The notes beneath the pieces are model-generated. The model saw only the letters and a list, made by a program, of their open reading frames with translations, was not told the origin of the DNA and did no database searches. 64,000 nt of DNA from Gluconobacter morbifer G707. GTDB lineage: Bacteria; Pseudomonadota; Alphaproteobacteria; Acetobacterales; Acetobacteraceae. The translations under genes and the position numbers were made by a program. Shown here in pieces: positions 1 to 64,000 of this stretch. The DNA lies in contig NZ_AGQV01000001.1 of assembly GCF_000234355.1 (NCBI RefSeq), positions 372,001 to 436,000 of the forward strand, given 5' to 3'. Each line of letters opens with the position of its first letter. The stretch's first letter is position 1.

Positions 1-483
1 GAGGGTGGAGAAGACCCGCGCTATATCGCCCGGCGTCTGACGCGTTTTGCGGCGGAGGATGTCGGTCAGGCTGATCCGACGGCTCTGCCGCTGGCGGTTG
101 CGGCGTGGGAGACCTATGAGCGTCTGGGTTCTCCGGAAGGGGAACTGGCCTTGGCCCAGCTTGTCGTCCATCTGGCGACGGCCCCGAAATCGAATGCTGT
201 CTATGTCGCGTACAAGGCGGCGCGGCGGCTGGCGCGTGATACCGGCAGCCTCATGCCACCATCCCATATCCTGAACGCGCCGACGAACCTGATGAAGGAC
301 ATCGGTTACGGCAAGGGGTACGAATACGACCACGACACGGAAGAGGGATTTTCGGGTCAGAACTATTTCCCCGACGGGATGCCGCGCGCCACACTCTATC
401 AGCCCACGGACCGCGGGCATGAGGGGCGGATCAGAAAACTGCTGGACATGCGGGCCGCCAAGAGGGCATCCCGCGAGCCATGA
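1..483 (+). CDS. rarA: RarA/MgsA AAA+ ATPase, C-terminal part (5' end outside window)
   Basis: The reading frame is open from base 1 and ends at TGA 481-483, so only about 160 C-terminal residues are present. They match the C-terminal tetramerisation region of the RarA/MgsA/WHIP clamp-loader-like family. Visible marks are DPRYIARRLTRFAAEDVG, then ALAQLVVHLATAPKSNAVY, then a tail with YEYDHDTEEGFSGQNYFPD. The family acts at stalled replication forks and interacts with SSB. The ATPase core lies outside the window. The stop overlaps the ATG of the next gene (ATGA), which suggests translational coupling. Identity is by motif recognition only. Confidence 0.9.
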   Translation, partial: EGGEDPRYIARRLTRFAAEDVGQADPTALPLAVAAWETYERLGSPEGELALAQLVVHLATAPKSNAVYVAYKAARRLARDTGSLMPPSHILNAPTNLMKDIGYGKGYEYDHDTEEGFSGQNYFPDGMPRATLYQPTDRGHEGRIRKLLDMRAAKRASREP

Positions 484-1469
484 AAGTCACCAACCGCATC
501 GTGACCGAGGATGAGGCCGATCTGCGCCTCGACCGCTGGTTCAGACGTCATTATCCCAATCTCACCCAGGGCGCGCTGCAGAAACTCTGCCGCACGGGGC
601 AGGTCCGCGTGGACGGGGGGCGGGTGCAGACCAGTGCCCGTCTCGCGCCGGGCCAGACCGTGCGCGTGCCGCCGCTGCCCGATGTCAGCCGCCCTGCGCC
701 GCCTCCGCCGCCCGATCCCGCGCTGGTGCGTGAGATCGAGAAGATGGTGATTTATCAGGACGAGCATCTGCTGGTTCTGGACAAGCCCTCCGGTCTTGCG
801 ACGCAGGGCGGCCCCGGCATCACCAAGCATGTGGACATGATGCTTGACGGGCTGCGCGTCGAAGGCGGTGACCGTCCGCGGTTGGTGCATCGCATCGACC
901 GTGATACGTCCGGCATCCTGCTGATCGCACGCACTCCCGGTGTGGCGGCGAAGCTGGCGGCCGCTTTTCGCGGGCGTGATGTCCAGAAGACGTACTGGGC
1001 GGTCGTGGTCGGGCGGCCTTCACCGGCCTCCGGCATCATCGACCAGCCGCTGGCCAAGATCGGCGCGGGCGGTGCATCCCTCGTGATCGCGGCGTCCCGC
1101 GATGAAGAGGACGCCGCCTCGGCCAAGAGCGAATACGAGACGCTCGATGCGGCCGGAAAGAAGTTTTCATGGCTGAAGCTGTCCCCCCTGACAGGGCGCA
1201 CGCATCAGCTCAGGGTTCATTGCGAGTCCATCGGCACACCCATCCTTGGCGATCCGCGCTATGGCGGGAAGGCGGCGCATCCGGACGGTTTCATCGACCG
1301 GCTGCACCTCCATGCCCGCCAGCTTGATATACCCCATCCCGCCGGTGGACGTCTGATCGTCACGGCGCCGCCCCCGCCCCACATGCGCGAGACGTTCCGG
1401 ACGCTCGGCTTCGTGGCGGGGGACACGGCGGCGCCCAAACGGGTAAAAGGCAAAGGTAGCGTAAAATGA
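480..1469 (+). CDS. rluC: RluC-type 23S rRNA pseudouridine synthase
   Basis: Encodes 329 residues. The N-terminal 60 or so residues form an S4 RNA-binding domain (LDRWFRRHYPNLTQGALQKL). It is followed by an RluA-family catalytic domain whose signature HRIDRDTSGILL near residue 138 carries the catalytic Asp. Family members isomerise uridines in 23S rRNA. The RDTSG form and the S4 domain favour RluC over RluD, but the target site cannot be read from sequence. The gene starts inside the stop of rarA (ATGA) and its own stop overlaps the next start, so the first four genes look like one operon. Confidence 0.88.
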   Translation: MKVTNRIVTEDEADLRLDRWFRRHYPNLTQGALQKLCRTGQVRVDGGRVQTSARLAPGQTVRVPPLPDVSRPAPPPPPDPALVREIEKMVIYQDEHLLVLDKPSGLATQGGPGITKHVDMMLDGLRVEGGDRPRLVHRIDRDTSGILLIARTPGVAAKLAAAFRGRDVQKTYWAVVVGRPSPASGIIDQPLAKIGAGGASLVIAASRDEEDAASAKSEYETLDAAGKKFSWLKLSPLTGRTHQLRVHCESIGTPILGDPRYGGKAAHPDGFIDRLHLHARQLDIPHPAGGRLIVTAPPPPHMRETFRTLGFVAGDTAAPKRVKGKGSVK

Positions 1470-4021
1470 AGAAGCTGGCCGGTGCACTGATTGTCGTTAT
1501 CGTGGCTGTTGTGGGCGCGACTGTGGCAACGCATGTCCTTATTGATCAGGACGCCATGCGCGCGCGTATCAGCGAGGCCCTGAGACATCAGACCGGCCTG
1601 TCGATGCAGGCGCGGCAATCCTCCATCCAGCTCCTGCCCTGGCCGTCTTTCGAGGCGACGGGCGTGGTGCTGGGACGGTCCGGAGAGCCGGCGCTTCTCA
1701 AGGCGGGCGCGATCCATGCCGGAGTTTCCCTCCTGCCACTCCTGCATCGCGAGGTCCGCTTCCAGGATTTCACGATCGATGATGCCGCGGTCTCGCTTGA
1801 CCGGGACGCGCAGGGACGCGCGAGCTGGTCCATCACGCCTGACAGGGCTGACGAGAGCGGTTATGCGGCCCCTGCGCACGGGGACCGCGTTCATGCGCAC
1901 TGGGACCTTTCGCTCGATGCGCTGCATGTGACCAACACGACCCTGCACTGGGATGACGTTCCCGGGGACGCCCATGGGGCCTTCCGCATTTCCTCGCTGG
2001 ATCTGGCTGGTCTGCGCAGCCCCAGCCCGTGGATCAACCTGCTGGGCAACCATGCGGGCACACCTTTCTCCGTGCAGGGACATTTCGGCGGACTGGCACA
2101 ACTTCACAGCGCGGATCAGCCCTGGGCCTTCAGCCTTGGTACGACCTTTGGCGACGCGCCCAAGCGTGACTGGATGAATATCGAAGGTCATATCCGCAAT
2201 CCGAAAGACCTTCAGGGCGTGTATGTGACGGTTCAAGGTGAATGGTCGAACCTTCAGGACATGCATCGTCTCTTTCCGCACGCCGGCCTGCCCGACATGC
2301 CGGGTCTCGGCGGTCAGGTGGATGTCGAAGGGGATGTCGGGGCGGTTCCGTTCTCCGTCCGGGCCCTGCCGCAGCTTCTGAAGCAGGCGCAGGCCGGCCT
2401 TTCCCCGACGCGCATTCATGTCCATGCCGGTGGCGTACCGCTGCGTCATACAGTGCTTGAAAATGTCCATGTGGATGCGGATGCGCCAACGGCGCCTCTG
2501 ACGGCCAGCGCGGATGTGGAATGGAAGAACACCGCATGGCAGATGCAGGGCCGTTTCGGAACGCTGGTGCAGGCGGTCTCGGCCTGGCAGGATCATCTTC
2601 AGACAGCGGTTCCCGTGCAGGTCGAACTGCGGAACCAGTCGCTCTCCTTCTCCTCCGCTTTCAGCCCGGCCGGTGCGCATCCGCCGATCAATGGCGAGGA
2701 TGATGCCCATCTGACCCTGACGGGCAGTGTGGGCGCGCAGAACAGTCATCTTGACGTGAAGGGCAGCGCTCCGCTGCTTCATCTGCCGAAGGTCGTGCTG
2801 CATGATGTCGGGCTGGGTGGCACGCTGGACAGCACGCGGCTTGAAAACCTGTCGCTGGACGGTCTGGCGTTCAGCAGTCAAGAAGCCAGCCTGGATGGCG
2901 GCATGACTCTCGTCATGGGTGAGAATGTCCCGCCATTGGCGACCGGGCATTTCCATTTCGGTAAGCTGGATCTGGACGCGTTGCAAAACCTCTGGACCCG
3001 GCCGGATACGTCTGCGGCATCCGCCCCGTCTTCGCCTGTTGCGTTGCCGGGTGCGGCGGGTGAGGTGCAGAAAGCGGTTTCCACGCCTGCTCCTGTCACG
3101 AATGATGCGCCTGTCGCCTCTGCTCCGGACACGCAGGCCGCTGCCGCTCCGGCCCTTCCGGGCTGGGTGCGGCGTCTGCGGCGGCAGGATATGAACGTCC
3201 GTCTCGAGGCGGATCAGGTCATTCTTGCCGGACGGAACTACAGCAATCTGAATGCGCATCTGACGCTCTCGGGCGGTCATCTGCGTATTGACCCGATTGC
3301 GGGGCAGGGACTGGTCTCGCCGCTGTCCGGACAGGTGGATCTGAATGCCAGCCAGCTTCCCGTGACGGCATCGCTGACGTTCCAGCCGGTCGTGGTGCCG
3401 GCAGGGCTTCTGGCCAGCCAGCTTGGCTTCCCCGTTGCCCTGCGTGGTCCGGTGGAAGTCGTGGGTCAGCTTTCCGGCTCGGGGGAGACGCCCGAAGACC
3501 TGCGCAGGTCCCTGTCGGGTCATCTGGGACTGTCGATGGTTGATGGCGATGTGGACAGCCGCCTTCTGGGACGGATTGCCGGACCGAAGGCAGGATCTCT
3601 GTTCGGGGATGGCGTGCGCAAGCTGCGCTGCATCGGTGTTCACATGACGTTTGCTGATGACACGGCGCTGATCGATACGCTGGGGCTTCAGTCCGGCCGC
3701 TTCAGCACGACCGGGCGCGGCTCCGTCAATCTGGGCACACAGCAGCTGAACCTGCACATGCTTCCGGCGATCGATTTCGCCGGGGCCGATGCTTCGACGC
3801 CCATGCTGCTCCGCGGAACGATTTCCGCTCCGGAGGCCCAGCAGGACCGTACAGCCGACGGGCATTTCCAGCTGACGATCGGCGGTCAGAACGCCGCTGA
3901 TCCATGCCCGATGGCTCTGGCGGCCGCGCGTGAAGGCCAGGACGGCCCGGCGCCGGCTGCCCTGACCGAGCATCGCTCACGGGCGGGCGATATTCTCCGG
4001 GCGCTGGGGGTCCTGCATTGA
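1466..4021 (+). CDS. AsmA family envelope protein
   Basis: An 851-residue protein with one N-terminal membrane anchor (residues about 4-24, GALIVVIVAVVGATVATHVL) and a long beta-rich remainder typical of the AsmA/TamB-like family. The C-terminal 200 residues carry the conserved AsmA region (LSASQ-like segments, SGHLGLSMVDGDVDSRLLG, then FSTTGRGSVNLGTQQLNL). A Pro/Ala-rich linker lies near residues 510-560. AsmA proteins are linked to outer-membrane assembly and lipid transport; the exact role here is unknown. It overlaps rluC by 4 bases (ATGA) and ends in a TTGA overlap with the ATP12 gene. Confidence 0.8.
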   Translation: MKKLAGALIVVIVAVVGATVATHVLIDQDAMRARISEALRHQTGLSMQARQSSIQLLPWPSFEATGVVLGRSGEPALLKAGAIHAGVSLLPLLHREVRFQDFTIDDAAVSLDRDAQGRASWSITPDRADESGYAAPAHGDRVHAHWDLSLDALHVTNTTLHWDDVPGDAHGAFRISSLDLAGLRSPSPWINLLGNHAGTPFSVQGHFGGLAQLHSADQPWAFSLGTTFGDAPKRDWMNIEGHIRNPKDLQGVYVTVQGEWSNLQDMHRLFPHAGLPDMPGLGGQVDVEGDVGAVPFSVRALPQLLKQAQAGLSPTRIHVHAGGVPLRHTVLENVHVDADAPTAPLTASADVEWKNTAWQMQGRFGTLVQAVSAWQDHLQTAVPVQVELRNQSLSFSSAFSPAGAHPPINGEDDAHLTLTGSVGAQNSHLDVKGSAPLLHLPKVVLHDVGLGGTLDSTRLENLSLDGLAFSSQEASLDGGMTLVMGENVPPLATGHFHFGKLDLDALQNLWTRPDTSAASAPSSPVALPGAAGEVQKAVSTPAPVTNDAPVASAPDTQAAAAPALPGWVRRLRRQDMNVRLEADQVILAGRNYSNLNAHLTLSGGHLRIDPIAGQGLVSPLSGQVDLNASQLPVTASLTFQPVVVPAGLLASQLGFPVALRGPVEVVGQLSGSGETPEDLRRSLSGHLGLSMVDGDVDSRLLGRIAGPKAGSLFGDGVRKLRCIGVHMTFADDTALIDTLGLQSGRFSTTGRGSVNLGTQQLNLHMLPAIDFAGADASTPMLLRGTISAPEAQQDRTADGHFQLTIGGQNAADPCPMALAAAREGQDGPAPAALTEHRSRAGDILRALGVLH

Positions 4022-4704
4022 GCGTGCACAAGCGCTTCTGGAAAACGGTCTCCGTCGAAGAGGCGGATGGCCGGTTCCAGCCTGTTCTGGATGGTCGGCC
4101 AATCCGTCTGCCTCAGGGACATGTCCTGTCGGTGCCGACGCGCGCGCTGGCGCAGGGCATCGCCGCCGAATGGGGGCGCATTGCCGAAGGCGCGTCCTTC
4201 ACGCCGGATTCCCTGCCTCTGACCCGCATTGCCGGGACAATGGTGGAGCGGATCAGTCCCGATCCCGCCGCCGCGCGTCAGGCCCTGCTGGAGCTGGGTG
4301 TGGATGATGGCCTGTGTTACCGCACGGCGTCATCGCCGGTGACGGACAGGGTGTTTGACTGGCTGAAGGGAAAAGAAATTTTTCCGAATGTAACGGATGG
4401 TCTCATGCCTGTTGCGCAATCCGGGTTCTATATGGCGGGATTGAGGCAACTGCTGGCCCGGCAGGACGATGTGGGGCTGGCCGCGCTGGGTGTTCTGGCG
4501 CCTGCATTGGGAAGCCTTCTTCTGGCTCTCGCCCTTGTGGCGGGTGTGGTCAGCGAGGGGGATGCCGTGAGTCTGGCCAATGCGGACGAGGAAAAACAGC
4601 TGACTGTCTGGGGACGGGATGATGAACTGATCCGGACGATGACGAACCGTGTGACCGATGTCCGGGAAGGATTGCAGTTTCTGGCGTTCGGACAGCAGAA
4701 ATAA
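4018..4704 (+). CDS. ATP12 family F1-ATPase assembly chaperone
   Basis: 228 residues. ATP12 homologues, found in mitochondria and alphaproteobacteria, bind the F1 alpha subunit during assembly of ATP synthase. The sequence shows the family order: KRFWKTVSVEEADG at the start, PTRALAQGIAAEWG, the LPLTRIAGTMVERI block, and a C-terminal helical region ending in TDVREGLQFLAF. The initiation codon is TTG at 4018 and overlaps the stop of the AsmA gene (TTGA), so the start is fixed by coupling rather than by a strong ribosome site. The segment normally following LCYR (family form R-A-D-x-P-x-x-L) is divergent here. Confidence 0.85.
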   Translation: MSVHKRFWKTVSVEEADGRFQPVLDGRPIRLPQGHVLSVPTRALAQGIAAEWGRIAEGASFTPDSLPLTRIAGTMVERISPDPAAARQALLELGVDDGLCYRTASSPVTDRVFDWLKGKEIFPNVTDGLMPVAQSGFYMAGLRQLLARQDDVGLAALGVLAPALGSLLLALALVAGVVSEGDAVSLANADEEKQLTVWGRDDELIRTMTNRVTDVREGLQFLAFGQQK

Positions 4705-4850
4705 AGTCCCGAAAGAGGCATGATGTTGCCATATTCGAGGCTCATCAGATCGGCTCGGATGTGACAGAACGAGACGATTGGTGACTCGCCCAGAGCCACG
4801 GAACCGGTACATCTCTCGTCCTGTCTGAAACGTCAGATTCGAGGATCCAT

Positions 4851-4979
4851 ATGTCCGTATCCGCTTACCGGCCTCTGCGTCACATGGGGACGCGTCTTGT
4901 CGAAACCTGCTCCATGGGAGCTTGGTTCCTGCTCGCTGCAACGCCACTGATCGTGGTGTTCTGTGCCATTCACGGCTGA
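4851..4979 (+). CDS. small 42-residue membrane peptide
   Basis: A short frame reads MSVSAYRPLRHMG, then a polar stretch, then a hydrophobic segment AWFLLAATPLIVVFCAIHG that could span the membrane. It has a good ribosome site, GAGGA at 4841-4845, five bases before the ATG. It sits between the ATP12 gene and a strong bidirectional terminator, so it would be the last gene of the rarA-side operon or a separate short transcript. I do not recognise a family. The ribosome site and the terminator support it; the short length argues for caution. Confidence 0.5.
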   Translation: MSVSAYRPLRHMGTRLVETCSMGAWFLLAATPLIVVFCAIHG

Positions 4980-5005
4980 TGAAAACGGTTTTCTCTTTCT
5001 GACAT

Positions 5006-5045
5006 GAAAAAAGCCCGGCTCCCTGAGGGAAAGCCGGGCTTTTTG
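5006..5045 (+). terminator. bidirectional rho-independent terminator
   Basis: The inverted repeat AAGCCCGGCT (5011-5020) / AGCCGGGCTT (5032-5041) is flanked by an A-run on the left and a T-run on the right, with a ten-base loop that can itself pair. It lies between the convergent small membrane gene (+) and ispDF (-) and can stop transcription from both sides. Confidence 0.85.
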
Positions 5046-5061
5046 ACGGGAGGGTGGCCGA

Positions 5062-6225
5062 TCAGGCTTCGCCGGTGTCAGGCACCATGATGCTGACGGT
5101 GGCGGTCGCGGCAATGCCTTCCTCCCGCCCCGTGAAGCCAAGCCGCTCGGACGTCGTGGCCTTGACCGAGATCCGGCTGACACTGACCTTCAGCAGTTCG
5201 GCCAGACGGTTGCGCATGGCCTTAGAATGGGGGCCGATTTTCGGGCGTTCACAGATCAGCGTGACATCCGCATTGACCAGAAAGCCGCCGCGTTCACGGA
5301 TGCGTTCACCGGCATGTATGAGGAAACGGGCCGAATCCATGTCCTTCCACTCATTGTCAGAAGGCGGGAAGTGACGGCCGATGTCGCCTTCCGCCAGCGC
5401 GCCGTAAATGGCATCACAGAGCGTATGGATGCCGACATCGGCGTCCGAATGGCCGGCGAGGCCTTTCGTATGGGGAACCTCGATACCGCAGAGGATCAGC
5501 TTGCGGCCTTCCTCGAAGGCATGGACGTCATAGCCCAGCCCGACGCGGGGCAGCAGGTTCCGGTCAAGTACACCTTCGAGACGCATCAGGTCCTCCGCAA
5601 CAGTCAGCTTGATATTGTCTTCCGATCCTTCGACGATGGCGACCGGATGTCCGCCCTGTTCCAGCAGGGCGGCGTCGTCGGTGCGGGCATCGCGATGGGT
5701 GCGGTGAAGTTCGAGCAGGGTTCCGAAACGGAAGCCCTGCGGGGTCTGGGCGCGCCACAGGCCATCACGCGGGACGGTGCCGGTGATGATGCCATCTTTC
5801 GCTTTCTTGATCGTGTCGATCACGGCAATGGCGGGAATGACGCCTTCATGGGTGTCCAGTGCGCCGATGACGTTCTGTACCACCTCTGCCGGGACGCAGG
5901 GCCGTGCACCATCATGGACCAGAACGAGATCGGGCGGTTCGGGCAGGGCCGCGAGGGCTTCCAAGCCGTTCCGGACGCTGTCATGGCGTTCCGCGCCTCC
6001 GGGAACGGGGGGCAGGACGTCCAGCCCTTCCAGACTGTCCATCAGGAGCGGGTCATCCCCGACCGGGAGAAGGACATCCACATGCGGCAGCAGCGCCTCC
6101 GCGGCACGGCGAATGACGGGTTTGCCCCGCAGCATCCGGAACTGCTTGCTGGAACCATCACCCGTGGGCGAGGCGGCGAAACGCCGGCCACGACCGGCGG
6201 CGAGAAGAAGGGCTGCGATACGCAT
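5062..6225 (-). CDS. ispDF: bifunctional IspD/IspF isoprenoid enzyme
   Basis: 387 residues joining two MEP-pathway enzymes. The IspD half (residues about 1-225) is the CTP:2-C-methylerythritol 4-phosphate cytidylyltransferase, with the nucleotide loop LLAAGRGRR and the VLVHDGARP motif. The IspF half (about 228-387) is the 2,4-cyclodiphosphate synthase, with the metal-binding motifs GYDVHAF and [10 protein letters not shown]. Fusion of the two non-consecutive steps is common in alphaproteobacteria. The open frame extends to a TTG at 6261, but the ATG at 6225 starts directly with the family's N-terminus ([11 protein letters not shown]), so I use it. Transcription ends at the shared terminator 5006-5045. 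Confidence 0.93.
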
Positions 6226-6300
6226 GGACGCAGGAATGGTCCGGGGCGTCCCTGACGTCAAGAGGATGTGTGTCTGGAGCGGGGCGGTGGTGGACGGCGC

Positions 6301-6774
6301 TCAGTGCAGGAGAAGGCCTGCATGGGGGCTATCTAGGCTGAATGCCGGAATAAGAACATCGAAACGGTGTCCGGATGCCGGCTCCACCATATGATAGGTG
6401 CCACGCATGAAGCCACTGGGCGTGGAAAGCATGGCGCCGGACGTGTAGTCGAACTGTTCCTGCGAGGCGATAATGGGCTGTTCGCCCACGACACCATCGC
6501 CATGGACGTGTTCCGTGCGACCGAAACCGTCAATGATTTCCCAGCTGCGGGAGAGGAGCTGGCAGGTGTCCCTGCGTTCGTTCTCGATGCTGATGTGGTA
6601 CGCCCAGGCGAAGCGGTGGTCTTCGGGTTGCGACTGGTCGTCCAGCCAGAAGGTTCGTACCGTGACTGTCACGCCGTCCGTACACTGGCTGAAGCGGGGA
6701 GCATTTTCCATGGCTTCGGCCAGTGCCGTCTCGGGATCGCTGAGGAGATGGGGGGTGGATGACTTGTCAGGCAT
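6301..6774 (-). CDS. apaG: ApaG domain protein
   Basis: 157 residues with the ApaG/DUF525 immunoglobulin-like fold. Family features are VTVTVRTFWLDDQS, FAWAYHISIEN, the LLSRSWEIIDGFG block, VVGEQPIIASQEQFDYTSGA and GTYHMVEP. ApaG is associated with Ap4A metabolism and cobalt/magnesium resistance, but its biochemical role is not settled. The family core starts at about residue 28, so the first 27 residues are either a real extension or reflect a start that is too early. An in-frame ATG at 6711 is the alternative. It lies between ispDF and metZ on the same strand. Confidence 0.85.
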   Translation of the reverse strand: MPDKSSTPHLLSDPETALAEAMENAPRFSQCTDGVTVTVRTFWLDDQSQPEDHRFAWAYHISIENERRDTCQLLSRSWEIIDGFGRTEHVHGDGVVGEQPIIASQEQFDYTSGAMLSTPSGFMRGTYHMVEPASGHRFDVLIPAFSLDSPHAGLLLH

Positions 6775-6815
6775 GACGCCATTCTAGAGCCATCCGGTCC
6801 GTTTGTCAGAAAAAC

Positions 6816-8012
6816 TTATGCTGCTGCAGCCTGTGCGGCTTTGGCCCCGCGTGTGACGTCTTCGATCAGGTCGGCGGGGTCTTCCAGACCGACGGAGAAG
6901 CGGATGACGCCGTCCGTGATGCCCAGGCGCGCCCGCTCCTCTTCACTGACGCGCATATGGGTGGTCGTAGCGGGATGGGTGGCAAGGCTGCGGGCATCGC
7001 CGAGATTATTGGAAATGGCGATGAGGCTGAAAGCGTTCAGACAGGCGAAAGCGCCTGCCCGGCCGTTGACCACTTCAAAAGCGATCAGGGAGCCGCCGTT
7101 GCTCATCTGCTTTTTGGCCAGTTCATGCTGGGGGTGATCCGCCCGACCCGGATAACGGACCTTCAGGACGCCCGGCAGTTCGGCCAGTGCGTCGGCGACG
7201 GCTGCCGCGTTGCGGGCCATGGCTTCCACACGGAGTTGAAGGGTTTCGAGCCCTTTCAGCAGAACCCAGGCATTGAAAGGAGAGAGTGCGTTCCCCGTGT
7301 TACGGGTAAAGGGCTGGAGCGTTTCCGTGATCCACTTTTTGCGGCCCAGAACCGCGCCACCCAGCACGCGGCCCTGTCCGTCGATGTGCTTCGTGCAGGA
7401 ATACAGGACGACATCCGCACCCAGCTTGAGGGGGGACTGTCCGATGGGAGAAGCGAACACGTTGTCCACCATCAGAAGGGCGCCTGCCTTGTGGGCCAGG
7501 TCCGCGATGCGTGCGATGTCGAGCACGTCCAGCATGGGATTGGACGGGCTCTCGATCAGAACGGCCGCGGCGGGGCGGGAGAGTGCCTTTTTCCAGCCTT
7601 CGTAATCATCACCGTCCACCAGTTCCGTCTCGATGCCGTAGCGCGGCAGTAGGGCGGTGACGATCCAGTAACAGGAGCCGAAGAGGGCACGCGACGCGAC
7701 GACGCGCTCGCCGGCGCTGACGTGGGCGAGCAGGGCCGAAGAGACCGCTCCCATGCCGGTGGCCGTGGCGACGCAGGCTTCGGCGCCTTCAAGCAGGGCA
7801 AGACGTTCCTGGAGGGTGTCGACGGTGGGATTGCCGAAACGGGAATACTGGAAATGTTCGACATCGCCCGTGAAGGTGGCAGCGGCCTGTTCCGCACTGT
7901 CGTAAACGAAGCCCGAGGTCAGGAAGAGGGCTTCGGACGTTTCTCCGAATTCGGTGCGGTTCGGTGCGTCGTGCAGGAGATGGGTGGCTGTGCGCCAGTT
8001 TTCTGAAGACAT
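6816..8012 (-). CDS. metZ: O-succinylhomoserine sulfhydrylase
   Basis: 398 residues of the Cys/Met-metabolism PLP enzyme family, making homocysteine from O-succinylhomoserine and sulfide. The PLP lysine is in LYSCTKHIDGQGRV; other marks are YSRFGNPTVDTLQERLALLEG near the start and LIESPSNPMLDVLDI. The start at 8012 is preferred because a strong ribosome site (GGAGGGACTGCC) precedes it. Longer frames, to 8027 or 8153, would run through that site or through the riboswitch. The SAM-II element upstream supports a methionine-pathway role and predicts repression when S-adenosylmethionine is abundant. Related cystathionine lyases are the main alternative. Confidence 0.93.
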   Translation of the reverse strand: MSSENWRTATHLLHDAPNRTEFGETSEALFLTSGFVYDSAEQAAATFTGDVEHFQYSRFGNPTVDTLQERLALLEGAEACVATATGMGAVSSALLAHVSAGERVVASRALFGSCYWIVTALLPRYGIETELVDGDDYEGWKKALSRPAAAVLIESPSNPMLDVLDIARIADLAHKAGALLMVDNVFASPIGQSPLKLGADVVLYSCTKHIDGQGRVLGGAVLGRKKWITETLQPFTRNTGNALSPFNAWVLLKGLETLQLRVEAMARNAAAVADALAELPGVLKVRYPGRADHPQHELAKKQMSNGGSLIAFEVVNGRAGAFACLNAFSLIAISNNLGDARSLATHPATTTHMRVSEEERARLGITDGVIRFSVGLEDPADLIEDVTRGAKAAQAAAA

Positions 8013-8103
8013 TGGCAGTCCCTCCATAAGGTTTCCGCCCGTTTTGGAGCGGAAAGCATGTGGCGGGCCGTGGAAGTCCTGGGAATTGTTGAAAAAATGC
8101 CAC

Positions 8104-8160
8104 AGGGCCTCTTTAGCGCAGTTCTTTAGCCTCGCCGCAAGCCGGCCGCTCAAATCACGA
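8104..8160 (-). promoter_or_regulatory. SAM-II (SAM-alpha) riboswitch in the metZ leader
   Basis: Read on the minus strand, the leader carries CGTGATTTGAGC (from 8159), CCGGCTTGC, a GGCTAAA block and GCGCTAAAGAGGCC. These come in the order and spacing of the alphaproteobacterial SAM-II pseudoknot aptamer. It ends about 90 bases before the metZ ATG. SAM-II binds S-adenosylmethionine and typically sits ahead of metA, metX or metZ. The match is by eye; a covariance-model search would settle it. Confidence 0.82.
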
Positions 8161-8194
8161 GGGTCAGGACACCGGGAGATGGCTGACGGGCAAG

Positions 8195-8224
8195 ACTATG
8201 GGCTGAAGATGTCTTTTGCGTCAA
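8195..8224 (-). promoter_or_regulatory. sigma-70-type promoter for metZ
   Basis: On the minus strand TTGACG (8224-8219) is followed after 18 bases by CATAGT (8200-8195). The predicted start near 8188 lies just upstream of the SAM-II aptamer, which fits a riboswitch-led transcript. Confidence 0.5.
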
Positions 8225-8242
8225 CTCCCCGCGACAGGTGGA

Positions 8243-8271
8243 TTGCGGAACGGGGAAGAGGGGGATATAGG
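8243..8271 (+). promoter_or_regulatory. sigma-70-type promoter for tRNA-Gly
   Basis: TTGCGG (8243-8248) and TATAGG (8266-8271) are separated by 17 bases. The tRNA begins 11 bases after the -10 element. It is divergent from the metZ promoter. Confidence 0.5.
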
Positions 8272-8281
8272 GATTAGAGCT

Positions 8282-8355
8282 GCGGGCGTAGTTCAATGGT
8301 AGAACGGCAGCTTCCCAAGCTGCATACGGGGGTTCGATTCCCCTCGCCCGCTCCA
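8282..8355 (+). tRNA. tRNA-Gly, anticodon CCC
   Basis: A complete 74-base cloverleaf: acceptor GCGGGCG pairs with CGCCCGC, D stem GTTC/GAAC, anticodon stem GCAGC/GCTGC around the loop TTCCCAA (anticodon CCC), and T arm GGGGG-TTCGATT-CCCCT with one G-U pair. Discriminator T and CCA are encoded. It reads glycine GGG codons. Confidence 0.97.
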
Positions 8356-8380
8356 GAATTATCCTGAAAACGTGAAACGA

Positions 8381-8998
8381 TCAGTTGCTGTTCAGCTTCG
8401 GCATGGGCGGTGCGCTCATCGTGTCCTGGTACTGGTTTCCATCCCAGATCCAGCGGTCATTCTTCCCGACAAGAAGATCGTGCATGCCCTTGTGGCGCGT
8501 TGGCAGCACGGAAATATCGCCGTTGATCGAATCCAGAACCGTCGTCCAGCTGTTGTTATGCTTGAGATAAACGGAGGTCGTGCATCCGGCTGAACCGCAC
8601 AGGCGGGCAGACTGAAGCTGAACGAACAGGGCCTCGTCATTCTTGCCCGACGACAGGGGAGCCGATCCGGTCAGGACCACGGGCTGATCGTGATGCTTCG
8701 CGGCGTCCTGAAGGTCATCGGCATTCAGTTTGCGGGCGTCTGCATCCAGTTTTGTACCCGGATTCGCCGTCAGGATGACGGGAGCAGGTCCGGGGGCTGC
8801 CGCAGTGGCACGACCATGGCGGGTGGAATGACGGGTGTGTCCCGTCGTGGCTGCAGTCAACGTGCCGGACATCACGGCCGGAACGAGGAGGGCCAGGGCC
8901 AGAACCGCCATCGGGCGGGAAAGAATCTGCTGGATCGACATAATGCCTGTCTTAACACGAAATTGCGCGGAGCGATCCATGGCGTGCGATCGCATCAT
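8381..8998 (-). CDS. secreted protein of unknown function
   Basis: Up to 205 residues. An internal ATG at 8941 (MSIQQILSRPMAVLALALLVPAVMSG) would begin with a typical Sec signal peptide cleaved around SGTLTAA. The longer start at 8998 overlaps the stop of the upstream dioxygenase gene (ATGA), suggesting coupling, so the true start is open. The mature part has a basic His/Arg-rich linker and then a globular region with a CGSAGC pair of cysteines that may form a disulfide, a SVYLKHNNSW segment and a WIWDGNQY motif near the C-terminus. I do not recognise a family. It probably works in the periplasm. Confidence 0.65.
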   Translation of the reverse strand: MMRSHAMDRSAQFRVKTGIMSIQQILSRPMAVLALALLVPAVMSGTLTAATTGHTRHSTRHGRATAAAPGPAPVILTANPGTKLDADARKLNADDLQDAAKHHDQPVVLTGSAPLSSGKNDEALFVQLQSARLCGSAGCTTSVYLKHNNSWTTVLDSINGDISVLPTRHKGMHDLLVGKNDRWIWDGNQYQDTMSAPPMPKLNSN

Positions 8999-9747
8999 TC
9001 ATGACGGAGCGTAATGACCAGAACGTCCCGATAGGCCGGCCTAGCCGGATCGAGGGGCTGAACGACCGTGACGCCGTGATAGACACGGTGATCATCCACA
9101 ATGGCTGCGTCAAAAGGCCGTTCCAGGGTGAAAGATCCCAGAAGCCGGCGCTGCATGTCGTGAATGGTGGTGACGCCCTGGGCGACGTTATGGCGGGTGA
9201 TCATCAGGACCAGTACCCAGTCCACGCCGTCACGGTGCATGCCTTCGGGGGTCGGTCGGCCCTCGCCATTGGCCTGACTGGCTTCAATGCGGAACTGATG
9301 GACCTCGGCATGCCAGACGGGCGGTTTCTCTGTCTGGGGTGTCAGGGCGTCGGCGATGGTGCGGAGCGTGCGGATGGCGGCGATCATGACCGGATGACTG
9401 CCAATATCCTCACGGATGGGGTGGAACCAGCGCTCTACGCCCCCATTGAGCAGGTTGTGATCGCGGCTCTGGTAATGGGGCTGATGCTGTTTGCGCGTGA
9501 TGGTGTCTGACGTGACGGCAAAAGTGGCATAGCGTCGGCGGCGATACCGCCCTCCATCGGCCATGTAGCGGTCAAGACCGAGATCATTCCAGCTTGCTGC
9601 GAAGCTGTCCCAGTCGCTCAGGCCTTCATGTTCCAGAATGAGGCGGCTGGTTGCCGCCTGAAGGAAGGCGAACCCTCCGTCACGGAGGCTGTCTTCTACC
9701 TGAACAAGGGGCTGGTCGAACGGGAGGGGCGGATGTGTGTCGCTCAT
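8995..9747 (-). CDS. 2-oxoglutarate/Fe(II) dioxygenase family protein
   Basis: 250 residues resembling the small bacterial 2OG-Fe dioxygenase family (Pfam 2OG-Fe_Oxy_2 type), some members of which hydroxylate free amino acids. The iron ligands can be read as H171 and D173 in GMHRDGVDW and H224 in RVYHGVTVV. R240 in AYRDVLV is the likely 2-oxoglutarate anchor, and the spacing fits a double-stranded beta-helix. The substrate cannot be inferred. It is followed without a gap by the secreted protein gene 8381-8998 (4-base overlap), so the two are likely cotranscribed. Confidence 0.78.
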   Translation of the reverse strand: MSDTHPPLPFDQPLVQVEDSLRDGGFAFLQAATSRLILEHEGLSDWDSFAASWNDLGLDRYMADGGRYRRRRYATFAVTSDTITRKQHQPHYQSRDHNLLNGGVERWFHPIREDIGSHPVMIAAIRTLRTIADALTPQTEKPPVWHAEVHQFRIEASQANGEGRPTPEGMHRDGVDWVLVLMITRHNVAQGVTTIHDMQRRLLGSFTLERPFDAAIVDDHRVYHGVTVVQPLDPARPAYRDVLVITLRHE

Positions 9748-9800
9748 GGCTGGCTCACAGAATGATGAGATGGCCAGACTGACACATCCGCCCCGGTCTG

Positions 9801-11030
9801 TCAGGCTCCGAGATCAGGACGGGCCGGGGAAATATGCTCCCGTGCTGTCGTGTAGGCCGTCTTGCCGAGGCCGACCACGCCAGCCTGATGCTGCCGGTAG
9901 AGGCCTTCATGGATCAGGCGTGCGAACAGTCCGGACAGCGCGCCCCCGCCGAAGCTGCGGTTGGCGTCCAGCATGCCCCAGCCGTTGTAATCACCCAGTG
10001 CTACGACGGCGCCGCGATCATTGTAGTTGAAGTTGGCTGGTACGCGGCCCGCGATGATTTCGGGCAGGACGGCCCCGACATACTGGCCTTCCTGCCGCGC
10101 TGCCTGTGCAGTCGGCGCGACGGGGGCCGTGTCGATGCGTGAGCAGTCGCCGATGGCGAAGATATGCGGATCGGCTGTGGTCTGGAGTGTCTGGGTGACG
10201 GCGAGCTGACCGGCGCGGCCGCGTTCCAGCCCTTCGAACAGGCCAGTGGCGTCGGAGGCGCGGACACCTGCGGCCCAGATCCGGAGTGTGGCCGGGATAT
10301 GTTCACCCGATTTGAGGTTGAAGCCGGTATCGTCGGCGCCAACGACCATCGCGCCGGTCATGACGGTGATGCCGAGTTTTTCGAGTTCCTGTGTGGCAGC
10401 CGTGGAGACGGCTTCCGGGAAAGCGGGGAGAATGCGCGGGCCCGTTTCGATCAGGACGGCCTGAAGCAGGCTCTTGCGGATGGCGGGGCCAAGGCCGCGT
10501 GCGCCGTCGATGGCCTTGCACATTTCGGCCACGAGCTGAACGCCAGTTGCGCCGCCGCCGACAATGCCGACCGAAAGTTTCGTACCGGCGGTGCGGGCGG
10601 CAATGAGAGCAGTCCGAAAACGCTCGAAAATGATGCTGGCGTCATTCAGGCTGTCGATGAACAGGCAGTGATCGATGATGCCGGGGATGCCAAAATCATT
10701 GGCGCGGGCACCGAGGGCCACGACCAGATAATCGTAGGGAAGGGTTTCCCCGTTTTCCAGAGAGACGGTTTTGTTGTCGCGGTTGACGGCAACGGGCGCA
10801 CTCTGGACGAAACGGAATCCGAAACGGGAAGCGGTTTCAGCAAAAGGAATGCAGTTACCGGTATGCTCCATGGTGCCCGATGCGAACTCATGGAGTGCCG
10901 GTTTCCAGTAATGGACGGGGCTGCGATCAATGAGTGTGAGGGAAATGTTGCTCTTCCGGCCCAGTGCCATGGCGGCTTCCAGGCCGCCAACACCGCCGCC
11001 GAGAACAAGCACACGAGTTGCAGCAGACAT
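9801..11030 (-). CDS. ndh: type II NADH dehydrogenase (NDH-2)
   Basis: 409 residues of the two-dinucleotide-binding-domain flavoprotein family. The FAD-binding loop is LGGGVGGLEAAMALG at residues about 10-24. The second, NAD-binding loop is VGIVGGGATGVQLVAEM near residue 155. The FAD ribityl contact is the FAIGDCSR motif near 305. NDH-2 passes electrons from NADH to ubiquinone without pumping protons, the main NADH entry point in Gluconobacter-type respiration. The C-terminal region (SGLFARLIHEGLYRQHQAG) fits the membrane-associated end. GAGGA lies about ten bases before the ATG. Sulfide:quinone reductase is the less likely alternative. Confidence 0.85.
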   Translation of the reverse strand: MSAATRVLVLGGGVGGLEAAMALGRKSNISLTLIDRSPVHYWKPALHEFASGTMEHTGNCIPFAETASRFGFRFVQSAPVAVNRDNKTVSLENGETLPYDYLVVALGARANDFGIPGIIDHCLFIDSLNDASIIFERFRTALIAARTAGTKLSVGIVGGGATGVQLVAEMCKAIDGARGLGPAIRKSLLQAVLIETGPRILPAFPEAVSTAATQELEKLGITVMTGAMVVGADDTGFNLKSGEHIPATLRIWAAGVRASDATGLFEGLERGRAGQLAVTQTLQTTADPHIFAIGDCSRIDTAPVAPTAQAARQEGQYVGAVLPEIIAGRVPANFNYNDRGAVVALGDYNGWGMLDANRSFGGGALSGLFARLIHEGLYRQHQAGVVGLGKTAYTTAREHISPARPDLGA

Positions 11031-11137
11031 GAACTGTTTTCCTCAATATCAGGCGTCCGGTTATCGGAGCGCTGATTTTTGCTAACGGGAGCGGGAATAC
11101 TGCACAAGCCCCGCTCTCGGTGACGTGTTAGTGGACG

Positions 11138-12373
11138 TCAACTGCGATAGGAGCCGTTGATGTCGATGTAACCGTGGGTCAGATCGCAGGTCCAGACGCG
11201 GGCATGCCCGTCATCGAGCCCGAGGTCCACGGCGATTTCGATGTCCTGCCCCTTCATGTGCGCGACGACGGGGGTTTCGTCGTACCCTTCCACCACTGTG
11301 CCGTTCCGGGCGATCCAGGTGCCGCCGATTGCGACGGACAGGCGGTCGCGGTCAGCGGGCTCCCCGCTTTTGCCCACGGCCATGACGACGCGTCCCCAGT
11401 TCGCGTCTTCGCCTGCGACGGCGGTTTTCACCAAGGGAGAATTGGCGACGGCAAGGGCGATGCGATGGGCGGAGAAATTGGACTCCGCTCCAGTCACGGC
11501 GACGCGGATGAGTTTGGTAGCGCCTTCACCGTCGCGGACGACGAGCAGGGCCAGTTCCAGCAGCAGGTCATTGAGCGCGAGGGTAAACTCGGCGAGAGCT
11601 GGATCATTGACGTCGTCGATCGTGACATTATCGGCCTGTCCCGTGGCGAACAGCATCAGCATGTCCGAGGTCGAGGTGTCCGAATCGACGGTGATGGCAT
11701 TGAAGCTCTGGGCACAGCCCGAGGCGAGAAGGGACTGGAGAACGTCCTGCGGCAGTTTCGCGTCCGTTGCGACATAGGCCAGCATCGTCGCCATGTCCGG
11801 AGCGATCATTCCTGATCCCTTGGCGATTCCCTGAAGGCGGACAGGTGTATCACCGATCTTCACGTCCCGTCGGGCGGCCTTGGGGAAGGTGTCCGTCGTC
11901 ATGATGGCGCGGGCGGCCTGTTCCCAGTTGTCTTCCGCCAGGGCGGCGCGGGCAGCGGGAAGGGCCGCGATGATGCGATCCTGTGGGAGTTTTTCGCCGA
12001 TGACACCTGTGGAGGCCAGAAAGACGTCCTGCGGCGGGCAGTCGAACAGTTCGCTGACGGCGCTTGCGCAGTCCTCGCAGGCTTCATCGCCGGCGCGGCC
12101 GGTAAAGACGTTGGCGTTGCCGGCATTGACCAGCAATGCGCGGGCATAGGGCGTGGTCAGGGCGCGACGGCACCACTGGACCGGCGCGCCGGGGCAGGCG
12201 TTTTTCGTATAGACGCCGGTGGCTATGGTGCCCGGGGTAAATTCCGCCAGCATCAGGTCCGTACGGCCCTGATAGCGGATGCCGGCCGCGACGGCGGAAA
12301 GCCGCACACCGGCAACCGTTGCAAGGTCCGGTAGCGGACGGGACAGCGGAGAGACGGGGAGCGGCTTTCCCAT
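11138..12373 (-). CDS. argJ: bifunctional ornithine acetyltransferase/N-acetylglutamate synthase
   Basis: 411 residues. ArgJ transfers acetyl from N-acetylornithine to glutamate in the cyclic arginine pathway and, in bifunctional forms, also uses acetyl-CoA. The protein self-cleaves before a threonine nucleophile; the site is visible in KGSGMIAPDMATML (Thr near residue 190). Other family marks are NAGNANVFTG and VDSDTSTSD. The C-terminus YIDINGSYRS is also typical. It begins five bases after the stop of the periplasmic parvulin gene, so the two form an operon. Confidence 0.95.
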   Translation of the reverse strand: MGKPLPVSPLSRPLPDLATVAGVRLSAVAAGIRYQGRTDLMLAEFTPGTIATGVYTKNACPGAPVQWCRRALTTPYARALLVNAGNANVFTGRAGDEACEDCASAVSELFDCPPQDVFLASTGVIGEKLPQDRIIAALPAARAALAEDNWEQAARAIMTTDTFPKAARRDVKIGDTPVRLQGIAKGSGMIAPDMATMLAYVATDAKLPQDVLQSLLASGCAQSFNAITVDSDTSTSDMLMLFATGQADNVTIDDVNDPALAEFTLALNDLLLELALLVVRDGEGATKLIRVAVTGAESNFSAHRIALAVANSPLVKTAVAGEDANWGRVVMAVGKSGEPADRDRLSVAIGGTWIARNGTVVEGYDETPVVAHMKGQDIEIAVDLGLDDGHARVWTCDLTHGYIDINGSYRS

Positions 12374-12377
12374 GGTC

Positions 12378-13301
12378 TTACTTCTTCGCGGGAGCGGCGG
12401 CCGGAGCCGGCGTTGCCGGCAGCGGCTTGCCCTGTGCGTCGTAGTGGACGACCTTCACCTGGGATTCAGCCTGCTGGACGATAGCGCGAACCTTCTCGCG
12501 GATCAGTTCCTGACGGACCTGATCGTGGATCTGGTCGAAGCTCGGGATCGGAGCAGTGCGCGTGCCGAGGACCTGGATCACGTGATAGCCGTACTGGGTG
12601 TGAACCGGGGTCTGGGAGATGGTGTTCGGCTTCATGGCGAAGGCTGCATCGGAGAAGGCCGGAAGCATGTCGCCTTTCTTGAACCAGCCCAGATCGCCGC
12701 CATTCGCGCCGGCAGAACCCTTGTCCTTGGAGAGCTGGGAGGCCAGTTTCGCGAAGTCGGCGCCGTGGTTCAGCTGGTTGATGATGTCCTTGGCCTGGGC
12801 CTCGCTGTCCACCAGGATGTGGCGGGCGTGGATTTCTTCTTCAGGCTTCTTGTTGGCGTAATGCGACTGGTAATAGTCGTGCAGCGCGGCGTCGCTGACG
12901 AGGGGTGCCACTTTTTCTTCGAGGTAGGCGTTCTGCAGGGCGCTGTTGGCTGCGGCCTGCATCTGGGCCTTCACGTCCGGCTTGGCCGGATAGCCTTCCT
13001 TTGTCGCGACGATCTGGATGGCCTTCTGGTCAACGAGCTGGTTGACGAGGAGGGGGACCAGGACGGACGGCTGGATCTGGCGGGCCTGCGGCGGGAGGTT
13101 GCCTGCGGCGCGCTGGACGTCGGCCAGGGTGATTTTCTCACCATTGACGGTGGCGATCACCATGTCCGGCTTCGGCGCGGCCTGGGCAGGCGTCGCGGCC
13201 GGGGTTGCCGTGGTGGCAGGGGCGGCGACGGCGTGGGACGCAGCGAAGGACGTGCCGGCCAGCAGGATGGCAAAGGCGAATGTGGAGCGGGAAAGCCGCA
13301 T
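12378..13301 (-). CDS. periplasmic parvulin-type peptidyl-prolyl isomerase
   Basis: 307 residues from the ATG at 13301, which gives a clean signal peptide (MRLSRSTFAFAILLAGTSFA, then cleavage near SHAVAA). A longer frame to 13376 adds no plausible sequence. After an Ala/Pro/Thr linker comes a SurA/PrsA-like chaperone N-domain and then a parvulin domain with EEEIHARHILV, GADFAKLAS, GGDLGWFKKGDMLPAFSDAAF and YGYHVIQV. It should assist folding of exported proteins in the periplasm. The C-terminal tail is Ala/Pro/Lys-rich. It is divergent from secA, and argJ follows directly. Confidence 0.9.
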   Translation of the reverse strand: MRLSRSTFAFAILLAGTSFAASHAVAAPATTATPAATPAQAAPKPDMVIATVNGEKITLADVQRAAGNLPPQARQIQPSVLVPLLVNQLVDQKAIQIVATKEGYPAKPDVKAQMQAAANSALQNAYLEEKVAPLVSDAALHDYYQSHYANKKPEEEIHARHILVDSEAQAKDIINQLNHGADFAKLASQLSKDKGSAGANGGDLGWFKKGDMLPAFSDAAFAMKPNTISQTPVHTQYGYHVIQVLGTRTAPIPSFDQIHDQVRQELIREKVRAIVQQAESQVKVVHYDAQGKPLPATPAPAAAPAKK

Positions 13302-13574
13302 AGGGAAGCTACCTCTGGATACAAACCTGGAAATTCGGTTGGACTGCACCATGACAAAGGCGACCGCCCCCTGCAAGAGTGCGGCCCGTTACCATTCCGT
13401 CACGCAGTCGAAAGAGAACGGAGTGTGTGCTTCTGTGAGGGCTTTCCATTGACCCTTGGCGACACGGGGCCTATCTCCACCTGACGTGAAAAAAGTGATT
13501 GCCCGGTCCGTGGAGGTCTTTCCGGTGGTGGAAGGATATCCCTGCGCCGGGTGTTCGGCATCTCAAGGTTCAGC
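13302..13574. other. divergent intergenic region between the parvulin gene and secA
   Basis: About 270 bases containing the leaders of the two divergent genes. The parvulin gene has AGAGG about ten bases before its ATG, and secA has CAAGG six bases before its ATG. I see no convincing promoter pair, riboswitch or small gene. Confidence 0.5.
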
Positions 13575-16325
<2,751 letters not shown>

Positions 16326-16357
16326 GCCTCTGGCGAAAAAGATAGAGGGGGCGACCG

Positions 16358-17107
16358 ATGGCCGGTCATTCGCAGTTCAAGAATATCATGCACCGCAAGG
16401 GTGCGCAGGATGCCAAGCGGGCCAAGCAGTTCGCCAAGGTCCTGCGTGAAATCACGGTGGCAACGCGCTCCGGTCTGCCGGACCCGGCGTCCAACCCGCG
16501 TCTGCGGGCTGCAATTTCCATGGCGCGTGAAGTCAACATGCCCAAGGATAACGTCGAGCGGGCCATCAAGAAGGCCTCCGGCGCCGCGGGTGGCGATGAT
16601 TACGTCGAAGTCCGCTACGAGGGGTATGGCCCGGCGGGCGTGGCGATTATCGTCGAAGGTCTGACGGACAACCGCAACCGGACGGCGGGTGAAGTCCGGG
16701 CGGCGTTTTCCAAGCATGGCGGATCGCTGGGGGAGACGAATTCCGTGTCCTTCATGTTCCAGCGTCTGGGTGTCATCACCTATCCGAAGGATGTCGCATC
16801 CGAGGATGACATGCTGGAAGCGGCGATCGAAGCCGGAGCGGATAATGCCGAGGTCACGGATGACGGGCATGAGATCACCTGCGCGATGGAGAATTTCTTC
16901 GCGGTGCGTGATGCGCTGGAAAGCCGTTTCGGAGAGCCGCAGTCGGCCAAGCTGGACTGGCGTCCGGAAAACAGCGTGACGCTGGACGAGGACAAGGCGC
17001 GGTCGGTACTGAAGCTGATCGATGTTCTGGACGATAATGACGACGTTCAGGCCGTGTATGCCAACTTCGATATTCCCGAAGACGTGGCAGAGGCGCTGGC
17101 TGCTTGA
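16358..17107 (+). CDS. yebC: YebC/PmpR family regulator
   Basis: 249 residues, full length for the family. It starts with the signature [22 protein letters not shown] and shows RGL-like segments, then [18 protein letters not shown] and a C-terminal [15 protein letters not shown] motif. Some YebC-family proteins regulate transcription, while recent work on the family links members to relief of ribosome stalling at proline stretches. Its stop overlaps the TTG start of ruvC, the usual yebC-ruvC order. A purine-rich site, AGAGGGGGCG, precedes the ATG. Confidence 0.95.
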
Positions 17108-17610
17108 TCCGCCTGATGGGCATAGATCCCGGCCTGCGGTTCATGGGCTGGGGGATGATCGATGTGGAGGGCAACCACCTGAAGCATGTGGCGTCCGGCG
17201 TGATTGGCACGGATGGTGCTGAATCCGTACCGCTGCGACTGTGTGAACTCCATGGTGCGTTGCAGAAGCTGATCCGGGAGTATGCGCCTGCGGAAGCAGC
17301 CGTGGAGGAGACCTACGTCAACCGGAATGGCTCTTCGACGCTCAAGCTGGGTTATGCGCGCGGCGTAGCGCTGCTGACCCCGGCTTATGAGGGACTGCCT
17401 GTCGCGGAATACGGGGCGATGCAGGTGAAGAAATCCGTCGTGGGGACCGGTTCGGCCACGAAGGAACAGGTCACGATGATGGTCAAGCGGCTGCTGCCGG
17501 GCGCCGTCATCAAGAAGGCGGATGCCTCCGATGCGCTGGCTGTCGCGATCTGTCATGCACATCATCGCGCCAGTGCGCTGCATGTTGCGAGCGGGAGACG
17601 CATGGCGTGA
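17104..17610 (+). CDS. ruvC: Holliday junction resolvase RuvC
   Basis: 168 residues. RuvC cuts Holliday junctions as a dimer using a four-carboxylate metal site. Visible ligands are the Asp of [12 protein letters not shown] near residue 7, the Glu of VEETYVN near 67, and the acidic pair in [17 protein letters not shown] near 140-143. Initiation is at TTG 17104, overlapping the stop of yebC (TTGA). An in-frame ATG at 17116 would remove part of the first strand, so TTG is preferred. The stop overlaps the GTG of ruvA. Confidence 0.96.
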
Positions 17611-18206
17611 TCGGGCAGCTGACGGGGCTTGTCGGGCAGGTTGATGGTGACCGCTGCATCGTGGATGTCAATGGCGTGGGATATGTGGTCTCTGCGTCCA
17701 CGCGGACGCTGGGCACGCTGCCTATGCCGCCTGCGGTTGCGAAGGTACTGATCGAGACGATCGTGCGCGAGGATGCGATCCAGCTTTTCGGTTTCGCGAC
17801 GGCGGAGGAGCGGGAGTGGTTCCGGCTGCTGACCACGGTGCAGGGTGTGGGTGCGAAGGTGGCGCTGGCTATCCTGTCCGTCAATACGGCCAGTGAACTC
17901 ATTCTTGCGATCAATGCCGGCGACCGGGCGTCCCTGACGCGGGCGGCCGGTGTGGGCCCGCGTCTGGCGGACCGTATCCTGAGCGAACTGCGCAACAAGG
18001 TGGCCAAAATGCCGGGTGGGGGCGCTGCGCCCGCTCCGGGTATCGTAACGGGGCCGAGTGTCGAGAATGATGCGCTTCTGGCTCTGGCGGGATTGGGGTT
18101 CCGTCGGGCTGAGGCCTGGCCTGTTCTGAGCCGGATACTGGCCGAGAACGGGAATGCAAGTCTTGATCTGGCGATCCGGCTGAGTCTGAAGGAACTGGCC
18201 CGATGA
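17607..18206 (+). CDS. ruvA: Holliday junction DNA-binding protein RuvA
   Basis: 199 residues. RuvA tetramers bind the junction and load RuvB. The N-terminal OB domain begins [26 protein letters not shown]. It is followed by two helix-hairpin-helix motifs, [14 protein letters not shown] and [20 protein letters not shown] flexible Pro/Gly linker leads to the C-terminal domain III that contacts RuvB ([18 protein letters not shown]). The start is GTG at 17607, overlapping the ruvC stop, and the stop overlaps the ruvB ATG. The three genes are translationally coupled. Confidence 0.96.
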
Positions 18207-19249
18207 GCAAGTATCGCGAAACGGACCCTGCCCGTCAGCCCGAGGATCTGGGTGAGGGCAGTCTGCGGCCGGAGACCCTTGCGGATTTTACGGGGCAGAA
18301 GGCCAGCCGGGAAAATCTGGCCATTTTCATTGAAGCGGCGAAGGTCCGCGGCGAGGCGCTGGACCATGTGCTGCTGCATGGTCCGCCGGGGCTGGGCAAG
18401 ACGACGCTCGCGCAGATCGTGGCGCGGGAACTGGGTGTGGGTTTCCGGGCGACGTCCGGGCCGGTGATCCAGCGTGCCGGCGATCTGGCGGCGATCCTGA
18501 CGAATCTTCAGCCGCGTGACGTGCTGTTCATTGATGAAATTCACCGCCTGCAGCCAGCCATCGAGGAAGTGCTCTATCCGGCGATGGAGGACTTCCAGCT
18601 TGACCTGATCATCGGCGAGGGGCCGGCGGCGCGCTCCGTGCGGATCGACCTTGTCCCCTTTACGCTGGTGGCCGCGACCACGCGGGCGGGGCTTCTGGCG
18701 ACGCCGCTGCGGGACCGTTTCGGTATCCCGCTGCGGCTGGTGTTCTATACGCCGGAGGAATTGCGGTCGATTGTCTCGCGCGGGGCGATGAAGCTCGGGA
18801 TGTCCCTGACGGATGAAGGGGCGCAGGAAATAGCGACCCGCTCCCGCGGGACACCGCGCATTGCCGGGCGTCTGCTGCGGCGGGTTCGGGATTTCGCGCT
18901 TGTTTCGAAAAAGCCTGTCGTGGACCGGGCGCTGGCGGATGCGGCACTGTCACGGCTGGAAGTGGACGAGATGGGGCTGGACGCGATGGACCGGCGCTAT
19001 CTGAAACGGATTGCGGAACATCATCATGGTGGTCCAGTTGGTGTGGAGACGCTGGCGGCCGGTCTGGCCGAGGCGCGCGACACGCTGGAGGACGTCATCG
19101 AGCCTTATCTGATCCAGGAGGGGCTCGTCCTGCGGACAGCGCGCGGACGTATGCTGGGAGAGGCCGGGTGGCGTCATCTTGGCCTGAATCCGCCTGCCAG
19201 CCAGGTGGATCTGCTGTCCGCGCTGGATCAGGACGATACTGCGCCCTGA
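18203..19249 (+). CDS. ruvB: Holliday junction branch-migration helicase RuvB
   Basis: 348 residues of the AAA+ motor that migrates Holliday junctions with RuvA. Marks in order: [12 protein letters not shown] near residue 25, Walker [12 protein letters not shown] near 62, Walker [11 protein letters not shown] near 110, sensor 1 [11 protein letters not shown], the Arg-finger region RDRFGI, and sensor 2 [17 protein letters not shown]. The C-terminal winged-helix domain ends near LGLNPP. It overlaps ruvA by four bases. I saw no LexA-type operator ahead of yebC. Confidence 0.97.
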
Positions 19250-19280
19250 TTTCGGGCGCTTTACAGGCCGGAGGAGTTGC

Positions 19281-19706
19281 ATGGCGACGCACAAGATCAG
19301 GTTCCGTGTTTATTATGAAGACACTGATGCCGGGGGGATCGTCTATCACGCCCGTTATCTCGGTTTTGCGGAGCGGGCCCGAAGTGAGGCGATGCGAGCT
19401 GTCGAGGCGTCCGTGACGGAGCTGATGGAGGATTTCGGTCTGGCTTTTGTCGTCCGTCAGGCGGCCCTGCGGTATCGGTCGCCGCTGCGACTCGATGACG
19501 AGATGGAAATCGAGACGGCGCTGGTCGATATGACGCCGACACGACTCAAACTCTGCCAGACGGTTCGTAATCCGGCAAAAAATAATGAGATCAATACGGT
19601 TATTGACGTGGAACTGGCCTGTCTGAGCGTTCCGGAGATGCGTCCTGCCAAAATTCCGCCGCGCTGGCGTGATGCAGTGCGAAAACTCGAGGCTGGAGAG
19701 GTCTGA
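19281..19706 (+). CDS. ybgC: Tol-Pal-associated acyl-CoA thioesterase YbgC
   Basis: 141 residues with the hot-dog fold of the 4-hydroxybenzoyl-CoA thioesterase family. The N-terminus carries the family motif RVYYEDTDAGGIVYHARYLGFAERAR with the catalytic Asp in EDTDAGG. YbgC-type enzymes hydrolyse short-chain acyl-CoA or acyl carrier protein esters and are encoded at the head of tol-pal operons, as here. A strong GGAGGAG ribosome site lies five bases before the ATG. It comes between ruvB and tolQ on the same strand. Confidence 0.93.
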   Translation: MATHKIRFRVYYEDTDAGGIVYHARYLGFAERARSEAMRAVEASVTELMEDFGLAFVVRQAALRYRSPLRLDDEMEIETALVDMTPTRLKLCQTVRNPAKNNEINTVIDVELACLSVPEMRPAKIPPRWRDAVRKLEAGEV

Positions 19707-19783
19707 CCCACTTTCCTGTTTCCTCATGAAGTGCGATGGAGAGTCCTGACCCCGATGGGACAGGTTCTGGACAGGAGAAAACA

Positions 19784-20527
19784 GTGGATCATGAGGTAAG
19801 TTCGAGTGCGCTTGGGGCGGTCGGTGCGGCCGGTCTTTCGCCTCTGGACCTGTTCCTGCACGCGTCCATCGTCGTAAAGCTGGTGATGCTCGGCCTGCTG
19901 CTGAGCAGTGCCGGTGTGTGGGCAATTATTGCGGAAAAGATCATTCTGATCCGTCGCGTCAACCGCGAGGCGACGGAATTCGAGGACCGGTTCTGGTCCG
20001 GCGGGTCGCTAGATGACCTGTATGATTCGGATGGTGCGCGTCCGACGCATCCGATGGCGGCCGTTTTCGGCGCTGCCATGGGAGAGTGGCGGCGATCGGC
20101 CCGCATTCCGGGCATTGACCTGGCGCGCGGCGGTGCACGCGAGCGGATCGAACGGGCTATCGACATCACGGTGCAGCGCGAAAATGACCGGCTGAGTCGC
20201 CGCCTGATCTTCTTGGCGACGATCGGGCCTGTGGCGCCGTTCGTGGGGCTTTTCGGTACGGTCTGGGGCATCATGCATTCGTTCGCATCGATTGCGGCGA
20301 TGCACAATACGAACCTGTCCGTTGTGGCGCCTGGCATTTCCGAAGCGCTGTTTGCGACGGCCATTGGTCTCGTGACTGCGATTCCGGCCTATGTCGCCTA
20401 TAACGTCATCGGTAATTCGCTCGAGAAATTCTCTGACCGCATGGAAGGATTTGGCACCGAGTTCGCTGCGATCCTGTCGCGGCAGTCCGAGGAACGGGCG
20501 GACGAGATCTCCAGCGGGAAGGCCTGA
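19784..20527 (+). CDS. tolQ: Tol-Pal system proton-channel protein TolQ
   Basis: 247 residues from the GTG at 19784, which has AGGAG seven bases upstream. The frame could start at an ATG at 19736, but that has a poor ribosome site. Three membrane segments are visible: about 19-42 (VVKLVMLGLLLSSAGVW), about 140-165 (FLATIGPVAPFVGLFGTVWG), and about 185-210 (ALFATAIGLVTAIPAYVAY). They are the MotA/ExbB/TolQ channel signature. With TolR it uses proton motive force to energise TolA during envelope constriction. Confidence 0.94.
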   Translation: MDHEVSSSALGAVGAAGLSPLDLFLHASIVVKLVMLGLLLSSAGVWAIIAEKIILIRRVNREATEFEDRFWSGGSLDDLYDSDGARPTHPMAAVFGAAMGEWRRSARIPGIDLARGGARERIERAIDITVQRENDRLSRRLIFLATIGPVAPFVGLFGTVWGIMHSFASIAAMHNTNLSVVAPGISEALFATAIGLVTAIPAYVAYNVIGNSLEKFSDRMEGFGTEFAAILSRQSEERADEISSGKA

Positions 20528-20530
20528 GCC

Positions 20531-20962
<432 letters not shown>

Positions 20963-20977
20963 GAAAGGGACGCTGGA

Positions 20978-21973
20978 GTGTTGCGTCCCCGTCGTTCGGA
21001 AAACCGGCGCTTTCGCCATGCGCTCTATGGGTCGGTTGCCGTTCATCTTGCCCTGATCGCTTATCTGATCGTGCAGATTCCGGCTGAGAAGCCGCCCGAA
21101 CCCCCTGAGCCGCCCACGGTTCAGATGGAGTTCGAACAGGCCGGTCCGCCGACCCATCCGGTCAAGGCGGACAAGCCTGCCCCGACGCCTGCGCCAGCTC
21201 CGGCCCGGGTCAAGACCGATGCGCCGCCCGCGCCGACGCCTCCCGTGAAGGCCCCGACGGAGGAACCTCCGCCACCGCCTCCACCGCCGCAGCCCATTCC
21301 CCCCGCGCCTGAGACGCCGCCGCAGAAACTGCCCCCGATGAAGCTGCCGCCCAAAATGACGGAGCCGACACCCGAGCCTGTGCCAGCCTCGCCGCCGAAG
21401 CCGTCGCCGCCGTCGAAATCCACGATGGTTGCGCCGCCGAGTCCACAGACGCAGAAGGCTGACAAGCTGCCCGATACGCCGAAGTTCTCGCATATCACGC
21501 AGCCCAATGCGGCCAAGAAGACCACGGCGGACAGTCATTCGCTGCTGGCAACGCTTGACAGTTTCCGTGCGGACCAGAAGCAGACGCATGCGCCCAAGGC
21601 CCGCGCCAACCCGCAGCAGGGTGGCGCGCCCAATGGTGGTGGCGTACCGAACGGGGACATCACCCGTGCGTTGACGGTGGGAGATCAGAAAGCCATCGGG
21701 GGTTCCGTGCGCCGCTGCTATACCGAGGATACGGAAGCGCGGAACTATGCGAGCTTCGTGGCGCATCTGGTCGTGACCGTCGATGCGACCGGAGAGGCGA
21801 GGATCGTGAAGTTTGCACCGGAGACAGCCGCGAAAATGGCGTCTGATCCGTCCTATCGCGTTCTAGCGGAACGCGCGCGGGATGCTGTGCTGAGTCCGAC
21901 CTGCGCCCATCTCCCCATTCCTTCAAACCTGCTGGGTAAAACGCATGAGCTGCGTTTTGTCTTCAGGCCGTAA
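20978..21973 (+). CDS. tolA: Tol-Pal system protein TolA
   Basis: 331 residues from GTG 20978 (a TTG directly follows as an alternative). One N-terminal membrane helix (FRHALYGSVAVHLALIAYLIV) is followed by a long Pro-rich spacer. It contains runs such as PPPPPPPPQPIPPAPETPPQ, unlike the Ala/Lys helical spacer of enterobacterial TolA. The C-terminal domain (RALTVGDQKAIGGSVRRCY, VVTVDATGEARIV, DAVLSPTCAHLPIP) is the TonB/TolA-like periplasmic domain with two Cys. TolA links the TolQR motor to TolB and Pal. Position between tolR and tolB fixes the identity. Confidence 0.92.
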   Translation: MLRPRRSENRRFRHALYGSVAVHLALIAYLIVQIPAEKPPEPPEPPTVQMEFEQAGPPTHPVKADKPAPTPAPAPARVKTDAPPAPTPPVKAPTEEPPPPPPPPQPIPPAPETPPQKLPPMKLPPKMTEPTPEPVPASPPKPSPPSKSTMVAPPSPQTQKADKLPDTPKFSHITQPNAAKKTTADSHSLLATLDSFRADQKQTHAPKARANPQQGGAPNGGGVPNGDITRALTVGDQKAIGGSVRRCYTEDTEARNYASFVAHLVVTVDATGEARIVKFAPETAAKMASDPSYRVLAERARDAVLSPTCAHLPIPSNLLGKTHELRFVFRP

Positions 21974-21989
21974 CCCTGTGAGGAACCTC

Positions 21990-23351
21990 ATGTCCTTTAT
22001 TTCCGATACCGAAGCCGAGGCCTTGGGCGCATTTCTGTCGCGCCGCGCCGTTCTGGGGGCTACGGCTGCCAGTGGGCTTCTGGCCACGCCGCTTGCCGCT
22101 TTTGCACAGGGCACCGCAGCTTCTGGTCCCGGTGAGGCGGAAATCACGGTCGATCAGGCCCGTCAGGCGCCGATCCCCATCGTTATCCCGAATTTTGGTG
22201 CCGGGCTCGGTGACCAAATTTCGGGTGTGATCACCTCCGATCTGGATGGGACGGGTCTGTTCAAGGTCATGAGCGGGGATGTGGCTCCCGATGGCACGCC
22301 CGATTTTGCCGGTCTGAAGGCCCGTGGAGCGCGCGCGGCCGTTGCGGGCCGGGCGCTGGGTTCAGGCAGTGTCCGTGTCGAGATGCGGCTTTGGGATGTG
22401 GTGGCCGGTCAGCAGCTTCAGGGGACGGCCTATACAGCCTCCAGCAGCAACTGGCGGCGGATCGCGCATATCATTGCGGATGTCATCTATGAGCGGATGC
22501 TGGGCGAGAAGGGATATTTCGATACCCGCATTGCCTATATCGCCCGGACGGGTCCTCGCCATCACCAGATTACCCGTCTGGCGCTGATGGACCAGGATGG
22601 CGCGAATGAGCGGATGCTGACGGGTGGGCAGTGGCTGACGCTGACGCCGCGTTTCAATCCGGTACGCGATCAGGTGGCATTCCTGTCCTATGCCAACAAC
22701 CGACCGCGGGTCTATCTGTTCGATCTGGCATCCGGTCGGCAGCAGGTTCTGGGGGAATTCAACGGCATTTCGTTTGCGCCGCGTTTCTCTCCGGATGGCA
22801 GCCGTGTTGTTCTGTCCGCGACACGGGGGAGTGGTTCAGATATCTACGTCGTGGATCTGGCCTCGGGTTCCAAGCGGCAGATTACCAGTTCCGGGGGCGC
22901 AATTGATACCAGCCCGTGTTTCAGCCCGGATGGCAGCCAGATCGTGTTCAACTCGGACCGTGGCGGCAGCCCCCAGCTTTATATCATGAGTGCGTCCGGT
23001 GGCGGGGCAAAGCGGATTTCCTATGGTTCCGGTCAGTATGGTTCGCCGGTCTGGTCGCCGCGCGGTGATCTGATCGCTTTCACCCGGATCGGAAGCGGTG
23101 GGTTCTCGCTGGGTGTGATGAACCCGGATGGTACGGGTGAGCGGATCCTGACGCAGGGCTTCACGGTGGAGGGCGCCAGCTTCTGTCCGAACGGACGTGT
23201 GCTGGCGTTCTGCCGCCAGAGCGCTTCGGGTGCAGGGGGAGCGGGATTTGCTTCCGGGATCGGGACAATCGACATCACGGGCTTCAACGAGCGCCCGATC
23301 CGGACATCCACCGGGGCATCGGACCCTGCATGGTCCCCGCGTAACGGTTGA
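21990..23351 (+). CDS. tolB: Tol-Pal system beta-propeller protein TolB
   Basis: 453 residues from the ATG at 21990, which has GAGGA five bases upstream; a frame extension to 21945 lacks support. The signal region reads LSRRAVLGATAASGLLATPLAAFAQ. It has a twin-arginine pattern (SRRAVLG) and so may direct Tat export, although TolB is normally a Sec substrate. The N-domain begins at EITVDQARQAPIPIVIPNF. The C-terminal propeller shows repeats with FSPDGSRVV, FSPDGSQIVFNSDRGG and WSPRGDLIAF. TolB binds Pal and outer-membrane proteins in the periplasm. Confidence 0.95.
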   Translation: MSFISDTEAEALGAFLSRRAVLGATAASGLLATPLAAFAQGTAASGPGEAEITVDQARQAPIPIVIPNFGAGLGDQISGVITSDLDGTGLFKVMSGDVAPDGTPDFAGLKARGARAAVAGRALGSGSVRVEMRLWDVVAGQQLQGTAYTASSSNWRRIAHIIADVIYERMLGEKGYFDTRIAYIARTGPRHHQITRLALMDQDGANERMLTGGQWLTLTPRFNPVRDQVAFLSYANNRPRVYLFDLASGRQQVLGEFNGISFAPRFSPDGSRVVLSATRGSGSDIYVVDLASGSKRQITSSGGAIDTSPCFSPDGSQIVFNSDRGGSPQLYIMSASGGGAKRISYGSGQYGSPVWSPRGDLIAFTRIGSGGFSLGVMNPDGTGERILTQGFTVEGASFCPNGRVLAFCRQSASGAGGAGFASGIGTIDITGFNERPIRTSTGASDPAWSPRNG

Positions 23352-23372
23352 TCGTTTTTTCTTTCTATCGTT

Positions 23373-23412
23373 CCGGACAGGCCAGTCGGAGTTGATCCGG
23401 CTGGCCTGTCTG
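23373..23412 (+). terminator. long stem-loop after tolB, possible terminator
   Basis: GACAGGCCAG (23376-23385) pairs perfectly with CTGGCCTGTC (23401-23410) and can be extended by G-U pairs; the loop (CGG/CCG) can also pair. It lies 22 bases after the tolB stop. There is no T-run after the stem, though a T-run precedes it, so it may be an mRNA 3' stabiliser rather than an intrinsic terminator. Confidence 0.45.
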
Positions 23413-23805
23413 CTGTCAGGGCGAGTTGCTGGCCGGGAAACAGGGGCGAGCGTGTCACGCTTGGCTGCTACGCAGGGATTGCATGGGCCTCATGCGACTG
23501 GTGAGTGTTCTGAAACAGGAATGGCTGAATTCTGCCATAGTGTCGTCCAAAAGTGTGACATTTATGTTGCGTATTCTGGTTTCGAATCAGAATCGAACCG
23601 ACAGGCCCTCTCAGACGTTAACAGGATGCTTGACCCCGGATTTGAGTCATGAGTATGGGCGCTTGTGGCCACGTTTTTTCAGACAGGGCGCAACGGATCG
23701 GCAACGATTCTCTGCTGCGGCCGGAATGAAAGGACATGGTCCGGGATAACGCGGCATTTTCCGCATTCCGGTTCCGACACGGGACCGTTCTCAGGATTGA
23801 GACAG
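23413..23805 (+). other. pal leader region, possible promoter
   Basis: About 390 bases without a convincing gene. A weak promoter pair, TTGACC (23630-23635) and TATGGG (23654-23659) with an 18-base spacer, could drive pal. The presence of a hairpin after tolB and this long leader suggests pal has its own transcript here. Short frames in this stretch show no ribosome site or recognisable sequence. Confidence 0.35.
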
Positions 23806-24285
23806 ATGAAGTTCAAGGTATTTGGTGCGCTCGGTCTGGCACTCGTTCTTGCAGCCTGCTCCAATGGCAACACCAACAAGGGCGACAGCTCGGGTACGGG
23901 TGCTGCAACGCAGGAAGCCGGTCCGACGCCGGGAAGCGAAGCAGATCTGGTCGCAAATGTTGGCGATCGTGTATTTTACGAGCTGAACCAGTCTCAGCTT
24001 TCTGAAGAAGCACGCGCAACGCTGGACAAGCAGGCCGCATGGCTTGCCAAGTATCCGCAGGTCAGCATCCAGCTGGCTGGCAACTGCGATGACCGTGGCA
24101 CGGAAGAGTACAATATTGCTCTTGGCCAGCGTCGTGCGAATGCGGCCCGCGACTATCTGGTCGCCAAGGGCGTGAGTGCTTCGCGCATCACCACCATTTC
24201 CTACGGCAAGGACCGTCCGACCGCTGATGGCGACGATGAGTCCTCCTGGGCGCAGAACCGTAACGCGATCACCTCGGTTCGCTGA
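23806..24285 (+). CDS. pal: peptidoglycan-associated lipoprotein Pal
   Basis: 159 residues from the ATG at 23806. A short lipoprotein signal ends in the lipobox LAAC (VFGALGLALVLAACSN), so the mature protein starts at a lipidated Cys. After a Gly/Ser/Thr linker comes the OmpA-like peptidoglycan-binding domain with VFYELNQSQLSEEA and the NCDDRGTEEYNIALGQRRANAA signature, whose Asp and Arg bind meso-diaminopimelate. Pal anchors the outer membrane to the wall and is a partner of TolB and TolA. AGGA lies nine bases before the start. Confidence 0.96.
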   Translation: MKFKVFGALGLALVLAACSNGNTNKGDSSGTGAATQEAGPTPGSEADLVANVGDRVFYELNQSQLSEEARATLDKQAAWLAKYPQVSIQLAGNCDDRGTEEYNIALGQRRANAARDYLVAKGVSASRITTISYGKDRPTADGDDESSWAQNRNAITSVR

Positions 24286-24321
24286 ACCCGGGTCTTTGTC
24301 GTCCGACGGACTGACAGTGTG

Positions 24322-24360
24322 AACGGTCGGGGGAGTTTATCCTCCGGCCGTTTTCTGTTT
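24322..24360 (+). terminator. rho-independent terminator after pal
   Basis: A 12-pair stem (5' arm 24322-24333, 3' arm 24341-24352, two G-U pairs, loop AGTTTAT) is followed by TTTTCTGTTTT. It is a strong terminator 36 bases after the pal stop. Confidence 0.85.
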
Positions 24361-24421
24361 TATGACTGCGTACGAGGCCGTGCTCGCCGGTGACTGCGAC
24401 GCTGTATCAGGAGATGTCCCT

Positions 24422-25300
24422 ATGGTGCCGTTCCGCTCTGTCCGCGTCGTTCTGCTTGGAACTGCGCTGTCTGCGTTTCTTCCTGTCATGCCGGTTCTGG
24501 CGCAGGACGCGGGAGATGGGCAGATTTCTTCGCGTGAAGCCATTGAGCTTCAGGATCAGATTGCGGCACTTCGCCAGCAACTGAACACCGTGCAGAACAA
24601 TGCGCCACTGGCGGCTCCCAGTGCGAAAGGTGGCGGATCATCATCTCAGGGTTCTGATGGGAATCTGACGGCGCAGCTTCTGGAACGCGTCTCCGCACTG
24701 GAAGAGCAGAATCGTCAGATGCGGGGGGAGCTTGACCAGTTGAACAATCAGGTCAAGGCCAATCAGGAAAACGTCTCCAAACAGATTTCGGACATGCAGT
24801 TCGCGGTTGGAGCAGGTGGCGCCGGGGCGTCTGCCGGTGCAGCGGCGGCTTCTACCGCCCGGCCTGCCGCAGCAGCAGAGAAGCCTGCGGAGAATGCGGC
24901 ATCTTCTCAGCCGAAGTCCGCTCTTGAGGCTATTAAACTCGGGAACGCGGCGCTTCGGAGCGGGCATTATGAAGATGCCGAGGGAGACGCACGGATTGCG
25001 GTCAAGACAGCCAAAAGCGTTCCTGGCCGGATGGACGCCCAGTTTCTTCTGGCGCAGTCCCTGGCAGGGCAGAAGCAGTATCGCCAGTCAGCCGTTGCAT
25101 ATTATGATGCCTATTCGAAATCTCCGAAATCTCTGAAAGCGCAGGACTCCCTGCTGGGTGTGGCGGCCTCCATGCTGGCGCTCGGAGACAAGGATGCCGC
25201 CTGTCAGGCGCTGGACAAGCTCAAGAGTGAGTTTCCGACGCCGGCTGCCCGCGTGAAAACGGCATCCGCAACGTTCCGGACACGCGCTGCCTGTCACTGA
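24422..25300 (+). CDS. cpoB: cell division coordinator CpoB (YbgF)
   Basis: 292 residues from the ATG at 24422 (CAGGAG eight bases upstream). A signal peptide (VVLLGTALSAFLPVMPVLAQ) is followed by a coiled-coil region (IELQDQIAALRQQLNTV, LLERVSALEEQNRQMRGELDQLNNQV), an Ala-rich linker, and TPR repeats at the C-terminus (ALEAIKLGNAALRSGHYEDAEGD, FLLAQSLAGQKQYRQSAVAYYDA). CpoB coordinates peptidoglycan synthesis with Tol-dependent outer-membrane constriction. The coiled coil plus TPR order and the tol-pal context identify it, although a terminator separates it from pal. Confidence 0.9.
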   Translation: MVPFRSVRVVLLGTALSAFLPVMPVLAQDAGDGQISSREAIELQDQIAALRQQLNTVQNNAPLAAPSAKGGGSSSQGSDGNLTAQLLERVSALEEQNRQMRGELDQLNNQVKANQENVSKQISDMQFAVGAGGAGASAGAAAASTARPAAAAEKPAENAASSQPKSALEAIKLGNAALRSGHYEDAEGDARIAVKTAKSVPGRMDAQFLLAQSLAGQKQYRQSAVAYYDAYSKSPKSLKAQDSLLGVAASMLALGDKDAACQALDKLKSEFPTPAARVKTASATFRTRAACH

Positions 25301-25314
25301 TCGCACCGTCCGGC

Positions 25315-26535
25315 ATGGCTGAACCGGTTGGAGAGGCAGAGTTTGCGAGTCTGATGGCGCCGCTGGGACCGTGGTTGCCGGATGTGGCTGAAGCGCCAGT
25401 GGGGCTCGCCGTTTCGGGAGGCGGGGACTCCATGGCGCTGGCCTGGCTGGCGCGGCGCTGGCGGCGGCATGTGGTGGCGTTTGTCGTGGATCATGCGCTG
25501 CGGGCCAGTTCGGCGGAGGAAGCGCGTCTGACGGTCGCGCGTCTGGAGGCGCTGGGGATCAGGGCGCGGCTTCTGACGCTGGATGCCTTTCCTGCCGGGC
25601 GGATGCAGGAGCGGGCCCGGGAGGCTCGGTTCGCGGCTCTGGAACAGGCCTGTGTCCAGGAGGGATGTCTGGATCTGCTGGTTGCCCATCATGCACATGA
25701 TCAGGATGAAACGGTGTGGATGCGTTGCGAAGGGGGAAGTACGCCTCTGGGCCTGATCGGCATGGCATCAGCGGCAATCCGGGGGCGCCTTCGGCTGGTG
25801 CGGCCGCTTCTTTCTCTTGCGCCTGAGCGTCTGCGTGCAACGCTGCGGGCCCATGATGTTTCCTGGATCGAGGACCCGTCCAATCTGAACCGGCGTTTCG
25901 AGCGCGTCCGCTGGCGTCAGGACCTGACGGAGCGGCAGCGCATCGATGGGCGCTCCCTTCGGGAAGAAGCGGTACGGTTTCGGCGGGAGCATGATGTTGT
26001 GCTGGCGAAACTGCTGGCGAATCATGCGCGCTGGCATCCGGCGGGGTGGATTTTTCTGAGCGAGGAAGGGATGGTGCCAAAGGCTCTGGCACCGCTGATC
26101 CGGCTTGTCGGAGGCGCGGTTTATCGCCCGGGGCGACAGCAGGTGGAGGCGCTCTGCCGCCGTGGCGTCGGGACACTGGGGGGCGTGACGGTGCGGGCCG
26201 GAGGGCGGTTTGGCCGAGGGGTCTGTCTGGTACGTGAAGAGCAGGCCGTGCAGGGCAGCATTCCGGCGGCAGTTGATGTCCTGTGGGACAGGCGGTGGCG
26301 GTTTATTGGCAAATCTGTCCCGACCGGAAGCAGGGTTTCTGCACTGGGAGACGGAGCTTCTGGTTTGGATGCGCGCGGGCTTGGACTGCCGATGGCGGCG
26401 TTGCGGGTTCTGCCGGCGCTGTGGCTTGGAACTGAGGTCGTGGGTTGGCCCGCTCTGGCGGGGCAGGGTGAAGAAACCCTTTTCTGCTGGGCAGGTGGCG
26501 TACCTGTGACTGGTGAAACGGGCGATGGATTGTAA
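25315..26535 (+). CDS. tilS: tRNA(Ile)-lysidine synthase
   Basis: 406 residues. TilS adds lysine to C34 of the CAU-anticodon isoleucine tRNA, changing its codon and amino-acid identity. The ATP-binding PP-loop is LAVSGGGDSMALAW near residue 33. Further family motifs are VVDHALRASSAEEA, LLVAHHAHDQDETVWMR, the RPLL segment and WIEDPSN. The C-terminal half is less conserved, as usual. The start at 25315 is 14 bases after cpoB. A hairpin terminator begins at the stop codon. Confidence 0.93.
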   Translation: MAEPVGEAEFASLMAPLGPWLPDVAEAPVGLAVSGGGDSMALAWLARRWRRHVVAFVVDHALRASSAEEARLTVARLEALGIRARLLTLDAFPAGRMQERAREARFAALEQACVQEGCLDLLVAHHAHDQDETVWMRCEGGSTPLGLIGMASAAIRGRLRLVRPLLSLAPERLRATLRAHDVSWIEDPSNLNRRFERVRWRQDLTERQRIDGRSLREEAVRFRREHDVVLAKLLANHARWHPAGWIFLSEEGMVPKALAPLIRLVGGAVYRPGRQQVEALCRRGVGTLGGVTVRAGGRFGRGVCLVREEQAVQGSIPAAVDVLWDRRWRFIGKSVPTGSRVSALGDGASGLDARGLGLPMAALRVLPALWLGTEVVGWPALAGQGEETLFCWAGGVPVTGETGDGL

Positions 26536-26557
26536 AAAACGCATGGAAATGCGTTTT
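26536..26557 (+). terminator. terminator after tilS
   Basis: A perfect 9-bp stem, AAAACGCAT (26536-26544) and ATGCGTTTT (26549-26557) around GGAA, directly abuts the TAA stop. The A- and T-rich arms make it usable in both directions, but the free T-run is short. Confidence 0.65.
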
Positions 26558-26694
26558 CATGGCATGAATGGGGTAGGAACGTGGGCGGGACCGCCTATGT
26601 TAGAAGTCAACACAGAATGTGACCGGTCGGCCTGTCGTGAGGGGAAAGCCCGCGCTGCATCTGACGGACAGTCTGAAGGACGACAGAGAACGAG

Positions 26695-28599
26695 ATGAAC
26701 AATTTAGGCCGTAATGTTGCGATCTGGGTGGTCATCATCATGGTCGGAATGGCAGTGTTGACCGCCTTCCAGCCCGGTGGCGGTCAACATGCAGCCCAGC
26801 AGATCGCCTACTCCGATTTCATCCATGATGTGGATCAGCATCAGGTCCGCTCTGTGACGATTCAGGAGCAGAACGTTTCCGGGACACTGACCAATGGCAC
26901 GTCCTTCGAGACCTATTCTCCGCTCGATCCGACGCTGCCGTCGCGCCTGACTTCGGCTGGAGTGGAAGTGACGGCCAAGCCGCAGGACAGTGGTGAAAGC
27001 CCGATCCTGCGGTATGTGGGTGCCTATCTTCCGGTTCTGTTGCTGGTCGGACTGTGCTTCATGGTCTTCCGCCAGATGCAGGCAGGTGGTGGCCGGGCCA
27101 TGGGCTTCGGCAAGTCGCGCGCGCGTCTGCTGACGGAAAAGACCGGGCGCGTCACGTTCGAAGATGTGGCGGGTATCGATGAGGCGAAATCCGAACTTCA
27201 GGAGATTGTGGAGTTCCTGCGTGATCCGCAGAAATTCACCCGTCTCGGCGGAAAGATTCCCAAGGGTGCGCTTCTGGTTGGTCCTCCGGGTACGGGTAAG
27301 ACGCTGCTGGCCCGCGCCATTGCGGGTGAGGCCAATGTTCCGTTCTTCACGATCTCCGGTTCGGACTTTGTGGAAATGTTCGTCGGTGTCGGCGCGTCCC
27401 GCGTGCGTGACATGTTTGAGCAGGGCAAGAAATCCGCGCCCTGCATCATTTTCATCGACGAAATCGACGCCGTGGGCCGCCATCGTGGTGCCGGTCTGGG
27501 AGGCGGAAACGATGAGCGCGAGCAGACCCTGAACCAGATGCTGGTCGAGATGGATGGCTTTGAAAGCAATGAGGGCGTGATCCTGATTGCGGCGACCAAC
27601 CGTCCCGATGTTCTGGATCCGGCCCTTTTGCGTCCCGGTCGTTTCGATCGTCAGGTCGTGGTGCCGAATCCGGATGTGTCCGGTCGTGAAAAGATCCTGC
27701 GTGTGCATATGCGCAAGGTTCCGTTGTCTTCCGACGTGGATCCGAAGGTAATTGCCCGTGGTACGCCCGGGTTCTCGGGTGCCGATCTTTCCAACCTCGT
27801 GAACGAGGCCGCTCTGATGGCCGCGCGTCAGGGGCGGCGGACAGTGGGCATGGCACAGTTCGAGGAGGCAAAGGACAAGGTCATGATGGGGGCGGAGCGT
27901 CGCTCCATGGTCATGACCGAAGACGAAAAGCGCTCGACCGCTTATCATGAATCCGGTCATGCCATCTGCGCCCTGTTCACGCCGGGCAGTGATCCGATCC
28001 ACAAGGCAACGATCGTGCCGCGTGGCCGGGCACTGGGTCTAGTGATGACGCTGCCGGAGAAGGATAATATCTCCTACAGCCGGAAATGGTGTCTGGCCCG
28101 TCTGGTCATCGCTATGGGTGGCCGTGTGGCGGAAGAAATCGTTTTCGGGCCGGATGAAGTCAGCGCCGGTGCTTCCGGTGACATCAAGAGCGCGACCGAT
28201 CTGGCGCGCCGGATGATTACCGAATGGGGCATGAGCAACAAGCTTGGCATGATTGCTTACGGGGATAACGGTCAGGAAGTGTTCCTTGGTCATTCCGTGA
28301 CCCAGAACAAGAACATTTCCGAAGATACGGCCCGCGAGATCGACAAGGAAGTGAAGGAACTGATCGATACGGCCTACAAGCAGGCTCATGATCTCCTGAC
28401 CGAGCATCTTGACGATCTGCACCGTCTGACCGCCGCCATGCTCGAATATGAGACTCTGACGGGTGAAGAAGTCGGCAAGGTCATTCGGGGCGAGGCCATC
28501 GAGCGCGCTTCGGATGATGAACAGATGCCAGACAACCGTCGGGCTTCCGTTCCTACCACGCGTCCCGGAGCATTTGATCCGGCTCCGCAGGCGGGTTAA
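26695..28599 (+). CDS. ftsH: ATP-dependent zinc metalloprotease FtsH
   Basis: 634 residues of the membrane-anchored AAA+ protease. The first helix is near residues 8-23 ([18 protein letters not shown]). A periplasmic domain follows, and the second helix is near 102-124 ([19 protein letters not shown]). The AAA module has Walker A GPPGTGKT near 198, Walker [12 protein letters not shown] near 252 and the second region of homology ending RPGRFDRQ. The zinc site is HESGH near 419. FtsH degrades misfolded membrane proteins and short-lived regulators. The leader (26558-26694) shows no clear promoter. Confidence 0.98.
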
Positions 28600-28620
28600 T
28601 CAGGCATCCAATCGCACCGT

Positions 28621-28668
28621 GGGGCGCGTCATTGAGGGGTATTTTCTCCTCTGTGCCGCGCCTTTTTT
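28621..28668 (+). terminator. rho-independent terminator after ftsH
   Basis: GGCGCG (28623-28628) pairs with CGCGCC (28657-28662). An inner GAGG/CCTC stem is possible, and TTTTTT follows at 28663-28668. It lies about 25 bases after the ftsH stop. Confidence 0.78.
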
Positions 28669-28701
28669 ATTCGCTATTGAGACAGGCAGGATTTCACGAC
28701 G

Positions 28702-30060
28702 ATGGCCAGCAAAAGGGCTCTGTTCGGAACCGATGGGATCAGGGGCCAGGCCAATACCGCCCCCATGACAGTGGAGGTTGCCCAGCGGCTGGGACAGGCT
28801 GCCGGACTGTATTTCATGCGGAGCCCGAACCGGCGGCACAGTGTTGTGCTGGGCAAGGACACCCGTCTGTCCGGTTACATGATCGAATGTGCGCTGGTGG
28901 CTGGGTTCCTGTCGGCCGGGATGGATGTCATTCTTGTCGGACCACTACCGACACCGGCTATTGCCATGCTGACCCATTCCCTGCGGGCCGATCTGGGCGT
29001 TATGGTGTCTGCGTCGCATAATCCTTTTACCGATAACGGGATCAAACTGTTCGGGCCTGATGGGTTCAAGCTTTCTGATAGTGTGGAAGGGGAAATCGAG
29101 GCGCTGATGGGACAGGATCTGTCAGCCCGTCTGGCCTCACCTGCCGAAATTGGCCGTGCCTCACGTCTGACGGATGCCGCAGGGCGGTATATTGAAAATG
29201 CCAAGGCGTCCTTTCCGCGCGGACTGCGTCTGGACGGACTGAAGATCGTGATCGACTGCGCGAATGGTTCAGCCTATCGCGTTGCGCCGACCGCCTTGTG
29301 GGAACTGGGTGCCGAAGTCATCAAAATTGGCTGTTCGCCAGATGGATTGAACATCAACGACGGTGTCGGATCGATGCATCCTGAAACGCTATGCGCGGCA
29401 GTACGGGAACATGGAGCCGATTTCGGGATTGCACTGGACGGGGATGCGGATCGCGTTCTGATTTCGGATGAGAACGGTGAACTGGTCGATGGAGATCAGC
29501 TGATTGGACTGATCGCCAAATTCTGGAAACAGCATGGCCGTCTGCGCGGAAAGACTGTCGTAGCGACGGTCATGTCCAACATGGGGCTGGAAAAGGCTCT
29601 GGCGGAAGAGGGGCTTGAGCTCCAGCGGACAGGGGTCGGGGATCGCTACGTAGTGGAACGTATGCGCGAGATTGGTGCCAACCTTGGGGGTGAACAGTCG
29701 GGGCACATGGTGCTTTCCGACTATGCCACGACTGGGGATGGGCTTCTGGCTGCGTTGCAGGTACTGGCTGTTTCAGTGGAAACAAAGAGGCCGGCCAGCG
29801 AGATCTGCAAGGTTTTCAAATCCTATCCGCAACTCCTCAAGAATGTCCGGTATTCCGGGATCAACCCGATGAACAGCCCCGCGCTTCCTGCTGTGCGCTC
29901 CTGGGCCGAGGAACGTCTGGCCGGACGTGGTCGTCTGCTGCTCCGGGCCAGCGGCACCGAACCCCTGATTCGCGTCATGGTTGAGGCAGAGGATGAAGCA
30001 GTGGTCCATGAAATCGTGGACCATGTCTGTGAAGAGATCCGCAAGATCGCGGCGCAGTAA
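28702..30060 (+). CDS. glmM: phosphoglucosamine mutase
   Basis: 452 residues. GlmM converts glucosamine-6-phosphate to glucosamine-1-phosphate for UDP-GlcNAc and hence peptidoglycan and lipopolysaccharide. Marks in order: N-terminal [16 protein letters not shown], the active-site phosphoserine in [16 protein letters not shown] near residue 103, the metal-binding loop LDGDADRV near 245, the sugar loop GGEQSGH, and the phosphate loop [12 protein letters not shown]. ftsH next to glmM is a common bacterial order, but here a terminator stands between them. Confidence 0.97.
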
Positions 30061-30061
30061 G

Positions 30062-30083
30062 GGCAGAAGAGCTTCTGCCTTTT
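30062..30083 (+). terminator. terminator between convergent glmM and ctrA
   Basis: GGCAGAA (30062-30068) and TTCTGCC (30073-30079) form a 7-bp stem with a GAGC loop followed by TTTT. It begins right after the glmM stop and touches the ctrA stop, so the convergent genes share it. Confidence 0.72.
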
Positions 30084-30825
30084 ACATGGCGCTCACGACC
30101 TGTTGGGCTGTGTGGTCCTGTTTCGTGGCAACGATGGCGGCCAGATCCGGAAGGGTCTCGTCGCGCAGGATATAACCACGGCCCCAGACGGTTGCGATCA
30201 GATTACCTGCACCGACCTGCTGAAGTTTGCGGCGCAGTTTGCAGATGAAAACATCGATGATCTTCATTTCCGGCTCATCGATGCCGCCGTAAAGGTGGTT
30301 GAGGAAAGCGTCCTTTGTCAGGACAGAGCCTTTCCGGATCACCAGCAGTTCAAGAATGGCATATTCCTTCCCTGTCAGATGCAGGGGTTTGCCATCGACG
30401 GTGACGTTCTTTCCATTCAGGTCCAGTTCCAGACCGCCGACGCGCAGGCGCGGTTCAGCGAAGCCGCGGGAGCGGCGCATGACGGCCTGAAGCCGTGCGA
30501 TCAGCTCCCCTGTGTCATAGGGTTTGGTCAGATAGTCATCGGCGCCGGTTGCAAAAGCGCGAATCTTGGCCTGCGGGCGCAGCAGGGCCGAGAGCACCAG
30601 AACCGGTGTCATGATCCGGGCGCCCCGAATGCGGCGGATGACGTCATACCCTTCAACATCGTTCAGCATCAGTTCCAGAACCACGACGTCGTAGTCGTAA
30701 TGACGGAGCATTTCGATGGCTTCCTCACCGGAAGGTGTGTGATCCACCGTGAATGCCACATTGCGCAGCGTCTGGGCGAGGGCGGCAGAGGCATTCAGAT
30801 CACTGTCGACAAGAAGGATACGCAT
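30082..30825 (-). CDS. ctrA: CtrA-type response regulator with Glu at the phospho-acceptor position
   Basis: 247 residues with a receiver domain (1-115) and an OmpR/PhoB-type winged helix. The DNA-binding half (GKPLHLTGKEYAILELL, LTKDAFLNHLYGG, KIIDVFICKLRRKL) is nearly the same as Caulobacter CtrA, which makes the name firm. In the receiver, the DYDVVVLELMLND stretch has Glu51 where CtrA has the phosphorylated Asp51 (codon GAA). The acidic pocket reads VDSD, with Ser8 in place of Asp. Lys101 of LTKPYD is kept. The C-terminus ends SAM and lacks the two-alanine end that ClpXP uses on Caulobacter CtrA. It probably controls motility and cell-cycle genes, perhaps without phosphorylation. Confidence 0.9.
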   Translation of the reverse strand: MRILLVDSDLNASAALAQTLRNVAFTVDHTPSGEEAIEMLRHYDYDVVVLELMLNDVEGYDVIRRIRGARIMTPVLVLSALLRPQAKIRAFATGADDYLTKPYDTGELIARLQAVMRRSRGFAEPRLRVGGLELDLNGKNVTVDGKPLHLTGKEYAILELLVIRKGSVLTKDAFLNHLYGGIDEPEMKIIDVFICKLRRKLQQVGAGNLIATVWGRGYILRDETLPDLAAIVATKQDHTAQQVVSAM

Positions 30826-30976
30826 TCTTCAACTCCCGGATTGGTGAAGAGATGGTTACTACCCAAGGTTGTTATTGTCGACGGATGTAAATCAAAAAAC
30901 GTAAATTTCTCATTATTTTTCTACCTTGAGTAGCATCTTAAGGATTCCTTATTCCTTTGGGGATAGCCTTGGAGGT

Positions 30977-32350
30977 ATGAACGATTCTGCGGAAATTCCT
31001 TCTGGAAAGCCTATTTTTCCCGAGTTTTCGGCTATTTATGAATGGCTTGAGACGGTAGAGCTCATTGGTGCCTGCGGCACGGTCAAGGATGTGACCGGTC
31101 TGTGTGTGACTGTGGCGGGGCTGAACGGGCTTGTTTCTATGGGAGATCGAATCAGACTTGAAGCGCGGGACGGCCGTTCCATACAATCCGAGGTTGTGGG
31201 ATTTTATCAGTCCCAGGCGCGTGTCATGGCATTCGGTTCGCTGGAAGGCATTGGCCCGGGGTGCAGGGGACGGATTTCCCTGCGTGATCCGGGAGGGGGG
31301 CTGAGCGTAACCGACAACTGGCTGGGACGTGTGGTGGACCCTTTGGGCAAGCCGATTGATGGAAAAGGGCATTTGGTGCCCGGATATCGCAGGCAATCGG
31401 TACGCAACGCCCCTCCCAATGCTGGGGAGCGTGCCCGTCTGGGCGAACGGATTGATCTTGGCGTCAGGGCGCTGGATGCGTTCACGACCTGCCGCCGGGG
31501 ACAGCGGCTTGGCCTGTTCGCTGGGTCAGGTGTGGGCAAGTCAACGCTCCTGTCCATGCTCGCCCGGGGAGCGGGATGCGATGTTGCCGTGATCGGGCTG
31601 GTAGGTGAACGTGGGCGCGAAGTCCGGGAGTTTATCGAGGATGATCTAGGCGCTGATGGTCTGGCCCGGAGTGTCCTGGTCATCGCGACATCCGATTCGC
31701 CACCGCTGATGCGGCGGGAAGCGGCATTGGCGGCCATGACGATTGCCGAATATTTTCGGGATCAGGGAAAGTCCGTTCTTCTGCTGATGGATAGCGTGAC
31801 CCGTTTCTGCATGGCGCAGCGCGAGATCGGACTGTCAGCCGGCGAGCCGCCGGCAACGCGCGGATATCCGCCGTCCGTTTTTGCCGAACTGCCCAGACTT
31901 CTGGAACGGGCAGGCCCAGGCGAGGTCGGGCAGGGCATGATCACCGCCCTGTTCACGGTGCTGGTGGAAGGTGATGATCAGAACGAACCGGTTGCGGATG
32001 CGGTCCGTGGGATTCTGGACGGTCATGTCGTTCTGGACCGCAGGATCGGCGAGCAGGGACGTTATCCGGCGATTGATGTGTTGCGCTCCCTCTCGCGGGC
32101 GGTGCCGGGATGCAATTCACCCGAGGAAAATGACGTTACGCGCCGGGCCCGCGCCGTGATGGCCATCTATCAGCGTATGGCGGACATGATCCGGCTCGGG
32201 GCATACAAGGCGGGGACAGATCATGAGGTGGATGAGGCGATTCGTCTCATGCCGTTGCTGGATGCCTTTCTGACCCAGGGCCGAAACGAGCGCACAACCT
32301 GTGCGGAAGCCTTCGCCCGCCTGACCGATATCATGAAGACGGCGCAGTGA
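30977..32350 (+). CDS. fliI: flagellum-specific ATPase FliI
   Basis: 457 residues from the ATG at 30977; a GGAGG sits almost against this ATG, which is unusually close. The frame continues upstream to a TTG at 30926 without a better site, so the start is uncertain. FliI powers export through the flagellar type III apparatus. Walker A is FAGSGVGKSTLLSML near residue 170, followed by VIGLVGERGREVREF and the Walker B region VLLLMDSVTRFCMAQREIG. The GLSAGEPPATRGYPPSVF block is typical of FliI/YscN. It is divergent from ctrA, with fliJ following. Confidence 0.93.
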   Translation: MNDSAEIPSGKPIFPEFSAIYEWLETVELIGACGTVKDVTGLCVTVAGLNGLVSMGDRIRLEARDGRSIQSEVVGFYQSQARVMAFGSLEGIGPGCRGRISLRDPGGGLSVTDNWLGRVVDPLGKPIDGKGHLVPGYRRQSVRNAPPNAGERARLGERIDLGVRALDAFTTCRRGQRLGLFAGSGVGKSTLLSMLARGAGCDVAVIGLVGERGREVREFIEDDLGADGLARSVLVIATSDSPPLMRREAALAAMTIAEYFRDQGKSVLLLMDSVTRFCMAQREIGLSAGEPPATRGYPPSVFAELPRLLERAGPGEVGQGMITALFTVLVEGDDQNEPVADAVRGILDGHVVLDRRIGEQGRYPAIDVLRSLSRAVPGCNSPEENDVTRRARAVMAIYQRMADMIRLGAYKAGTDHEVDEAIRLMPLLDAFLTQGRNERTTCAEAFARLTDIMKTAQ

Positions 32351-32369
32351 ACCCTCAGGGAGAGACCAA

Positions 32370-32798
32370 ATGATGGAACAGTCCCCACTGGAGACGTTGA
32401 TGACCCTGCGCCAGCATGAACTGGACTCTGTGGAGGCAACCTTCGGAAAAGCGGTGGCGCGTGAGGCCGAGGCTGAAAAAGCACTGGCGCAGGCGCAGTG
32501 GAAGATTCTCTCGGAGCAGGCCTGTGCGTCGGATGCCCAGGCAGATGATGAGGCTGTGGAAGCTTTCAGCCGCTGGCTGCCGCTGGGTCGGAAGGCTGTT
32601 GCCGAGGCGCAGGAACGATGCCATCAGGCGGCGCTGGACCGGGAAACGGTTCGTGGTGCGCTTCTGGAGGCGCGGGCGGCGCTTGAGACGGTTCAGACCC
32701 TTCGGGATGAGCGCAGGGAGGAAGCCCGCCAGTCCGGTCTCCGGAAAGAACAGGCGGCTCTGGACGATCTGGCGTTACGTCGGGCGGACCTGCCCTGA
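32370..32798 (+). CDS. fliJ: FliJ-like flagellar export chaperone
   Basis: 142 residues, almost entirely alpha-helical coiled coil (LMTLRQHELDSVEATFGKAVAREAEAEKAL, then ETVRGALLEARAALETVQTL). FliJ is a weakly conserved coiled-coil stalk that fits in the FliI hexamer, so the identification rests on the fold pattern, the length and its place 19 bases after fliI. AGGGAGAG precedes the ATG pair at 32370/32373. The last 24 bases overlap the 3' end of the convergent gene 32775-33206. Confidence 0.72.
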   Translation: MMEQSPLETLMTLRQHELDSVEATFGKAVAREAEAEKALAQAQWKILSEQACASDAQADDEAVEAFSRWLPLGRKAVAEAQERCHQAALDRETVRGALLEARAALETVQTLRDERREEARQSGLRKEQAALDDLALRRADLP

Positions 32799-33206
32799 AG
32801 GGCCTGCCCGCAGGGTGTCGGCAATCTGCGTGGCAGTTCCGATGAGAGCGCAGGCCACGGGGTGGGTGCTGTCCCGCACGAAAGCGAGGATCAGGGTCCC
32901 ATCGCTGGAGAACAGGTCGCTTTTCATGCTGATGACCGGCGTGGTCATGCCCTCTTTTCCCGCAGCTTCGGCTGCATGAGCCATGATGCGGGTCACGGCT
33001 TTCTCAAGGGCGGGCAGAACCGCCGCAGGTGAAGATGCGCTGTCAGTCGCATGGGTGGCGAGGAGGTCATTCCAGCCTTCGCGCGTGATGAAAACCGGGA
33101 CGCCGTCAGGCGGCGTGTCACGTTCGGCGCGGAGGATCTGTCCGGACTGGGCGAGACCAACGATATCGACGGAAGGAAGGGAGGCCGGTTCGAGTGTGAC
33201 TGACAT
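32775..33206 (-). CDS. conserved-looking protein of unknown function
   Basis: 143 residues, no signal peptide or membrane segment. The first half (LPSVDIVGLAQSGQILRAERD, GVPVFITREGWNDLLATHA) looks like a small alpha/beta domain. The second half (AAVLPALEKAVTRIMAHAAEAAGKEGMTTPVISMKSDLF) includes an amphipathic helix, then SDGTLILAFVRDS and ACALIGTATQIADTLRAG. I do not recognise the family. It is last in a minus-strand run after the aminopeptidase and Gln-rich protein, but a terminator at 33239-33272 separates it from them. Its 3' end overlaps fliJ by 24 bases. Confidence 0.6.
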   Translation of the reverse strand: MSVTLEPASLPSVDIVGLAQSGQILRAERDTPPDGVPVFITREGWNDLLATHATDSASSPAAVLPALEKAVTRIMAHAAEAAGKEGMTTPVISMKSDLFSSDGTLILAFVRDSTHPVACALIGTATQIADTLRAGPSGQVRPT

Positions 33207-33238
33207 TCGGGCTTTCGCGGATTGGGACGGATGGGAGG

Positions 33239-33272
33239 AAAACCCTTTCCGGCACGTGTGTGCCAGAAAGGG
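33239..33272 (-). terminator. rho-independent terminator (minus strand)
   Basis: CCCTTTC-GGCAC (33243-33255) pairs with GTGCC-GAAAGGG (33260-33272) with one mismatch and a four-base loop. The minus-strand RNA then runs into TTTT (33242-33239). It ends the aminopeptidase/Gln-rich protein transcript six bases after that stop. Confidence 0.8.
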
Positions 33273-33278
33273 AAAGAA

Positions 33279-33833
33279 TCAGTGTGGCGGGCTGCCCATG
33301 GCCTGCATCAGGGCGCTGACCTGATCGGGATGGGCTTTGAAAAGCGCCACATTGGCAGGATTGGGGCTGGGCATGCCCTGCGGGAGCTGCTGGCCATTGC
33401 TGGCGGCCAGTGTCATGCCGAAGGCCGTCACACCCATGACGAAAGTCGCAGGTGTGAAGCCATGCTGCTGAAGGATCGGGGTGAGGCCTGGAACCTGCCC
33501 GACGCGGGCGATCGTCTGTTCCAGTGTTGCGCCCTGCGAATTGGGGGGCTGGATATTGCTGGCCTGAAGCGCGGACAGCGTGGCAGCGGCGCGGGGCATG
33601 AAATCCGGTGGCAGCGTGTAATGCATGGCCCGTTCGATATCTGCGCGGGCCTGCGGCGAAAGCTGCTGCTGTTGCTGGGGCTGCTGTGCCGGGTATGACT
33701 GCGTGCCGGGCTGACCGTCAACCTGCGTCTGGCTGGGATAGCCCTGATATCCTTGGGCCTGCGCTGCGAGCGGCGCGAGAGCTGCGGCGAGCAGGAGGGC
33801 GTACAGCCCGGATTTTCCATAACGTTGCATCAT
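33279..33833 (-). CDS. secreted Gln-rich protein of unknown function
   Basis: 184 residues from the ATG at 33833, whose first bases overlap the TGA of the aminopeptidase gene (ATGA). A clear signal peptide (SGLYALLLAAALAPLAAQAQ) is followed by a low-complexity Gln/Tyr/Pro stretch (YPAQQPQQQQQLSPQA). A helical domain comes next, with LPPDFMPRAAATLSAL, LEQTIARVGQVPGLTPILQQHG and NVALFKAHPDQVSALMQAMG. It is likely periplasmic. I do not recognise a family. Coupling to the aminopeptidase gene suggests cotranscription, and a terminator follows its stop. Confidence 0.7.
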   Translation of the reverse strand: MMQRYGKSGLYALLLAAALAPLAAQAQGYQGYPSQTQVDGQPGTQSYPAQQPQQQQQLSPQARADIERAMHYTLPPDFMPRAAATLSALQASNIQPPNSQGATLEQTIARVGQVPGLTPILQQHGFTPATFVMGVTAFGMTLAASNGQQLPQGMPSPNPANVALFKAHPDQVSALMQAMGSPPH

Positions 33834-35077
33834 GCTTTCACCCATTCACCAGCCCGCATCAGCGGTGTTTTCTGACCATCCTTGATGCCATCAAGGTCGA
33901 TCCTGTCTGAACCGATCATCCAGTCGATGTGGATAAGCGATGTATTGGCGCCACGCTCCAGAAGCTGCTCCGGCGTCAGGCCCTCGATGTCAAACAGGCA
34001 TTTCGTATAGGCCTGTCCGAGGGCGATGTGGCTGGACGCGTTCTCATCGAAGAGGGTGTTGCGATAAAGGATGCCGCTGGCTGAGATCGGAGAAGAGTGC
34101 GGTACAAGAGCAACCTCGCCGATGCGGCGCGCACCTTCGTCAGTATCGAGGATGCGATTGAGGACGTCCTCGCCTTGCGAGGCATGGGCTTCCACGATGC
34201 GACCGGCTTCAAAACGGACGGAAATCTCGTCGATCAGGGTGCCCTGATGGAACAGTGGCTTGGTGCTGCATACATGGCCATCAACGCGGGCGCGATGCGG
34301 GGTGGTGAAGATCTCTTCCGTCGGAATGTTTGGATTGCAGACGATTCCGTTGCCGGCCTCTTCCGAACCGCCCGCCCAGGCATGGCCATCCGCGAGCCCG
34401 ACCGTCAGATCCGTGCCGGGGCCAGTGAAATGCAGGGCGTCAAAGCGGCTTTCATTCATGTATTTCGCACGGGCATGCAGGCGTGCGTTATGCGCTTTCC
34501 ACTCGCCAACGGGATCAGCCACATCAACGCGTGAGGATTTGAAAATGCCGTTCCACAGGGCTTCGAGGGCCTCTGCTTCGGACAGGTCTGGAAAGACCTG
34601 TCTGGCCCAGGCCGGTGTGGCGCAGGCGATGATGTTCCAGTTCACGGCAAACTGCGTGATGAGTTCCATGGCCGGGCGGTTTGCCGCCGAGCTGGCGCGG
34701 TTGGCGCGGGCGATACGGGCGGGGTCCTGTCCCTTGAGAAGAGTCGGGTCGGAGCCCGTAATGGCCATGCGGGCCGCGCCTTCGCGGAAGGCCCGGGCCA
34801 TGCCGTCGGCAAGCCAGGTGGGCGCCGTATCGAAGGCGTCATCCGGAGCATGGATATAGCGGGCGAGGGTTGCCTCCCCGTCGGCGTACAGAGTTGTCAC
34901 GAGGGAGGCGCCGGCGCGGTAGGCATGTTCGGTCACGCGCCGGACGAGCGGAGCGGCTTCGAGCGGAGCGGTAATTAGGAGCTGCTGCCCGTGAGCCAGG
35001 TTCAGGCCGGTGCGGACGGCGACTTCACCCAGTCGGTCCAGAAGCTGTTCATGCGTAAAAGAGGATGAAGCGGACAC
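33830..35077 (-). CDS. M29 family metallo-aminopeptidase
   Basis: 415 residues matching the thermophilic-aminopeptidase (AmpS/AP-T, peptidase M29) family, which removes N-terminal residues using two metals. Recognisable family segments are LNLAHGQQLLITAPLEAAPLVR near the N-terminus, FHFTGPGTDLTV-like DALHFTGPGTDLTVGL, CNPNIPTEEIFTTPHR with a metal-ligand Glu, and the C-terminal HIALGQAYTKCLFD and HIDWMIGS segments that hold His and Asp ligands. No signal peptide, so cytoplasmic. It overlaps the start of the downstream secreted-protein gene. Confidence 0.88.
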   Translation of the reverse strand: MSASSSFTHEQLLDRLGEVAVRTGLNLAHGQQLLITAPLEAAPLVRRVTEHAYRAGASLVTTLYADGEATLARYIHAPDDAFDTAPTWLADGMARAFREGAARMAITGSDPTLLKGQDPARIARANRASSAANRPAMELITQFAVNWNIIACATPAWARQVFPDLSEAEALEALWNGIFKSSRVDVADPVGEWKAHNARLHARAKYMNESRFDALHFTGPGTDLTVGLADGHAWAGGSEEAGNGIVCNPNIPTEEIFTTPHRARVDGHVCSTKPLFHQGTLIDEISVRFEAGRIVEAHASQGEDVLNRILDTDEGARRIGEVALVPHSSPISASGILYRNTLFDENASSHIALGQAYTKCLFDIEGLTPEQLLERGANTSLIHIDWMIGSDRIDLDGIKDGQKTPLMRAGEWVKA

Positions 35078-35523
35078 GTCTGTCTCTCTCGCAGTGGAAA
35101 TATGAGGGATATGGTGGTCGCTGCCGTCCGGAAGTGCAAGTACAGCCCGCTTTTGTGCAGCTGCACGCCGGTTCTCATGTCTGTGGGATGGGACGAGGAC
35201 GGGCTTCCGGGAAATGGCAGGAGACAGAAACGCAGCCGGAAGCGGCGCCGCGCTGTGTTCTGTGCGGTCGGTCGATCCCGTCTCATGCGCGTTCTTCCCG
35301 TCACCATCTGAAGCCGAAGCTGAAAGGCGGCGGCCAGGGTGAGACGGTGCTGTTGCACCAGGTCTGCCATGCCACCATTCACGCCCATTTCAGCGAGACT
35401 GAGCTGGCACGCAGGCTGACCGAACCCGAAGCATTGCGGCGCGAGCCGGTTCTGGCGGCATTCATTGAATGGGTTCGCGACAAGCCGGATGATTTCCATG
35501 TCCGGACGCATGGCGTGACTTGA
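35065..35523 (+). CDS. HNH endonuclease-like protein
   Basis: Up to 152 residues. The core has CVLCGRSIP (first zinc knuckle), RHHLKPKLKGG with the HH of the HNH motif, and LHQVCHATIHAHFSE completing the beta-beta-alpha metal site. A conserved tail follows (LARRLTEPEALRREPVLAAFIEWVRDKPDDFH). It is a small HNH protein widespread in alphaproteobacteria, of unknown cellular role. The N-terminal 60 residues look non-conserved and overlap the divergent aminopeptidase start, so an ATG at 35188 or later is the more likely start. A glycosyltransferase gene follows. Confidence 0.75.
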   Translation: MKRTRLSLSQWKYEGYGGRCRPEVQVQPAFVQLHAGSHVCGMGRGRASGKWQETETQPEAAPRCVLCGRSIPSHARSSRHHLKPKLKGGGQGETVLLHQVCHATIHAHFSETELARRLTEPEALRREPVLAAFIEWVRDKPDDFHVRTHGVT

Positions 35524-35550
35524 ACGTTCAGGGGGGGTACGCTGCGCCCC

Positions 35551-36363
35551 ATGCAACCCGGACTTCATGTTTTCGCCGATGAAGGGCAGCCTGACCAGCG
35601 CCCGTTCGATGTCGCCGTGGTCATGCCCAGCCTTCTCCGTCCCACTCTTGTTCGGGCTCTGCGATCCGTTTTTGCCCAGACGGGTGACCTGCGAGTGCAG
35701 GTCATGATCGGTGTGGACTGCCTGCCATCCGGAGATGGGGCGCCAGAGGATGTGGATGCGCTGATCGTGGAGGCCTGTGCCAGTCGGCCGCCGGGATGGG
35801 TGGTAGAGGTTCTCTGGCCGGGATACTCGACCTCCCAGCGGCATGGCGGCTTTGGCCGTGCCATGGATGGCGGAGTACTGCGCAGTGTGCTGAGCCAGCT
35901 TTCGAATGCGCCGCGCGTGGCCTATCTGGATGATGACAACTGGTGGTCTTCCGATCACCTTTCATCGCTGTTGCAGGCCATCGACGGGGAGGACTGGGCT
36001 TGGTCGGGGCGATGGTTCATACATCCGCAGACGATGAAGCCGATCTGTGAGGATCTGTGGGAGTCCGTCGGGATCGGAGGCGGTGTCTTCCGGGAGCGGT
36101 TCGGAGGTTTCGTGGACCCGAACTGCCTTATGATCGACCGCGTGCGTATTCCGGAGGTGCTGGATCTGTGGAACCGTCCCCTGCCGGGGGATGAAAGCCA
36201 GATGAGCGCTGACCGGTCCGTCTTCAATCTGCTGAAGGGACGACCAGGGCGTCCGACCGGTCAGTATTCAGCCTGGTATGTGGTGCGCGAGACGGATGGA
36301 ATGCATCCGTTCCGCCTGCGCGCCATGGGGGAGGCATGGGAAAAGGCCGGTCAGGGCGACTGA
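35551..36363 (+). CDS. family 2-like glycosyltransferase
   Basis: 270 residues with a GT-A fold. The N-terminus reads FDVAVVMPSLLRPTLVRALRSVFAQ, the usual nucleotide-binding strand. The metal-binding acidic motif is VAYLDDDNWWSSDHL near residue 130, and GDESQMSADRSVFNLL near 215 may hold the catalytic acid region. No membrane segment, so it may act in the cytoplasm on a small or lipid-linked acceptor; donor and acceptor are unknown. It follows the HNH gene by 27 bases. Confidence 0.75.
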   Translation: MQPGLHVFADEGQPDQRPFDVAVVMPSLLRPTLVRALRSVFAQTGDLRVQVMIGVDCLPSGDGAPEDVDALIVEACASRPPGWVVEVLWPGYSTSQRHGGFGRAMDGGVLRSVLSQLSNAPRVAYLDDDNWWSSDHLSSLLQAIDGEDWAWSGRWFIHPQTMKPICEDLWESVGIGGGVFRERFGGFVDPNCLMIDRVRIPEVLDLWNRPLPGDESQMSADRSVFNLLKGRPGRPTGQYSAWYVVRETDGMHPFRLRAMGEAWEKAGQGD

Positions 36364-36423
36364 CGTTACTGACGGACCATTTTCCCGGGTGCCCTGTCAC
36401 GTCCGTTGGTTCCCGTTCTCCGG

Positions 36424-36702
36424 TTACATGGACCGGATGGTGTTGCGGCGCGGGCGCCGCTGACGCTCGGTTTCCTGCCGAGGTGTGCGGCTGGTGGCGC
36501 GTGCAGCCTTCTCTCGCGCGGCTTCCCGCAGTTCGGTCTCAAGCTCGCGGATACGCTTCTGGATGCTCTCCTTCAGGGCCGGAGAGGTGTGTGCCTTCAT
36601 CGTCGCGATGGTTTCCTTCAGATCACGGAGCTGCTTCTCCTTTTCCGAATGGTTGCGGCGGATAGGCTGATTGTCGGACATCTGTCCGTGGAATGCGCGC
36701 AT
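36424..36702 (-). CDS. small basic coiled-coil protein
   Basis: 92 residues (85 if the ATG at 36681 is used). The centre is a charged helix with heptad character (SEKEKQLRDLKETIATMKAHT, KESIQKRIRELETELREAAREK). The C-terminal tail is very Arg-rich (RTPRQETERQRRPRRNTIRSM), which could bind nucleic acid or a phosphate-rich partner. GAAGGA lies about 12 bases before the longer start. I do not recognise a family. It lies downstream of hisC on the same strand, 150 bases apart. Confidence 0.6.
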   Translation of the reverse strand: MRAFHGQMSDNQPIRRNHSEKEKQLRDLKETIATMKAHTSPALKESIQKRIRELETELREAAREKAARATSRTPRQETERQRRPRRNTIRSM

Positions 36703-36852
36703 GGTCTACGGTTATCCTTCATGGCACTTCGGAAACCTCCCGCACAGGCTGACCGGCGGTCCGGGCATGGGGGGATGGGGCGCATGACTGCACCCGTCTG
36801 GCCTCCGAAGGGTTCATGACTATGGGGCGGTCTCAGGGCCGCCCGGTTGATT

Positions 36853-37920
36853 TCAGGATCGGGGTACGAGGATATCTTGCAGGGCGTCTGTCAGGCGTGT
36901 GCAGGCCTCGTCGGTTCCGATCGTCACGCGCAGCCAGTTCTGGATGCGCGGGGTGGAAAGATGCCGGACCAGGATCGAGCGGTCGCGCAGGGCGGCGGCA
37001 AGAGGTCCGGCCGGTTGCGTCGAATGACGCATGAGAATGAAATTGGCACAGGATGGCAGGACTTGGAAGCCGAGATTTTCCAGAGCAGGTACAAGCCGTT
37101 CGCGACTGGTGATCACGCGGGACGTTATTTCTGACAGCCAGCCCGTATCCTGAATGGCGGCGATGGCGCCAGCCTGTGCGGGGCGGGACAGGGGATAAGA
37201 ATTGAAACTGTCCTTCACCCGGACAAGCCCTTCTATCAGTTCCAGAGAACCGATGGCGAAACCCACGCGCAGCCCTGCCAGCGCATAGGATTTCGAGAGC
37301 GTCTGGACGACCAGGAGATTGTCATGACGGTGTGTGAGAGCGATGGCCGACTCGGCACCAAAATCCACATAGGCCTCGTCGATGATGACAGTGCGGTCCG
37401 GGTGACGCTTAAGCAGCGTTTCGATCTTCGCGAGAGGAAGAGCGATGCCGGTATTGGCGTTCGGATTGGCGATGACAATGCCGCCGCAGGGACCGTCATA
37501 ATCGTCGATTTCGATCTCAAAGCGGTCATTCAGCGGAATGAAGCGGAAAGGCTGATCGAAGAGGCTACAGTAAACGGGATAGAACCCATAAGTGACGTCT
37601 GAATACAGGACCGGTTCGTCATCATGGAACAGGGCACGGAAAGCATGGGCCAGCACTTCATCCGAGCCGTTTCCGACGAAAACATGCGCAGCAGACGTCC
37701 CGAAGCGCTCCGCGATGGCGGTGCGCAGGTCCATGGCTGTCGGGTCCGGATAGAGCCGCAGATCATCATTCGCGCTGTCGCGGATGGCCTGAAGAACGTT
37801 AGGGCTGGGAGCGTAGGGAGATTCGTTCGTATTGAGCTTCAGGAGATTCGCAATCCGAGGCTGTTCGCCCGGGATGTAGGGGTGAAGATCCTGAACACGA
37901 CGGTTCCAGAAGCGGCTCAT
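36853..37920 (-). CDS. hisC: histidinol-phosphate aminotransferase
   Basis: 355 residues of the fold-type I PLP aminotransferases. HisC converts imidazole-acetol phosphate to histidinol phosphate. Marks are LKLNTNESPYAPSPNV at the N-terminus, LYPDPTAMDLRTAIAERFG, NPNANTGIALP with the PLP-contact Asn, DEAYVDFG, and the PLP lysine in TLSKSYALAGLRVGF. It is separate from other histidine genes, so a related aromatic aminotransferase role cannot be excluded. Its ATG overlaps the stop of the ankyrin gene (TCAT on the plus strand). Confidence 0.88.
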   Translation of the reverse strand: MSRFWNRRVQDLHPYIPGEQPRIANLLKLNTNESPYAPSPNVLQAIRDSANDDLRLYPDPTAMDLRTAIAERFGTSAAHVFVGNGSDEVLAHAFRALFHDDEPVLYSDVTYGFYPVYCSLFDQPFRFIPLNDRFEIEIDDYDGPCGGIVIANPNANTGIALPLAKIETLLKRHPDRTVIIDEAYVDFGAESAIALTHRHDNLLVVQTLSKSYALAGLRVGFAIGSLELIEGLVRVKDSFNSYPLSRPAQAGAIAAIQDTGWLSEITSRVITSRERLVPALENLGFQVLPSCANFILMRHSTQPAGPLAAALRDRSILVRHLSTPRIQNWLRVTIGTDEACTRLTDALQDILVPRS

Positions 37921-38408
37921 GCAGAAAAGAGCCCTGGCATGTGCTGACGGGTGGCGAGATCGCGCGCCGAGACGCTGTCCGCGTCCTTCATGTCAGGATT
38001 GGCACCGGCGGCGAGAAGCTGCTTCGCCATATCTTCGCGGTTGAACATGATGGCAAACATCAGCGGTGTGCGCCCGGCATGGTTGGCATGATCGACCTGT
38101 GCGCCATGGGCGATCAGGAGGGTCGCGATGTCAGTCAGGCCCTTGAACGCCACGCCGGAGAGGGCGGTCGCGCCCTTGAGATCCGTGGCTTCCGTATTCG
38201 CGCCCCGTTCGAGGAGAAGACGCGTGGCCTCGATGTGTCCGTTATAGGTCGCGACGATCAGAGCGGTGTAGCCCCGGCTGTCTGGGGTGTCGATCGCCAT
38301 GCCGGCGTCGAGGAACTGGGTCAGGAGGTCCGTGTCACCTTCGCGGGCGGCATCGATGAAAAGGGCAGTAATCTGATCGGATGTAAAATTGACGGTTTGG
38401 GCGCTCAT
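37917..38408 (-). CDS. ankyrin-repeat protein
   Basis: 163 residues made almost wholly of ankyrin repeats: LFIDAAREGDTDLLTQFLDAGM, DSRGYTALIVATYNGHIEATRLLLERGANTE, then ATALSGVAFKGLTDIATLLIAHGAQVD and GRTPLMFAIMFNREDMAKQLLAAGANPD. This gives four repeats plus caps. No signal peptide. Ankyrin proteins bind partner proteins, and the partner is unknown. It is translationally coupled to hisC (4-base overlap), an arrangement seen in related bacteria that does not by itself explain its role. Confidence 0.85.
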   Translation of the reverse strand: MSAQTVNFTSDQITALFIDAAREGDTDLLTQFLDAGMAIDTPDSRGYTALIVATYNGHIEATRLLLERGANTEATDLKGATALSGVAFKGLTDIATLLIAHGAQVDHANHAGRTPLMFAIMFNREDMAKQLLAAGANPDMKDADSVSARDLATRQHMPGLFSA

Positions 38409-38453
38409 GATGCTTTCCGCGAAAGGGGAGAGAAAAATAGCAATGACGGAAGA

Positions 38454-39515
38454 CTAGCTTCTTGCTGGTGCGGGCGGAAGGGTGATGCTTTCGCCGTTCC
38501 GCAGGGGAGCGAAAGTCCGGGCATGGCCGTGCATGGCGATCTTCAGCCGGGACGGAGGCTCGAGGATGGCTTCGTCGGTTAGCTGGAACGTCCCGAAATG
38601 GATGGGCAGGCCCGTGGATGCCTGAAGGGTGTCGAATGCCATCAGGGCTTCTTCAGGGCACATGTGAACGCGGCGCATGATCTCGCGGGGGGCATAGGCG
38701 CCGATCGGGAGAATGGCGAGGTCCATGACGGGCCAGCGGCGGTGAATGGCATCAAAATGTCTGCCCCAGGCGGTGTCGCCCGCGAAGAAGACTGTCTGGC
38801 CTTCTGTCTCGACTACGAAGCCACCCCACAGGGCGCGGTTGGTGTCGAAGGGGGTGCGTGCGCTTCCGTGCAGGGCGGGTGTCGCCGTGATGCGGGCACT
38901 GTCCGTTTCCGTTCTGTCCCACCAGTCCAGTTCAATGATGCGGGCCAGGCTGGTTTTTTCAAGATGGCGCCGGTTGCCGGAGAGGGTGATGCAAAGGGGA
39001 TCGTCCCGTCTGGCGAGGGCGCGCAGGGACGGGAAATCCATGTGGCCGTAATGGCAGTGCGAGACGAGTACGATGTCGATGCGGGGGAGGGTCTGGAGCA
39101 GGATGCCAGGCGGCCGCACACGACGGGGGCCGAAACTGCGGAAGGGGGAGCAGCGTTCCGAAAACACCGGGTCCGTTATGATACGGAGCGGTGCACGCCC
39201 CGCACGACCAAACTGGAGCAGGACGGTCGCATGACCGATGAACGTTGCAATGCATTCTTCCGGCTTCGGTTCCGGGAGGCTGAAGACCGGCTGGGGCGGC
39301 AGCGCGTCCGGCCAGCGCAGGCCGAGCATCCAGCGCAGGAGGTTCGCGCGGCGCTGGGCCGGTGTGCGGCCGGGAAGACTGGCATCCGGTCGCCAGGCGG
39401 GCGGGTTGAAGTAGCGACGGCCGTCGTGGTGCGGCGGGTTGTCATCAAGCACAAGCGCGTGTTTCACAATATGGTTTACCGATAAGCCATTGCTTCCGGC
39501 GTGACTTCGCGTCAT
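38454..39515 (-). CDS. metallo-beta-lactamase-fold protein with altered metal motif
   Basis: 353 residues resembling the NAPE-PLD/UlaG-like branch of the metallo-beta-lactamase fold. The N-terminus has HHDGRRYFNPPAW and FIGHATVLLQFG, and most metal ligands are in place (ALHGSART, FFAGDTAWG, PIHFGTFQL). The central HxHxDH motif reads SHCHYGHMD, with Gly157 where the conserved Asp belongs (codon GGC against GAC). Loss of that ligand should weaken or abolish one metal site. The protein might be inactive, use one metal, or be a recent mutant. No signal peptide. The start is uncertain within the first dozen codons. Confidence 0.8.
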   Translation of the reverse strand: MTRSHAGSNGLSVNHIVKHALVLDDNPPHHDGRRYFNPPAWRPDASLPGRTPAQRRANLLRWMLGLRWPDALPPQPVFSLPEPKPEECIATFIGHATVLLQFGRAGRAPLRIITDPVFSERCSPFRSFGPRRVRPPGILLQTLPRIDIVLVSHCHYGHMDFPSLRALARRDDPLCITLSGNRRHLEKTSLARIIELDWWDRTETDSARITATPALHGSARTPFDTNRALWGGFVVETEGQTVFFAGDTAWGRHFDAIHRRWPVMDLAILPIGAYAPREIMRRVHMCPEEALMAFDTLQASTGLPIHFGTFQLTDEAILEPPSRLKIAMHGHARTFAPLRNGESITLPPAPARS

Positions 39516-39590
39516 GCCGGGGCTGCAGAAGGTACGGGGGAAATCACAAGTCTGCTCCCCCGTTCGTCACAAGCCGGAGACCCCATTCCG

Positions 39591-41648
39591 ATGAGTACGC
39601 TTCCCGAACTTGCCATCAATACGATCCGTACCCTTTCGATGGAAGGCGTTGAACGTGCCAATTCCGGTCATCCGGGAACGGCCATGGCCCTTGCGCCCGC
39701 AATGTATGCCGTCTGGCAGCATGATCTGAAGTATGATCCGGCCGATCCTCTCTGGCCAGCCCGGGACCGTTTCGTCCTCTCCGTCGGTCATGCGTCCATG
39801 CTGCTCTATTCCACCCTGTTCCTAACGGGTGTGAAGGATGTGGAAAACGGCAGCGCCGTGGACCGGCCCGCCCTGACGGTCGAGGATCTTCAGAAATTCC
39901 GTCAGCTGGACTCCCGCACGCCGGGTCATCCGGAATACCGTTTTACCTCGGGTATCGAAACGACGACGGGGCCGCTGGGGCAGGGTTGCGGCAACTCCGT
40001 GGGTATGGCCATCGCACAGAAATGGCTGTCCACACATTACGACCGCCCGGGCTTCAAGCTGTTTGATTACCATGTGACGGTGTTCTGTGGGGATGGCGAC
40101 ATGATGGAAGGCGTGTCGTCCGAAGCGGCGTCCACGGCTGGCCATCTGGGGCTGGGGAACCTGACCTGGATCTATGATTCCAACCAGATTTCGATCGAAG
40201 GCTCCACCGACCTCGCCTTCACCGAGAACGTGGCCGGGCGCTTCGAGGCCTATAACTGGCATGTCCAGGTTCTGGATGATGCCAATGACGTCCAGGCCAT
40301 CATAAAGGCACTGGAAGTCGCCCATTCCGTTACGGACCGTCCGAGCATGATCGTCCTCAAAACGGTCATCGGTTATGGCGCGCCCAAGAAGGCCGGAACG
40401 GCTTCCGCTCATGGTGAGCCTTTGGGTGCTGAGGAGATCAAGGGTGCGAAGAAGGCTTATGGCTGGCCTGAAGACGCACCGGATTTCTACGTTCCGGATG
40501 GCGTGAAAGAGCACTTTGCCGAAGGTCTGGGCAAGCGCGGCGCGGAAGCGCATGCGGAATGGCGTGAGCTGTTCTCTGCCTATCGGGCGGCGCATCCTGA
40601 TCTTGCAGCCGAAATCGACGCCATTCTGGAGCACCGTCTGCCGGAGGGCTGGGACAAGGACATTCCGATCTTCGAAGCTGATGCCAAGGGCATCGCGTCC
40701 CGCGCCAGTTCGGGTCAGGTGCTGAATGCCGTTGCCAAGAACCTGCCGTGGATGATCGGTGGCTCCGCTGACCTGACGCCGTCCACGAAGACGGATATCA
40801 AGGGTGGCGGTTCGTTCCAGCCCGAGAAATGGAGCGGCACCTATGGTGGTCGCAACCTGCATTTCGGCGTTCGTGAACATGCCATGGGTTCGATCTGCAA
40901 CGGTATCGCGCTGTCCGGTATCCGGGCCTACGGTTCGGGCTTCCTGATCTTCTCGGATTACATGAAGGCGCCGATCCGTCTGTCGGCCATCATGGAACTG
41001 CCTGTCCTGTATATCTTCACGCATGATTCCATCGGCGTGGGCGAAGACGGACCGACACATCAGCCGATCGAGCAGCTGGCACAGCTCCGCGCGACCCCAG
41101 GCCTCATGACGATCCGCCCGTCCGACGCCAATGAGGTGGCCGAGGCGTGGCGTACGCTCATTCCCATGACGCACAAGCCGGCCGTGCTCGTGCTCAGCCG
41201 CCAGAATCTCCCGACGATCGACCGTACGAAATATGCGGCGGCCTCCGGTCTGGCAAAGGGTGCCTACGTGCTGGCGAGCTGTGAGGGCAAGCCGGACGTG
41301 ATCCTGATGGCGACGGGTTCGGAAGTGTCTCTCATCGTGGCGGCATACGAGAAGCTGACGGAGGAAGGCATCAAGGCCCGCGTGGTCTCAATGCCGAGCT
41401 TCGACCTCTTTGAAGAGCAGAGCCAGGAATACCGGGATTCCGTTCTGCCGCCGGATGTGATCGGCCGTGTAGCGGTTGAGCAGGCCGCGGCCTTTGGCTG
41501 GGACCGGTATGTCGGCCTTGGCGGCTCGATCATCGCCATGAACTCTTTCGGTGCGTCGGCTCCGGCTTCTGCCCTGCTGACGAAATTCGGCTTCACACCT
41601 GAGGCGGTTTACGACGCGGCCAAGCGCCAGTCCGCCCGCGGAAAATAA
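39591..41648 (+). CDS. tkt: transketolase
   Basis: 685 residues from the ATG at 39591; an upstream frame extension to 39501 is not conserved. Transketolase moves two-carbon units between sugar phosphates using thiamine diphosphate. Marks are RANSGHPGTAMALAPAMYAVW near the N-terminus, GPLGQGCGNSVGMAIAQKWL, the ThDP motif GDGDMMEGVSSEAAS near 155, FGVREHAMGSICNGIALSG and HDSIGVGEDGPTHQPIEQLA. It heads the pentose-phosphate gene block and is followed 13 bases later by tal-pgi, so the cluster is probably one operon. Confidence 0.97.
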   Translation: MSTLPELAINTIRTLSMEGVERANSGHPGTAMALAPAMYAVWQHDLKYDPADPLWPARDRFVLSVGHASMLLYSTLFLTGVKDVENGSAVDRPALTVEDLQKFRQLDSRTPGHPEYRFTSGIETTTGPLGQGCGNSVGMAIAQKWLSTHYDRPGFKLFDYHVTVFCGDGDMMEGVSSEAASTAGHLGLGNLTWIYDSNQISIEGSTDLAFTENVAGRFEAYNWHVQVLDDANDVQAIIKALEVAHSVTDRPSMIVLKTVIGYGAPKKAGTASAHGEPLGAEEIKGAKKAYGWPEDAPDFYVPDGVKEHFAEGLGKRGAEAHAEWRELFSAYRAAHPDLAAEIDAILEHRLPEGWDKDIPIFEADAKGIASRASSGQVLNAVAKNLPWMIGGSADLTPSTKTDIKGGGSFQPEKWSGTYGGRNLHFGVREHAMGSICNGIALSGIRAYGSGFLIFSDYMKAPIRLSAIMELPVLYIFTHDSIGVGEDGPTHQPIEQLAQLRATPGLMTIRPSDANEVAEAWRTLIPMTHKPAVLVLSRQNLPTIDRTKYAAASGLAKGAYVLASCEGKPDVILMATGSEVSLIVAAYEKLTEEGIKARVVSMPSFDLFEEQSQEYRDSVLPPDVIGRVAVEQAAAFGWDRYVGLGGSIIAMNSFGASAPASALLTKFGFTPEAVYDAAKRQSARGK

Positions 41649-41661
41649 TGGGAGAACGATA

Positions 41662-44532
41662 ATGGCGGATACCATTTCCAACACCAGCCTTGATGAGGTT
41701 GGCAGCGTTCTCAGGGATCTTGAGAAATTCGGCCAGTCTCCCTGGCTGGATTTTATCCAGCGCAGCTTCACGGAAGATGGCAGTCTGAAGAAGCTGGTGG
41801 AGGAGGATGGCCTGCGGGGCGTCACCTCCAACCCGGCCATCTTCGAGAAGGCCATCGGTCACGGAACGGAATACGATCCGCAGATCCGCAAGCTCCTAGA
41901 GGGGGAAGGACTTTCCCCCGGAGATCTGTACGAACATCTCGCAGTTGATGACATCCGCGCTGCCTGCGGCGTCCTGCATCCGGTCTTTCAGAAGACGAAA
42001 GGTCTGGACGGATATGTGAGCCTTGAGGTCTCGCCTTACCTGGCGTTCGACCCGCATGGCACCATCACCGAGGCGCGCCGTCTGTGGAAGACGGTCAGCC
42101 GCGAGAACCTGATGGTGAAGATCCCGGGGACGACGGAAGGATGCAGCGCCATCCGTGAAGCCATTGCGGATGGAATCAACATCAACGTCACGCTCCTGTT
42201 CTCGCTGGATGCGTACAAGGCGGTTCTGGAAGCCTATATTTCCGGTCTGGAAGCCCGCGTGGGCCGTGGTGAGGACATTTCCCGCCTGGCCAGTGTTGCA
42301 TCCTTCTTCGTCAGCCGGATCGACGGCAAGGTCGATGCCGAGATCGACCGCCGCGTGAAGGCGGGAGACCCGGAATCCGCGGCGCTGAAGGCACTGCGCG
42401 GCAAGGTGGCCATCGCCAACGCCAAGATGGCCTACCAGTACTATCTGGAAGTTAAAAACACGCCGCGCTGGAAAGCGCTGGCCGCCAAGGGCGCCAACCC
42501 GCAGCGTCTGCTGTGGGCCAGTACGGGAACGAAGGACAAGGCCTATTCCGACGTCCTGTATGTCGAGGAACTGATTGGCCCTGAAACGGTCAACACAATC
42601 CCGCCGGCAACGTTTGATGCCTTCCGCGATCACGGCAAGCTCCGCGAGAGTCTGACGGAGAACGTGGACGAAGCCCGGCATGTCATGGCTGAGGTCGAGC
42701 GTCTTTCGCTGGATCTGGATGGCGTGACGGCGAAGCTGGTCAAGGAGGGCTGCGCGTCGTTCTGCGTGGCCTTCGATGAACTGCTGACAGCTGTTGCCAC
42801 GAAGCGTGAAGCCGTTCTTGGAGACCGTCTGCTGCGTTTCAGTGCAGATCTTCCCGCTGAAATCCGCGATGACGTGGCGGCGGCCGAGAAGGAATGGAGT
42901 GTCAGTGGTATTCTGCGCCGGATCTGGAAGAAAGATCCGTCCGTCTGGACAAATGGCCCGGAAGCCGGATGGCTGAACTGGCTGAACATTGTTCAGGACC
43001 GCCTGTGGCATATCGACGAGCTGGAGGTTCTGGCCCGTGATGTCCGTACCCGCGGTTTCACGGACATCCTGCTGCTCGGTATGGGTGGATCGAGCCTTGG
43101 TCCGGAGGTTCTGGCCGAGACGTTCGGGCAGCAGAAGGGCTGGCCGAAGCTGCATGTGCTGGACAGCACCGATCCGCAGCAGGTGACGACGTTCAAGAAT
43201 GCCGTTGACCTCAAGAAAACGCTGTTCATTGTCGCCAGCAAATCCGGCGGGACGCTGGAGCCGAACATCCTCTTCGCCCATTTCTGGGACGTGGCAGGCC
43301 AGGCTCTTGGCAAGCATCCGGGCGAAAACTTCATCGCCATTACTGATCCCGGCTCGCACATGCAGAAGGTTGCCGAGGAGAACAAGTTCTGGCGGACATT
43401 CTTCGGTGATCCGAAGATTGGTGGCCGTTTCTCGGTCCTGTCCAATTTCGGGCTTGTTCCGGCAGCTGCGGCTGGACTGGATGTCCGCAAGTTCCTGAAA
43501 GTAACGCAGCTGCTTGTGGAATCCTGTGACGGCAGCGTACCGCCAGCCGCCAATCCGGGTGCGACGATCGGGCTGATCTTGGGACATGCGGCGAAGTGCT
43601 TCGGGCGTGACAAGGTGACGATCGTGGCATCCGAGGGGATCGCCTCTTTCGGAGCCTGGCTTGAGCAGCTCATTGCCGAAAGTACCGGCAAGAAGGGCAT
43701 CGGCCTTGTGCCGATCGATGAAGAGGAACTGGGCGCTCCCTCCGTTTACGGCAAGGACCGCGTCTTCGTGGATCTTCTGCTGGGTGACGACATGCCGGAC
43801 AGCCGGTTGGGTGCGCTGCGTGAAGCCGGAGCACCTGTCATCACCGTGCGTCTTGCGGAGCCGGCACAGCTTGGACAGGCGTTCTTCCTCTTCGAATTCG
43901 CCACGGCGGTTGCCGGAGCGGTTCTGGGGATCGATCCGTTCGACCAGCCGGATGTGGAGTTCAGCAAGGTCGAGACCCGCAAGCTGACCTCGGCTTACGC
44001 GGAGAAGGGATCACTGCCGGCGGAAACGCCTTTCGCGAAGGATGGCAGCCTGTCGTTCTACGCGGATGAGAAGAACGCGAAGGCTCTGGAAGGTGGTGAT
44101 GCTGTTGCCATCCTGAAGAAGCTGTTCGGTCAGGTGAAGCCGGGCGATTATGTCGGTCTGCTGGCGTATATCGAGCGTGACAGCAAGACCCGCGACTGGG
44201 CGCAGGCCGTTCGCATGGAACTTCGGGATGCGCTGAAGGTCGCCACGGCGGCAGAATTCGGCCCGCGGTTCCTGCACTCCACTGGGCAGGCTTACAAGGG
44301 TGGACCTGACAGCGGTGTTTTCCTCCAGGTCACCGCGACGGATGCGGCTGATGTTCCGGTTCCGGGGCATGGCTACAGCTTCAGTGTCGTGAAAGCGGCA
44401 CAGGCACGGGGCGATTTCGAGGTTCTGGCTGCCCGCGGGCGTCGTGCGCTGCGGGTTCATATTGATGGGCCGCTGGCCGAGGGGCTGAAATCTCTCGCAA
44501 CGGCAATCCATAAAGCGGTTGCAGGAGAATAA
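41662..44532 (+). CDS. tal-pgi: bifunctional transaldolase/glucose-6-phosphate isomerase
   Basis: 956 residues, a fusion of two enzymes. The transaldolase part (about 1-370) has the GVTSNPAIFEKAI motif and the Schiff-base Lys153 in ENLMVKIPGTTEG. The isomerase part (about 400-956) has GMGGSSLGPEVLAETFG, VASKSGGTLEPNILFAHFW, the catalytic region GRFSVLSNFGLVPAA, and GPRFLHSTGQAYKGG near the C-terminus. The fusion passes fructose-6-phosphate made by transaldolase or transketolase back to glucose-6-phosphate, which suits a cyclic pentose phosphate pathway. Such fusions are known in Gluconobacter and some other bacteria. Gaps to neighbours are 13 and 3 bases. Confidence 0.96.
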   Translation: MADTISNTSLDEVGSVLRDLEKFGQSPWLDFIQRSFTEDGSLKKLVEEDGLRGVTSNPAIFEKAIGHGTEYDPQIRKLLEGEGLSPGDLYEHLAVDDIRAACGVLHPVFQKTKGLDGYVSLEVSPYLAFDPHGTITEARRLWKTVSRENLMVKIPGTTEGCSAIREAIADGININVTLLFSLDAYKAVLEAYISGLEARVGRGEDISRLASVASFFVSRIDGKVDAEIDRRVKAGDPESAALKALRGKVAIANAKMAYQYYLEVKNTPRWKALAAKGANPQRLLWASTGTKDKAYSDVLYVEELIGPETVNTIPPATFDAFRDHGKLRESLTENVDEARHVMAEVERLSLDLDGVTAKLVKEGCASFCVAFDELLTAVATKREAVLGDRLLRFSADLPAEIRDDVAAAEKEWSVSGILRRIWKKDPSVWTNGPEAGWLNWLNIVQDRLWHIDELEVLARDVRTRGFTDILLLGMGGSSLGPEVLAETFGQQKGWPKLHVLDSTDPQQVTTFKNAVDLKKTLFIVASKSGGTLEPNILFAHFWDVAGQALGKHPGENFIAITDPGSHMQKVAEENKFWRTFFGDPKIGGRFSVLSNFGLVPAAAAGLDVRKFLKVTQLLVESCDGSVPPAANPGATIGLILGHAAKCFGRDKVTIVASEGIASFGAWLEQLIAESTGKKGIGLVPIDEEELGAPSVYGKDRVFVDLLLGDDMPDSRLGALREAGAPVITVRLAEPAQLGQAFFLFEFATAVAGAVLGIDPFDQPDVEFSKVETRKLTSAYAEKGSLPAETPFAKDGSLSFYADEKNAKALEGGDAVAILKKLFGQVKPGDYVGLLAYIERDSKTRDWAQAVRMELRDALKVATAAEFGPRFLHSTGQAYKGGPDSGVFLQVTATDAADVPVPGHGYSFSVVKAAQARGDFEVLAARGRRALRVHIDGPLAEGLKSLATAIHKAVAGE

Positions 44533-44535
44533 TCC

Positions 44536-45534
44536 ATGCGCATCGGTATTATCGGACTGGGACGGATGGGCGGCAATATTGCCGTCCGTCTGACACGCCA
44601 CGGCCATGATGTCGTCGTACACGACCGCACGGCGGAAGTGACGGCTTCCATCGTAAAACGCGCGGAAGGTGGACGTGCCACCGGCGCTGCCAGCGTGAGC
44701 GAACTGGTGCAGAAGCTTGAAGGGGACGAGCACCGCGTGGTGTGGGTCATGCTTCCGGCGGGCGCCATTACCGAAGCCTGCGTCAAGGAACTGGGCGGCC
44801 TTCTGGGCAAGGGTGACATCATCATCGATGGTGGCAACAGCTATTACAAGGACGATATGCGTCGCGCCAAGACACTGGCGGAGAAGGGCATCGACTATGT
44901 GGATGTCGGAACCTCCGGTGGCGTGTGGGGCCTCGATCGCGGCTATTGCATGATGTATGGCGGCACGAAGGCCGCCGCGGATTACATTGATCCGATCCTT
45001 GGGGCGCTGGCGCCGGGCAAGGGAGATGTGCCGGTCACGCCGAACCGTGACAAGCCGGGCCTCGATCTGCGCGCCGAGCAGGGCTATCTGCATTGTGGGC
45101 CGGCGGGATCAGGCCATTTCGTAAAGATGATCCATAACGGTATCGAATACGGCATGATGCAGGCCTTCGCGGAAGGCTTCGACATCATGAAAAGCAAGAA
45201 CTCCCCGGTTCTGGCCGAGGGAGACCGTTTCAACCTGAACATGGCCGACATCGCCGAAGTCTGGCGTCGTGGCAGCGTGGTGTCATCCTGGCTGCTTGAC
45301 CTGACGGCGGAAGCTCTGGCCCGGTCTGGCGAACTGAACGAGTTTTCGGGTGAAGTGGCGGATTCCGGCGAAGGACGCTGGACCATTGAAGCCGCCATCG
45401 AGGAAGACGTGCCGGCGCCTGTCATGACGGCTGCCCTGTTCACGCGCTTCCGTTCCCGTTCGGGTAACAATTTTGCCGAGAAAGTCCTTTCGGCCCAGCG
45501 TTTCGGTTTCGGCGGACACGTCGAGAAGAAATAA
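44536..45534 (+). CDS. gnd: 6-phosphogluconate dehydrogenase, short NAD-type
   Basis: 332 residues, the short form of decarboxylating 6-phosphogluconate dehydrogenase (the usual NADP form has about 470). The Rossmann motif is [15 protein letters not shown]. The second beta strand ends VVVHDRT with Asp30 where NADP-dependent enzymes have Asn before Arg, which favours NAD. Substrate and catalytic motifs are [35 protein letters not shown] and [19 protein letters not shown], with the Lys and Asn of the active site. The gene starts three bases after tal-pgi. It yields ribulose-5-phosphate, CO2 and probably NADH. Confidence 0.94.
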
Positions 45535-45538
45535 GCCG

Positions 45539-45602
45539 CGGCTGCCAATGGGCAAGGGGAGAGGGACGCGTTATGCTCCGCTCCCCTTCTCACCCGCAGC
45601 CG
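45539..45602 (+). other. 64-base intercistronic hairpin in the pentose-phosphate operon
   Basis: CGGCTGC (45539-45545) pairs with GCAGCCG (45596-45602). GGG (45550-45552) pairs with CCC (45593-45595), and AAGGGGAG (45554-45561) pairs with CTCCCCTT (45581-45588), leaving a 19-base apical part. There is no T-run after it. It fills the gap between gnd and the HAD gene and ends just before that gene's ribosome site. It could protect the upstream message, direct processing or lower downstream expression. Confidence 0.65.
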
Positions 45603-45618
45603 AATGACAGGGGCTTTC

Positions 45619-46479
45619 ATGTCCGTTGATCTCGATACAATCCACGCGGCTCTTCCATCTTTACCGGATCAGATCCGGATGGTTGTGTCCGATATGGACG
45701 GCACTCTCCTGACGCCTGACAAGACAATGACGCCCGCCACGCTGGCCATGGCGAAAGCCTTGCAGGAGCGGGGAATTCCGCTCTGCCTCGCCAGCGCCCG
45801 TCCTCCCGCCGCCATGATCCGCTATATCGACCAGCTTGGTCTGACCGGACAGAATGCCGGATTCAACGGAGGCATCATTTTCTCGCCAGACGGCACTGCG
45901 ACCGTCAGTCGCATCCTTTCTCCCGACGTGCTTTCGGTCGTGTGCGACATGCTGCATGTTCATGGGATCGAGACCTGGTTCCTGCGGCAGTCCGAGTGGC
46001 TGGTGCTGGATGCCGCGTCACCCTTCGTCGAAAACGAGCGCCGCATCACGGGGCTGCAACCCCATCAGGTCGCGGATCTCAGGCAGCATTTCGATGGCAT
46101 TGGCAAGGTCATGGGCGTGAGCAACAACTATGACCTGCTACAGGATGTCGAGACCGAACTGTCCTCTATGCTCGGCGGAGAAGCCAGCGTGCGCCGGTCT
46201 TCGGAAATGCTGCTCGACATCACGCCGGCGCTGGCCAACAAGGGCGAGGCCGTGCGTGAACTGGCGGCAGCGCATGGCGTCCAGCCGCATGAGGTTGCTT
46301 GTCTTGGCGATGCCCATAACGATCTGCCAATGTTCCGCGTGGCAGGGTTAACCATCGCCATGGGGCAGGCCGAGGACGATGTGAAGGCCGCCGCACAGGT
46401 GACCACTGACACCAATGAGCGCGATGGCTGGGCCAGAGCTGTCGAACGTTACATTCTTCCGAGGGTTGAAAAGCCATGA
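45619..46479 (+). CDS. Cof-type HAD sugar-phosphate phosphatase
   Basis: 286 residues from the ATG at 45619, with CAGGGG five bases upstream; an ATG at 45604 is the alternative. HAD motif I is VVSDMDGTLLTPD with the nucleophile and acid Asp residues. The small-sugar phosphatase (type IIB/Cof) pattern continues with LCLASARPPAAM (motif II region), the Lys in ALANKGEAVRELA, and motif III/IV LGDAHNDLPMF. Its place between gnd and pgl suggests a sugar-phosphate substrate; which one is unknown. The stop overlaps the pgl start (ATGA). Confidence 0.85.
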   Translation: MSVDLDTIHAALPSLPDQIRMVVSDMDGTLLTPDKTMTPATLAMAKALQERGIPLCLASARPPAAMIRYIDQLGLTGQNAGFNGGIIFSPDGTATVSRILSPDVLSVVCDMLHVHGIETWFLRQSEWLVLDAASPFVENERRITGLQPHQVADLRQHFDGIGKVMGVSNNYDLLQDVETELSSMLGGEASVRRSSEMLLDITPALANKGEAVRELAAAHGVQPHEVACLGDAHNDLPMFRVAGLTIAMGQAEDDVKAAAQVTTDTNERDGWARAVERYILPRVEKP

Positions 46480-47216
46480 CCACAGATATCCGACACGCCA
46501 CGCTGGAAACGCTTCCTGATTCTGAAGCCGTCGCCCTGCGGATGGCCGATCTTCTGGTTGACGGGGTTCTGGCCAAGACGGAAGGAAAATTCCGTGTGGC
46601 GCTGTCGGGTGGATCGACGCCCAAACGCCTGTTCGAGCTGCTGGCTGCGCCGGCACTGGCCGCGAAGCTGCCCTGGGACCGGATCGAGATCTTTTATGGT
46701 GATGAACGCCATGTGCCGGAAGGCCATGCAGACAGCAACCATACGGTCGGTCACGCCACGCTGATCTCCCGTGTGCCGGTTCCGGCGGCCAATGTGCATC
46801 CCATTCCGACTGGGGGAACAGTCGCCGAAGACGCGCAGGCCTACGAAAAGATACTTCAGGTGGCGTATGGCGCCACGACACTGGACCCGAAGCGTCCTCT
46901 GTTCGATCTGGTCATGCTAGGCCTCGGCACGGATGGCCATACGGCCTCCCTGTTTCCTGGCCAGCCAGTCCTGAAGGAAACGAAAGCCTGGGTGGGGACG
47001 GCCGCGCCGCAGACCGCGCCGCATGAGCGCGTCACCCTGACCTATCCGGCCATCCGGTCAAGCGCGCTGGTGGTGTTTCTCGTGACCGGGGCGTCCAAGG
47101 TGGAAATGCTGCACCGACTGCGGAAGGGTGATCCGGCCCTGCCGTCAGCGCATGTGGAAAGTGACGGCCGGATCATCATTCTCGCGGATCGTGCCGCTAT
47201 GGGAGAAAACGCATGA
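46476..47216 (+). CDS. pgl: 6-phosphogluconolactonase
   Basis: 246 residues of the DevB/NagB-like lactonase family that hydrolyses 6-phosphogluconolactone, the step after glucose-6-phosphate dehydrogenase. Marks are FRVALSGGSTPKRLFELLA near the phosphate site, IEIFYGDERHVP, HPIPTGG, and FDLVMLGLGTDGHTASLFPG with the catalytic His. KVEMLHRL near the C-terminus is also typical. It overlaps the HAD gene and rpiA by four bases each, so translation of this stretch is coupled. Confidence 0.94.
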   Translation: MTTDIRHATLETLPDSEAVALRMADLLVDGVLAKTEGKFRVALSGGSTPKRLFELLAAPALAAKLPWDRIEIFYGDERHVPEGHADSNHTVGHATLISRVPVPAANVHPIPTGGTVAEDAQAYEKILQVAYGATTLDPKRPLFDLVMLGLGTDGHTASLFPGQPVLKETKAWVGTAAPQTAPHERVTLTYPAIRSSALVVFLVTGASKVEMLHRLRKGDPALPSAHVESDGRIIILADRAAMGENA

Positions 47217-47908
47217 CCGACCCGATGGACGTTCACAAGAAGACCGCTGCCCGCCGCGCGGCGGATATGGTGAAGAGCGGGATGGTCGTGGGAATTGGTA
47301 CGGGCAGCACTGCCGCCTTCATGATCGAACGTCTCGGGGAGCGTATCCGTGAAGAAGGGCTGGAGATCGTCGGAATTCCGACTTCCGATGACAGTGAGGA
47401 CAAGGCCGTTCATGCCGGGATTCCGCTGACGGATTTCGCGGCGCATCGCCGGATCGATCTGGCGATTGATGGTGCGGATGAAGTGCAGCGTGGTTCACTT
47501 CATCTTGTGAAGGGGCTGGGCGGTGCCCTGCTGCGCGAGAAGATCGTGGCGACGGCAGCGCGGAAATTCGTGGTGATTGTGGACGGACGCAAGCCGGTTG
47601 ACCTGCTCGGTGAGCGGGCACCAGTTCCCGTGGAAGTGATTCCGTTCGGTTGGGAATGCACGGCAGAGTATCTCGCATCCTGCGGGGCACGCGGCGTGAA
47701 GCCCCGTCAGGACCGGAATGGAGGCCTGTTTGTCAGTGACAACGGGAATATGGTTCTGGACTGTCATTTTGGTCCCATCGAGGACCCGGAAGCACTGGCC
47801 CGGAAAATCGATGCGATCGTCGGAGTGGTCGAGCACGGCATGTTCCTGAACATGGCCTCCGAAGTGCTTGTGGCGACGGAACAGGGAATTGAGCGATGGG
47901 AACCGTAA
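47213..47908 (+). CDS. rpiA: ribose-5-phosphate isomerase A
   Basis: 231 residues. RpiA interconverts ribulose-5-phosphate and ribose-5-phosphate. Signature segments are VGIGTGSTAAFMIERLGERI near residue 24 (phosphate loop), the active-site DLAIDGADEVQRGSLHLVKGLGGALLREKIVA near 82-115 with the Asp, Lys and Glu catalytic set, and GLFVSDNGNMVLDCHFG. The ATG at 47213 overlaps the pgl stop. Its last 13 bases overlap the start of gntK in another frame. Confidence 0.96.
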   Translation: MTDPMDVHKKTAARRAADMVKSGMVVGIGTGSTAAFMIERLGERIREEGLEIVGIPTSDDSEDKAVHAGIPLTDFAAHRRIDLAIDGADEVQRGSLHLVKGLGGALLREKIVATAARKFVVIVDGRKPVDLLGERAPVPVEVIPFGWECTAEYLASCGARGVKPRQDRNGGLFVSDNGNMVLDCHFGPIEDPEALARKIDAIVGVVEHGMFLNMASEVLVATEQGIERWEP

Positions 47909-48441
47909 GCTGCGTACCCGAGGGTCAGATTGGCCTTCAGCCGCGTTATCTGGTGGTCATGGGTGTTTCGGGCACTGGAAAGACCACGATCGCAACCGGT
48001 CTGGCAACGCGTCTGGGATGGCATTTTCAGGAAGGGGACGCGCTGCATCCGCCAGCCAATGTCGCCAAGATGAGCGCAGGTCATCCTCTGACCGATGAGG
48101 ATCGCGCGCCATGGCTCAAGCTGTGTCATGACTGGCTTGAGGCACAGGTGAAAGCCGGACAGGGCGCCATTCTAACCTGTTCGGCACTCAAGAAGTCCTA
48201 CCGTCAGCTCCTGTCGGACAACCTGCCGGTCGAATTCGTTCATATCCGGACGTCTCCCACGGCGCTGACCGAGCGGCTGGAACACCGGGCGGGGCATTTC
48301 ATGCCGGCCAGCCTGCTGCCCAGCCAGCTTGCGACGCTGGAGGAGCCGACAGACGATGAGCCGGTGATCCGTGTCAGTGGAGAAAAACACCCGGATATCG
48401 TGCTGGACGAACTGGTGAAGTGCTTCCGGGGCAAGGCGTGA
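47896..48441 (+). CDS. gntK: gluconokinase
   Basis: 181 residues of the GntK-type shikimate/gluconate kinase fold. Walker A is VVMGVSGTGKTTIATGLA near residue 20. Gluconate-binding segments are FQEGDALHPPANVAKMSAGHPLTDEDRAPWL, followed by ILTCSALKKSYRQLL, the lid MPASLLPSQLATLE and the C-terminal IVLDELV. It phosphorylates cytoplasmic gluconate to 6-phosphogluconate and so feeds this operon. In an acetic acid bacterium most glucose is oxidised to gluconate in the periplasm, which makes this the fitting entry enzyme. Confidence 0.93.
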   Translation: MGTVSCVPEGQIGLQPRYLVVMGVSGTGKTTIATGLATRLGWHFQEGDALHPPANVAKMSAGHPLTDEDRAPWLKLCHDWLEAQVKAGQGAILTCSALKKSYRQLLSDNLPVEFVHIRTSPTALTERLEHRAGHFMPASLLPSQLATLEEPTDDEPVIRVSGEKHPDIVLDELVKCFRGKA

Positions 48442-48923
48442 CCGCTGAGGTCCGGGTTCTGGTCGATGCGGATGCCTGTCCGGTCAAGGATGAAGTCTAT
48501 CGTGTCGCAGGCCGGTATGGCCTGCGCACCCTGGTGGTGGCGAACCGCTGGCTGAATGTGCCTCAGTCCCCGCTGATCGATCGGGTTGTCGTGCCGGATG
48601 GCATGGACGAGGCGGATCACTGGATCGCCGATAACAGTACGGCGTCTGACATCGTTGTCACGAATGATGTGCCGCTGGCTGTCCGCTGTCTGGAGCATGG
48701 GACATCGGTCCTGCGCCCGAACGGGGAGGAAATCGACGAGCGGTCCGTGGGAATGGTCTCGGCCATGCGGGATCTGATGCATGACCTGCGCGAAACGGGC
48801 GGCATCACGACCCATAATCCGTCTTTCGGAAAAGCCGACCGCAGCCGCTTTCTGTCCACGCTGGATACGCTTATCGTGCGAATCCGCAGGAAAGCTGCGT
48901 TATCTGCCATGTCAGAGCGATAA
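48438..48923 (+). CDS. YaiI/YqxD family (DUF188) protein
   Basis: 161 residues from GTG 48438, which overlaps the gntK stop (GTGA); a longer frame from 48420 is less likely. Family motifs are VLVDADACPVKDEVYRVA at the start, VVPDGMDEADHWIADN, the DIVVTNDVPLA segment and LRPNGEEID. The fold is PIN-like with several conserved Asp residues (DADACP, DEADHWI, TNDVPLA), hinting at a metal-dependent nuclease, but the function is not established. It is last in the pentose-phosphate gene run. Confidence 0.88.
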   Translation: MTAEVRVLVDADACPVKDEVYRVAGRYGLRTLVVANRWLNVPQSPLIDRVVVPDGMDEADHWIADNSTASDIVVTNDVPLAVRCLEHGTSVLRPNGEEIDERSVGMVSAMRDLMHDLRETGGITTHNPSFGKADRSRFLSTLDTLIVRIRRKAALSAMSER

Positions 48924-49014
48924 CCTCCCCCGTTCTTCAGAAATCATCCACAGGGCCTTCCCCGAAGATGTTCCATGGATCTGGGGATAACCTCTTCCGC
49001 CTGAGGGCCACGTC

Positions 49015-49890
49015 ATGAACCCGCTCCGTCTTGCCCAGCTCGAAATGTTCTGTGCGGTGGTGGAGGAGGGAACGGTTGTCGGGGCGTCACGCCGGCTCAA
49101 CTGCGTGGCGTCCAACGTCACCGCCCGACTGCGGGAACTGGAGCTGCTGCTGGAACGGGATCTGTTCGTTCGGACGAAGGGGCGTCTGAACCTTACGCCG
49201 GAAGGGCGGCTGTTCTACCGGCAGGCTGTTCCTCTTATCCGGGGCGCGCAGGATCTGGCCGGTCTCTTCGCGGATAAAACGCCGCGTGGCATTCTGACGG
49301 TTGGAGCACTGGATGTGGCCTTGCAGGGTTATCTGCCCTCTGTCGTGCCGCAGTTTCTGGAGAACTGCCCGGGCGTGGAACTGCGGATGCTTATGCGTCC
49401 TACCTATACGATCGAGCGGATGCTGATGGACGGGGAAATTGACCTCGCTCTGACGGACGGTCCGATCGTTCATCCGATGATGGACAGCCGGTTTGCCTTC
49501 CGGGAGGATCTGGCACTTGTTCTGCCGCAGGGGCAGGAGGTGCCACAGGAAGGCCAGCATGTCTTCCTGTTCAATACGGACTGTTTCTACCGGCGTTATT
49601 TCGAGATCTGGCTGCGGAAGCAGGGTGTGACGTCCAGCATTATTCACACCGTCGAGTCCTATGATGTCATTCTGGCCTGTGTACGGGCGGGGCTGGGAAT
49701 ATCGTGTTTTCCGCAAAGCATTCTTGCCGGAGTGGCCGGAGAACGGCGTCAGGGGATGGAGATTCTTTATCCGGCCGACCTTCAGGGTAGTGAAGTCTAT
49801 TTCGTATGGCGCGAGCCGGGAGTGACAGATCTGGCGCGGCAATTCGTCGATTTTGCCGAAAAGCTGCATTCATTCACAAAAAATGAATGA
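49015..49890 (+). CDS. LysR-type transcriptional regulator
   Basis: 291 residues. The N-terminal helix-turn-helix is LAQLEMFCAVVEEGTVVGASRRLNCVASNVTARLRELE, followed by the LLERDLFVRTKGRLNLTPEGRLFY linker region typical of LysR regulators. The effector domain (ILTVGALDVALQGYLPSVVPQFLENCPGVELRML and later) is a type 2 periplasmic-binding-protein fold. The ligand is unknown. It lies directly upstream of the aldehyde dehydrogenase gene on the same strand, with several inverted repeats in between that may be its operator, so that gene is a likely target. Confidence 0.9.
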   Translation: MNPLRLAQLEMFCAVVEEGTVVGASRRLNCVASNVTARLRELELLLERDLFVRTKGRLNLTPEGRLFYRQAVPLIRGAQDLAGLFADKTPRGILTVGALDVALQGYLPSVVPQFLENCPGVELRMLMRPTYTIERMLMDGEIDLALTDGPIVHPMMDSRFAFREDLALVLPQGQEVPQEGQHVFLFNTDCFYRRYFEIWLRKQGVTSSIIHTVESYDVILACVRAGLGISCFPQSILAGVAGERRQGMEILYPADLQGSEVYFVWREPGVTDLARQFVDFAEKLHSFTKNE

Positions 49891-49921
49891 TATGATGATT
49901 TATCATCACTTTTCCAAAGTG
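49870..49921 (+). promoter_or_regulatory. three adjacent inverted repeats between the LysR gene and aldA
   Basis: TCATTCA/TGAATGA (49870-49876, 49884-49890), TGATGAT/ATCATCA (49893-49899, 49902-49908) and CACTTT/AAAGTG (49907-49912, 49916-49921) lie in an AT-rich stretch covering the LysR stop and the region just after. Symmetric AT-rich sites fit LysR binding. The first or third could instead act as weak terminators. Confidence 0.5.
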
Positions 49922-50029
49922 AACCAAATGGAGTGAGACTGCGTTCGTTGAATGAACCGCCGGCGACCCCACGCTCTTGGATGCAGGAGAAGGGACGAGC
50001 GCCGGGCTTTGAAGACGAACGGAGGCAGC

Positions 50030-51472
50030 ATGACTGCAAAACATGATCTCTTCATCAATGGACGCTGGGTCGCCCCAAAGAGCGGGGAATGGATTGATGT
50101 TGAAAACCCGGCTACGAAACAGGTCATCGGTCAGGTGGCTCGTGGAACGAAGGCTGATGTCGATAATGCCGTAAGCGCCGCGAAGGCTGCTTTCCAGTCC
50201 TGGAGCCGCAAGACGGCGACAGAGCGTTCAGATTACCTGTATGCGCTGCGGGACCTCCTCCAGCGGGACAAGGACAAGCTGGCTGCGACGATCACGGCTG
50301 AAATGGGCAAGCCGTTGAAGGAAGCAGCAATCGAAGTCGATTTCGCAATCGGGCTTCTGCGGTTCGCTGCAGAAAATACTCTGCGTATCCAGGGCGAAAT
50401 CATCCCGGGGAGTACGCCGGATGAGAAGATCCTGATCGATCGCGTGCCGATGGGTGTGATTGGTGCGATCACGGCCTGGAATTTCCCGCTCGCGCTCTGT
50501 ACCCGCAAAATTGGGCCGGCAGTGGCGGCGGGGAATACCATCGTCGTGAAGCCCCATGAAATGACGCCGCTTGTGGCGCTTCAGCTTGCAAAGCTGGTCG
50601 AGGAAGCGAAATTCCCCAATGGGGTCATCAACATCGTCACCGGTGATGGCAAGGAAGTAGGCGTACCGCTCGTGGCGGACCCGGACATCCGGCTGATTAC
50701 CATGACGGGTTCCACACCGGCCGGCAAAAAGATCATGGCGGCTGCGGCGGAAACGCTGAAGGAAGTCCGGCTGGAGCTGGGCGGAAAGGCACCGTTCCTC
50801 GTGATGGAAGATGCCGATCTGGAAAAGGCGGCGGACGCTGCCGTGATGGCCCGGTTCAACAATGCCGGCCAGGTCTGCACCTGTAACGAGCGCACCTATA
50901 TCCACGAAGCGGTTTATGACCAGTTCGTGCAGAAGGTTCGCCAGAAGATCGAGGCCCTGAAGGTCGGCCTGCCAACAGACCCGCAGACCGACATGGGGCC
51001 GAAGGTCAGCGAAGCCGAGCTTGAGAAGGTTCATGAGATGGTCGAGCGCGCTGTCAAACAGGGTGCGAAGGTGGAACTGGGTGGCAAGCGCCTGACGGGC
51101 GGTGTCTATGACAAGGGCTATTTCTATGCCCCGACCCTGCTGACGGGTGTCACACAGGACATGGACATCGTTCATAATGAGGTGTTCGGTCCCGTCATGT
51201 CGCTGATCAAGGTCAAGGACTTCGATCAGGCGCTCTCTTGGGCCAATGACTGCCGGTACGGTCTGTCCGCCTATCTCTTCACGAAGGAACTGGGTCGTAT
51301 CCTGCGGATGACCCGTGAGCTGGAATTCGGCGAGGTCTACGTGAACCGTCCGGGTGGTGAAGCGCCGCAGGGCTTCCATCATGGCTACAAGGAAAGTGGC
51401 CTTGGCGGCGAGGACGGACAGCACGGTCTGGAAGCCTACGTCGAAACCAAGACGGTCTATCTCAACGCCTGA
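50030..51472 (+). CDS. NAD-dependent aldehyde dehydrogenase (AldA-like)
   Basis: 480 residues from the ATG at 50030, which has GGAGG directly upstream; the frame extends to 49952 without support. Class features: AWNFPLALCTRKIGPAVAAG, cofactor Lys in VVKPHEMTPL with a Glu that fits NAD binding, the general base Glu in LELGGKAPF, and the catalytic Cys in FNNAGQVCTCNERTY. The sequence is closest to the AldA/succinate-semialdehyde group, so lactaldehyde, glycolaldehyde or succinic semialdehyde are candidate substrates. A likely cytosolic enzyme under control of the upstream LysR regulator. Confidence 0.87.
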   Translation: MTAKHDLFINGRWVAPKSGEWIDVENPATKQVIGQVARGTKADVDNAVSAAKAAFQSWSRKTATERSDYLYALRDLLQRDKDKLAATITAEMGKPLKEAAIEVDFAIGLLRFAAENTLRIQGEIIPGSTPDEKILIDRVPMGVIGAITAWNFPLALCTRKIGPAVAAGNTIVVKPHEMTPLVALQLAKLVEEAKFPNGVINIVTGDGKEVGVPLVADPDIRLITMTGSTPAGKKIMAAAAETLKEVRLELGGKAPFLVMEDADLEKAADAAVMARFNNAGQVCTCNERTYIHEAVYDQFVQKVRQKIEALKVGLPTDPQTDMGPKVSEAELEKVHEMVERAVKQGAKVELGGKRLTGGVYDKGYFYAPTLLTGVTQDMDIVHNEVFGPVMSLIKVKDFDQALSWANDCRYGLSAYLFTKELGRILRMTRELEFGEVYVNRPGGEAPQGFHHGYKESGLGGEDGQHGLEAYVETKTVYLNA

Positions 51473-51547
51473 TTTTCTGAACAGTTATTCGTCGGGGGCA
51501 GTAGCCGGGTCTGCTGTTCCTACCGTTTTCACAAAAGGACAAGCATC

Positions 51548-52075
51548 ATGGTAAAAGTCGCTGCACTGGCCACCGATGGCCTTGAAGAAATCGAACTGAC
51601 CTCACCCAAGGAAGCGCTGGAAAAAGCGGGGGCGACCGTGACGGTCATCTCCCTGAAAGCCGGTGAATTTCAGGCCGTGAACAAGGACATTTACCCGTCC
51701 AGCAAGATCAGAGCCGATCTGGCTATCGCGGATGCGAACGCTGAAGATTATGATGCGCTGCTGCTGCCGGGCGGACTGGCTTCTCCGGATGCGCTGCGTT
51801 CCAACAAGGATGTCGTGGCGTTCGCCAAGGCATTCGTGAAGGCCAACAAGCCGATCGCTGCAATCTGTCACGGCGCGCAGACCCTGATTGAGGTAAATGA
51901 GCTGAAGGGCCGGACCGTGACGTCCTGGCCGGCGATCCGGACCGATCTGGAAAACGCCGGGGCATCCTGGGTTGATCAGACCGTGGTCACGGATGGGCCG
52001 TATGTGTTCTCCCGCTGCCCGGATGATCTCCCGGCCTTCAACAAGGCGATCATCAAGCACTTCAAGATTGGCTGA
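51548..52075 (+). CDS. DJ-1/PfpI family protein
   Basis: 175 residues with the flavodoxin-like DJ-1/PfpI fold. The start reads KVAALATDGLEEIELTSPKEALEKAGATV, with the conserved Glu in the first loop. LLLPGGLASPDALRSNKDVVAF precedes the nucleophile elbow AAICHGAQTLIE with the reactive Cys. VTSWPAIRTDLENAGASWVDQ and a C-terminal YVFSRCPDDLPAFNKAI follow. The PfpI/YhbO branch is linked to stress protection and glyoxalase- or deglycase-like activity, still debated. It follows the aldehyde dehydrogenase, which hints at a shared aldehyde-stress role. Confidence 0.88.
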   Translation: MVKVAALATDGLEEIELTSPKEALEKAGATVTVISLKAGEFQAVNKDIYPSSKIRADLAIADANAEDYDALLLPGGLASPDALRSNKDVVAFAKAFVKANKPIAAICHGAQTLIEVNELKGRTVTSWPAIRTDLENAGASWVDQTVVTDGPYVFSRCPDDLPAFNKAIIKHFKIG

Positions 52076-52101
52076 ACGCCATCTGTCAGGGCCGATGGAG
52101 C

Positions 52102-52137
52102 AAAAAGGCCGGGAGTTACTTCCCGGCCTTTTCTTTT
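52102..52137. terminator. bidirectional rho-independent terminator
   Basis: AAAAGGCCGGGA (52103-52114) and TCCCGGCCTTTT (52121-52132) form a 12-bp stem followed by CTTTT on the plus strand and preceded by an A-run. It serves the DJ-1 gene (+). On the minus strand the stem includes the last codons and stop of the STN gene. Confidence 0.87.
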
Positions 52138-52475
52138 GCCTGCGGTGTGTCTGACGGGGCGAGAGGCTGGATTTTCCAGTGATCTTCCGGGGACGTCATG
52201 TGGACTGCGTGCAGTCTGCTGCCCGACAGGGACCAGCGGAGGGCCTGTTCTGTGGTGAACGAGCCGGAAATGCCGGGAGTCTGGCGATTCTGGAGCTGTG
52301 CCGCCTCAGGGCTCATTTCCATGAAGCAGCCTGTTTTATGTGACAGGTCCTGAAGGCGTTCATCCAGCCGCTGCGGTGGAATGGTCATGGGGAAAGGACC
52401 TGGCATGCAGGCGGCGGAGGCCTGCCCACAGGCCAGCAGGGCAAACCCGGCAAGAAAAGCATAGCGGACGGACAT
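52116..52475 (-). CDS. stand-alone secreted STN-domain protein
   Basis: 119 residues from the ATG at 52475 (AAGGAA five bases upstream); the open frame runs on to 52787 without coding character. A signal peptide (VRYAFLAGFALLACGQASAA) is followed by one domain: MTIPPQRLDERLQDLSHKTGCFMEM, then GISGSFTTEQALRWSLSGSRLHAVH. This matches the short secretin/TonB N-terminal (STN) domain. STN normally sits at the N-terminus of secretins or transducing TonB receptors; here it is alone. Two Cys in the mature part may pair. It could bind a partner in the periplasm, but I see no sigma/anti-sigma pair nearby. Confidence 0.68.
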   Translation of the reverse strand: MSVRYAFLAGFALLACGQASAACMPGPFPMTIPPQRLDERLQDLSHKTGCFMEMSPEAAQLQNRQTPGISGSFTTEQALRWSLSGSRLHAVHMTSPEDHWKIQPLAPSDTPQAKEKAGK

Positions 52476-53188
52476 GGGCTTCCTTTCTGTCTTCTGTATC
52501 GCCGGAACTGCTGGTGATGCGTGTCCGGTTTCAGATGATCTGCCCGGATTGTACTCCGGTAGATCGAAGTTCAGCCTGCCATAACGGAAAGCGTCTGTCG
52601 TGGCCGTTCCGGACGGGCTATGCGGCCCGTCACTTGTAGTGGTCATTGCCACGATATTCCGGATGGGGTGGTTTTGCACATTATGCAGATAATCATGAAT
52701 CCTGGCCGCCGCCGGTATTGAAGATGAAACGCTGCTGTCAAACGTCACGGTCTGTTTTGGTCCACCTGTCTTGAGGATGGGGAACATGTCCCGTTGAGCC
52801 GAGCACGGAGATCGGATGTCGTGCTCTTCGGGGCATTGGACCGGCTTTATGATGGGATCAACGAAAAGAAATGGCGCTCCGAATGTTCCCAGCGGCTATT
52901 ATGGTTTTTGCGCATTGGGGCGATGAACGGGGCGCGAGGGCCTGGCATGAACCTAGGATAGTAGGTTCGGGCTGAGTGTCGATTTCAGCTCGGGCTGGAT
53001 CGTGAGAATGTACGCCCAATTGTCAGCGATCATGGATCATGCCGGTGTCAGATCACTCTCATGGTTTGATGTGCTTTTAGCTGGGTGAGACCAGAAGCCG
53101 CCGGAACGGGGGCTGAAACACAGAGCGGCATTTTCACGTAGGACGACATGATGTCATCCCCGGTATGGAGCATTGTCCTGAGCTGGGT
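52476..53188. other. gene-poor region of about 710 bases
   Basis: I find no convincing gene on either strand. The first part must hold the leader and promoter of the STN gene. Between 52800 and 53180 short frames exist but none has a ribosome site or a recognisable sequence, and I see no insertion-sequence ends. It may be decayed coding sequence. Confidence 0.4.
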
Positions 53189-53222
53189 GGTTCTCTCTTT
53201 AATCGCCTGGAAAGAGAGAACC
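53189..53222 (-). terminator. perfect 12-bp hairpin after the GDPD gene
   Basis: GGTTCTCTCTTT (53189-53200) and AAAGAGAGAACC (53211-53222) pair perfectly around a ten-base loop, 14 bases past the GDPD stop on the minus strand. No T-run follows the stem, so it may act as a transcript 3' end stabiliser or a factor-dependent terminator. Confidence 0.6.
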
Positions 53223-53236
53223 GTAGCCGGCCTGTT

Positions 53237-54346
53237 TTAGTTGATGCCGTCCACTGCGATGCGGCCGAGGGCCGGATCATCGGTGAAGAAGCCATCCAGT
53301 CCCATATCCAGATAGCGGCGGATTTCCGCGATCATGCCATCCGGGTTGCGGGCGTCATCTCCCGCCGTATTCCGGAGCTGGGCGGGAAGGAAATGGTTTT
53401 CCGGACGGGCGGTATAGGAGTGGACCAGAAGGCCGGCGCGATGTGCGTCTTCAATCAGGGTGGTCGGCTTCAGCCAGGCGCCCCTGCTGTCCCGGGGGAT
53501 CAGGTCAGTGTTGGATGGGCCGATCACATCCGCATAGCGCCGGATATCCCGCAGCCCGTCAGGCGTCATCAGGTCGCCGAACGTGGTTTTCTTTCCGGCC
53601 GCCAGAATATCGGCCGGGATGTCTGTCCGTTCGCCCATGAGCAGCATCAGGCGGGTCTGCGGATTGATGGACAGGATCTGCTGACGGATGCGTCCGAGAT
53701 TGTTCGTTTCGAAAGACTGGACTTCCAGCGGGGCCTGACAGGTGTAGTCATGAGCGGCGATGGTCCGGAGGAACGCCGCTTCCGGATCTAGGCCGAGACT
53801 GTGGAAATGGGTGGAATGCTTGATCTCGGGGACGAGACCAAAGACTTTTCCCGTCGCGGCGGACTGGGCGGCGACCTGTTCGATGACCTCTTCAAAGGTC
53901 GGAATCGTGAAATGATCGTTGTAGCGGGTGTTGTGAGCACGGATCTGCGACAGGCGTTCACGGGCGCGGAGAGTTTTGATTTCGTCCAGCGTGAAGTCGG
54001 TAGTGAACCAGCCGGTCTGCTGCCTGCCGTCGATGGTGATGGTGCGGCGGCGGGACGCGAATTCCGGATGGTCCGCCACATCCGTTGTTTCCACGATGTT
54101 GCTTTCATGACGGACGATCAGATGACCGTCCTTTGTCATGCACAAGTCGGGTTCGATGAAGTCCGCGCCATCCTGCATGGCTTTCGCATAGGACGCCAGC
54201 GTGTGCTCCGGGCGCAGGGCCGAAGCCCCGCGATGGGCGAAGACCATTGGCTTCGGGGCGAGGGACGGGGCTGCCTGCACTGCCGAAAGGCGCAGTGCAG
54301 GCAGGGCGAGCGGAAAAAGGCCCAGAAGATGGCGACGGGACAGCAT
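53237..54346 (-). CDS. Tat-exported glycerophosphodiester phosphodiesterase (GlpQ-like)
   Basis: 369 residues. The N-terminus MLSRRHLLGLFPLALPALRL is a twin-arginine signal (SRRHLLG), so the enzyme should be exported folded to the periplasm. The GDPD domain begins PMVFAHRGASALRPEHTLASY with the catalytic His-Arg, then FIEPDLCMTKDGHLIVRHE with metal-binding Glu/Asp and the second His. LVPEIKH and the C-terminal GLDGFFTDDPALG are also typical. It hydrolyses glycerophosphodiesters to an alcohol and glycerol-3-phosphate. It starts 28 bases after the TonB receptor stop and shares its Pho-box-like control region. Confidence 0.92.
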   Translation of the reverse strand: MLSRRHLLGLFPLALPALRLSAVQAAPSLAPKPMVFAHRGASALRPEHTLASYAKAMQDGADFIEPDLCMTKDGHLIVRHESNIVETTDVADHPEFASRRRTITIDGRQQTGWFTTDFTLDEIKTLRARERLSQIRAHNTRYNDHFTIPTFEEVIEQVAAQSAATGKVFGLVPEIKHSTHFHSLGLDPEAAFLRTIAAHDYTCQAPLEVQSFETNNLGRIRQQILSINPQTRLMLLMGERTDIPADILAAGKKTTFGDLMTPDGLRDIRRYADVIGPSNTDLIPRDSRGAWLKPTTLIEDAHRAGLLVHSYTARPENHFLPAQLRNTAGDDARNPDGMIAEIRRYLDMGLDGFFTDDPALGRIAVDGIN

Positions 54347-54374
54347 GGTTCTCCTTTCGGTTGCCGGATTTTGC

Positions 54375-56768
54375 TTACAGGGCAGCGCTGATGCTCAGGA
54401 AGAACATGCGCGGGGCGATGGGATAAGCCGAGAACTGCCCCGAGGTCTGCGTGGCGTTGATGGTGGACCAGCCTTTGGTGTTGGTGAGGTTGGTGATGTT
54501 GCCCTGAACCTTGAGGGAGGCCAGGTGGGGAATTTCGTGAAACGTATAACCCGCATTTAGGTTGAACTGTGCGTAAGGAGCAGCCCACATGTCGTTGGTA
54601 TAGGTGGCGTAACGCTTGCCGATCACGTCGCCGGTGAACTGCCCGTAGGCATGGCCCCAGTTGGTGGTGAAGACGAATTTCTCCGACCAGTCCGGCATGC
54701 CCACGACGTCTTTTCCAGCCGTATGGATGACGGATGATCCGGTGCTGTAATTATCGTTATAGACGGACTTGTTATAGGACAGGGCGTTGTAGAGCGAAAA
54801 ATGCGGGCCGAAATGGGTGGTGAAGGAAAAGTCCATGCCATCCGTCGTGACCGATCCCACATTGGCCAGTGTCGTGGCGGACCCGATGATGGAAGACAGT
54901 GTCTGCGTCGTGGCGACAGCCAGCAGGCGGTTGGAGAAGTGGACGTGGTAGTACTCTACCTGTCCCTCGATGGCGGTCAGCGGGCCGAGATTGACCTGCC
55001 GGTGTTCGCGCAGACCCGTCTCGTAGGTCCATGATGTTTCGGGGCGGCCGTTCTTCTTGAAGTCCTCGAAAGCCTGCTGGCTGGTGGCGCCCCAGGGGGT
55101 GGCATTGCCGTAGCCAGCGTCTTCATAGGACCGCATGTTTTCTTGGATGTTGGCGAACCACTGCTCGTGTTTCGAGATGTCCCAGACCGCGCCGAAAGCC
55201 GGTAGGAACGGGTTGGTTGCGTCGATTTCGCCACCCGGGGCCGTTACGGCATAGGACGGGGAGAGGGAACCGGCTTTCGCAGCCACAGGCAGGGTGCCGT
55301 TTGTATAGACCAGTTCGGATTTGAAGCCGCCCATCAGGGAGAAGTGTTTGGAGACCTGCCACGTGTCCTGAAGATGGGTCACGAAGGTGTTGGTATAGAA
55401 ATTGTTGGTGTACTGATCGATCAGCGCGTTCTGCTGCCGATCATAGGGTGTGGTGGGGTTGCTGGCGTCCAGCGGGTACCAGCGGCGGGCCTGCGTATTG
55501 TTGTTGCGCTCATACCAGCCACCAACCTCGATATGATGATTGCCGAGATGGTAGCGCAGCGTGGACATGATGCCGCCGCGGTTGTCCCAGTATTCCGTCG
55601 TGCGGGTGGCATAGCCCGAACCGCCGAAGACGCTGTTCAGATCCTGACCCGGATAATACGCGGCAAACAGGGTCGGCAGACCAGCGGCAGTGATGGGTCC
55701 GGCCACCACACCTTCGCCGAGGTCATGGTGATAATAGATCGAATTGTCCCAGTGGAGGTTGCTGTTGAAGTCATGCGTCCACTTTGCATAGGCGAGAAAG
55801 TCCTCGCGTTGGGCTGCGGAGTAATAGTTACGATAGTTGAGGCCTGCGTTCGTGTAGGCTGCAGAATTGATGTATGATTTTGCGTAATTGAAATTCGGAT
55901 AGGTGAACGGGCGGACATAAAGACCATAGCCCTGCGGCAGGGTGATGCTGTCTTCATTGGGTTCGGCCTTCTGACTCCAGTCGAAGAAGGCGGAGAAATG
56001 GTCATGCTCGTCATTATGGACGAACTTGGCATTGACCTGATAGCCGCCCTGATGGCCTGCGAAGTCCCAGGCGCGGGCGTCCTGCCGGGAAAAGGATGCA
56101 TAGGCCGAGTTGCCGTTTCCGAAATCACCCGTATCGACACGGGCGAAGGTCCGGAATGTGGACCAGCTCCCGAAAACCTGTTCGATCTGTGCGCCCCGCT
56201 TGTGCAGCGGATCCTGTGTTGTGAACTGGAGCGTGCCACCCAGATTGGATGTCGAGGCCGTACCGAGACCACCGGCGCCCGTCGAGATGGAGGCCATACC
56301 GATGTTTTCGCTGATGGCAGCACGCTGGGGCGAAAGGCCGTTGTAATTGCCGTAGTCCTGATCGCCCAGCGGAATGCCGTCCAGTGTGTAACCGAGCTGG
56401 TTCTTGCTGAAGCCGTGAACGTACAGGGAGGAATTCTGTTCGTTGTTGCCCCATGGATCGGCGTTATTGAACACGACGCCCGGCAGGATCTCCAGCGCCT
56501 TGATGGGGTTCACACCAGGCAGGATGCGCTGGATCTGGACGTGGCTCAGGGCCTGTTCGGAGCGGGTCCGTTTTGCCGTGATGACAAGCTGTTCGCTGCC
56601 GCCCTGAATGGCTGCGGCCTTGCGGGGGTCATGCTGGTGCTGGTGGGTACCATGCTTTTTCGGGGCGGGTGTGGAGGCCGCGGATGCGGACTGAAGCAGG
56701 GTCGCAACTGCAAGAGGGGAACAGAAAGCGGTTAGCAGCAGACGAGAACGCTGCGAAAGATGTGGCAT
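54375..56768 (-). CDS. TonB-dependent outer-membrane receptor
   Basis: 797 residues. A signal peptide (LLLTAFCSPLAVATLLQSASA) is followed by a short His-rich segment (KKHGTHQHQHDP) and a plug domain (QLVITAKRTRSEQALSHVQIQRILPGVNPIKALEILPGV, YTLDGIPLGDQDYGNYNG, GGLGTASTSNLGGTLQF). The rest is a 22-strand-type barrel rich in aromatic/Asn turns, ending with the aromatic-rich APRMFFLSISAAL. The ligand is unknown. Coupling to a periplasmic glycerophosphodiesterase and the Pho-like repeats upstream suggest a phosphorylated organic substrate rather than a siderophore. No STN domain is present in this receptor. Confidence 0.9.
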   Translation of the reverse strand: MPHLSQRSRLLLTAFCSPLAVATLLQSASAASTPAPKKHGTHQHQHDPRKAAAIQGGSEQLVITAKRTRSEQALSHVQIQRILPGVNPIKALEILPGVVFNNADPWGNNEQNSSLYVHGFSKNQLGYTLDGIPLGDQDYGNYNGLSPQRAAISENIGMASISTGAGGLGTASTSNLGGTLQFTTQDPLHKRGAQIEQVFGSWSTFRTFARVDTGDFGNGNSAYASFSRQDARAWDFAGHQGGYQVNAKFVHNDEHDHFSAFFDWSQKAEPNEDSITLPQGYGLYVRPFTYPNFNYAKSYINSAAYTNAGLNYRNYYSAAQREDFLAYAKWTHDFNSNLHWDNSIYYHHDLGEGVVAGPITAAGLPTLFAAYYPGQDLNSVFGGSGYATRTTEYWDNRGGIMSTLRYHLGNHHIEVGGWYERNNNTQARRWYPLDASNPTTPYDRQQNALIDQYTNNFYTNTFVTHLQDTWQVSKHFSLMGGFKSELVYTNGTLPVAAKAGSLSPSYAVTAPGGEIDATNPFLPAFGAVWDISKHEQWFANIQENMRSYEDAGYGNATPWGATSQQAFEDFKKNGRPETSWTYETGLREHRQVNLGPLTAIEGQVEYYHVHFSNRLLAVATTQTLSSIIGSATTLANVGSVTTDGMDFSFTTHFGPHFSLYNALSYNKSVYNDNYSTGSSVIHTAGKDVVGMPDWSEKFVFTTNWGHAYGQFTGDVIGKRYATYTNDMWAAPYAQFNLNAGYTFHEIPHLASLKVQGNITNLTNTKGWSTINATQTSGQFSAYPIAPRMFFLSISAAL

Positions 56769-56835
56769 GAAGGTTTTCCCGAAACGAGGCGCTGTCGAAA
56801 CGGGCGGAACCTAACCTTAAGGCTGGAGAATGAGT

Positions 56836-56875
56836 GTGAAGGTCCTGTGAAGCTGGGGTGACAGAATGATGACAG
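56836..56875 (-). promoter_or_regulatory. tandem Pho-box-like repeats upstream of the TonB receptor/GDPD unit
   Basis: On the minus strand four 7-mers occur at exact 11-base steps: CTGTCAT (56875-56869), CTGTCAC (56864-56858), GCTTCAC (56853-56847) and CCTTCAC (56842-56836). The first two form an almost perfect PhoB box (CTGTCAT-4-CTGTCAT). The array ends 67 bases before the receptor start. PhoB binds such 7-mers as head-to-tail dimers and replaces the -35 element. PhoB control is inferred. Confidence 0.75.
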
Positions 56876-56887
56876 CGTCGCCCCGGG

Positions 56888-58327
56888 TCAGGCTGTCTGC
56901 CAGCCCAGCCCGACAATGGCCACGCGGCGGCCGGCCGTTGTTTCCTGAAGGACAATCACCTCCCGTTCTTCCAGATAGGCGAGCTGCCGTCGCGCCCGTC
57001 CGAGGGAATGCGTTCCGTAGGCGCGGGCGAGCGCTTCGTCACCTGGACATGTTTCACTGTCCAGTGCCGTGCGGGCCAGCAGGAGAAACACGCCCTGCAC
57101 GTCTTCGGGGAGAGTGATGGCAATCGCCTCGGCCTTCTTCCAGTCCTCGCTTTCCGCCCGCATCCGGTCCAGACCAGCGCGAATGGTGGCAAGAATACGC
57201 TGGAAGCGGCCCAGATCGAGCGCATTGCGGGACAGACCCTGGATACGCGCCCGGAGCTGGAAGTCCTGATACAGCGTGGCCAGTGGTTTGTAGTCCGCGC
57301 CGTCCCCTTCCGCGACTTCGGCGATCATGCTCCAGACCTGTTCGGGGTCCAGTTCGGTGGAAGCGGTGGCAGCCGCCGGTTCTTCCGTCGCACGTTCTGC
57401 GCCGTAGGCGTCAAGTTGCGCCAGAAGGTCTGGCGGTGGCGGGCGTGGTTCACGGCGGGGGCGGGGAGTGAATTCCGTGACGGGTTCAAGGATGATGTCC
57501 CGCAGGTCTTCGGCCGCGACAGGCTCCAGTGGCACGAGAACCGGACCGGTATTGTGGCTGGCCGTTTCGACCGGGCCGATGGAGACGAGTTTCGGACGGC
57601 GGGACAGGGCCGGTCCGAGCGCCATGAACTGTCCGCGTGCAAGATCGCGGAAGGATTCCGCGGCCCTGCGTTCCATGCCCAGAAGATCGGCGGCGCGGGC
57701 CATGTCGATATCGAGGAAGGTGCGACCCATGAGGAAGTTGGATGCCTCGGCGGCGACGTTCTTGGCCAGCTTGGCCAGGCGCTGGGTGGCGATGACCCCA
57801 GCCAGACCACGTTTGCGCCCGCGGCACATGAGGTTCGTCATGGCCCCCAGCGAGAGGCGGCGTGCCTCGTCGGATGTGTCGCCGCCTGCGACCGGCGCGA
57901 AAAGCTGGGCTTCATCCACCACGACAAGGACCGGATACCAATGCGCGCGGGGCGCTTCGAACAGACCGTTGAGGAACGCTCCGGCGGCGCGGAGCTGCAT
58001 CTCTGCTTCGACCTGCTCGAGGTTCAGCACCACGGAGGCGCGGTGGGCGCGGACACGTTCTCCAGCGGCGCGGAGGCTGGCTTCGGACTGGTCTTCCACA
58101 TTGATGACCAGATGGCCGTATTTTTCCGCCAGGGTGACAAAATCGCCTTCGGGGTCGATCATCACCTGCTGGACGAGGGTTGCCGTCTGTTCTAGCAGGC
58201 GACGCAGGAGATGCGATTTTCCGGAGCCGGAATTCCCCTGGACGAGCAGGCGCGTGGCCAGCAGTTCCGGCAGGTCGATGCAGGTGTCCGAGCCGTTGCG
58301 GCCCTTTCCGAGAACGATGGATGTCAT
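56888..58327 (-). CDS. HerA-like ATPase
   Basis: 479 residues of the HerA/VirB4/FtsK-type ATPase clade. Walker A is LVQGNSGSGKSHLLRRLLEQ near residue 33. MIDPEGDFVTLAEKYGHLV near 57 is typical of the HerA/DUF87 type. Walker B is PVLVVVDEAQLFAP near 132, with a CRGRKRGLAGVIATQRLAKL sensor-like segment near 170. The C-terminal third (from DPEQVWSMIAEVAEGDG) looks like a winged helix-turn-helix with LARAYGTHSLGRARRQLAYLEEREVI. No nuclease (NurA) or defence partner lies next to it. The gene starts four bases after the stop of the flavoprotein gene. Function unknown. Confidence 0.8.
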   Translation of the reverse strand: MTSIVLGKGRNGSDTCIDLPELLATRLLVQGNSGSGKSHLLRRLLEQTATLVQQVMIDPEGDFVTLAEKYGHLVINVEDQSEASLRAAGERVRAHRASVVLNLEQVEAEMQLRAAGAFLNGLFEAPRAHWYPVLVVVDEAQLFAPVAGGDTSDEARRLSLGAMTNLMCRGRKRGLAGVIATQRLAKLAKNVAAEASNFLMGRTFLDIDMARAADLLGMERRAAESFRDLARGQFMALGPALSRRPKLVSIGPVETASHNTGPVLVPLEPVAAEDLRDIILEPVTEFTPRPRREPRPPPPDLLAQLDAYGAERATEEPAAATASTELDPEQVWSMIAEVAEGDGADYKPLATLYQDFQLRARIQGLSRNALDLGRFQRILATIRAGLDRMRAESEDWKKAEAIAITLPEDVQGVFLLLARTALDSETCPGDEALARAYGTHSLGRARRQLAYLEEREVIVLQETTAGRRVAIVGLGWQTA

Positions 58328-58331
58328 GGCG

Positions 58332-59546
58332 TCAGCGGATAGCGGAATATGACGATTCTAGCCACCCAAGGATCCCGTTTGCAGCAGCATGAGCGGTGGA
58401 AAAACATCCCTGAAGCAGATAGCCTCCTGTCGGTGCCTCCCAGTCCAGAATCTCTCCTGCCGCAAAGACACCGGGGTAATTGCGGAGCATGAATCGCGCG
58501 TCCAGTGCGTCTTGTCGCAGACCGCCGGAAGTGGAAATCGCGCGGTCGAGCGTGTCCGTGCCGGTCAGGGTGAGGGGCAGGGCCTTGAGCGCGGCGGCAA
58601 GCTGCTGTGGTGTGGCATGTTTGGGTGTGCCGTTGCGCAGGAGGGCGCGGGACAGACCGTCCAGCGCCAGCGCCTTGCGCAGGCGGTTGGACTGGCTCTC
58701 CCGCGGGCGCTGGGCCAGAAGACGTTGCAGGATCGCGTTCTGATCCAGCGCAGGGCGCAGGTCGAGGGTAAGGGTGGCCTGTCCCGTCCGCGCGATGGCC
58801 TCCCGGAGCGGAGCGGACAGGGCATAGAGTGCCGAGCCTTCAAGACCGCGCGTGGTGACGGTTAGATCGCCCCGCGTTTTCCGGCCTTCGAAAGAGAGCA
58901 TGACGGAGTGCAGGACGCTGCCGTCATGCTGATCGAGGAAGTCGGGTGTCCAGTCCGGTCGGAAACCGCAGTTGGCGGGAGCGAAGGATGCGGTTTCGTC
59001 CGGGAACAGCGTGGCCCATGCACCATTGGAGCCCAGGCGGGACCAGCTTGCCCCGCCCATGGCCAGAAGCGTGGCATCGGCCTGAACGGATCGTGGTCCA
59101 TCCGGTGTTTCGAAGCGCAGGGTGTTTCCTTCCCATCCTGCGAAGTTATGACGGGTGTGGAACTGGACGCCACGTGCCGTCAGCCGGGCGAGCCAGGCAC
59201 GGAGAAGGGGAGATGCTTTCATGCTTTTCGGAAAGATGCGCCCGGAACTGCCCGTAAAGCACGGCTGGCCAAGCTCTTCGGCCCAGTGGCGTAGGGCTTC
59301 GGGCGGGAACGCGCGGATGGCGGGTTCGAGCCAGTCCTGCGCCGTTCCATATCTGGAGAGGAAGCGGTCAAGAGGTTCGGCATGGGTGAGGTTCAGGCCG
59401 CTCCGTCCTGCCATCAGCAGCTTGCGGCTAACGCTGGGCATCCGGTCGAAGACCTGCACAGCGCAGCCGTGCCGGGACAGGATGTCAGCCGCAAAAAGGC
59501 CTGCCGGGCCGGCGCCGATGATGGCGATGGAGCGAGAAGTGTTCAT
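58332..59546 (-). CDS. HI0933-family flavoprotein oxidoreductase
   Basis: 404 residues from the ATG at 59546; the frame to 59597 adds 17 residues without a known feature. The FAD loop is IAIIGAGPAGLFAADILSRHG at residues about 7-27. AGRSGLNLTHAEPLDRFLSRYG and ALRHWAEELGQPCFTGSSGRIFPKSMKA are the HI0933/BaiN-like family blocks, and LLAMGGASWSRLGSNGAWATLF lies near 175. The C-terminus returns to FAD with GVFAAGEILDWEAPTGGYLLQGCFSTAHAA. Its substrate is unknown. It is head-to-head with panC and four bases upstream of the HerA-like gene. Confidence 0.85.
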   Translation of the reverse strand: MNTSRSIAIIGAGPAGLFAADILSRHGCAVQVFDRMPSVSRKLLMAGRSGLNLTHAEPLDRFLSRYGTAQDWLEPAIRAFPPEALRHWAEELGQPCFTGSSGRIFPKSMKASPLLRAWLARLTARGVQFHTRHNFAGWEGNTLRFETPDGPRSVQADATLLAMGGASWSRLGSNGAWATLFPDETASFAPANCGFRPDWTPDFLDQHDGSVLHSVMLSFEGRKTRGDLTVTTRGLEGSALYALSAPLREAIARTGQATLTLDLRPALDQNAILQRLLAQRPRESQSNRLRKALALDGLSRALLRNGTPKHATPQQLAAALKALPLTLTGTDTLDRAISTSGGLRQDALDARFMLRNYPGVFAAGEILDWEAPTGGYLLQGCFSTAHAAANGILGWLESSYSAIR

Positions 59547-59621
59547 GCGGCCCTGATTGCCATGAGGCGCGGCTTTTGTCAGGTTCCGGAACACCATCTG
59601 AGAGCGGGATAGAGGCAGGAC

Positions 59622-60473
59622 ATGCAGGTTTTTTCAACAGTCGGGGATTTCCGGGCGGCGCGGGCCGGTCTAGGTGCACTGGGCTTTGTGCCGACCATGG
59701 GGTTTCTGCATGAAGGGCATCTGGGTCTCGTGCGGCGGGCAAAGGCGGAAAACGGGGCCGTCGCCGTCAGTATTTTTGTCAATCCGACGCAGTTTGGCCC
59801 GAATGAGGATTATGCGTCCTATCCCCGTAACCCGGAGCATGATCTTGCACTACTGAAGGAAGCGGGTGCCGATCTGGTCTTTCTGCCTACGCCGGACGTT
59901 CTTTATCCCCCCGGCTTCGTGACGCGGATCGAGGTCGGAGGCGTGGCGGACGAGATGGAGGGCCGTTCCCGTCCGGGCCACTTTTCCGGCGTGGCGACAG
60001 TGGTGACGAAGCTGTTCAATATCGTCCAGCCGCAGCGGGCCTATTTCGGCCAGAAGGACGCCCAGCAATGCGCTGTCGTGAAGCGTTTCGTGGCGGATCT
60101 GAACATTCCGGTGGACATTGTCGTCTGTGAAATCGCACGGGAGGATGACGGGCTGGCGCGGTCGAGCCGGAATGTCCGTCTGACGCCGGAAGGCCGTCAG
60201 CGCGCGCCCGGTCTGTTCCGTGCGTTGCAGGCGGCGGAGCGTCTGTTCGCTACGGGCGAACGTCGGGCCGACCGTCTGGAAGAGGCGATGCAGGCCGTAC
60301 TGACAGACGCTGGATTGACGGAAATCGATTACGCGACCGTTGTCGATCCGGCGACATTCCGGCGCCCGGAAAGACTGGGGGAAGAAGCGCTGGCGCTTCT
60401 GGCCGTACAGGTCGGAGCGGTCAGGCTGATCGACAACCAGCCTCTGGACGGTCGGGTGGCTCCTGTTGCCTGA
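59622..60473 (+). CDS. panC: pantothenate synthetase
   Basis: 283 residues. PanC joins pantoate and beta-alanine through a pantoyl-adenylate. The ATP-binding HIGH-type motif is PTMGFLHEGHLGLVRRAK near residue 24. IFVNPTQFGPNEDYASYPR follows, then GHFSGVATVVTKLFNIVQPQRAYFGQKDAQQ (pantoate and ATP contacts) and RSSRNVRLTPEGR near 180. The length is normal. It has a short divergent region with the flavoprotein gene, and no panB or panD is in the window. Confidence 0.96.
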   Translation: MQVFSTVGDFRAARAGLGALGFVPTMGFLHEGHLGLVRRAKAENGAVAVSIFVNPTQFGPNEDYASYPRNPEHDLALLKEAGADLVFLPTPDVLYPPGFVTRIEVGGVADEMEGRSRPGHFSGVATVVTKLFNIVQPQRAYFGQKDAQQCAVVKRFVADLNIPVDIVVCEIAREDDGLARSSRNVRLTPEGRQRAPGLFRALQAAERLFATGERRADRLEEAMQAVLTDAGLTEIDYATVVDPATFRRPERLGEEALALLAVQVGAVRLIDNQPLDGRVAPVA

Positions 60474-60775
60474 CGTGGCGTAATCTGCATTGAACGCGGG
60501 GGCTGCTGCCGGGCAGTGGTCGTTAAGGCCGAGACTTTTTTCTCCAGTCAGGCGTTGTCGGGCCGCTGCGGAGAATATGTCTCGGTCGTGGGAACTTCTC
60601 CGGTGCCTCTCAGCGGGGGAAGAACAGCCCTTGTCGGGCGGCCGCAATTGCCCCCGTCTCCTGAAACAGATGGCAAGGGAATGGTTTCCGTCCGGCCGGA
60701 ATTGGGTATCAAATTCTGGGTCGCGGAGCGGAGCTGCGCTATAAATGCGAACTGCTGACGTTCGGAGATATAAAA
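60474..60775 (+). other. structured leader region before the adenine deaminase gene
   Basis: About 300 bases with no gene. It is GC-rich and can fold: GGAGAA (60570-60575) pairs with TTCTCC (60596-60601), and GCCGAGAC (60528-60535) can pair with GTCTCGGT farther on. The last part (from about 60710) is less GC-rich and holds CGGAGA eight bases before the adenine deaminase ATG. I could not match it to a riboswitch family. Confidence 0.4.
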
Positions 60776-62473
60776 ATGCAGAACACGATCCGGCGACGTG
60801 TCGCTCAGGGGCAGGGAGATGATCCGGCGGATCTGGTGATCCGGAATGTCCGCCTGTTCGATCTGGTGACGGGAGAACTTGTCCCGACGGATATCGCCAT
60901 CTGCGGGGACCGGATTGTTGGCACCTATGACAGTTATGAGGGAAAAACGGTCATTGACGGGCGCGGGCGTATCGCCGTTCCCGGTTTTATCGACACGCAT
61001 CTGCATGTGGAATCCTCGCTTGTCACGCCGTTCGAATTTGACCGCTGCGTGCTGCCGCATGGTGTGACCACAGCGATCTGTGATCCGCACGAAATGGCCA
61101 ATGTCCTTGGTCGTCCGGCCTTCGATTATTTTCTCGCGGCGGCGGAGCGTACGGTCATGGACCTGCGTGTGAACCTGTCGAGCTGTGTTCCCGCAACGCC
61201 GATGGAGACGTCCGGCGCCACGCTCGATGCGGCGGATCTGGTGGCCTATCGGGATCATCCCAAGGTAATCGGGCTGGCGGAATTCATGAACATTCCAGGT
61301 GTGCTGAACGGGAATGACGGCTGTCTGGACAAGCTGGCAGCTTTTGCGGACGGTCATATCGATGGTCATGCACCGCTGATGCGGGGGCGGAAGCTGAATG
61401 GCTATCTGGCGGCTGGCATTTCCACGGATCACGAGGCCACGACCGCGGAAGAGGCGCTGGAAAAAATCCGCAAGGGCATGACGGTGCTGATCCGTGAAGG
61501 ATCGGTCTGCAAGGATCTTGCCGCACTGGTGCCATTGCTGACGGTTGCGACGTCTCCGTTCTTCGCGTTTTGCACGGATGACCGTAATCCGCTGGAAATC
61601 GCGCATGAGGGGCATCTGGACTTCCTGATCCGCAGGGCCATCGAACTGGGCGTGGAACCTCTTGCTGCCTATCGGGCCGCGTCCCTTACCGCGGCGAATG
61701 CATTCGGATTACGGGATCGCGGGCAGATCGTTCCGGGAAAGCGGGCGGATATCGTCCTGCTGGATGATCTGGAAAAATGCCAGGTCTCGGACGTGATTTC
61801 CGCCGGGCGTCTGGTGGATGACGCTTTGTTCGCCGGACGGGAGATCATCGCGCCCGTCGGGCTGGAGAGTGTGAAGCTCCCGCGTCCGGTGACGGCGGAT
61901 GACCTGCGGATTGCCGGAAGCGGGATCGGGCGCCCGGTCATGGGGCTCATTCCCGGCCAGATCATCACGGAGTACCTGCAACTGGACCTGCCGGAGAAGG
62001 ATGGTCTGGTGCTGCCGGATGAAGCGCAGGACGTGGCGAAGGTCTGCGTCGTGGCGCGGCATGGCCATAACGACAATATCGGACGTGGCTTCGTGAAGGG
62101 TTTTGGTCTGAGGAACGCAGCGCTGGCGTCTTCCGTCGGGCATGACAGCCATAATATCTGCGTCGTCGGTACCAGTGACGCCGACATGGCGCTGGCCGTG
62201 AACCATCTTGAAGAGATTGGTGGCGGGTTTGTGGTGGTGCGGGACGGAACGGTTCTTGCGGAACTGCGTCTGCCGGTTGCGGGGCTGATGAGCGACGCAC
62301 CTTACGAGAAGGTAAGGGATGATCTGATCGTTCTGCGCAGGGCCGCGAAGGACATGGGGGTCAGCCTAGAGGAGCCGTTCCTGCAACTGGCATTTTTGCC
62401 GCTGCCCGTAATCCCTCATCTCAAAATCACGGATCTGGGGATGATTGATGTCCGGACGATGGAATTCGTCTGA
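60776..62473 (+). CDS. ade: adenine deaminase
   Basis: 565 residues of the bacterial AdeC-type adenine deaminase in the amidohydrolase superfamily, which makes hypoxanthine from adenine for purine salvage. The order is a beta-sandwich segment ([31 protein letters not shown]), the metal-binding [12 protein letters not shown] near residue 77, and [28 protein letters not shown] and [22 protein letters not shown] come later in the barrel, followed by [11 protein letters not shown]. The C-terminal domain ([35 protein letters not shown]) is typical of AdeC. Confidence 0.95.
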
Positions 62474-62480
62474 TCATGAA

Positions 62481-62511
62481 AAAGGCGGCCGGTGAATTCA
62501 CTGGCCGCCTT
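62481..62511 (-). terminator. terminator between ade and the entericidin-like gene
   Basis: AAGGCGGCC (62482-62490) pairs with GGCCGCCTT (62503-62511), and the loop GTGAATTCAC is itself a palindrome. On the minus strand the stem is followed by TTTTT, so it is a strong terminator for the small lipoprotein gene. On the plus strand it is a weaker one for ade. Confidence 0.8.
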
Positions 62512-62539
62512 CCGAAACGTGCTTGTTGTCGGCCTGCTC

Positions 62540-62740
62540 TTAGCGGGTCGGGGCGCCTGTTGCGTTGGCAACGCCCTGCTGGGTCGCTGAGGCAGCGTCT
62601 GAGGTTGTGTGGCCGATGGCGCTGACGTCCTCGCCGGCGCCGCGCGTTGCGTTGCAGGCGGACAGGGAGGTGGCCGCGGCCGTCAGGAGGCCTGTAACCA
62701 GTAACAGGCGGCGTATGGTGGAAGCGGATGTCTTTGTCAT
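62540..62740 (-). CDS. entericidin-like small lipoprotein
   Basis: 66 residues. A signal sequence (RRLLLVTGLLTAAATSLSAC) ends in a lipobox, LSAC, and is followed by a short polar tail NATRGAGEDVSAIGHTTSDAA. The NATRGAGEDV-x-x-x-G pattern is the hallmark of the entericidin A/B (EcnA/EcnB) family of small membrane lipoproteins, sometimes described as an antidote/toxin pair in enterobacteria. Here only one copy is seen. AGGA lies about seven bases before the ATG, and a strong terminator follows. Its function in this organism is unknown. Confidence 0.85.
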   Translation of the reverse strand: MTKTSASTIRRLLLVTGLLTAAATSLSACNATRGAGEDVSAIGHTTSDAASATQQGVANATGAPTR

Positions 62741-62848
62741 GGAAAATCCTGTTTTCGCTGTCGATTGTGTGCGCTCCTAACTGTCTGGAAAACAGATTGG
62801 TTGCGTTTTTTTCTGACAGGACATGCCGATCCGGTTTCCGGATTGCCT

Positions 62849-63217
62849 CGGAACCACAGGGCATCCCGGGATGCAGAGTACCTACTCGAACTGATAGAAC
62901 AGCTTGAACAGAAGAAATGTGCGCTGGTGATTCTCTCAATGGGAGGCATCCATTCGGACACGCGCAACGTAACAGCAAAACTCATGCTGACCATGCTTGG
63001 CGCAATAGGTGAGTTTGAACGGGGATTAATTAAAGAAAGACAGCGAGAAGGAATTGCAAAAGCAAAGGAAGAAGGGGAATATCGTGGAAGAAAGCTAATA
63101 GATATGCCTCAAGCACAGGACATTCAAAAGATGAAATCTGATGGTGTTTCTGTTGCTAATGTAGCTAAGAATCGGAATATTCCCCGCATTTTATTTTATA
63201 GAGACTTAGATGATTAA
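62849..63217 (+). pseudogene. serine recombinase (resolvase/invertase) lacking its catalytic N-terminus
   Basis: The frame is open from 62765, but recognisable sequence begins near 62849 (ASRDAEYLLELIEQLEQKKCALVILSMGG) and continues through TAKLMLTMLGAIGEFERGLIKERQREGIAKAKEEG to a degenerate helix-turn-helix at the C-terminus. The first 60-70 residues of the family, with the catalytic Ser and key Arg residues, are missing and replaced by unrelated upstream sequence. I read it as a remnant of a DNA invertase/resolvase. It sits at the point where base composition changes from about 60 % GC to strongly AT-rich. Confidence 0.75.
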
Positions 63218-63240
63218 GAATCGAGAGCAGTTTATACTAT

Positions 63241-63834
63241 ATGTCTCGCAGCATTTATATTTTTATTATTATTTATTATTTACTTGTTAAAAGATTTGGG
63301 ATGGTCGTCTCTTCCTTCTGGGATAAGGCTACTTGGGTAGGTTCCTGTGATGCGCTATTGGCTTTAATCATAGCGATTTATGCTGCTTATATAAGTAAAA
63401 GAACTTCTCAAGAAGCAAATGAAAATAATACATTTATTTCTTTAACTGTCTTAGTCGAAGGTCGTTCAAAAGAATTTGTTTCATACTATGAGGGAATTGA
63501 GCAAGATATTATTAGTTTTCAAGGTAAATTATCAGCAATTACAGCAGGGGCTATAGATCCTAGAGAGAAAGATGGGTTTTTTCTGACTACATGGAGTTCT
63601 ATTTTAGAAAAATCCGCAAAAATGCGTTCTATATTTACTGAAACAAGAAATACAATAAATCATTCTAAATTATCGGAATCATCAAAATTGAGACTGCGGA
63701 AAAGATTTTTTGAATTATTGGATGGAAAAATAATAACAGAAATCATGTTTATGTCTTTTACACAAAATTTTATGGCTCAAAGCCCTATAAATTTTAAAGC
63801 AAAAAATATTTATTATAAACTATATAAAGAATAA
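63241..63834 (+). CDS. AT-rich membrane protein of unknown function
   Basis: 197 residues. Two hydrophobic segments lie near the N-terminus: IYIFIIIYYLLV (5-16) and, after a short loop, WVGSCDALLALIIAIYAAYI (32-51). They are followed by a long charged helical cytoplasmic-looking domain (ITAGAIDPREKDGFF, SAKMRSIFTETRNTINHSKL). An alternative start at 63301 would leave one segment. Codon use and composition are far more AT-rich than the rest of the window, which marks it as transferred DNA. I do not recognise a family; the layout of a membrane anchor plus helical domain is seen in many accessory-island proteins. Confidence 0.6.
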   Translation: MSRSIYIFIIIYYLLVKRFGMVVSSFWDKATWVGSCDALLALIIAIYAAYISKRTSQEANENNTFISLTVLVEGRSKEFVSYYEGIEQDIISFQGKLSAITAGAIDPREKDGFFLTTWSSILEKSAKMRSIFTETRNTINHSKLSESSKLRLRKRFFELLDGKIITEIMFMSFTQNFMAQSPINFKAKNIYYKLYKE

Positions 63835-64000
63835 TTATCTGAAATTATATATCTTGGTTTATACACTTCTTTTGAGAAGGGTGCTAGAGACATTGGCGTG
63901 ATAGATTATATTCTTTCACTTTAGTTCTGGTCATATTAATTCTTGTATTTCTAATTTTTATTGTGAACGTAGTGCGCTTATAGTATTTTCATACTCGTTT
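63835..64000. other. AT-rich end of the window, possible end of a minus-strand gene
   Basis: No complete gene. On the minus strand a frame entering from beyond base 64000 reads NEYENTISALRSQ and stops near 63958. It could be the C-terminus of a gene outside the window, but 13 residues are too few to be sure. Confidence 0.25.

What the first reader, a model, noticed from the sequence alone, without database searches (positions are those of the whole stretch)
53189..56875. Tandem Pho-box array ahead of a TonB receptor and Tat-exported glycerophosphodiesterase
Seen: four 7-mers (CTGTCAT, CTGTCAC, GCTTCAC, CCTTCAC) at exact 11-base steps upstream of a TonB-dependent receptor, then 28 bases to a GDPD with a twin-arginine signal, then a perfect 12-bp hairpin. 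Known: PhoB binds CTGTCAT repeats with 11-bp periodicity, and GDPDs release glycerol-3-phosphate. Inference: a phosphate-starvation unit that imports a phosphodiester across the outer membrane and cleaves it in the periplasm. The receptor's ligand class would be new for TonB uptake if shown.
Basis: partly seen in the sequence, partly recalled or inferred. Interest (0 to 1): 0.8.

Follow-up and report, generated by a model that had tools for sequence, protein, structure and literature searches.

The report
Phosphate-starvation receptor and phosphodiesterase operon
A vinegar-type bacterium and its relatives carry a two-gene unit, very likely switched on by phosphate hunger, that seems to pull a phosphorus-containing molecule through the outer membrane and cut it open; the receptor family is found beside several different phosphate-releasing enzymes.

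Summary
In detail: four 7-mers at exact 11-base steps, receptor, 28-base gap, GDPD, perfect 12-bp hairpin. The array holds the only exact CTGTCAYNNNNCTGTCAY in the 2.89-Mb genome. Arrays recur upstream of the receptor in 20 of 20 Gluconobacter/Brytella and 7 of 7 Asaia loci (control 22 of 11,004 segments); repeat cores are conserved while spacers drift. GDPD follows the receptor in 52 of 80 named loci. The genome has a PhoB-like regulator, and a pstS-like gene has a similar box. PhoB control is very likely.

Related receptors sit beside other phosphoesterases: phospholipase C (7 loci), PhoD with FecR and a Pho box (13), metallophosphatase (1); 28 more distant receptors have none.

Best reading: a PhoB-controlled organic-phosphorus uptake unit; ligand and import are inferred. 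The ligand class is not new: Xanthomonas XanT-XanP imports and cleaves a sugar phosphodiester, and Flavobacterium PUS loci pair low-phosphate TonB receptors with phosphodiesterases. Six loci keep receptor and box without an adjacent GDPD, and most Acetobacter loci lack a clear box, so strict coupling is unproven. New variant of a known kind.

The parts
56836..56875 (-). Four-unit Pho-box-like array: CTGTCAT (56869-56875), CTGTCAC (56858-56864), GCTTCAC (56847-56853), CCTTCAC (56836-56842), 4-base spacers
   Evidence: Read directly; unique exact 18-base match in the genome; 4-unit arrays in 20/20 Gluconobacter/Brytella and 7/7 Asaia loci
56808..56813 (-). Putative -10 element TAGGTT, 22 bases after the last 7-mer
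   Evidence: The letters TAG at this fixed distance are invariant in the 28 aligned arrays; promoter function inferred
54375..56768 (-). TonB-dependent receptor, 797 aa (plug + beta-barrel)
   Evidence: Pfam PF00593 4.2e-24 and PF07715 9.6e-7; AlphaFold model pLDDT 83.5 matches solved TonB-dependent transporters
53237..54346 (-). Glycerophosphodiester phosphodiesterase, 369 aa, with twin-arginine N-terminus
   Evidence: Pfam PF03009 3.3e-40; PDB 1ydy 9e-37; H38, E65, D67, H80 present and invariant in 49 of 49 aligned proteins (window and 48 loci; 4 short or broken ones dropped)
53189..53222 (-). Perfect 12-bp hairpin, 10-base loop, after the GDPD stop codon; no T run

Best explanation
A PhoB-controlled two-gene unit for scavenging organic phosphorus. 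When phosphate is scarce, PhoB binds the four-unit array and transcribes the receptor and the GDPD together (control strongly supported by the sequence; binding, induction and co-transcription inferred). The receptor, powered by TonB, brings a phosphorus-containing ester, most likely a glycerophosphodiester or something larger built from one, into the periplasm (inferred). The GDPD, exported folded by Tat, cleaves it there to glycerol-3-phosphate and an alcohol (catalytic residues shown; reaction inferred from the family). How glycerol-3-phosphate or its phosphate then enters the cell is open: GlpT was not found over its cut-off, and UgpB, PhoX and PhoD were not found in this genome.
For: Array conservation: 4-unit score >=24.8 in 20/20 Gluconobacter/Brytella and 7/7 Asaia loci, against 22 of 11,004 control segments; over 28 distinct arrays (each registered at its best-scoring site, which always lay 105-109 bases before the receptor) entropy 0.10 bit at the TCA cores, 1.02 in spacers, 1.76 in the 5' flank. 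Strict TCAY-N6-TTCAC in 20/20 loci above 80% receptor identity, 17/38 at 60-80%, 0/20 below 60%, control 0.002 per 410 bases. PhoB-like regulator beside a histidine kinase; a pstS-like gene of the same genome has CTGTCATAAAACTATCAT 45 bases before its start, and a pstS-like gene of a relative has a 4-unit array (L075). GDPD follows the receptor in 52 of 80 loci, 10-14 bases apart in Gluconobacter, Brytella and most Acetobacter, with RR near the start in 52 of 52 (start codon chosen to favour RR). It is the only PF03009 protein of the genome. Related receptors sit beside phospholipase C (7 loci), PhoD (13) and a metallophosphatase (1); two of the phospholipase C loci have 4-unit Pho arrays (L075, L078) and 13 of 13 PhoD loci a Pho box.
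Against: No expression or binding data. 11 of 60 loci above 60% identity have no GDPD next to the receptor (one, L140, ends at a contig end), and six of them (L118, L122, L124, L125, L128, L129) still have the strict box: the receptor is kept without a linked GDPD. 21 of 38 loci at 60-80% lack the strict box, among them all Acetobacter loci tested but L138, the Neokomagataea and Zymomonas loci and six Gluconacetobacter loci; 30 of 31 miss the 4-unit threshold. The three loci at 54% with a GDPD have no box. Five of the 7 phospholipase C loci do not reach the 4-unit threshold. Small glycerophosphodiesters should pass porins and need no receptor (general knowledge). Fold neighbours include siderophore, B12 and PQQ transporters and do not tell the ligand. 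No excess of group-specific basic over acidic residues (6 versus 5).
Confidence: 0.68

Rival explanations
1. Co-regulated but uncoupled: the GDPD recycles the cell's own deacylated phospholipids during membrane remodelling, while the receptor imports something else that matters in phosphate starvation.
For: The Caulobacter PhoB regulon contains both TonB receptors and GDPDs, the latter linked by its authors to phospholipid degradation (PMC11208175, passages). Six Komagataeibacter, Novacetimonas and Gluconacetobacter entanii loci keep receptor and Pho box without adjacent GDPD.
Against: Adjacency with GDPD in 52 of 80 loci and repeated pairing of related receptors with other phosphoesterases suggest a functional link.
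Confidence: 0.2
2. A siderophore or metal-chelate receptor placed under PhoB control, for example because iron and phosphate supply interact.
For: Pfam names only a generic TonB receptor; many fold neighbours are siderophore transporters.
Against: No iron-uptake gene recognised among the two neighbours scanned (one has a weak match to the N-terminal part of FecA); related receptors sit beside phosphoesterases. No Fur-box search was made.
Confidence: 0.06
3. The array is a chance or decayed motif without PhoB function.
For: No binding data; the strict box is missing in 21 of 38 loci at 60-80% identity.
Against: Cores conserved while spacers drift; fixed distance to a conserved -10-like element; 45 matches against 0 for the reversed control in 26 genomes.
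Confidence: 0.03

Closest known systems
XanT-XanP of Xanthomonas (PMC12807533, Science, Dec 2025; abstract, section 7 and passages seen)
   Same: Putative TonB-dependent transporter in one transcript with a phosphodiesterase; imports and hydrolyses a phosphodiester; shown with mutants
   Different: XanP is a 2H phosphoesterase, not a GDPD; the ligand xanthosan is made by the effector AvrBs2; the neighbouring regulator gene named in the passages is a ROK-family one; sequence relation of XanT to this receptor not tested
Flavobacterium PUS loci, PusCD and low-phosphate TonB receptors (PMC8115612, passages seen)
   Same: Phosphate-starvation-induced TonB receptors next to periplasmic phosphodiesterases or phosphatases, some with FecR or ECF regulators, as in the PhoD cluster described here
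   Different: PUSI and PUSII have a SusD-like surface lipoprotein; different enzymes; other phylum; import inferred there too
Caulobacter crescentus PhoB regulon (PMC11208175, passages seen)
   Same: PhoB controls several TonB receptors, a phosphodiesterase, GDPDs and phospholipase C; the authors suggest uptake of phosphate-containing compounds
   Different: The passages describe no receptor-GDPD operon and no named ligand
E. coli GlpQ (PDB 1ydy, 1t8q)
   Same: Same GDPD family and active-site residues
   Different: Twin-arginine rather than an ordinary Sec signal (the latter recalled); here next to a receptor gene; below the NCBIfam GlpQ cut-off (174.5 of 254 bits)

Membership tests
Pho regulon (PhoB-controlled gene) | Direct 7-mers at 11-bp period upstream of the gene, conserved between species | tested here: met
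   met for the window, Gluconobacter, Brytella and Asaia, not for all orthologs. The CTGTCAT consensus is recalled; two 11-base repeats with 7 conserved positions are described in PMC9414882 (passage)
Pho regulon (PhoB-controlled gene) | PhoB in the genome | tested here: met
   TIGR02154 281.5 bits, E 4.7e-84, just under the 296.2-bit cut-off (2 of the 14 control genomes pass it), next to a histidine kinase
Pho regulon (PhoB-controlled gene) | PhoB-dependent induction in low phosphate | not testable with these tools
   needs RNA or reporter assay
TonB-dependent receptor | Plug and beta-barrel domains | tested here: met
GDPD (PF03009) | Family score and catalytic H, E, D, H | tested here: met
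   139.1 bits, cut-off 23.6; residues invariant in 49 of 49 aligned
GlpQ (NCBIfam PRK11143 equivalog) | Score over curated cut-off | tested here: not met
   174.5 of 254 bits
Tat substrate | Twin-arginine motif in the signal region | tested here: met
   RR in the first 20 residues in 52 of 52 linked GDPDs, start codon chosen to favour RR, one (L138) a fragment; Pfam TAT_signal not reported for the window protein; export itself not testable
XanT-XanP module | TonB transporter with a 2H phosphoesterase | tested here: not met
   the partner is a GDPD
Flavobacterium PUS (PusCD) locus | SusD-like lipoprotein beside the receptor | tested here: not met
   no such match among the four proteins scanned between 52116 and 58327

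The most novel reading that the evidence does not exclude
This receptor group is a dedicated family of outer-membrane importers for phosphorus esters in acetic acid bacteria, in which the receptor is kept and the phosphoesterase partner is exchanged (GDPD, phospholipase C, PhoD, metallophosphatase), under direct PhoB control or PhoB through a FecR-type system: a proteobacterial counterpart of polysaccharide utilisation loci, for phosphorus. The GDPD version may serve ligands too large for porins, such as glycerol-phosphate oligomers from neighbouring Gram-positive cell walls.
Probability: 0.4. Interest if true: 0.7.

Novelty: new variant of a known kind. Interest (0 to 1): 0.52.

Why it matters
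TonB receptors are usually assumed to serve iron. A receptor group that carries Pho boxes and exchanges phosphoesterases would let many 'TonB-dependent receptor' annotations in acetic acid bacteria be read as organic-phosphorus uptake, and offers a non-pathogen (Gluconobacter oxydans) in which active outer-membrane import of phosphodiesters can be tested. That could matter for fermentation, bioleaching and plant- or insect-associated growth under phosphate limitation.

Tried and rejected
Ligand from fold: the first receptor model (16 sequences) was poor, pLDDT 55; the second (84 sequences) was good, pLDDT 83.5, but its neighbours span PQQ, siderophore, B12, haem and other transporters, so the ligand cannot be read off. 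A single-sequence PDB search gave no receptor hit; the profile gave one weak hit, 9rvq, E 0.004.

Positive-charge signature: residues conserved in the GDPD- and phospholipase-C-type receptor groups but rare in the others include K267, R389, T390, T391, E392, Y393 and R429, but basic ones are not in excess over acidic ones (6 versus 5); dropped as ligand evidence.

The first upstream scan used loci that were not all turned to the receptor's strand and was discarded; it was redone after orientation.

GDPD pairing outside the family: a class-wide search found a GDPD relative in 14 genomes besides the window's own, of 289. Of 13 loci inspected (17 held), one (L214/L222, genome G330) has a TonB receptor ending just before the GDPD, by reading of its C-terminus; its receptor lies in two overlapping frames, and no Pho array was found. 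Too thin to build on.

Papers: ten searches listed no title or abstract start that describes a Pho-controlled receptor-GDPD unit in acetic acid bacteria; of long lists only the first rows were seen, and most subscription papers are not held. PMC4686198 (Caulobacter PhoB regulon, 2016) is not held. PMC12041372 reports a G. oxydans B58 screen with PhoB and a TonB receptor (GO_19) among its hits (passages); I could not tell whether GO_19 is this gene. PMC2996285 (passages): a Caulobacter TonB receptor, Cc0171, discussed with ElpS, not linked to a GDPD in the passages. PMC5082522 (passages): GlpQ in Pseudomonas exoproteomes, no mention of TonB. PMC7086022 (teichoic acids and GlpQ) was seen in a search listing only; it is the lead behind the cell-wall-oligomer idea in the novel case.
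Full report
WHAT IS THERE. The window is part of a 2.89-Mb genome; its receptor is 89-90% identical to those of Gluconobacter potus and G. sphaericus. On the minus strand lie four 7-mers at exact 11-base steps (56836-56875), a TonB-dependent receptor (54375-56768), 28 bases, a GDPD (53237-54346) and a perfect 12-bp hairpin (53189-53222). Pfam places the receptor in PF00593 and PF07715 and the enzyme in PF03009. The hairpin is more stable than most shuffles (z -2.41, 3 of 200 as good) but lacks a T run.

IS THE ARRAY MORE THAN CHANCE. In the whole genome CTGTCAYNNNNCTGTCAY matches exactly only here; six places have one mismatch; with up to 2 mismatches there are 96 places against 54 for the reversed control. 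One of the six, CTGTCATAAAACTATCAT, lies 45 bases before a gene that I read as pstS (PF12849; positions). A 3-unit pattern with up to 2 mismatches finds 4 places, two of them this array, against 1 for the reversed control. In 26 genomes of the genus a related pattern with up to 1 mismatch matches in 20 genomes at 45 places: 40 are, by coordinates, two registers of one array per genome, 5 are elsewhere; 6 genomes have no match and the reversed control gives none. The 28 loci held for these places other than the window's own all sit directly upstream of the receptor.

CONSERVATION. A scan of named genomes found 459 relatives and kept the best 80 loci. With a 4-unit score, 20 of 20 Gluconobacter/Brytella and 7 of 7 Asaia loci reach 24.8; so do 1 of 31 other orthologs, 0 of 3 loci at 54% with GDPD and 0 of 17 loci at 51-55% without GDPD (78 of 80 loci; L111 and L116 had too little upstream sequence). 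Controls: 22 of 11,004 segments. Over 28 distinct arrays, each registered at its best-scoring site, the mean entropy is 0.45 bit in the 7-mers, 0.10 at their TCA cores, 1.02 in the spacers and 1.76 in the 5' flank; those sites all lay 105-109 bases before the receptor. A TAG 22 bases after the last 7-mer is invariant and looks like a -10 element (function inferred). A stricter test, TCAY-N6-TTCAC within 410 bases upstream, finds the box in 20 of 20 loci above 80% identity, 17 of 38 at 60-80% and 0 of 20 below 60%, against 0.002 per 410 bases in controls. Against the reading: the strict box is missing from all Acetobacter loci tested but L138, from the Neokomagataea and Zymomonas loci and from six Gluconacetobacter loci; three Acetobacter loci (L114, L117, L139) have a looser two-unit match.

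THE ENZYME. GDPD lies downstream in 52 of 80 loci: 49 of the 60 above 60% receptor identity and 3 of the 20 below. Gaps are 10-14 bases in Gluconobacter, Brytella and most Acetobacter and 113-313 in Asaia. All 52 have RR near the start, with the start codon chosen to favour it; one is a fragment. H38, R39, G40, E65, D67, H80, E174 and K176 are invariant in 49 of 49 aligned proteins (window and 48 loci; four short or broken ones, L086, L091, L101 and L138, left out). It is the only PF03009 protein of the genome. It resembles E. coli GlpQ (1ydy, E 9e-37) but stays under the NCBIfam GlpQ cut-off.

THE REST OF THE PATHWAY. A PhoB-like regulator (281.5 bits, cut-off 296.2) sits next to a histidine kinase, with pst-like genes beside it by my reading of the ORFs. 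GlpT is not found over its cut-off (best E 3.2e-4); UgpB, PhoD and PhoX are not found. The genome has two PF04185 proteins; one, a phospholipase C type with a twin-arginine start by reading, has no receptor or array in the 1.5 kb on either side. How glycerol-3-phosphate is used is therefore open.

THE RECEPTOR FAMILY. From the matches listed I examined 49 loci, most with about 5 kb on each side (L170 and L192 are cut by contig ends), for GDPD, phospholipase C, PhoD and metallophosphatase with one query each at E 1e-4. Of 18 receptors 34.0-36.5% identical to the window's, 7 have a phospholipase C 24-57 bases downstream on the same strand (three scanned by Pfam: PF04185, PF05506 and TAT_signal in each); an eighth (L165) has one 3.7 kb away on the other strand. 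The 28 receptors below 34.0% have none of the four. The other three loci are closer relatives: one (L074, 54%) has a metallophosphatase upstream of the receptor (PF00149). Two of the 7 (L075, L078) reach the 4-unit threshold for a Pho array, five do not; a relative with no such enzyme nearby (L076) does. Among the 80 named loci, all 13 Gluconobacter paralog loci at 51-54% have PhoD on the opposite strand and FecR on the receptor's strand (a sigma-factor-like ORF before FecR was read by eye in L152). All 13 have TTCAY-N4-CTGTCAY in the stretch between PhoD and FecR, pointing towards FecR; the pattern was written after seeing the boxes, and elsewhere in the 80 loci it occurs once, upstream of the Acetobacter ortholog L139. 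In a quick tree of 63 receptors that I chose, all 23 phosphoesterase-linked ones lie on one side of a branch with 99% SH-aLRT support together with 14 unlinked ones, and 26 unlinked ones on the other; long branches make the join of the GDPD and phospholipase C groups unsure.

MECHANISM. Shown: array, its conservation, gene order, catalytic residues, twin-arginine start, receptor fold (predicted model). Inferred: PhoB binding, co-transcription, TonB-driven import, the ligand, cleavage in the periplasm. The strongest argument for import is the recurring pairing of related receptors with different phosphoesterases. The strongest argument against strict coupling is that six loci (L118, L122, L124, L125, L128, L129: Komagataeibacter, Gluconacetobacter entanii, Novacetimonas) keep receptor and box with no GDPD adjacent; whether those genomes have a GDPD elsewhere was not tested. 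One Komagataeibacter locus (L126) has both box and GDPD.

WHAT IS KNOWN. XanT-XanP imports and hydrolyses the phosphodiester xanthosan in Xanthomonas: in a xanT deletion no loss of xanthosan from the medium was seen (PMC12807533, section 7; abstract and passages). Flavobacterium PUS loci combine low-phosphate TonB receptors with periplasmic phosphodiesterases, and some include FecR or ECF regulators (PMC8115612, passages). In Caulobacter PhoB controls TonB receptors, GDPDs and phospholipase C (PMC11208175, passages). So the idea and the ligand class are not new; the acetic-acid-bacterial unit, its conserved 4-unit array and the enzyme exchange did not show in the listings of the ten paper searches made (call numbers under Tried and rejected).

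VERDICT. Observation confirmed; Pho control very likely; phosphodiester import the best but unproven reading; a new variant of a known kind.

Noticed in passing
L148-L159 and L161 (13 Gluconobacter loci): Second receptor of the same group in a conserved cluster with PhoD and FecR and a Pho box pointing towards FecR: PhoB may act through a FecR/sigma-factor system.
   Followed up: partly
L075 1684 (+) and 11919 (-); L078 11923 (-): Pho arrays before a pstS-like gene and before receptor-phospholipase C pairs in other genomes of the family.
   Followed up: partly
window 52116-52787 (-): Small protein with a weak match to the N-terminal part of FecA (4.8e-6, far under the cut-off) and no barrel.
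   Followed up: no
L069 5366-5383 (-): CTGTCATGAAAATGTCAC upstream of a membrane protein that I read as a polysaccharide flippase, followed by a gene that reads like another receptor (by eye).
   Followed up: no
L136; L022: Receptor orthologs with in-frame stops: one in Zymomonas mobilis (L136; still followed by a GDPD) and two in genome G126 (L022).
   Followed up: no
L222 4685-8253 of the reverse strand: Outside the family, a different TonB receptor ends directly before a GDPD, with a gene that reads like a phosphoesterase divergent to it (by eye).
   Followed up: partly
window 62765-63217 (+): ORF that reads like a serine recombinase/resolvase (by eye, not searched).
   Followed up: no
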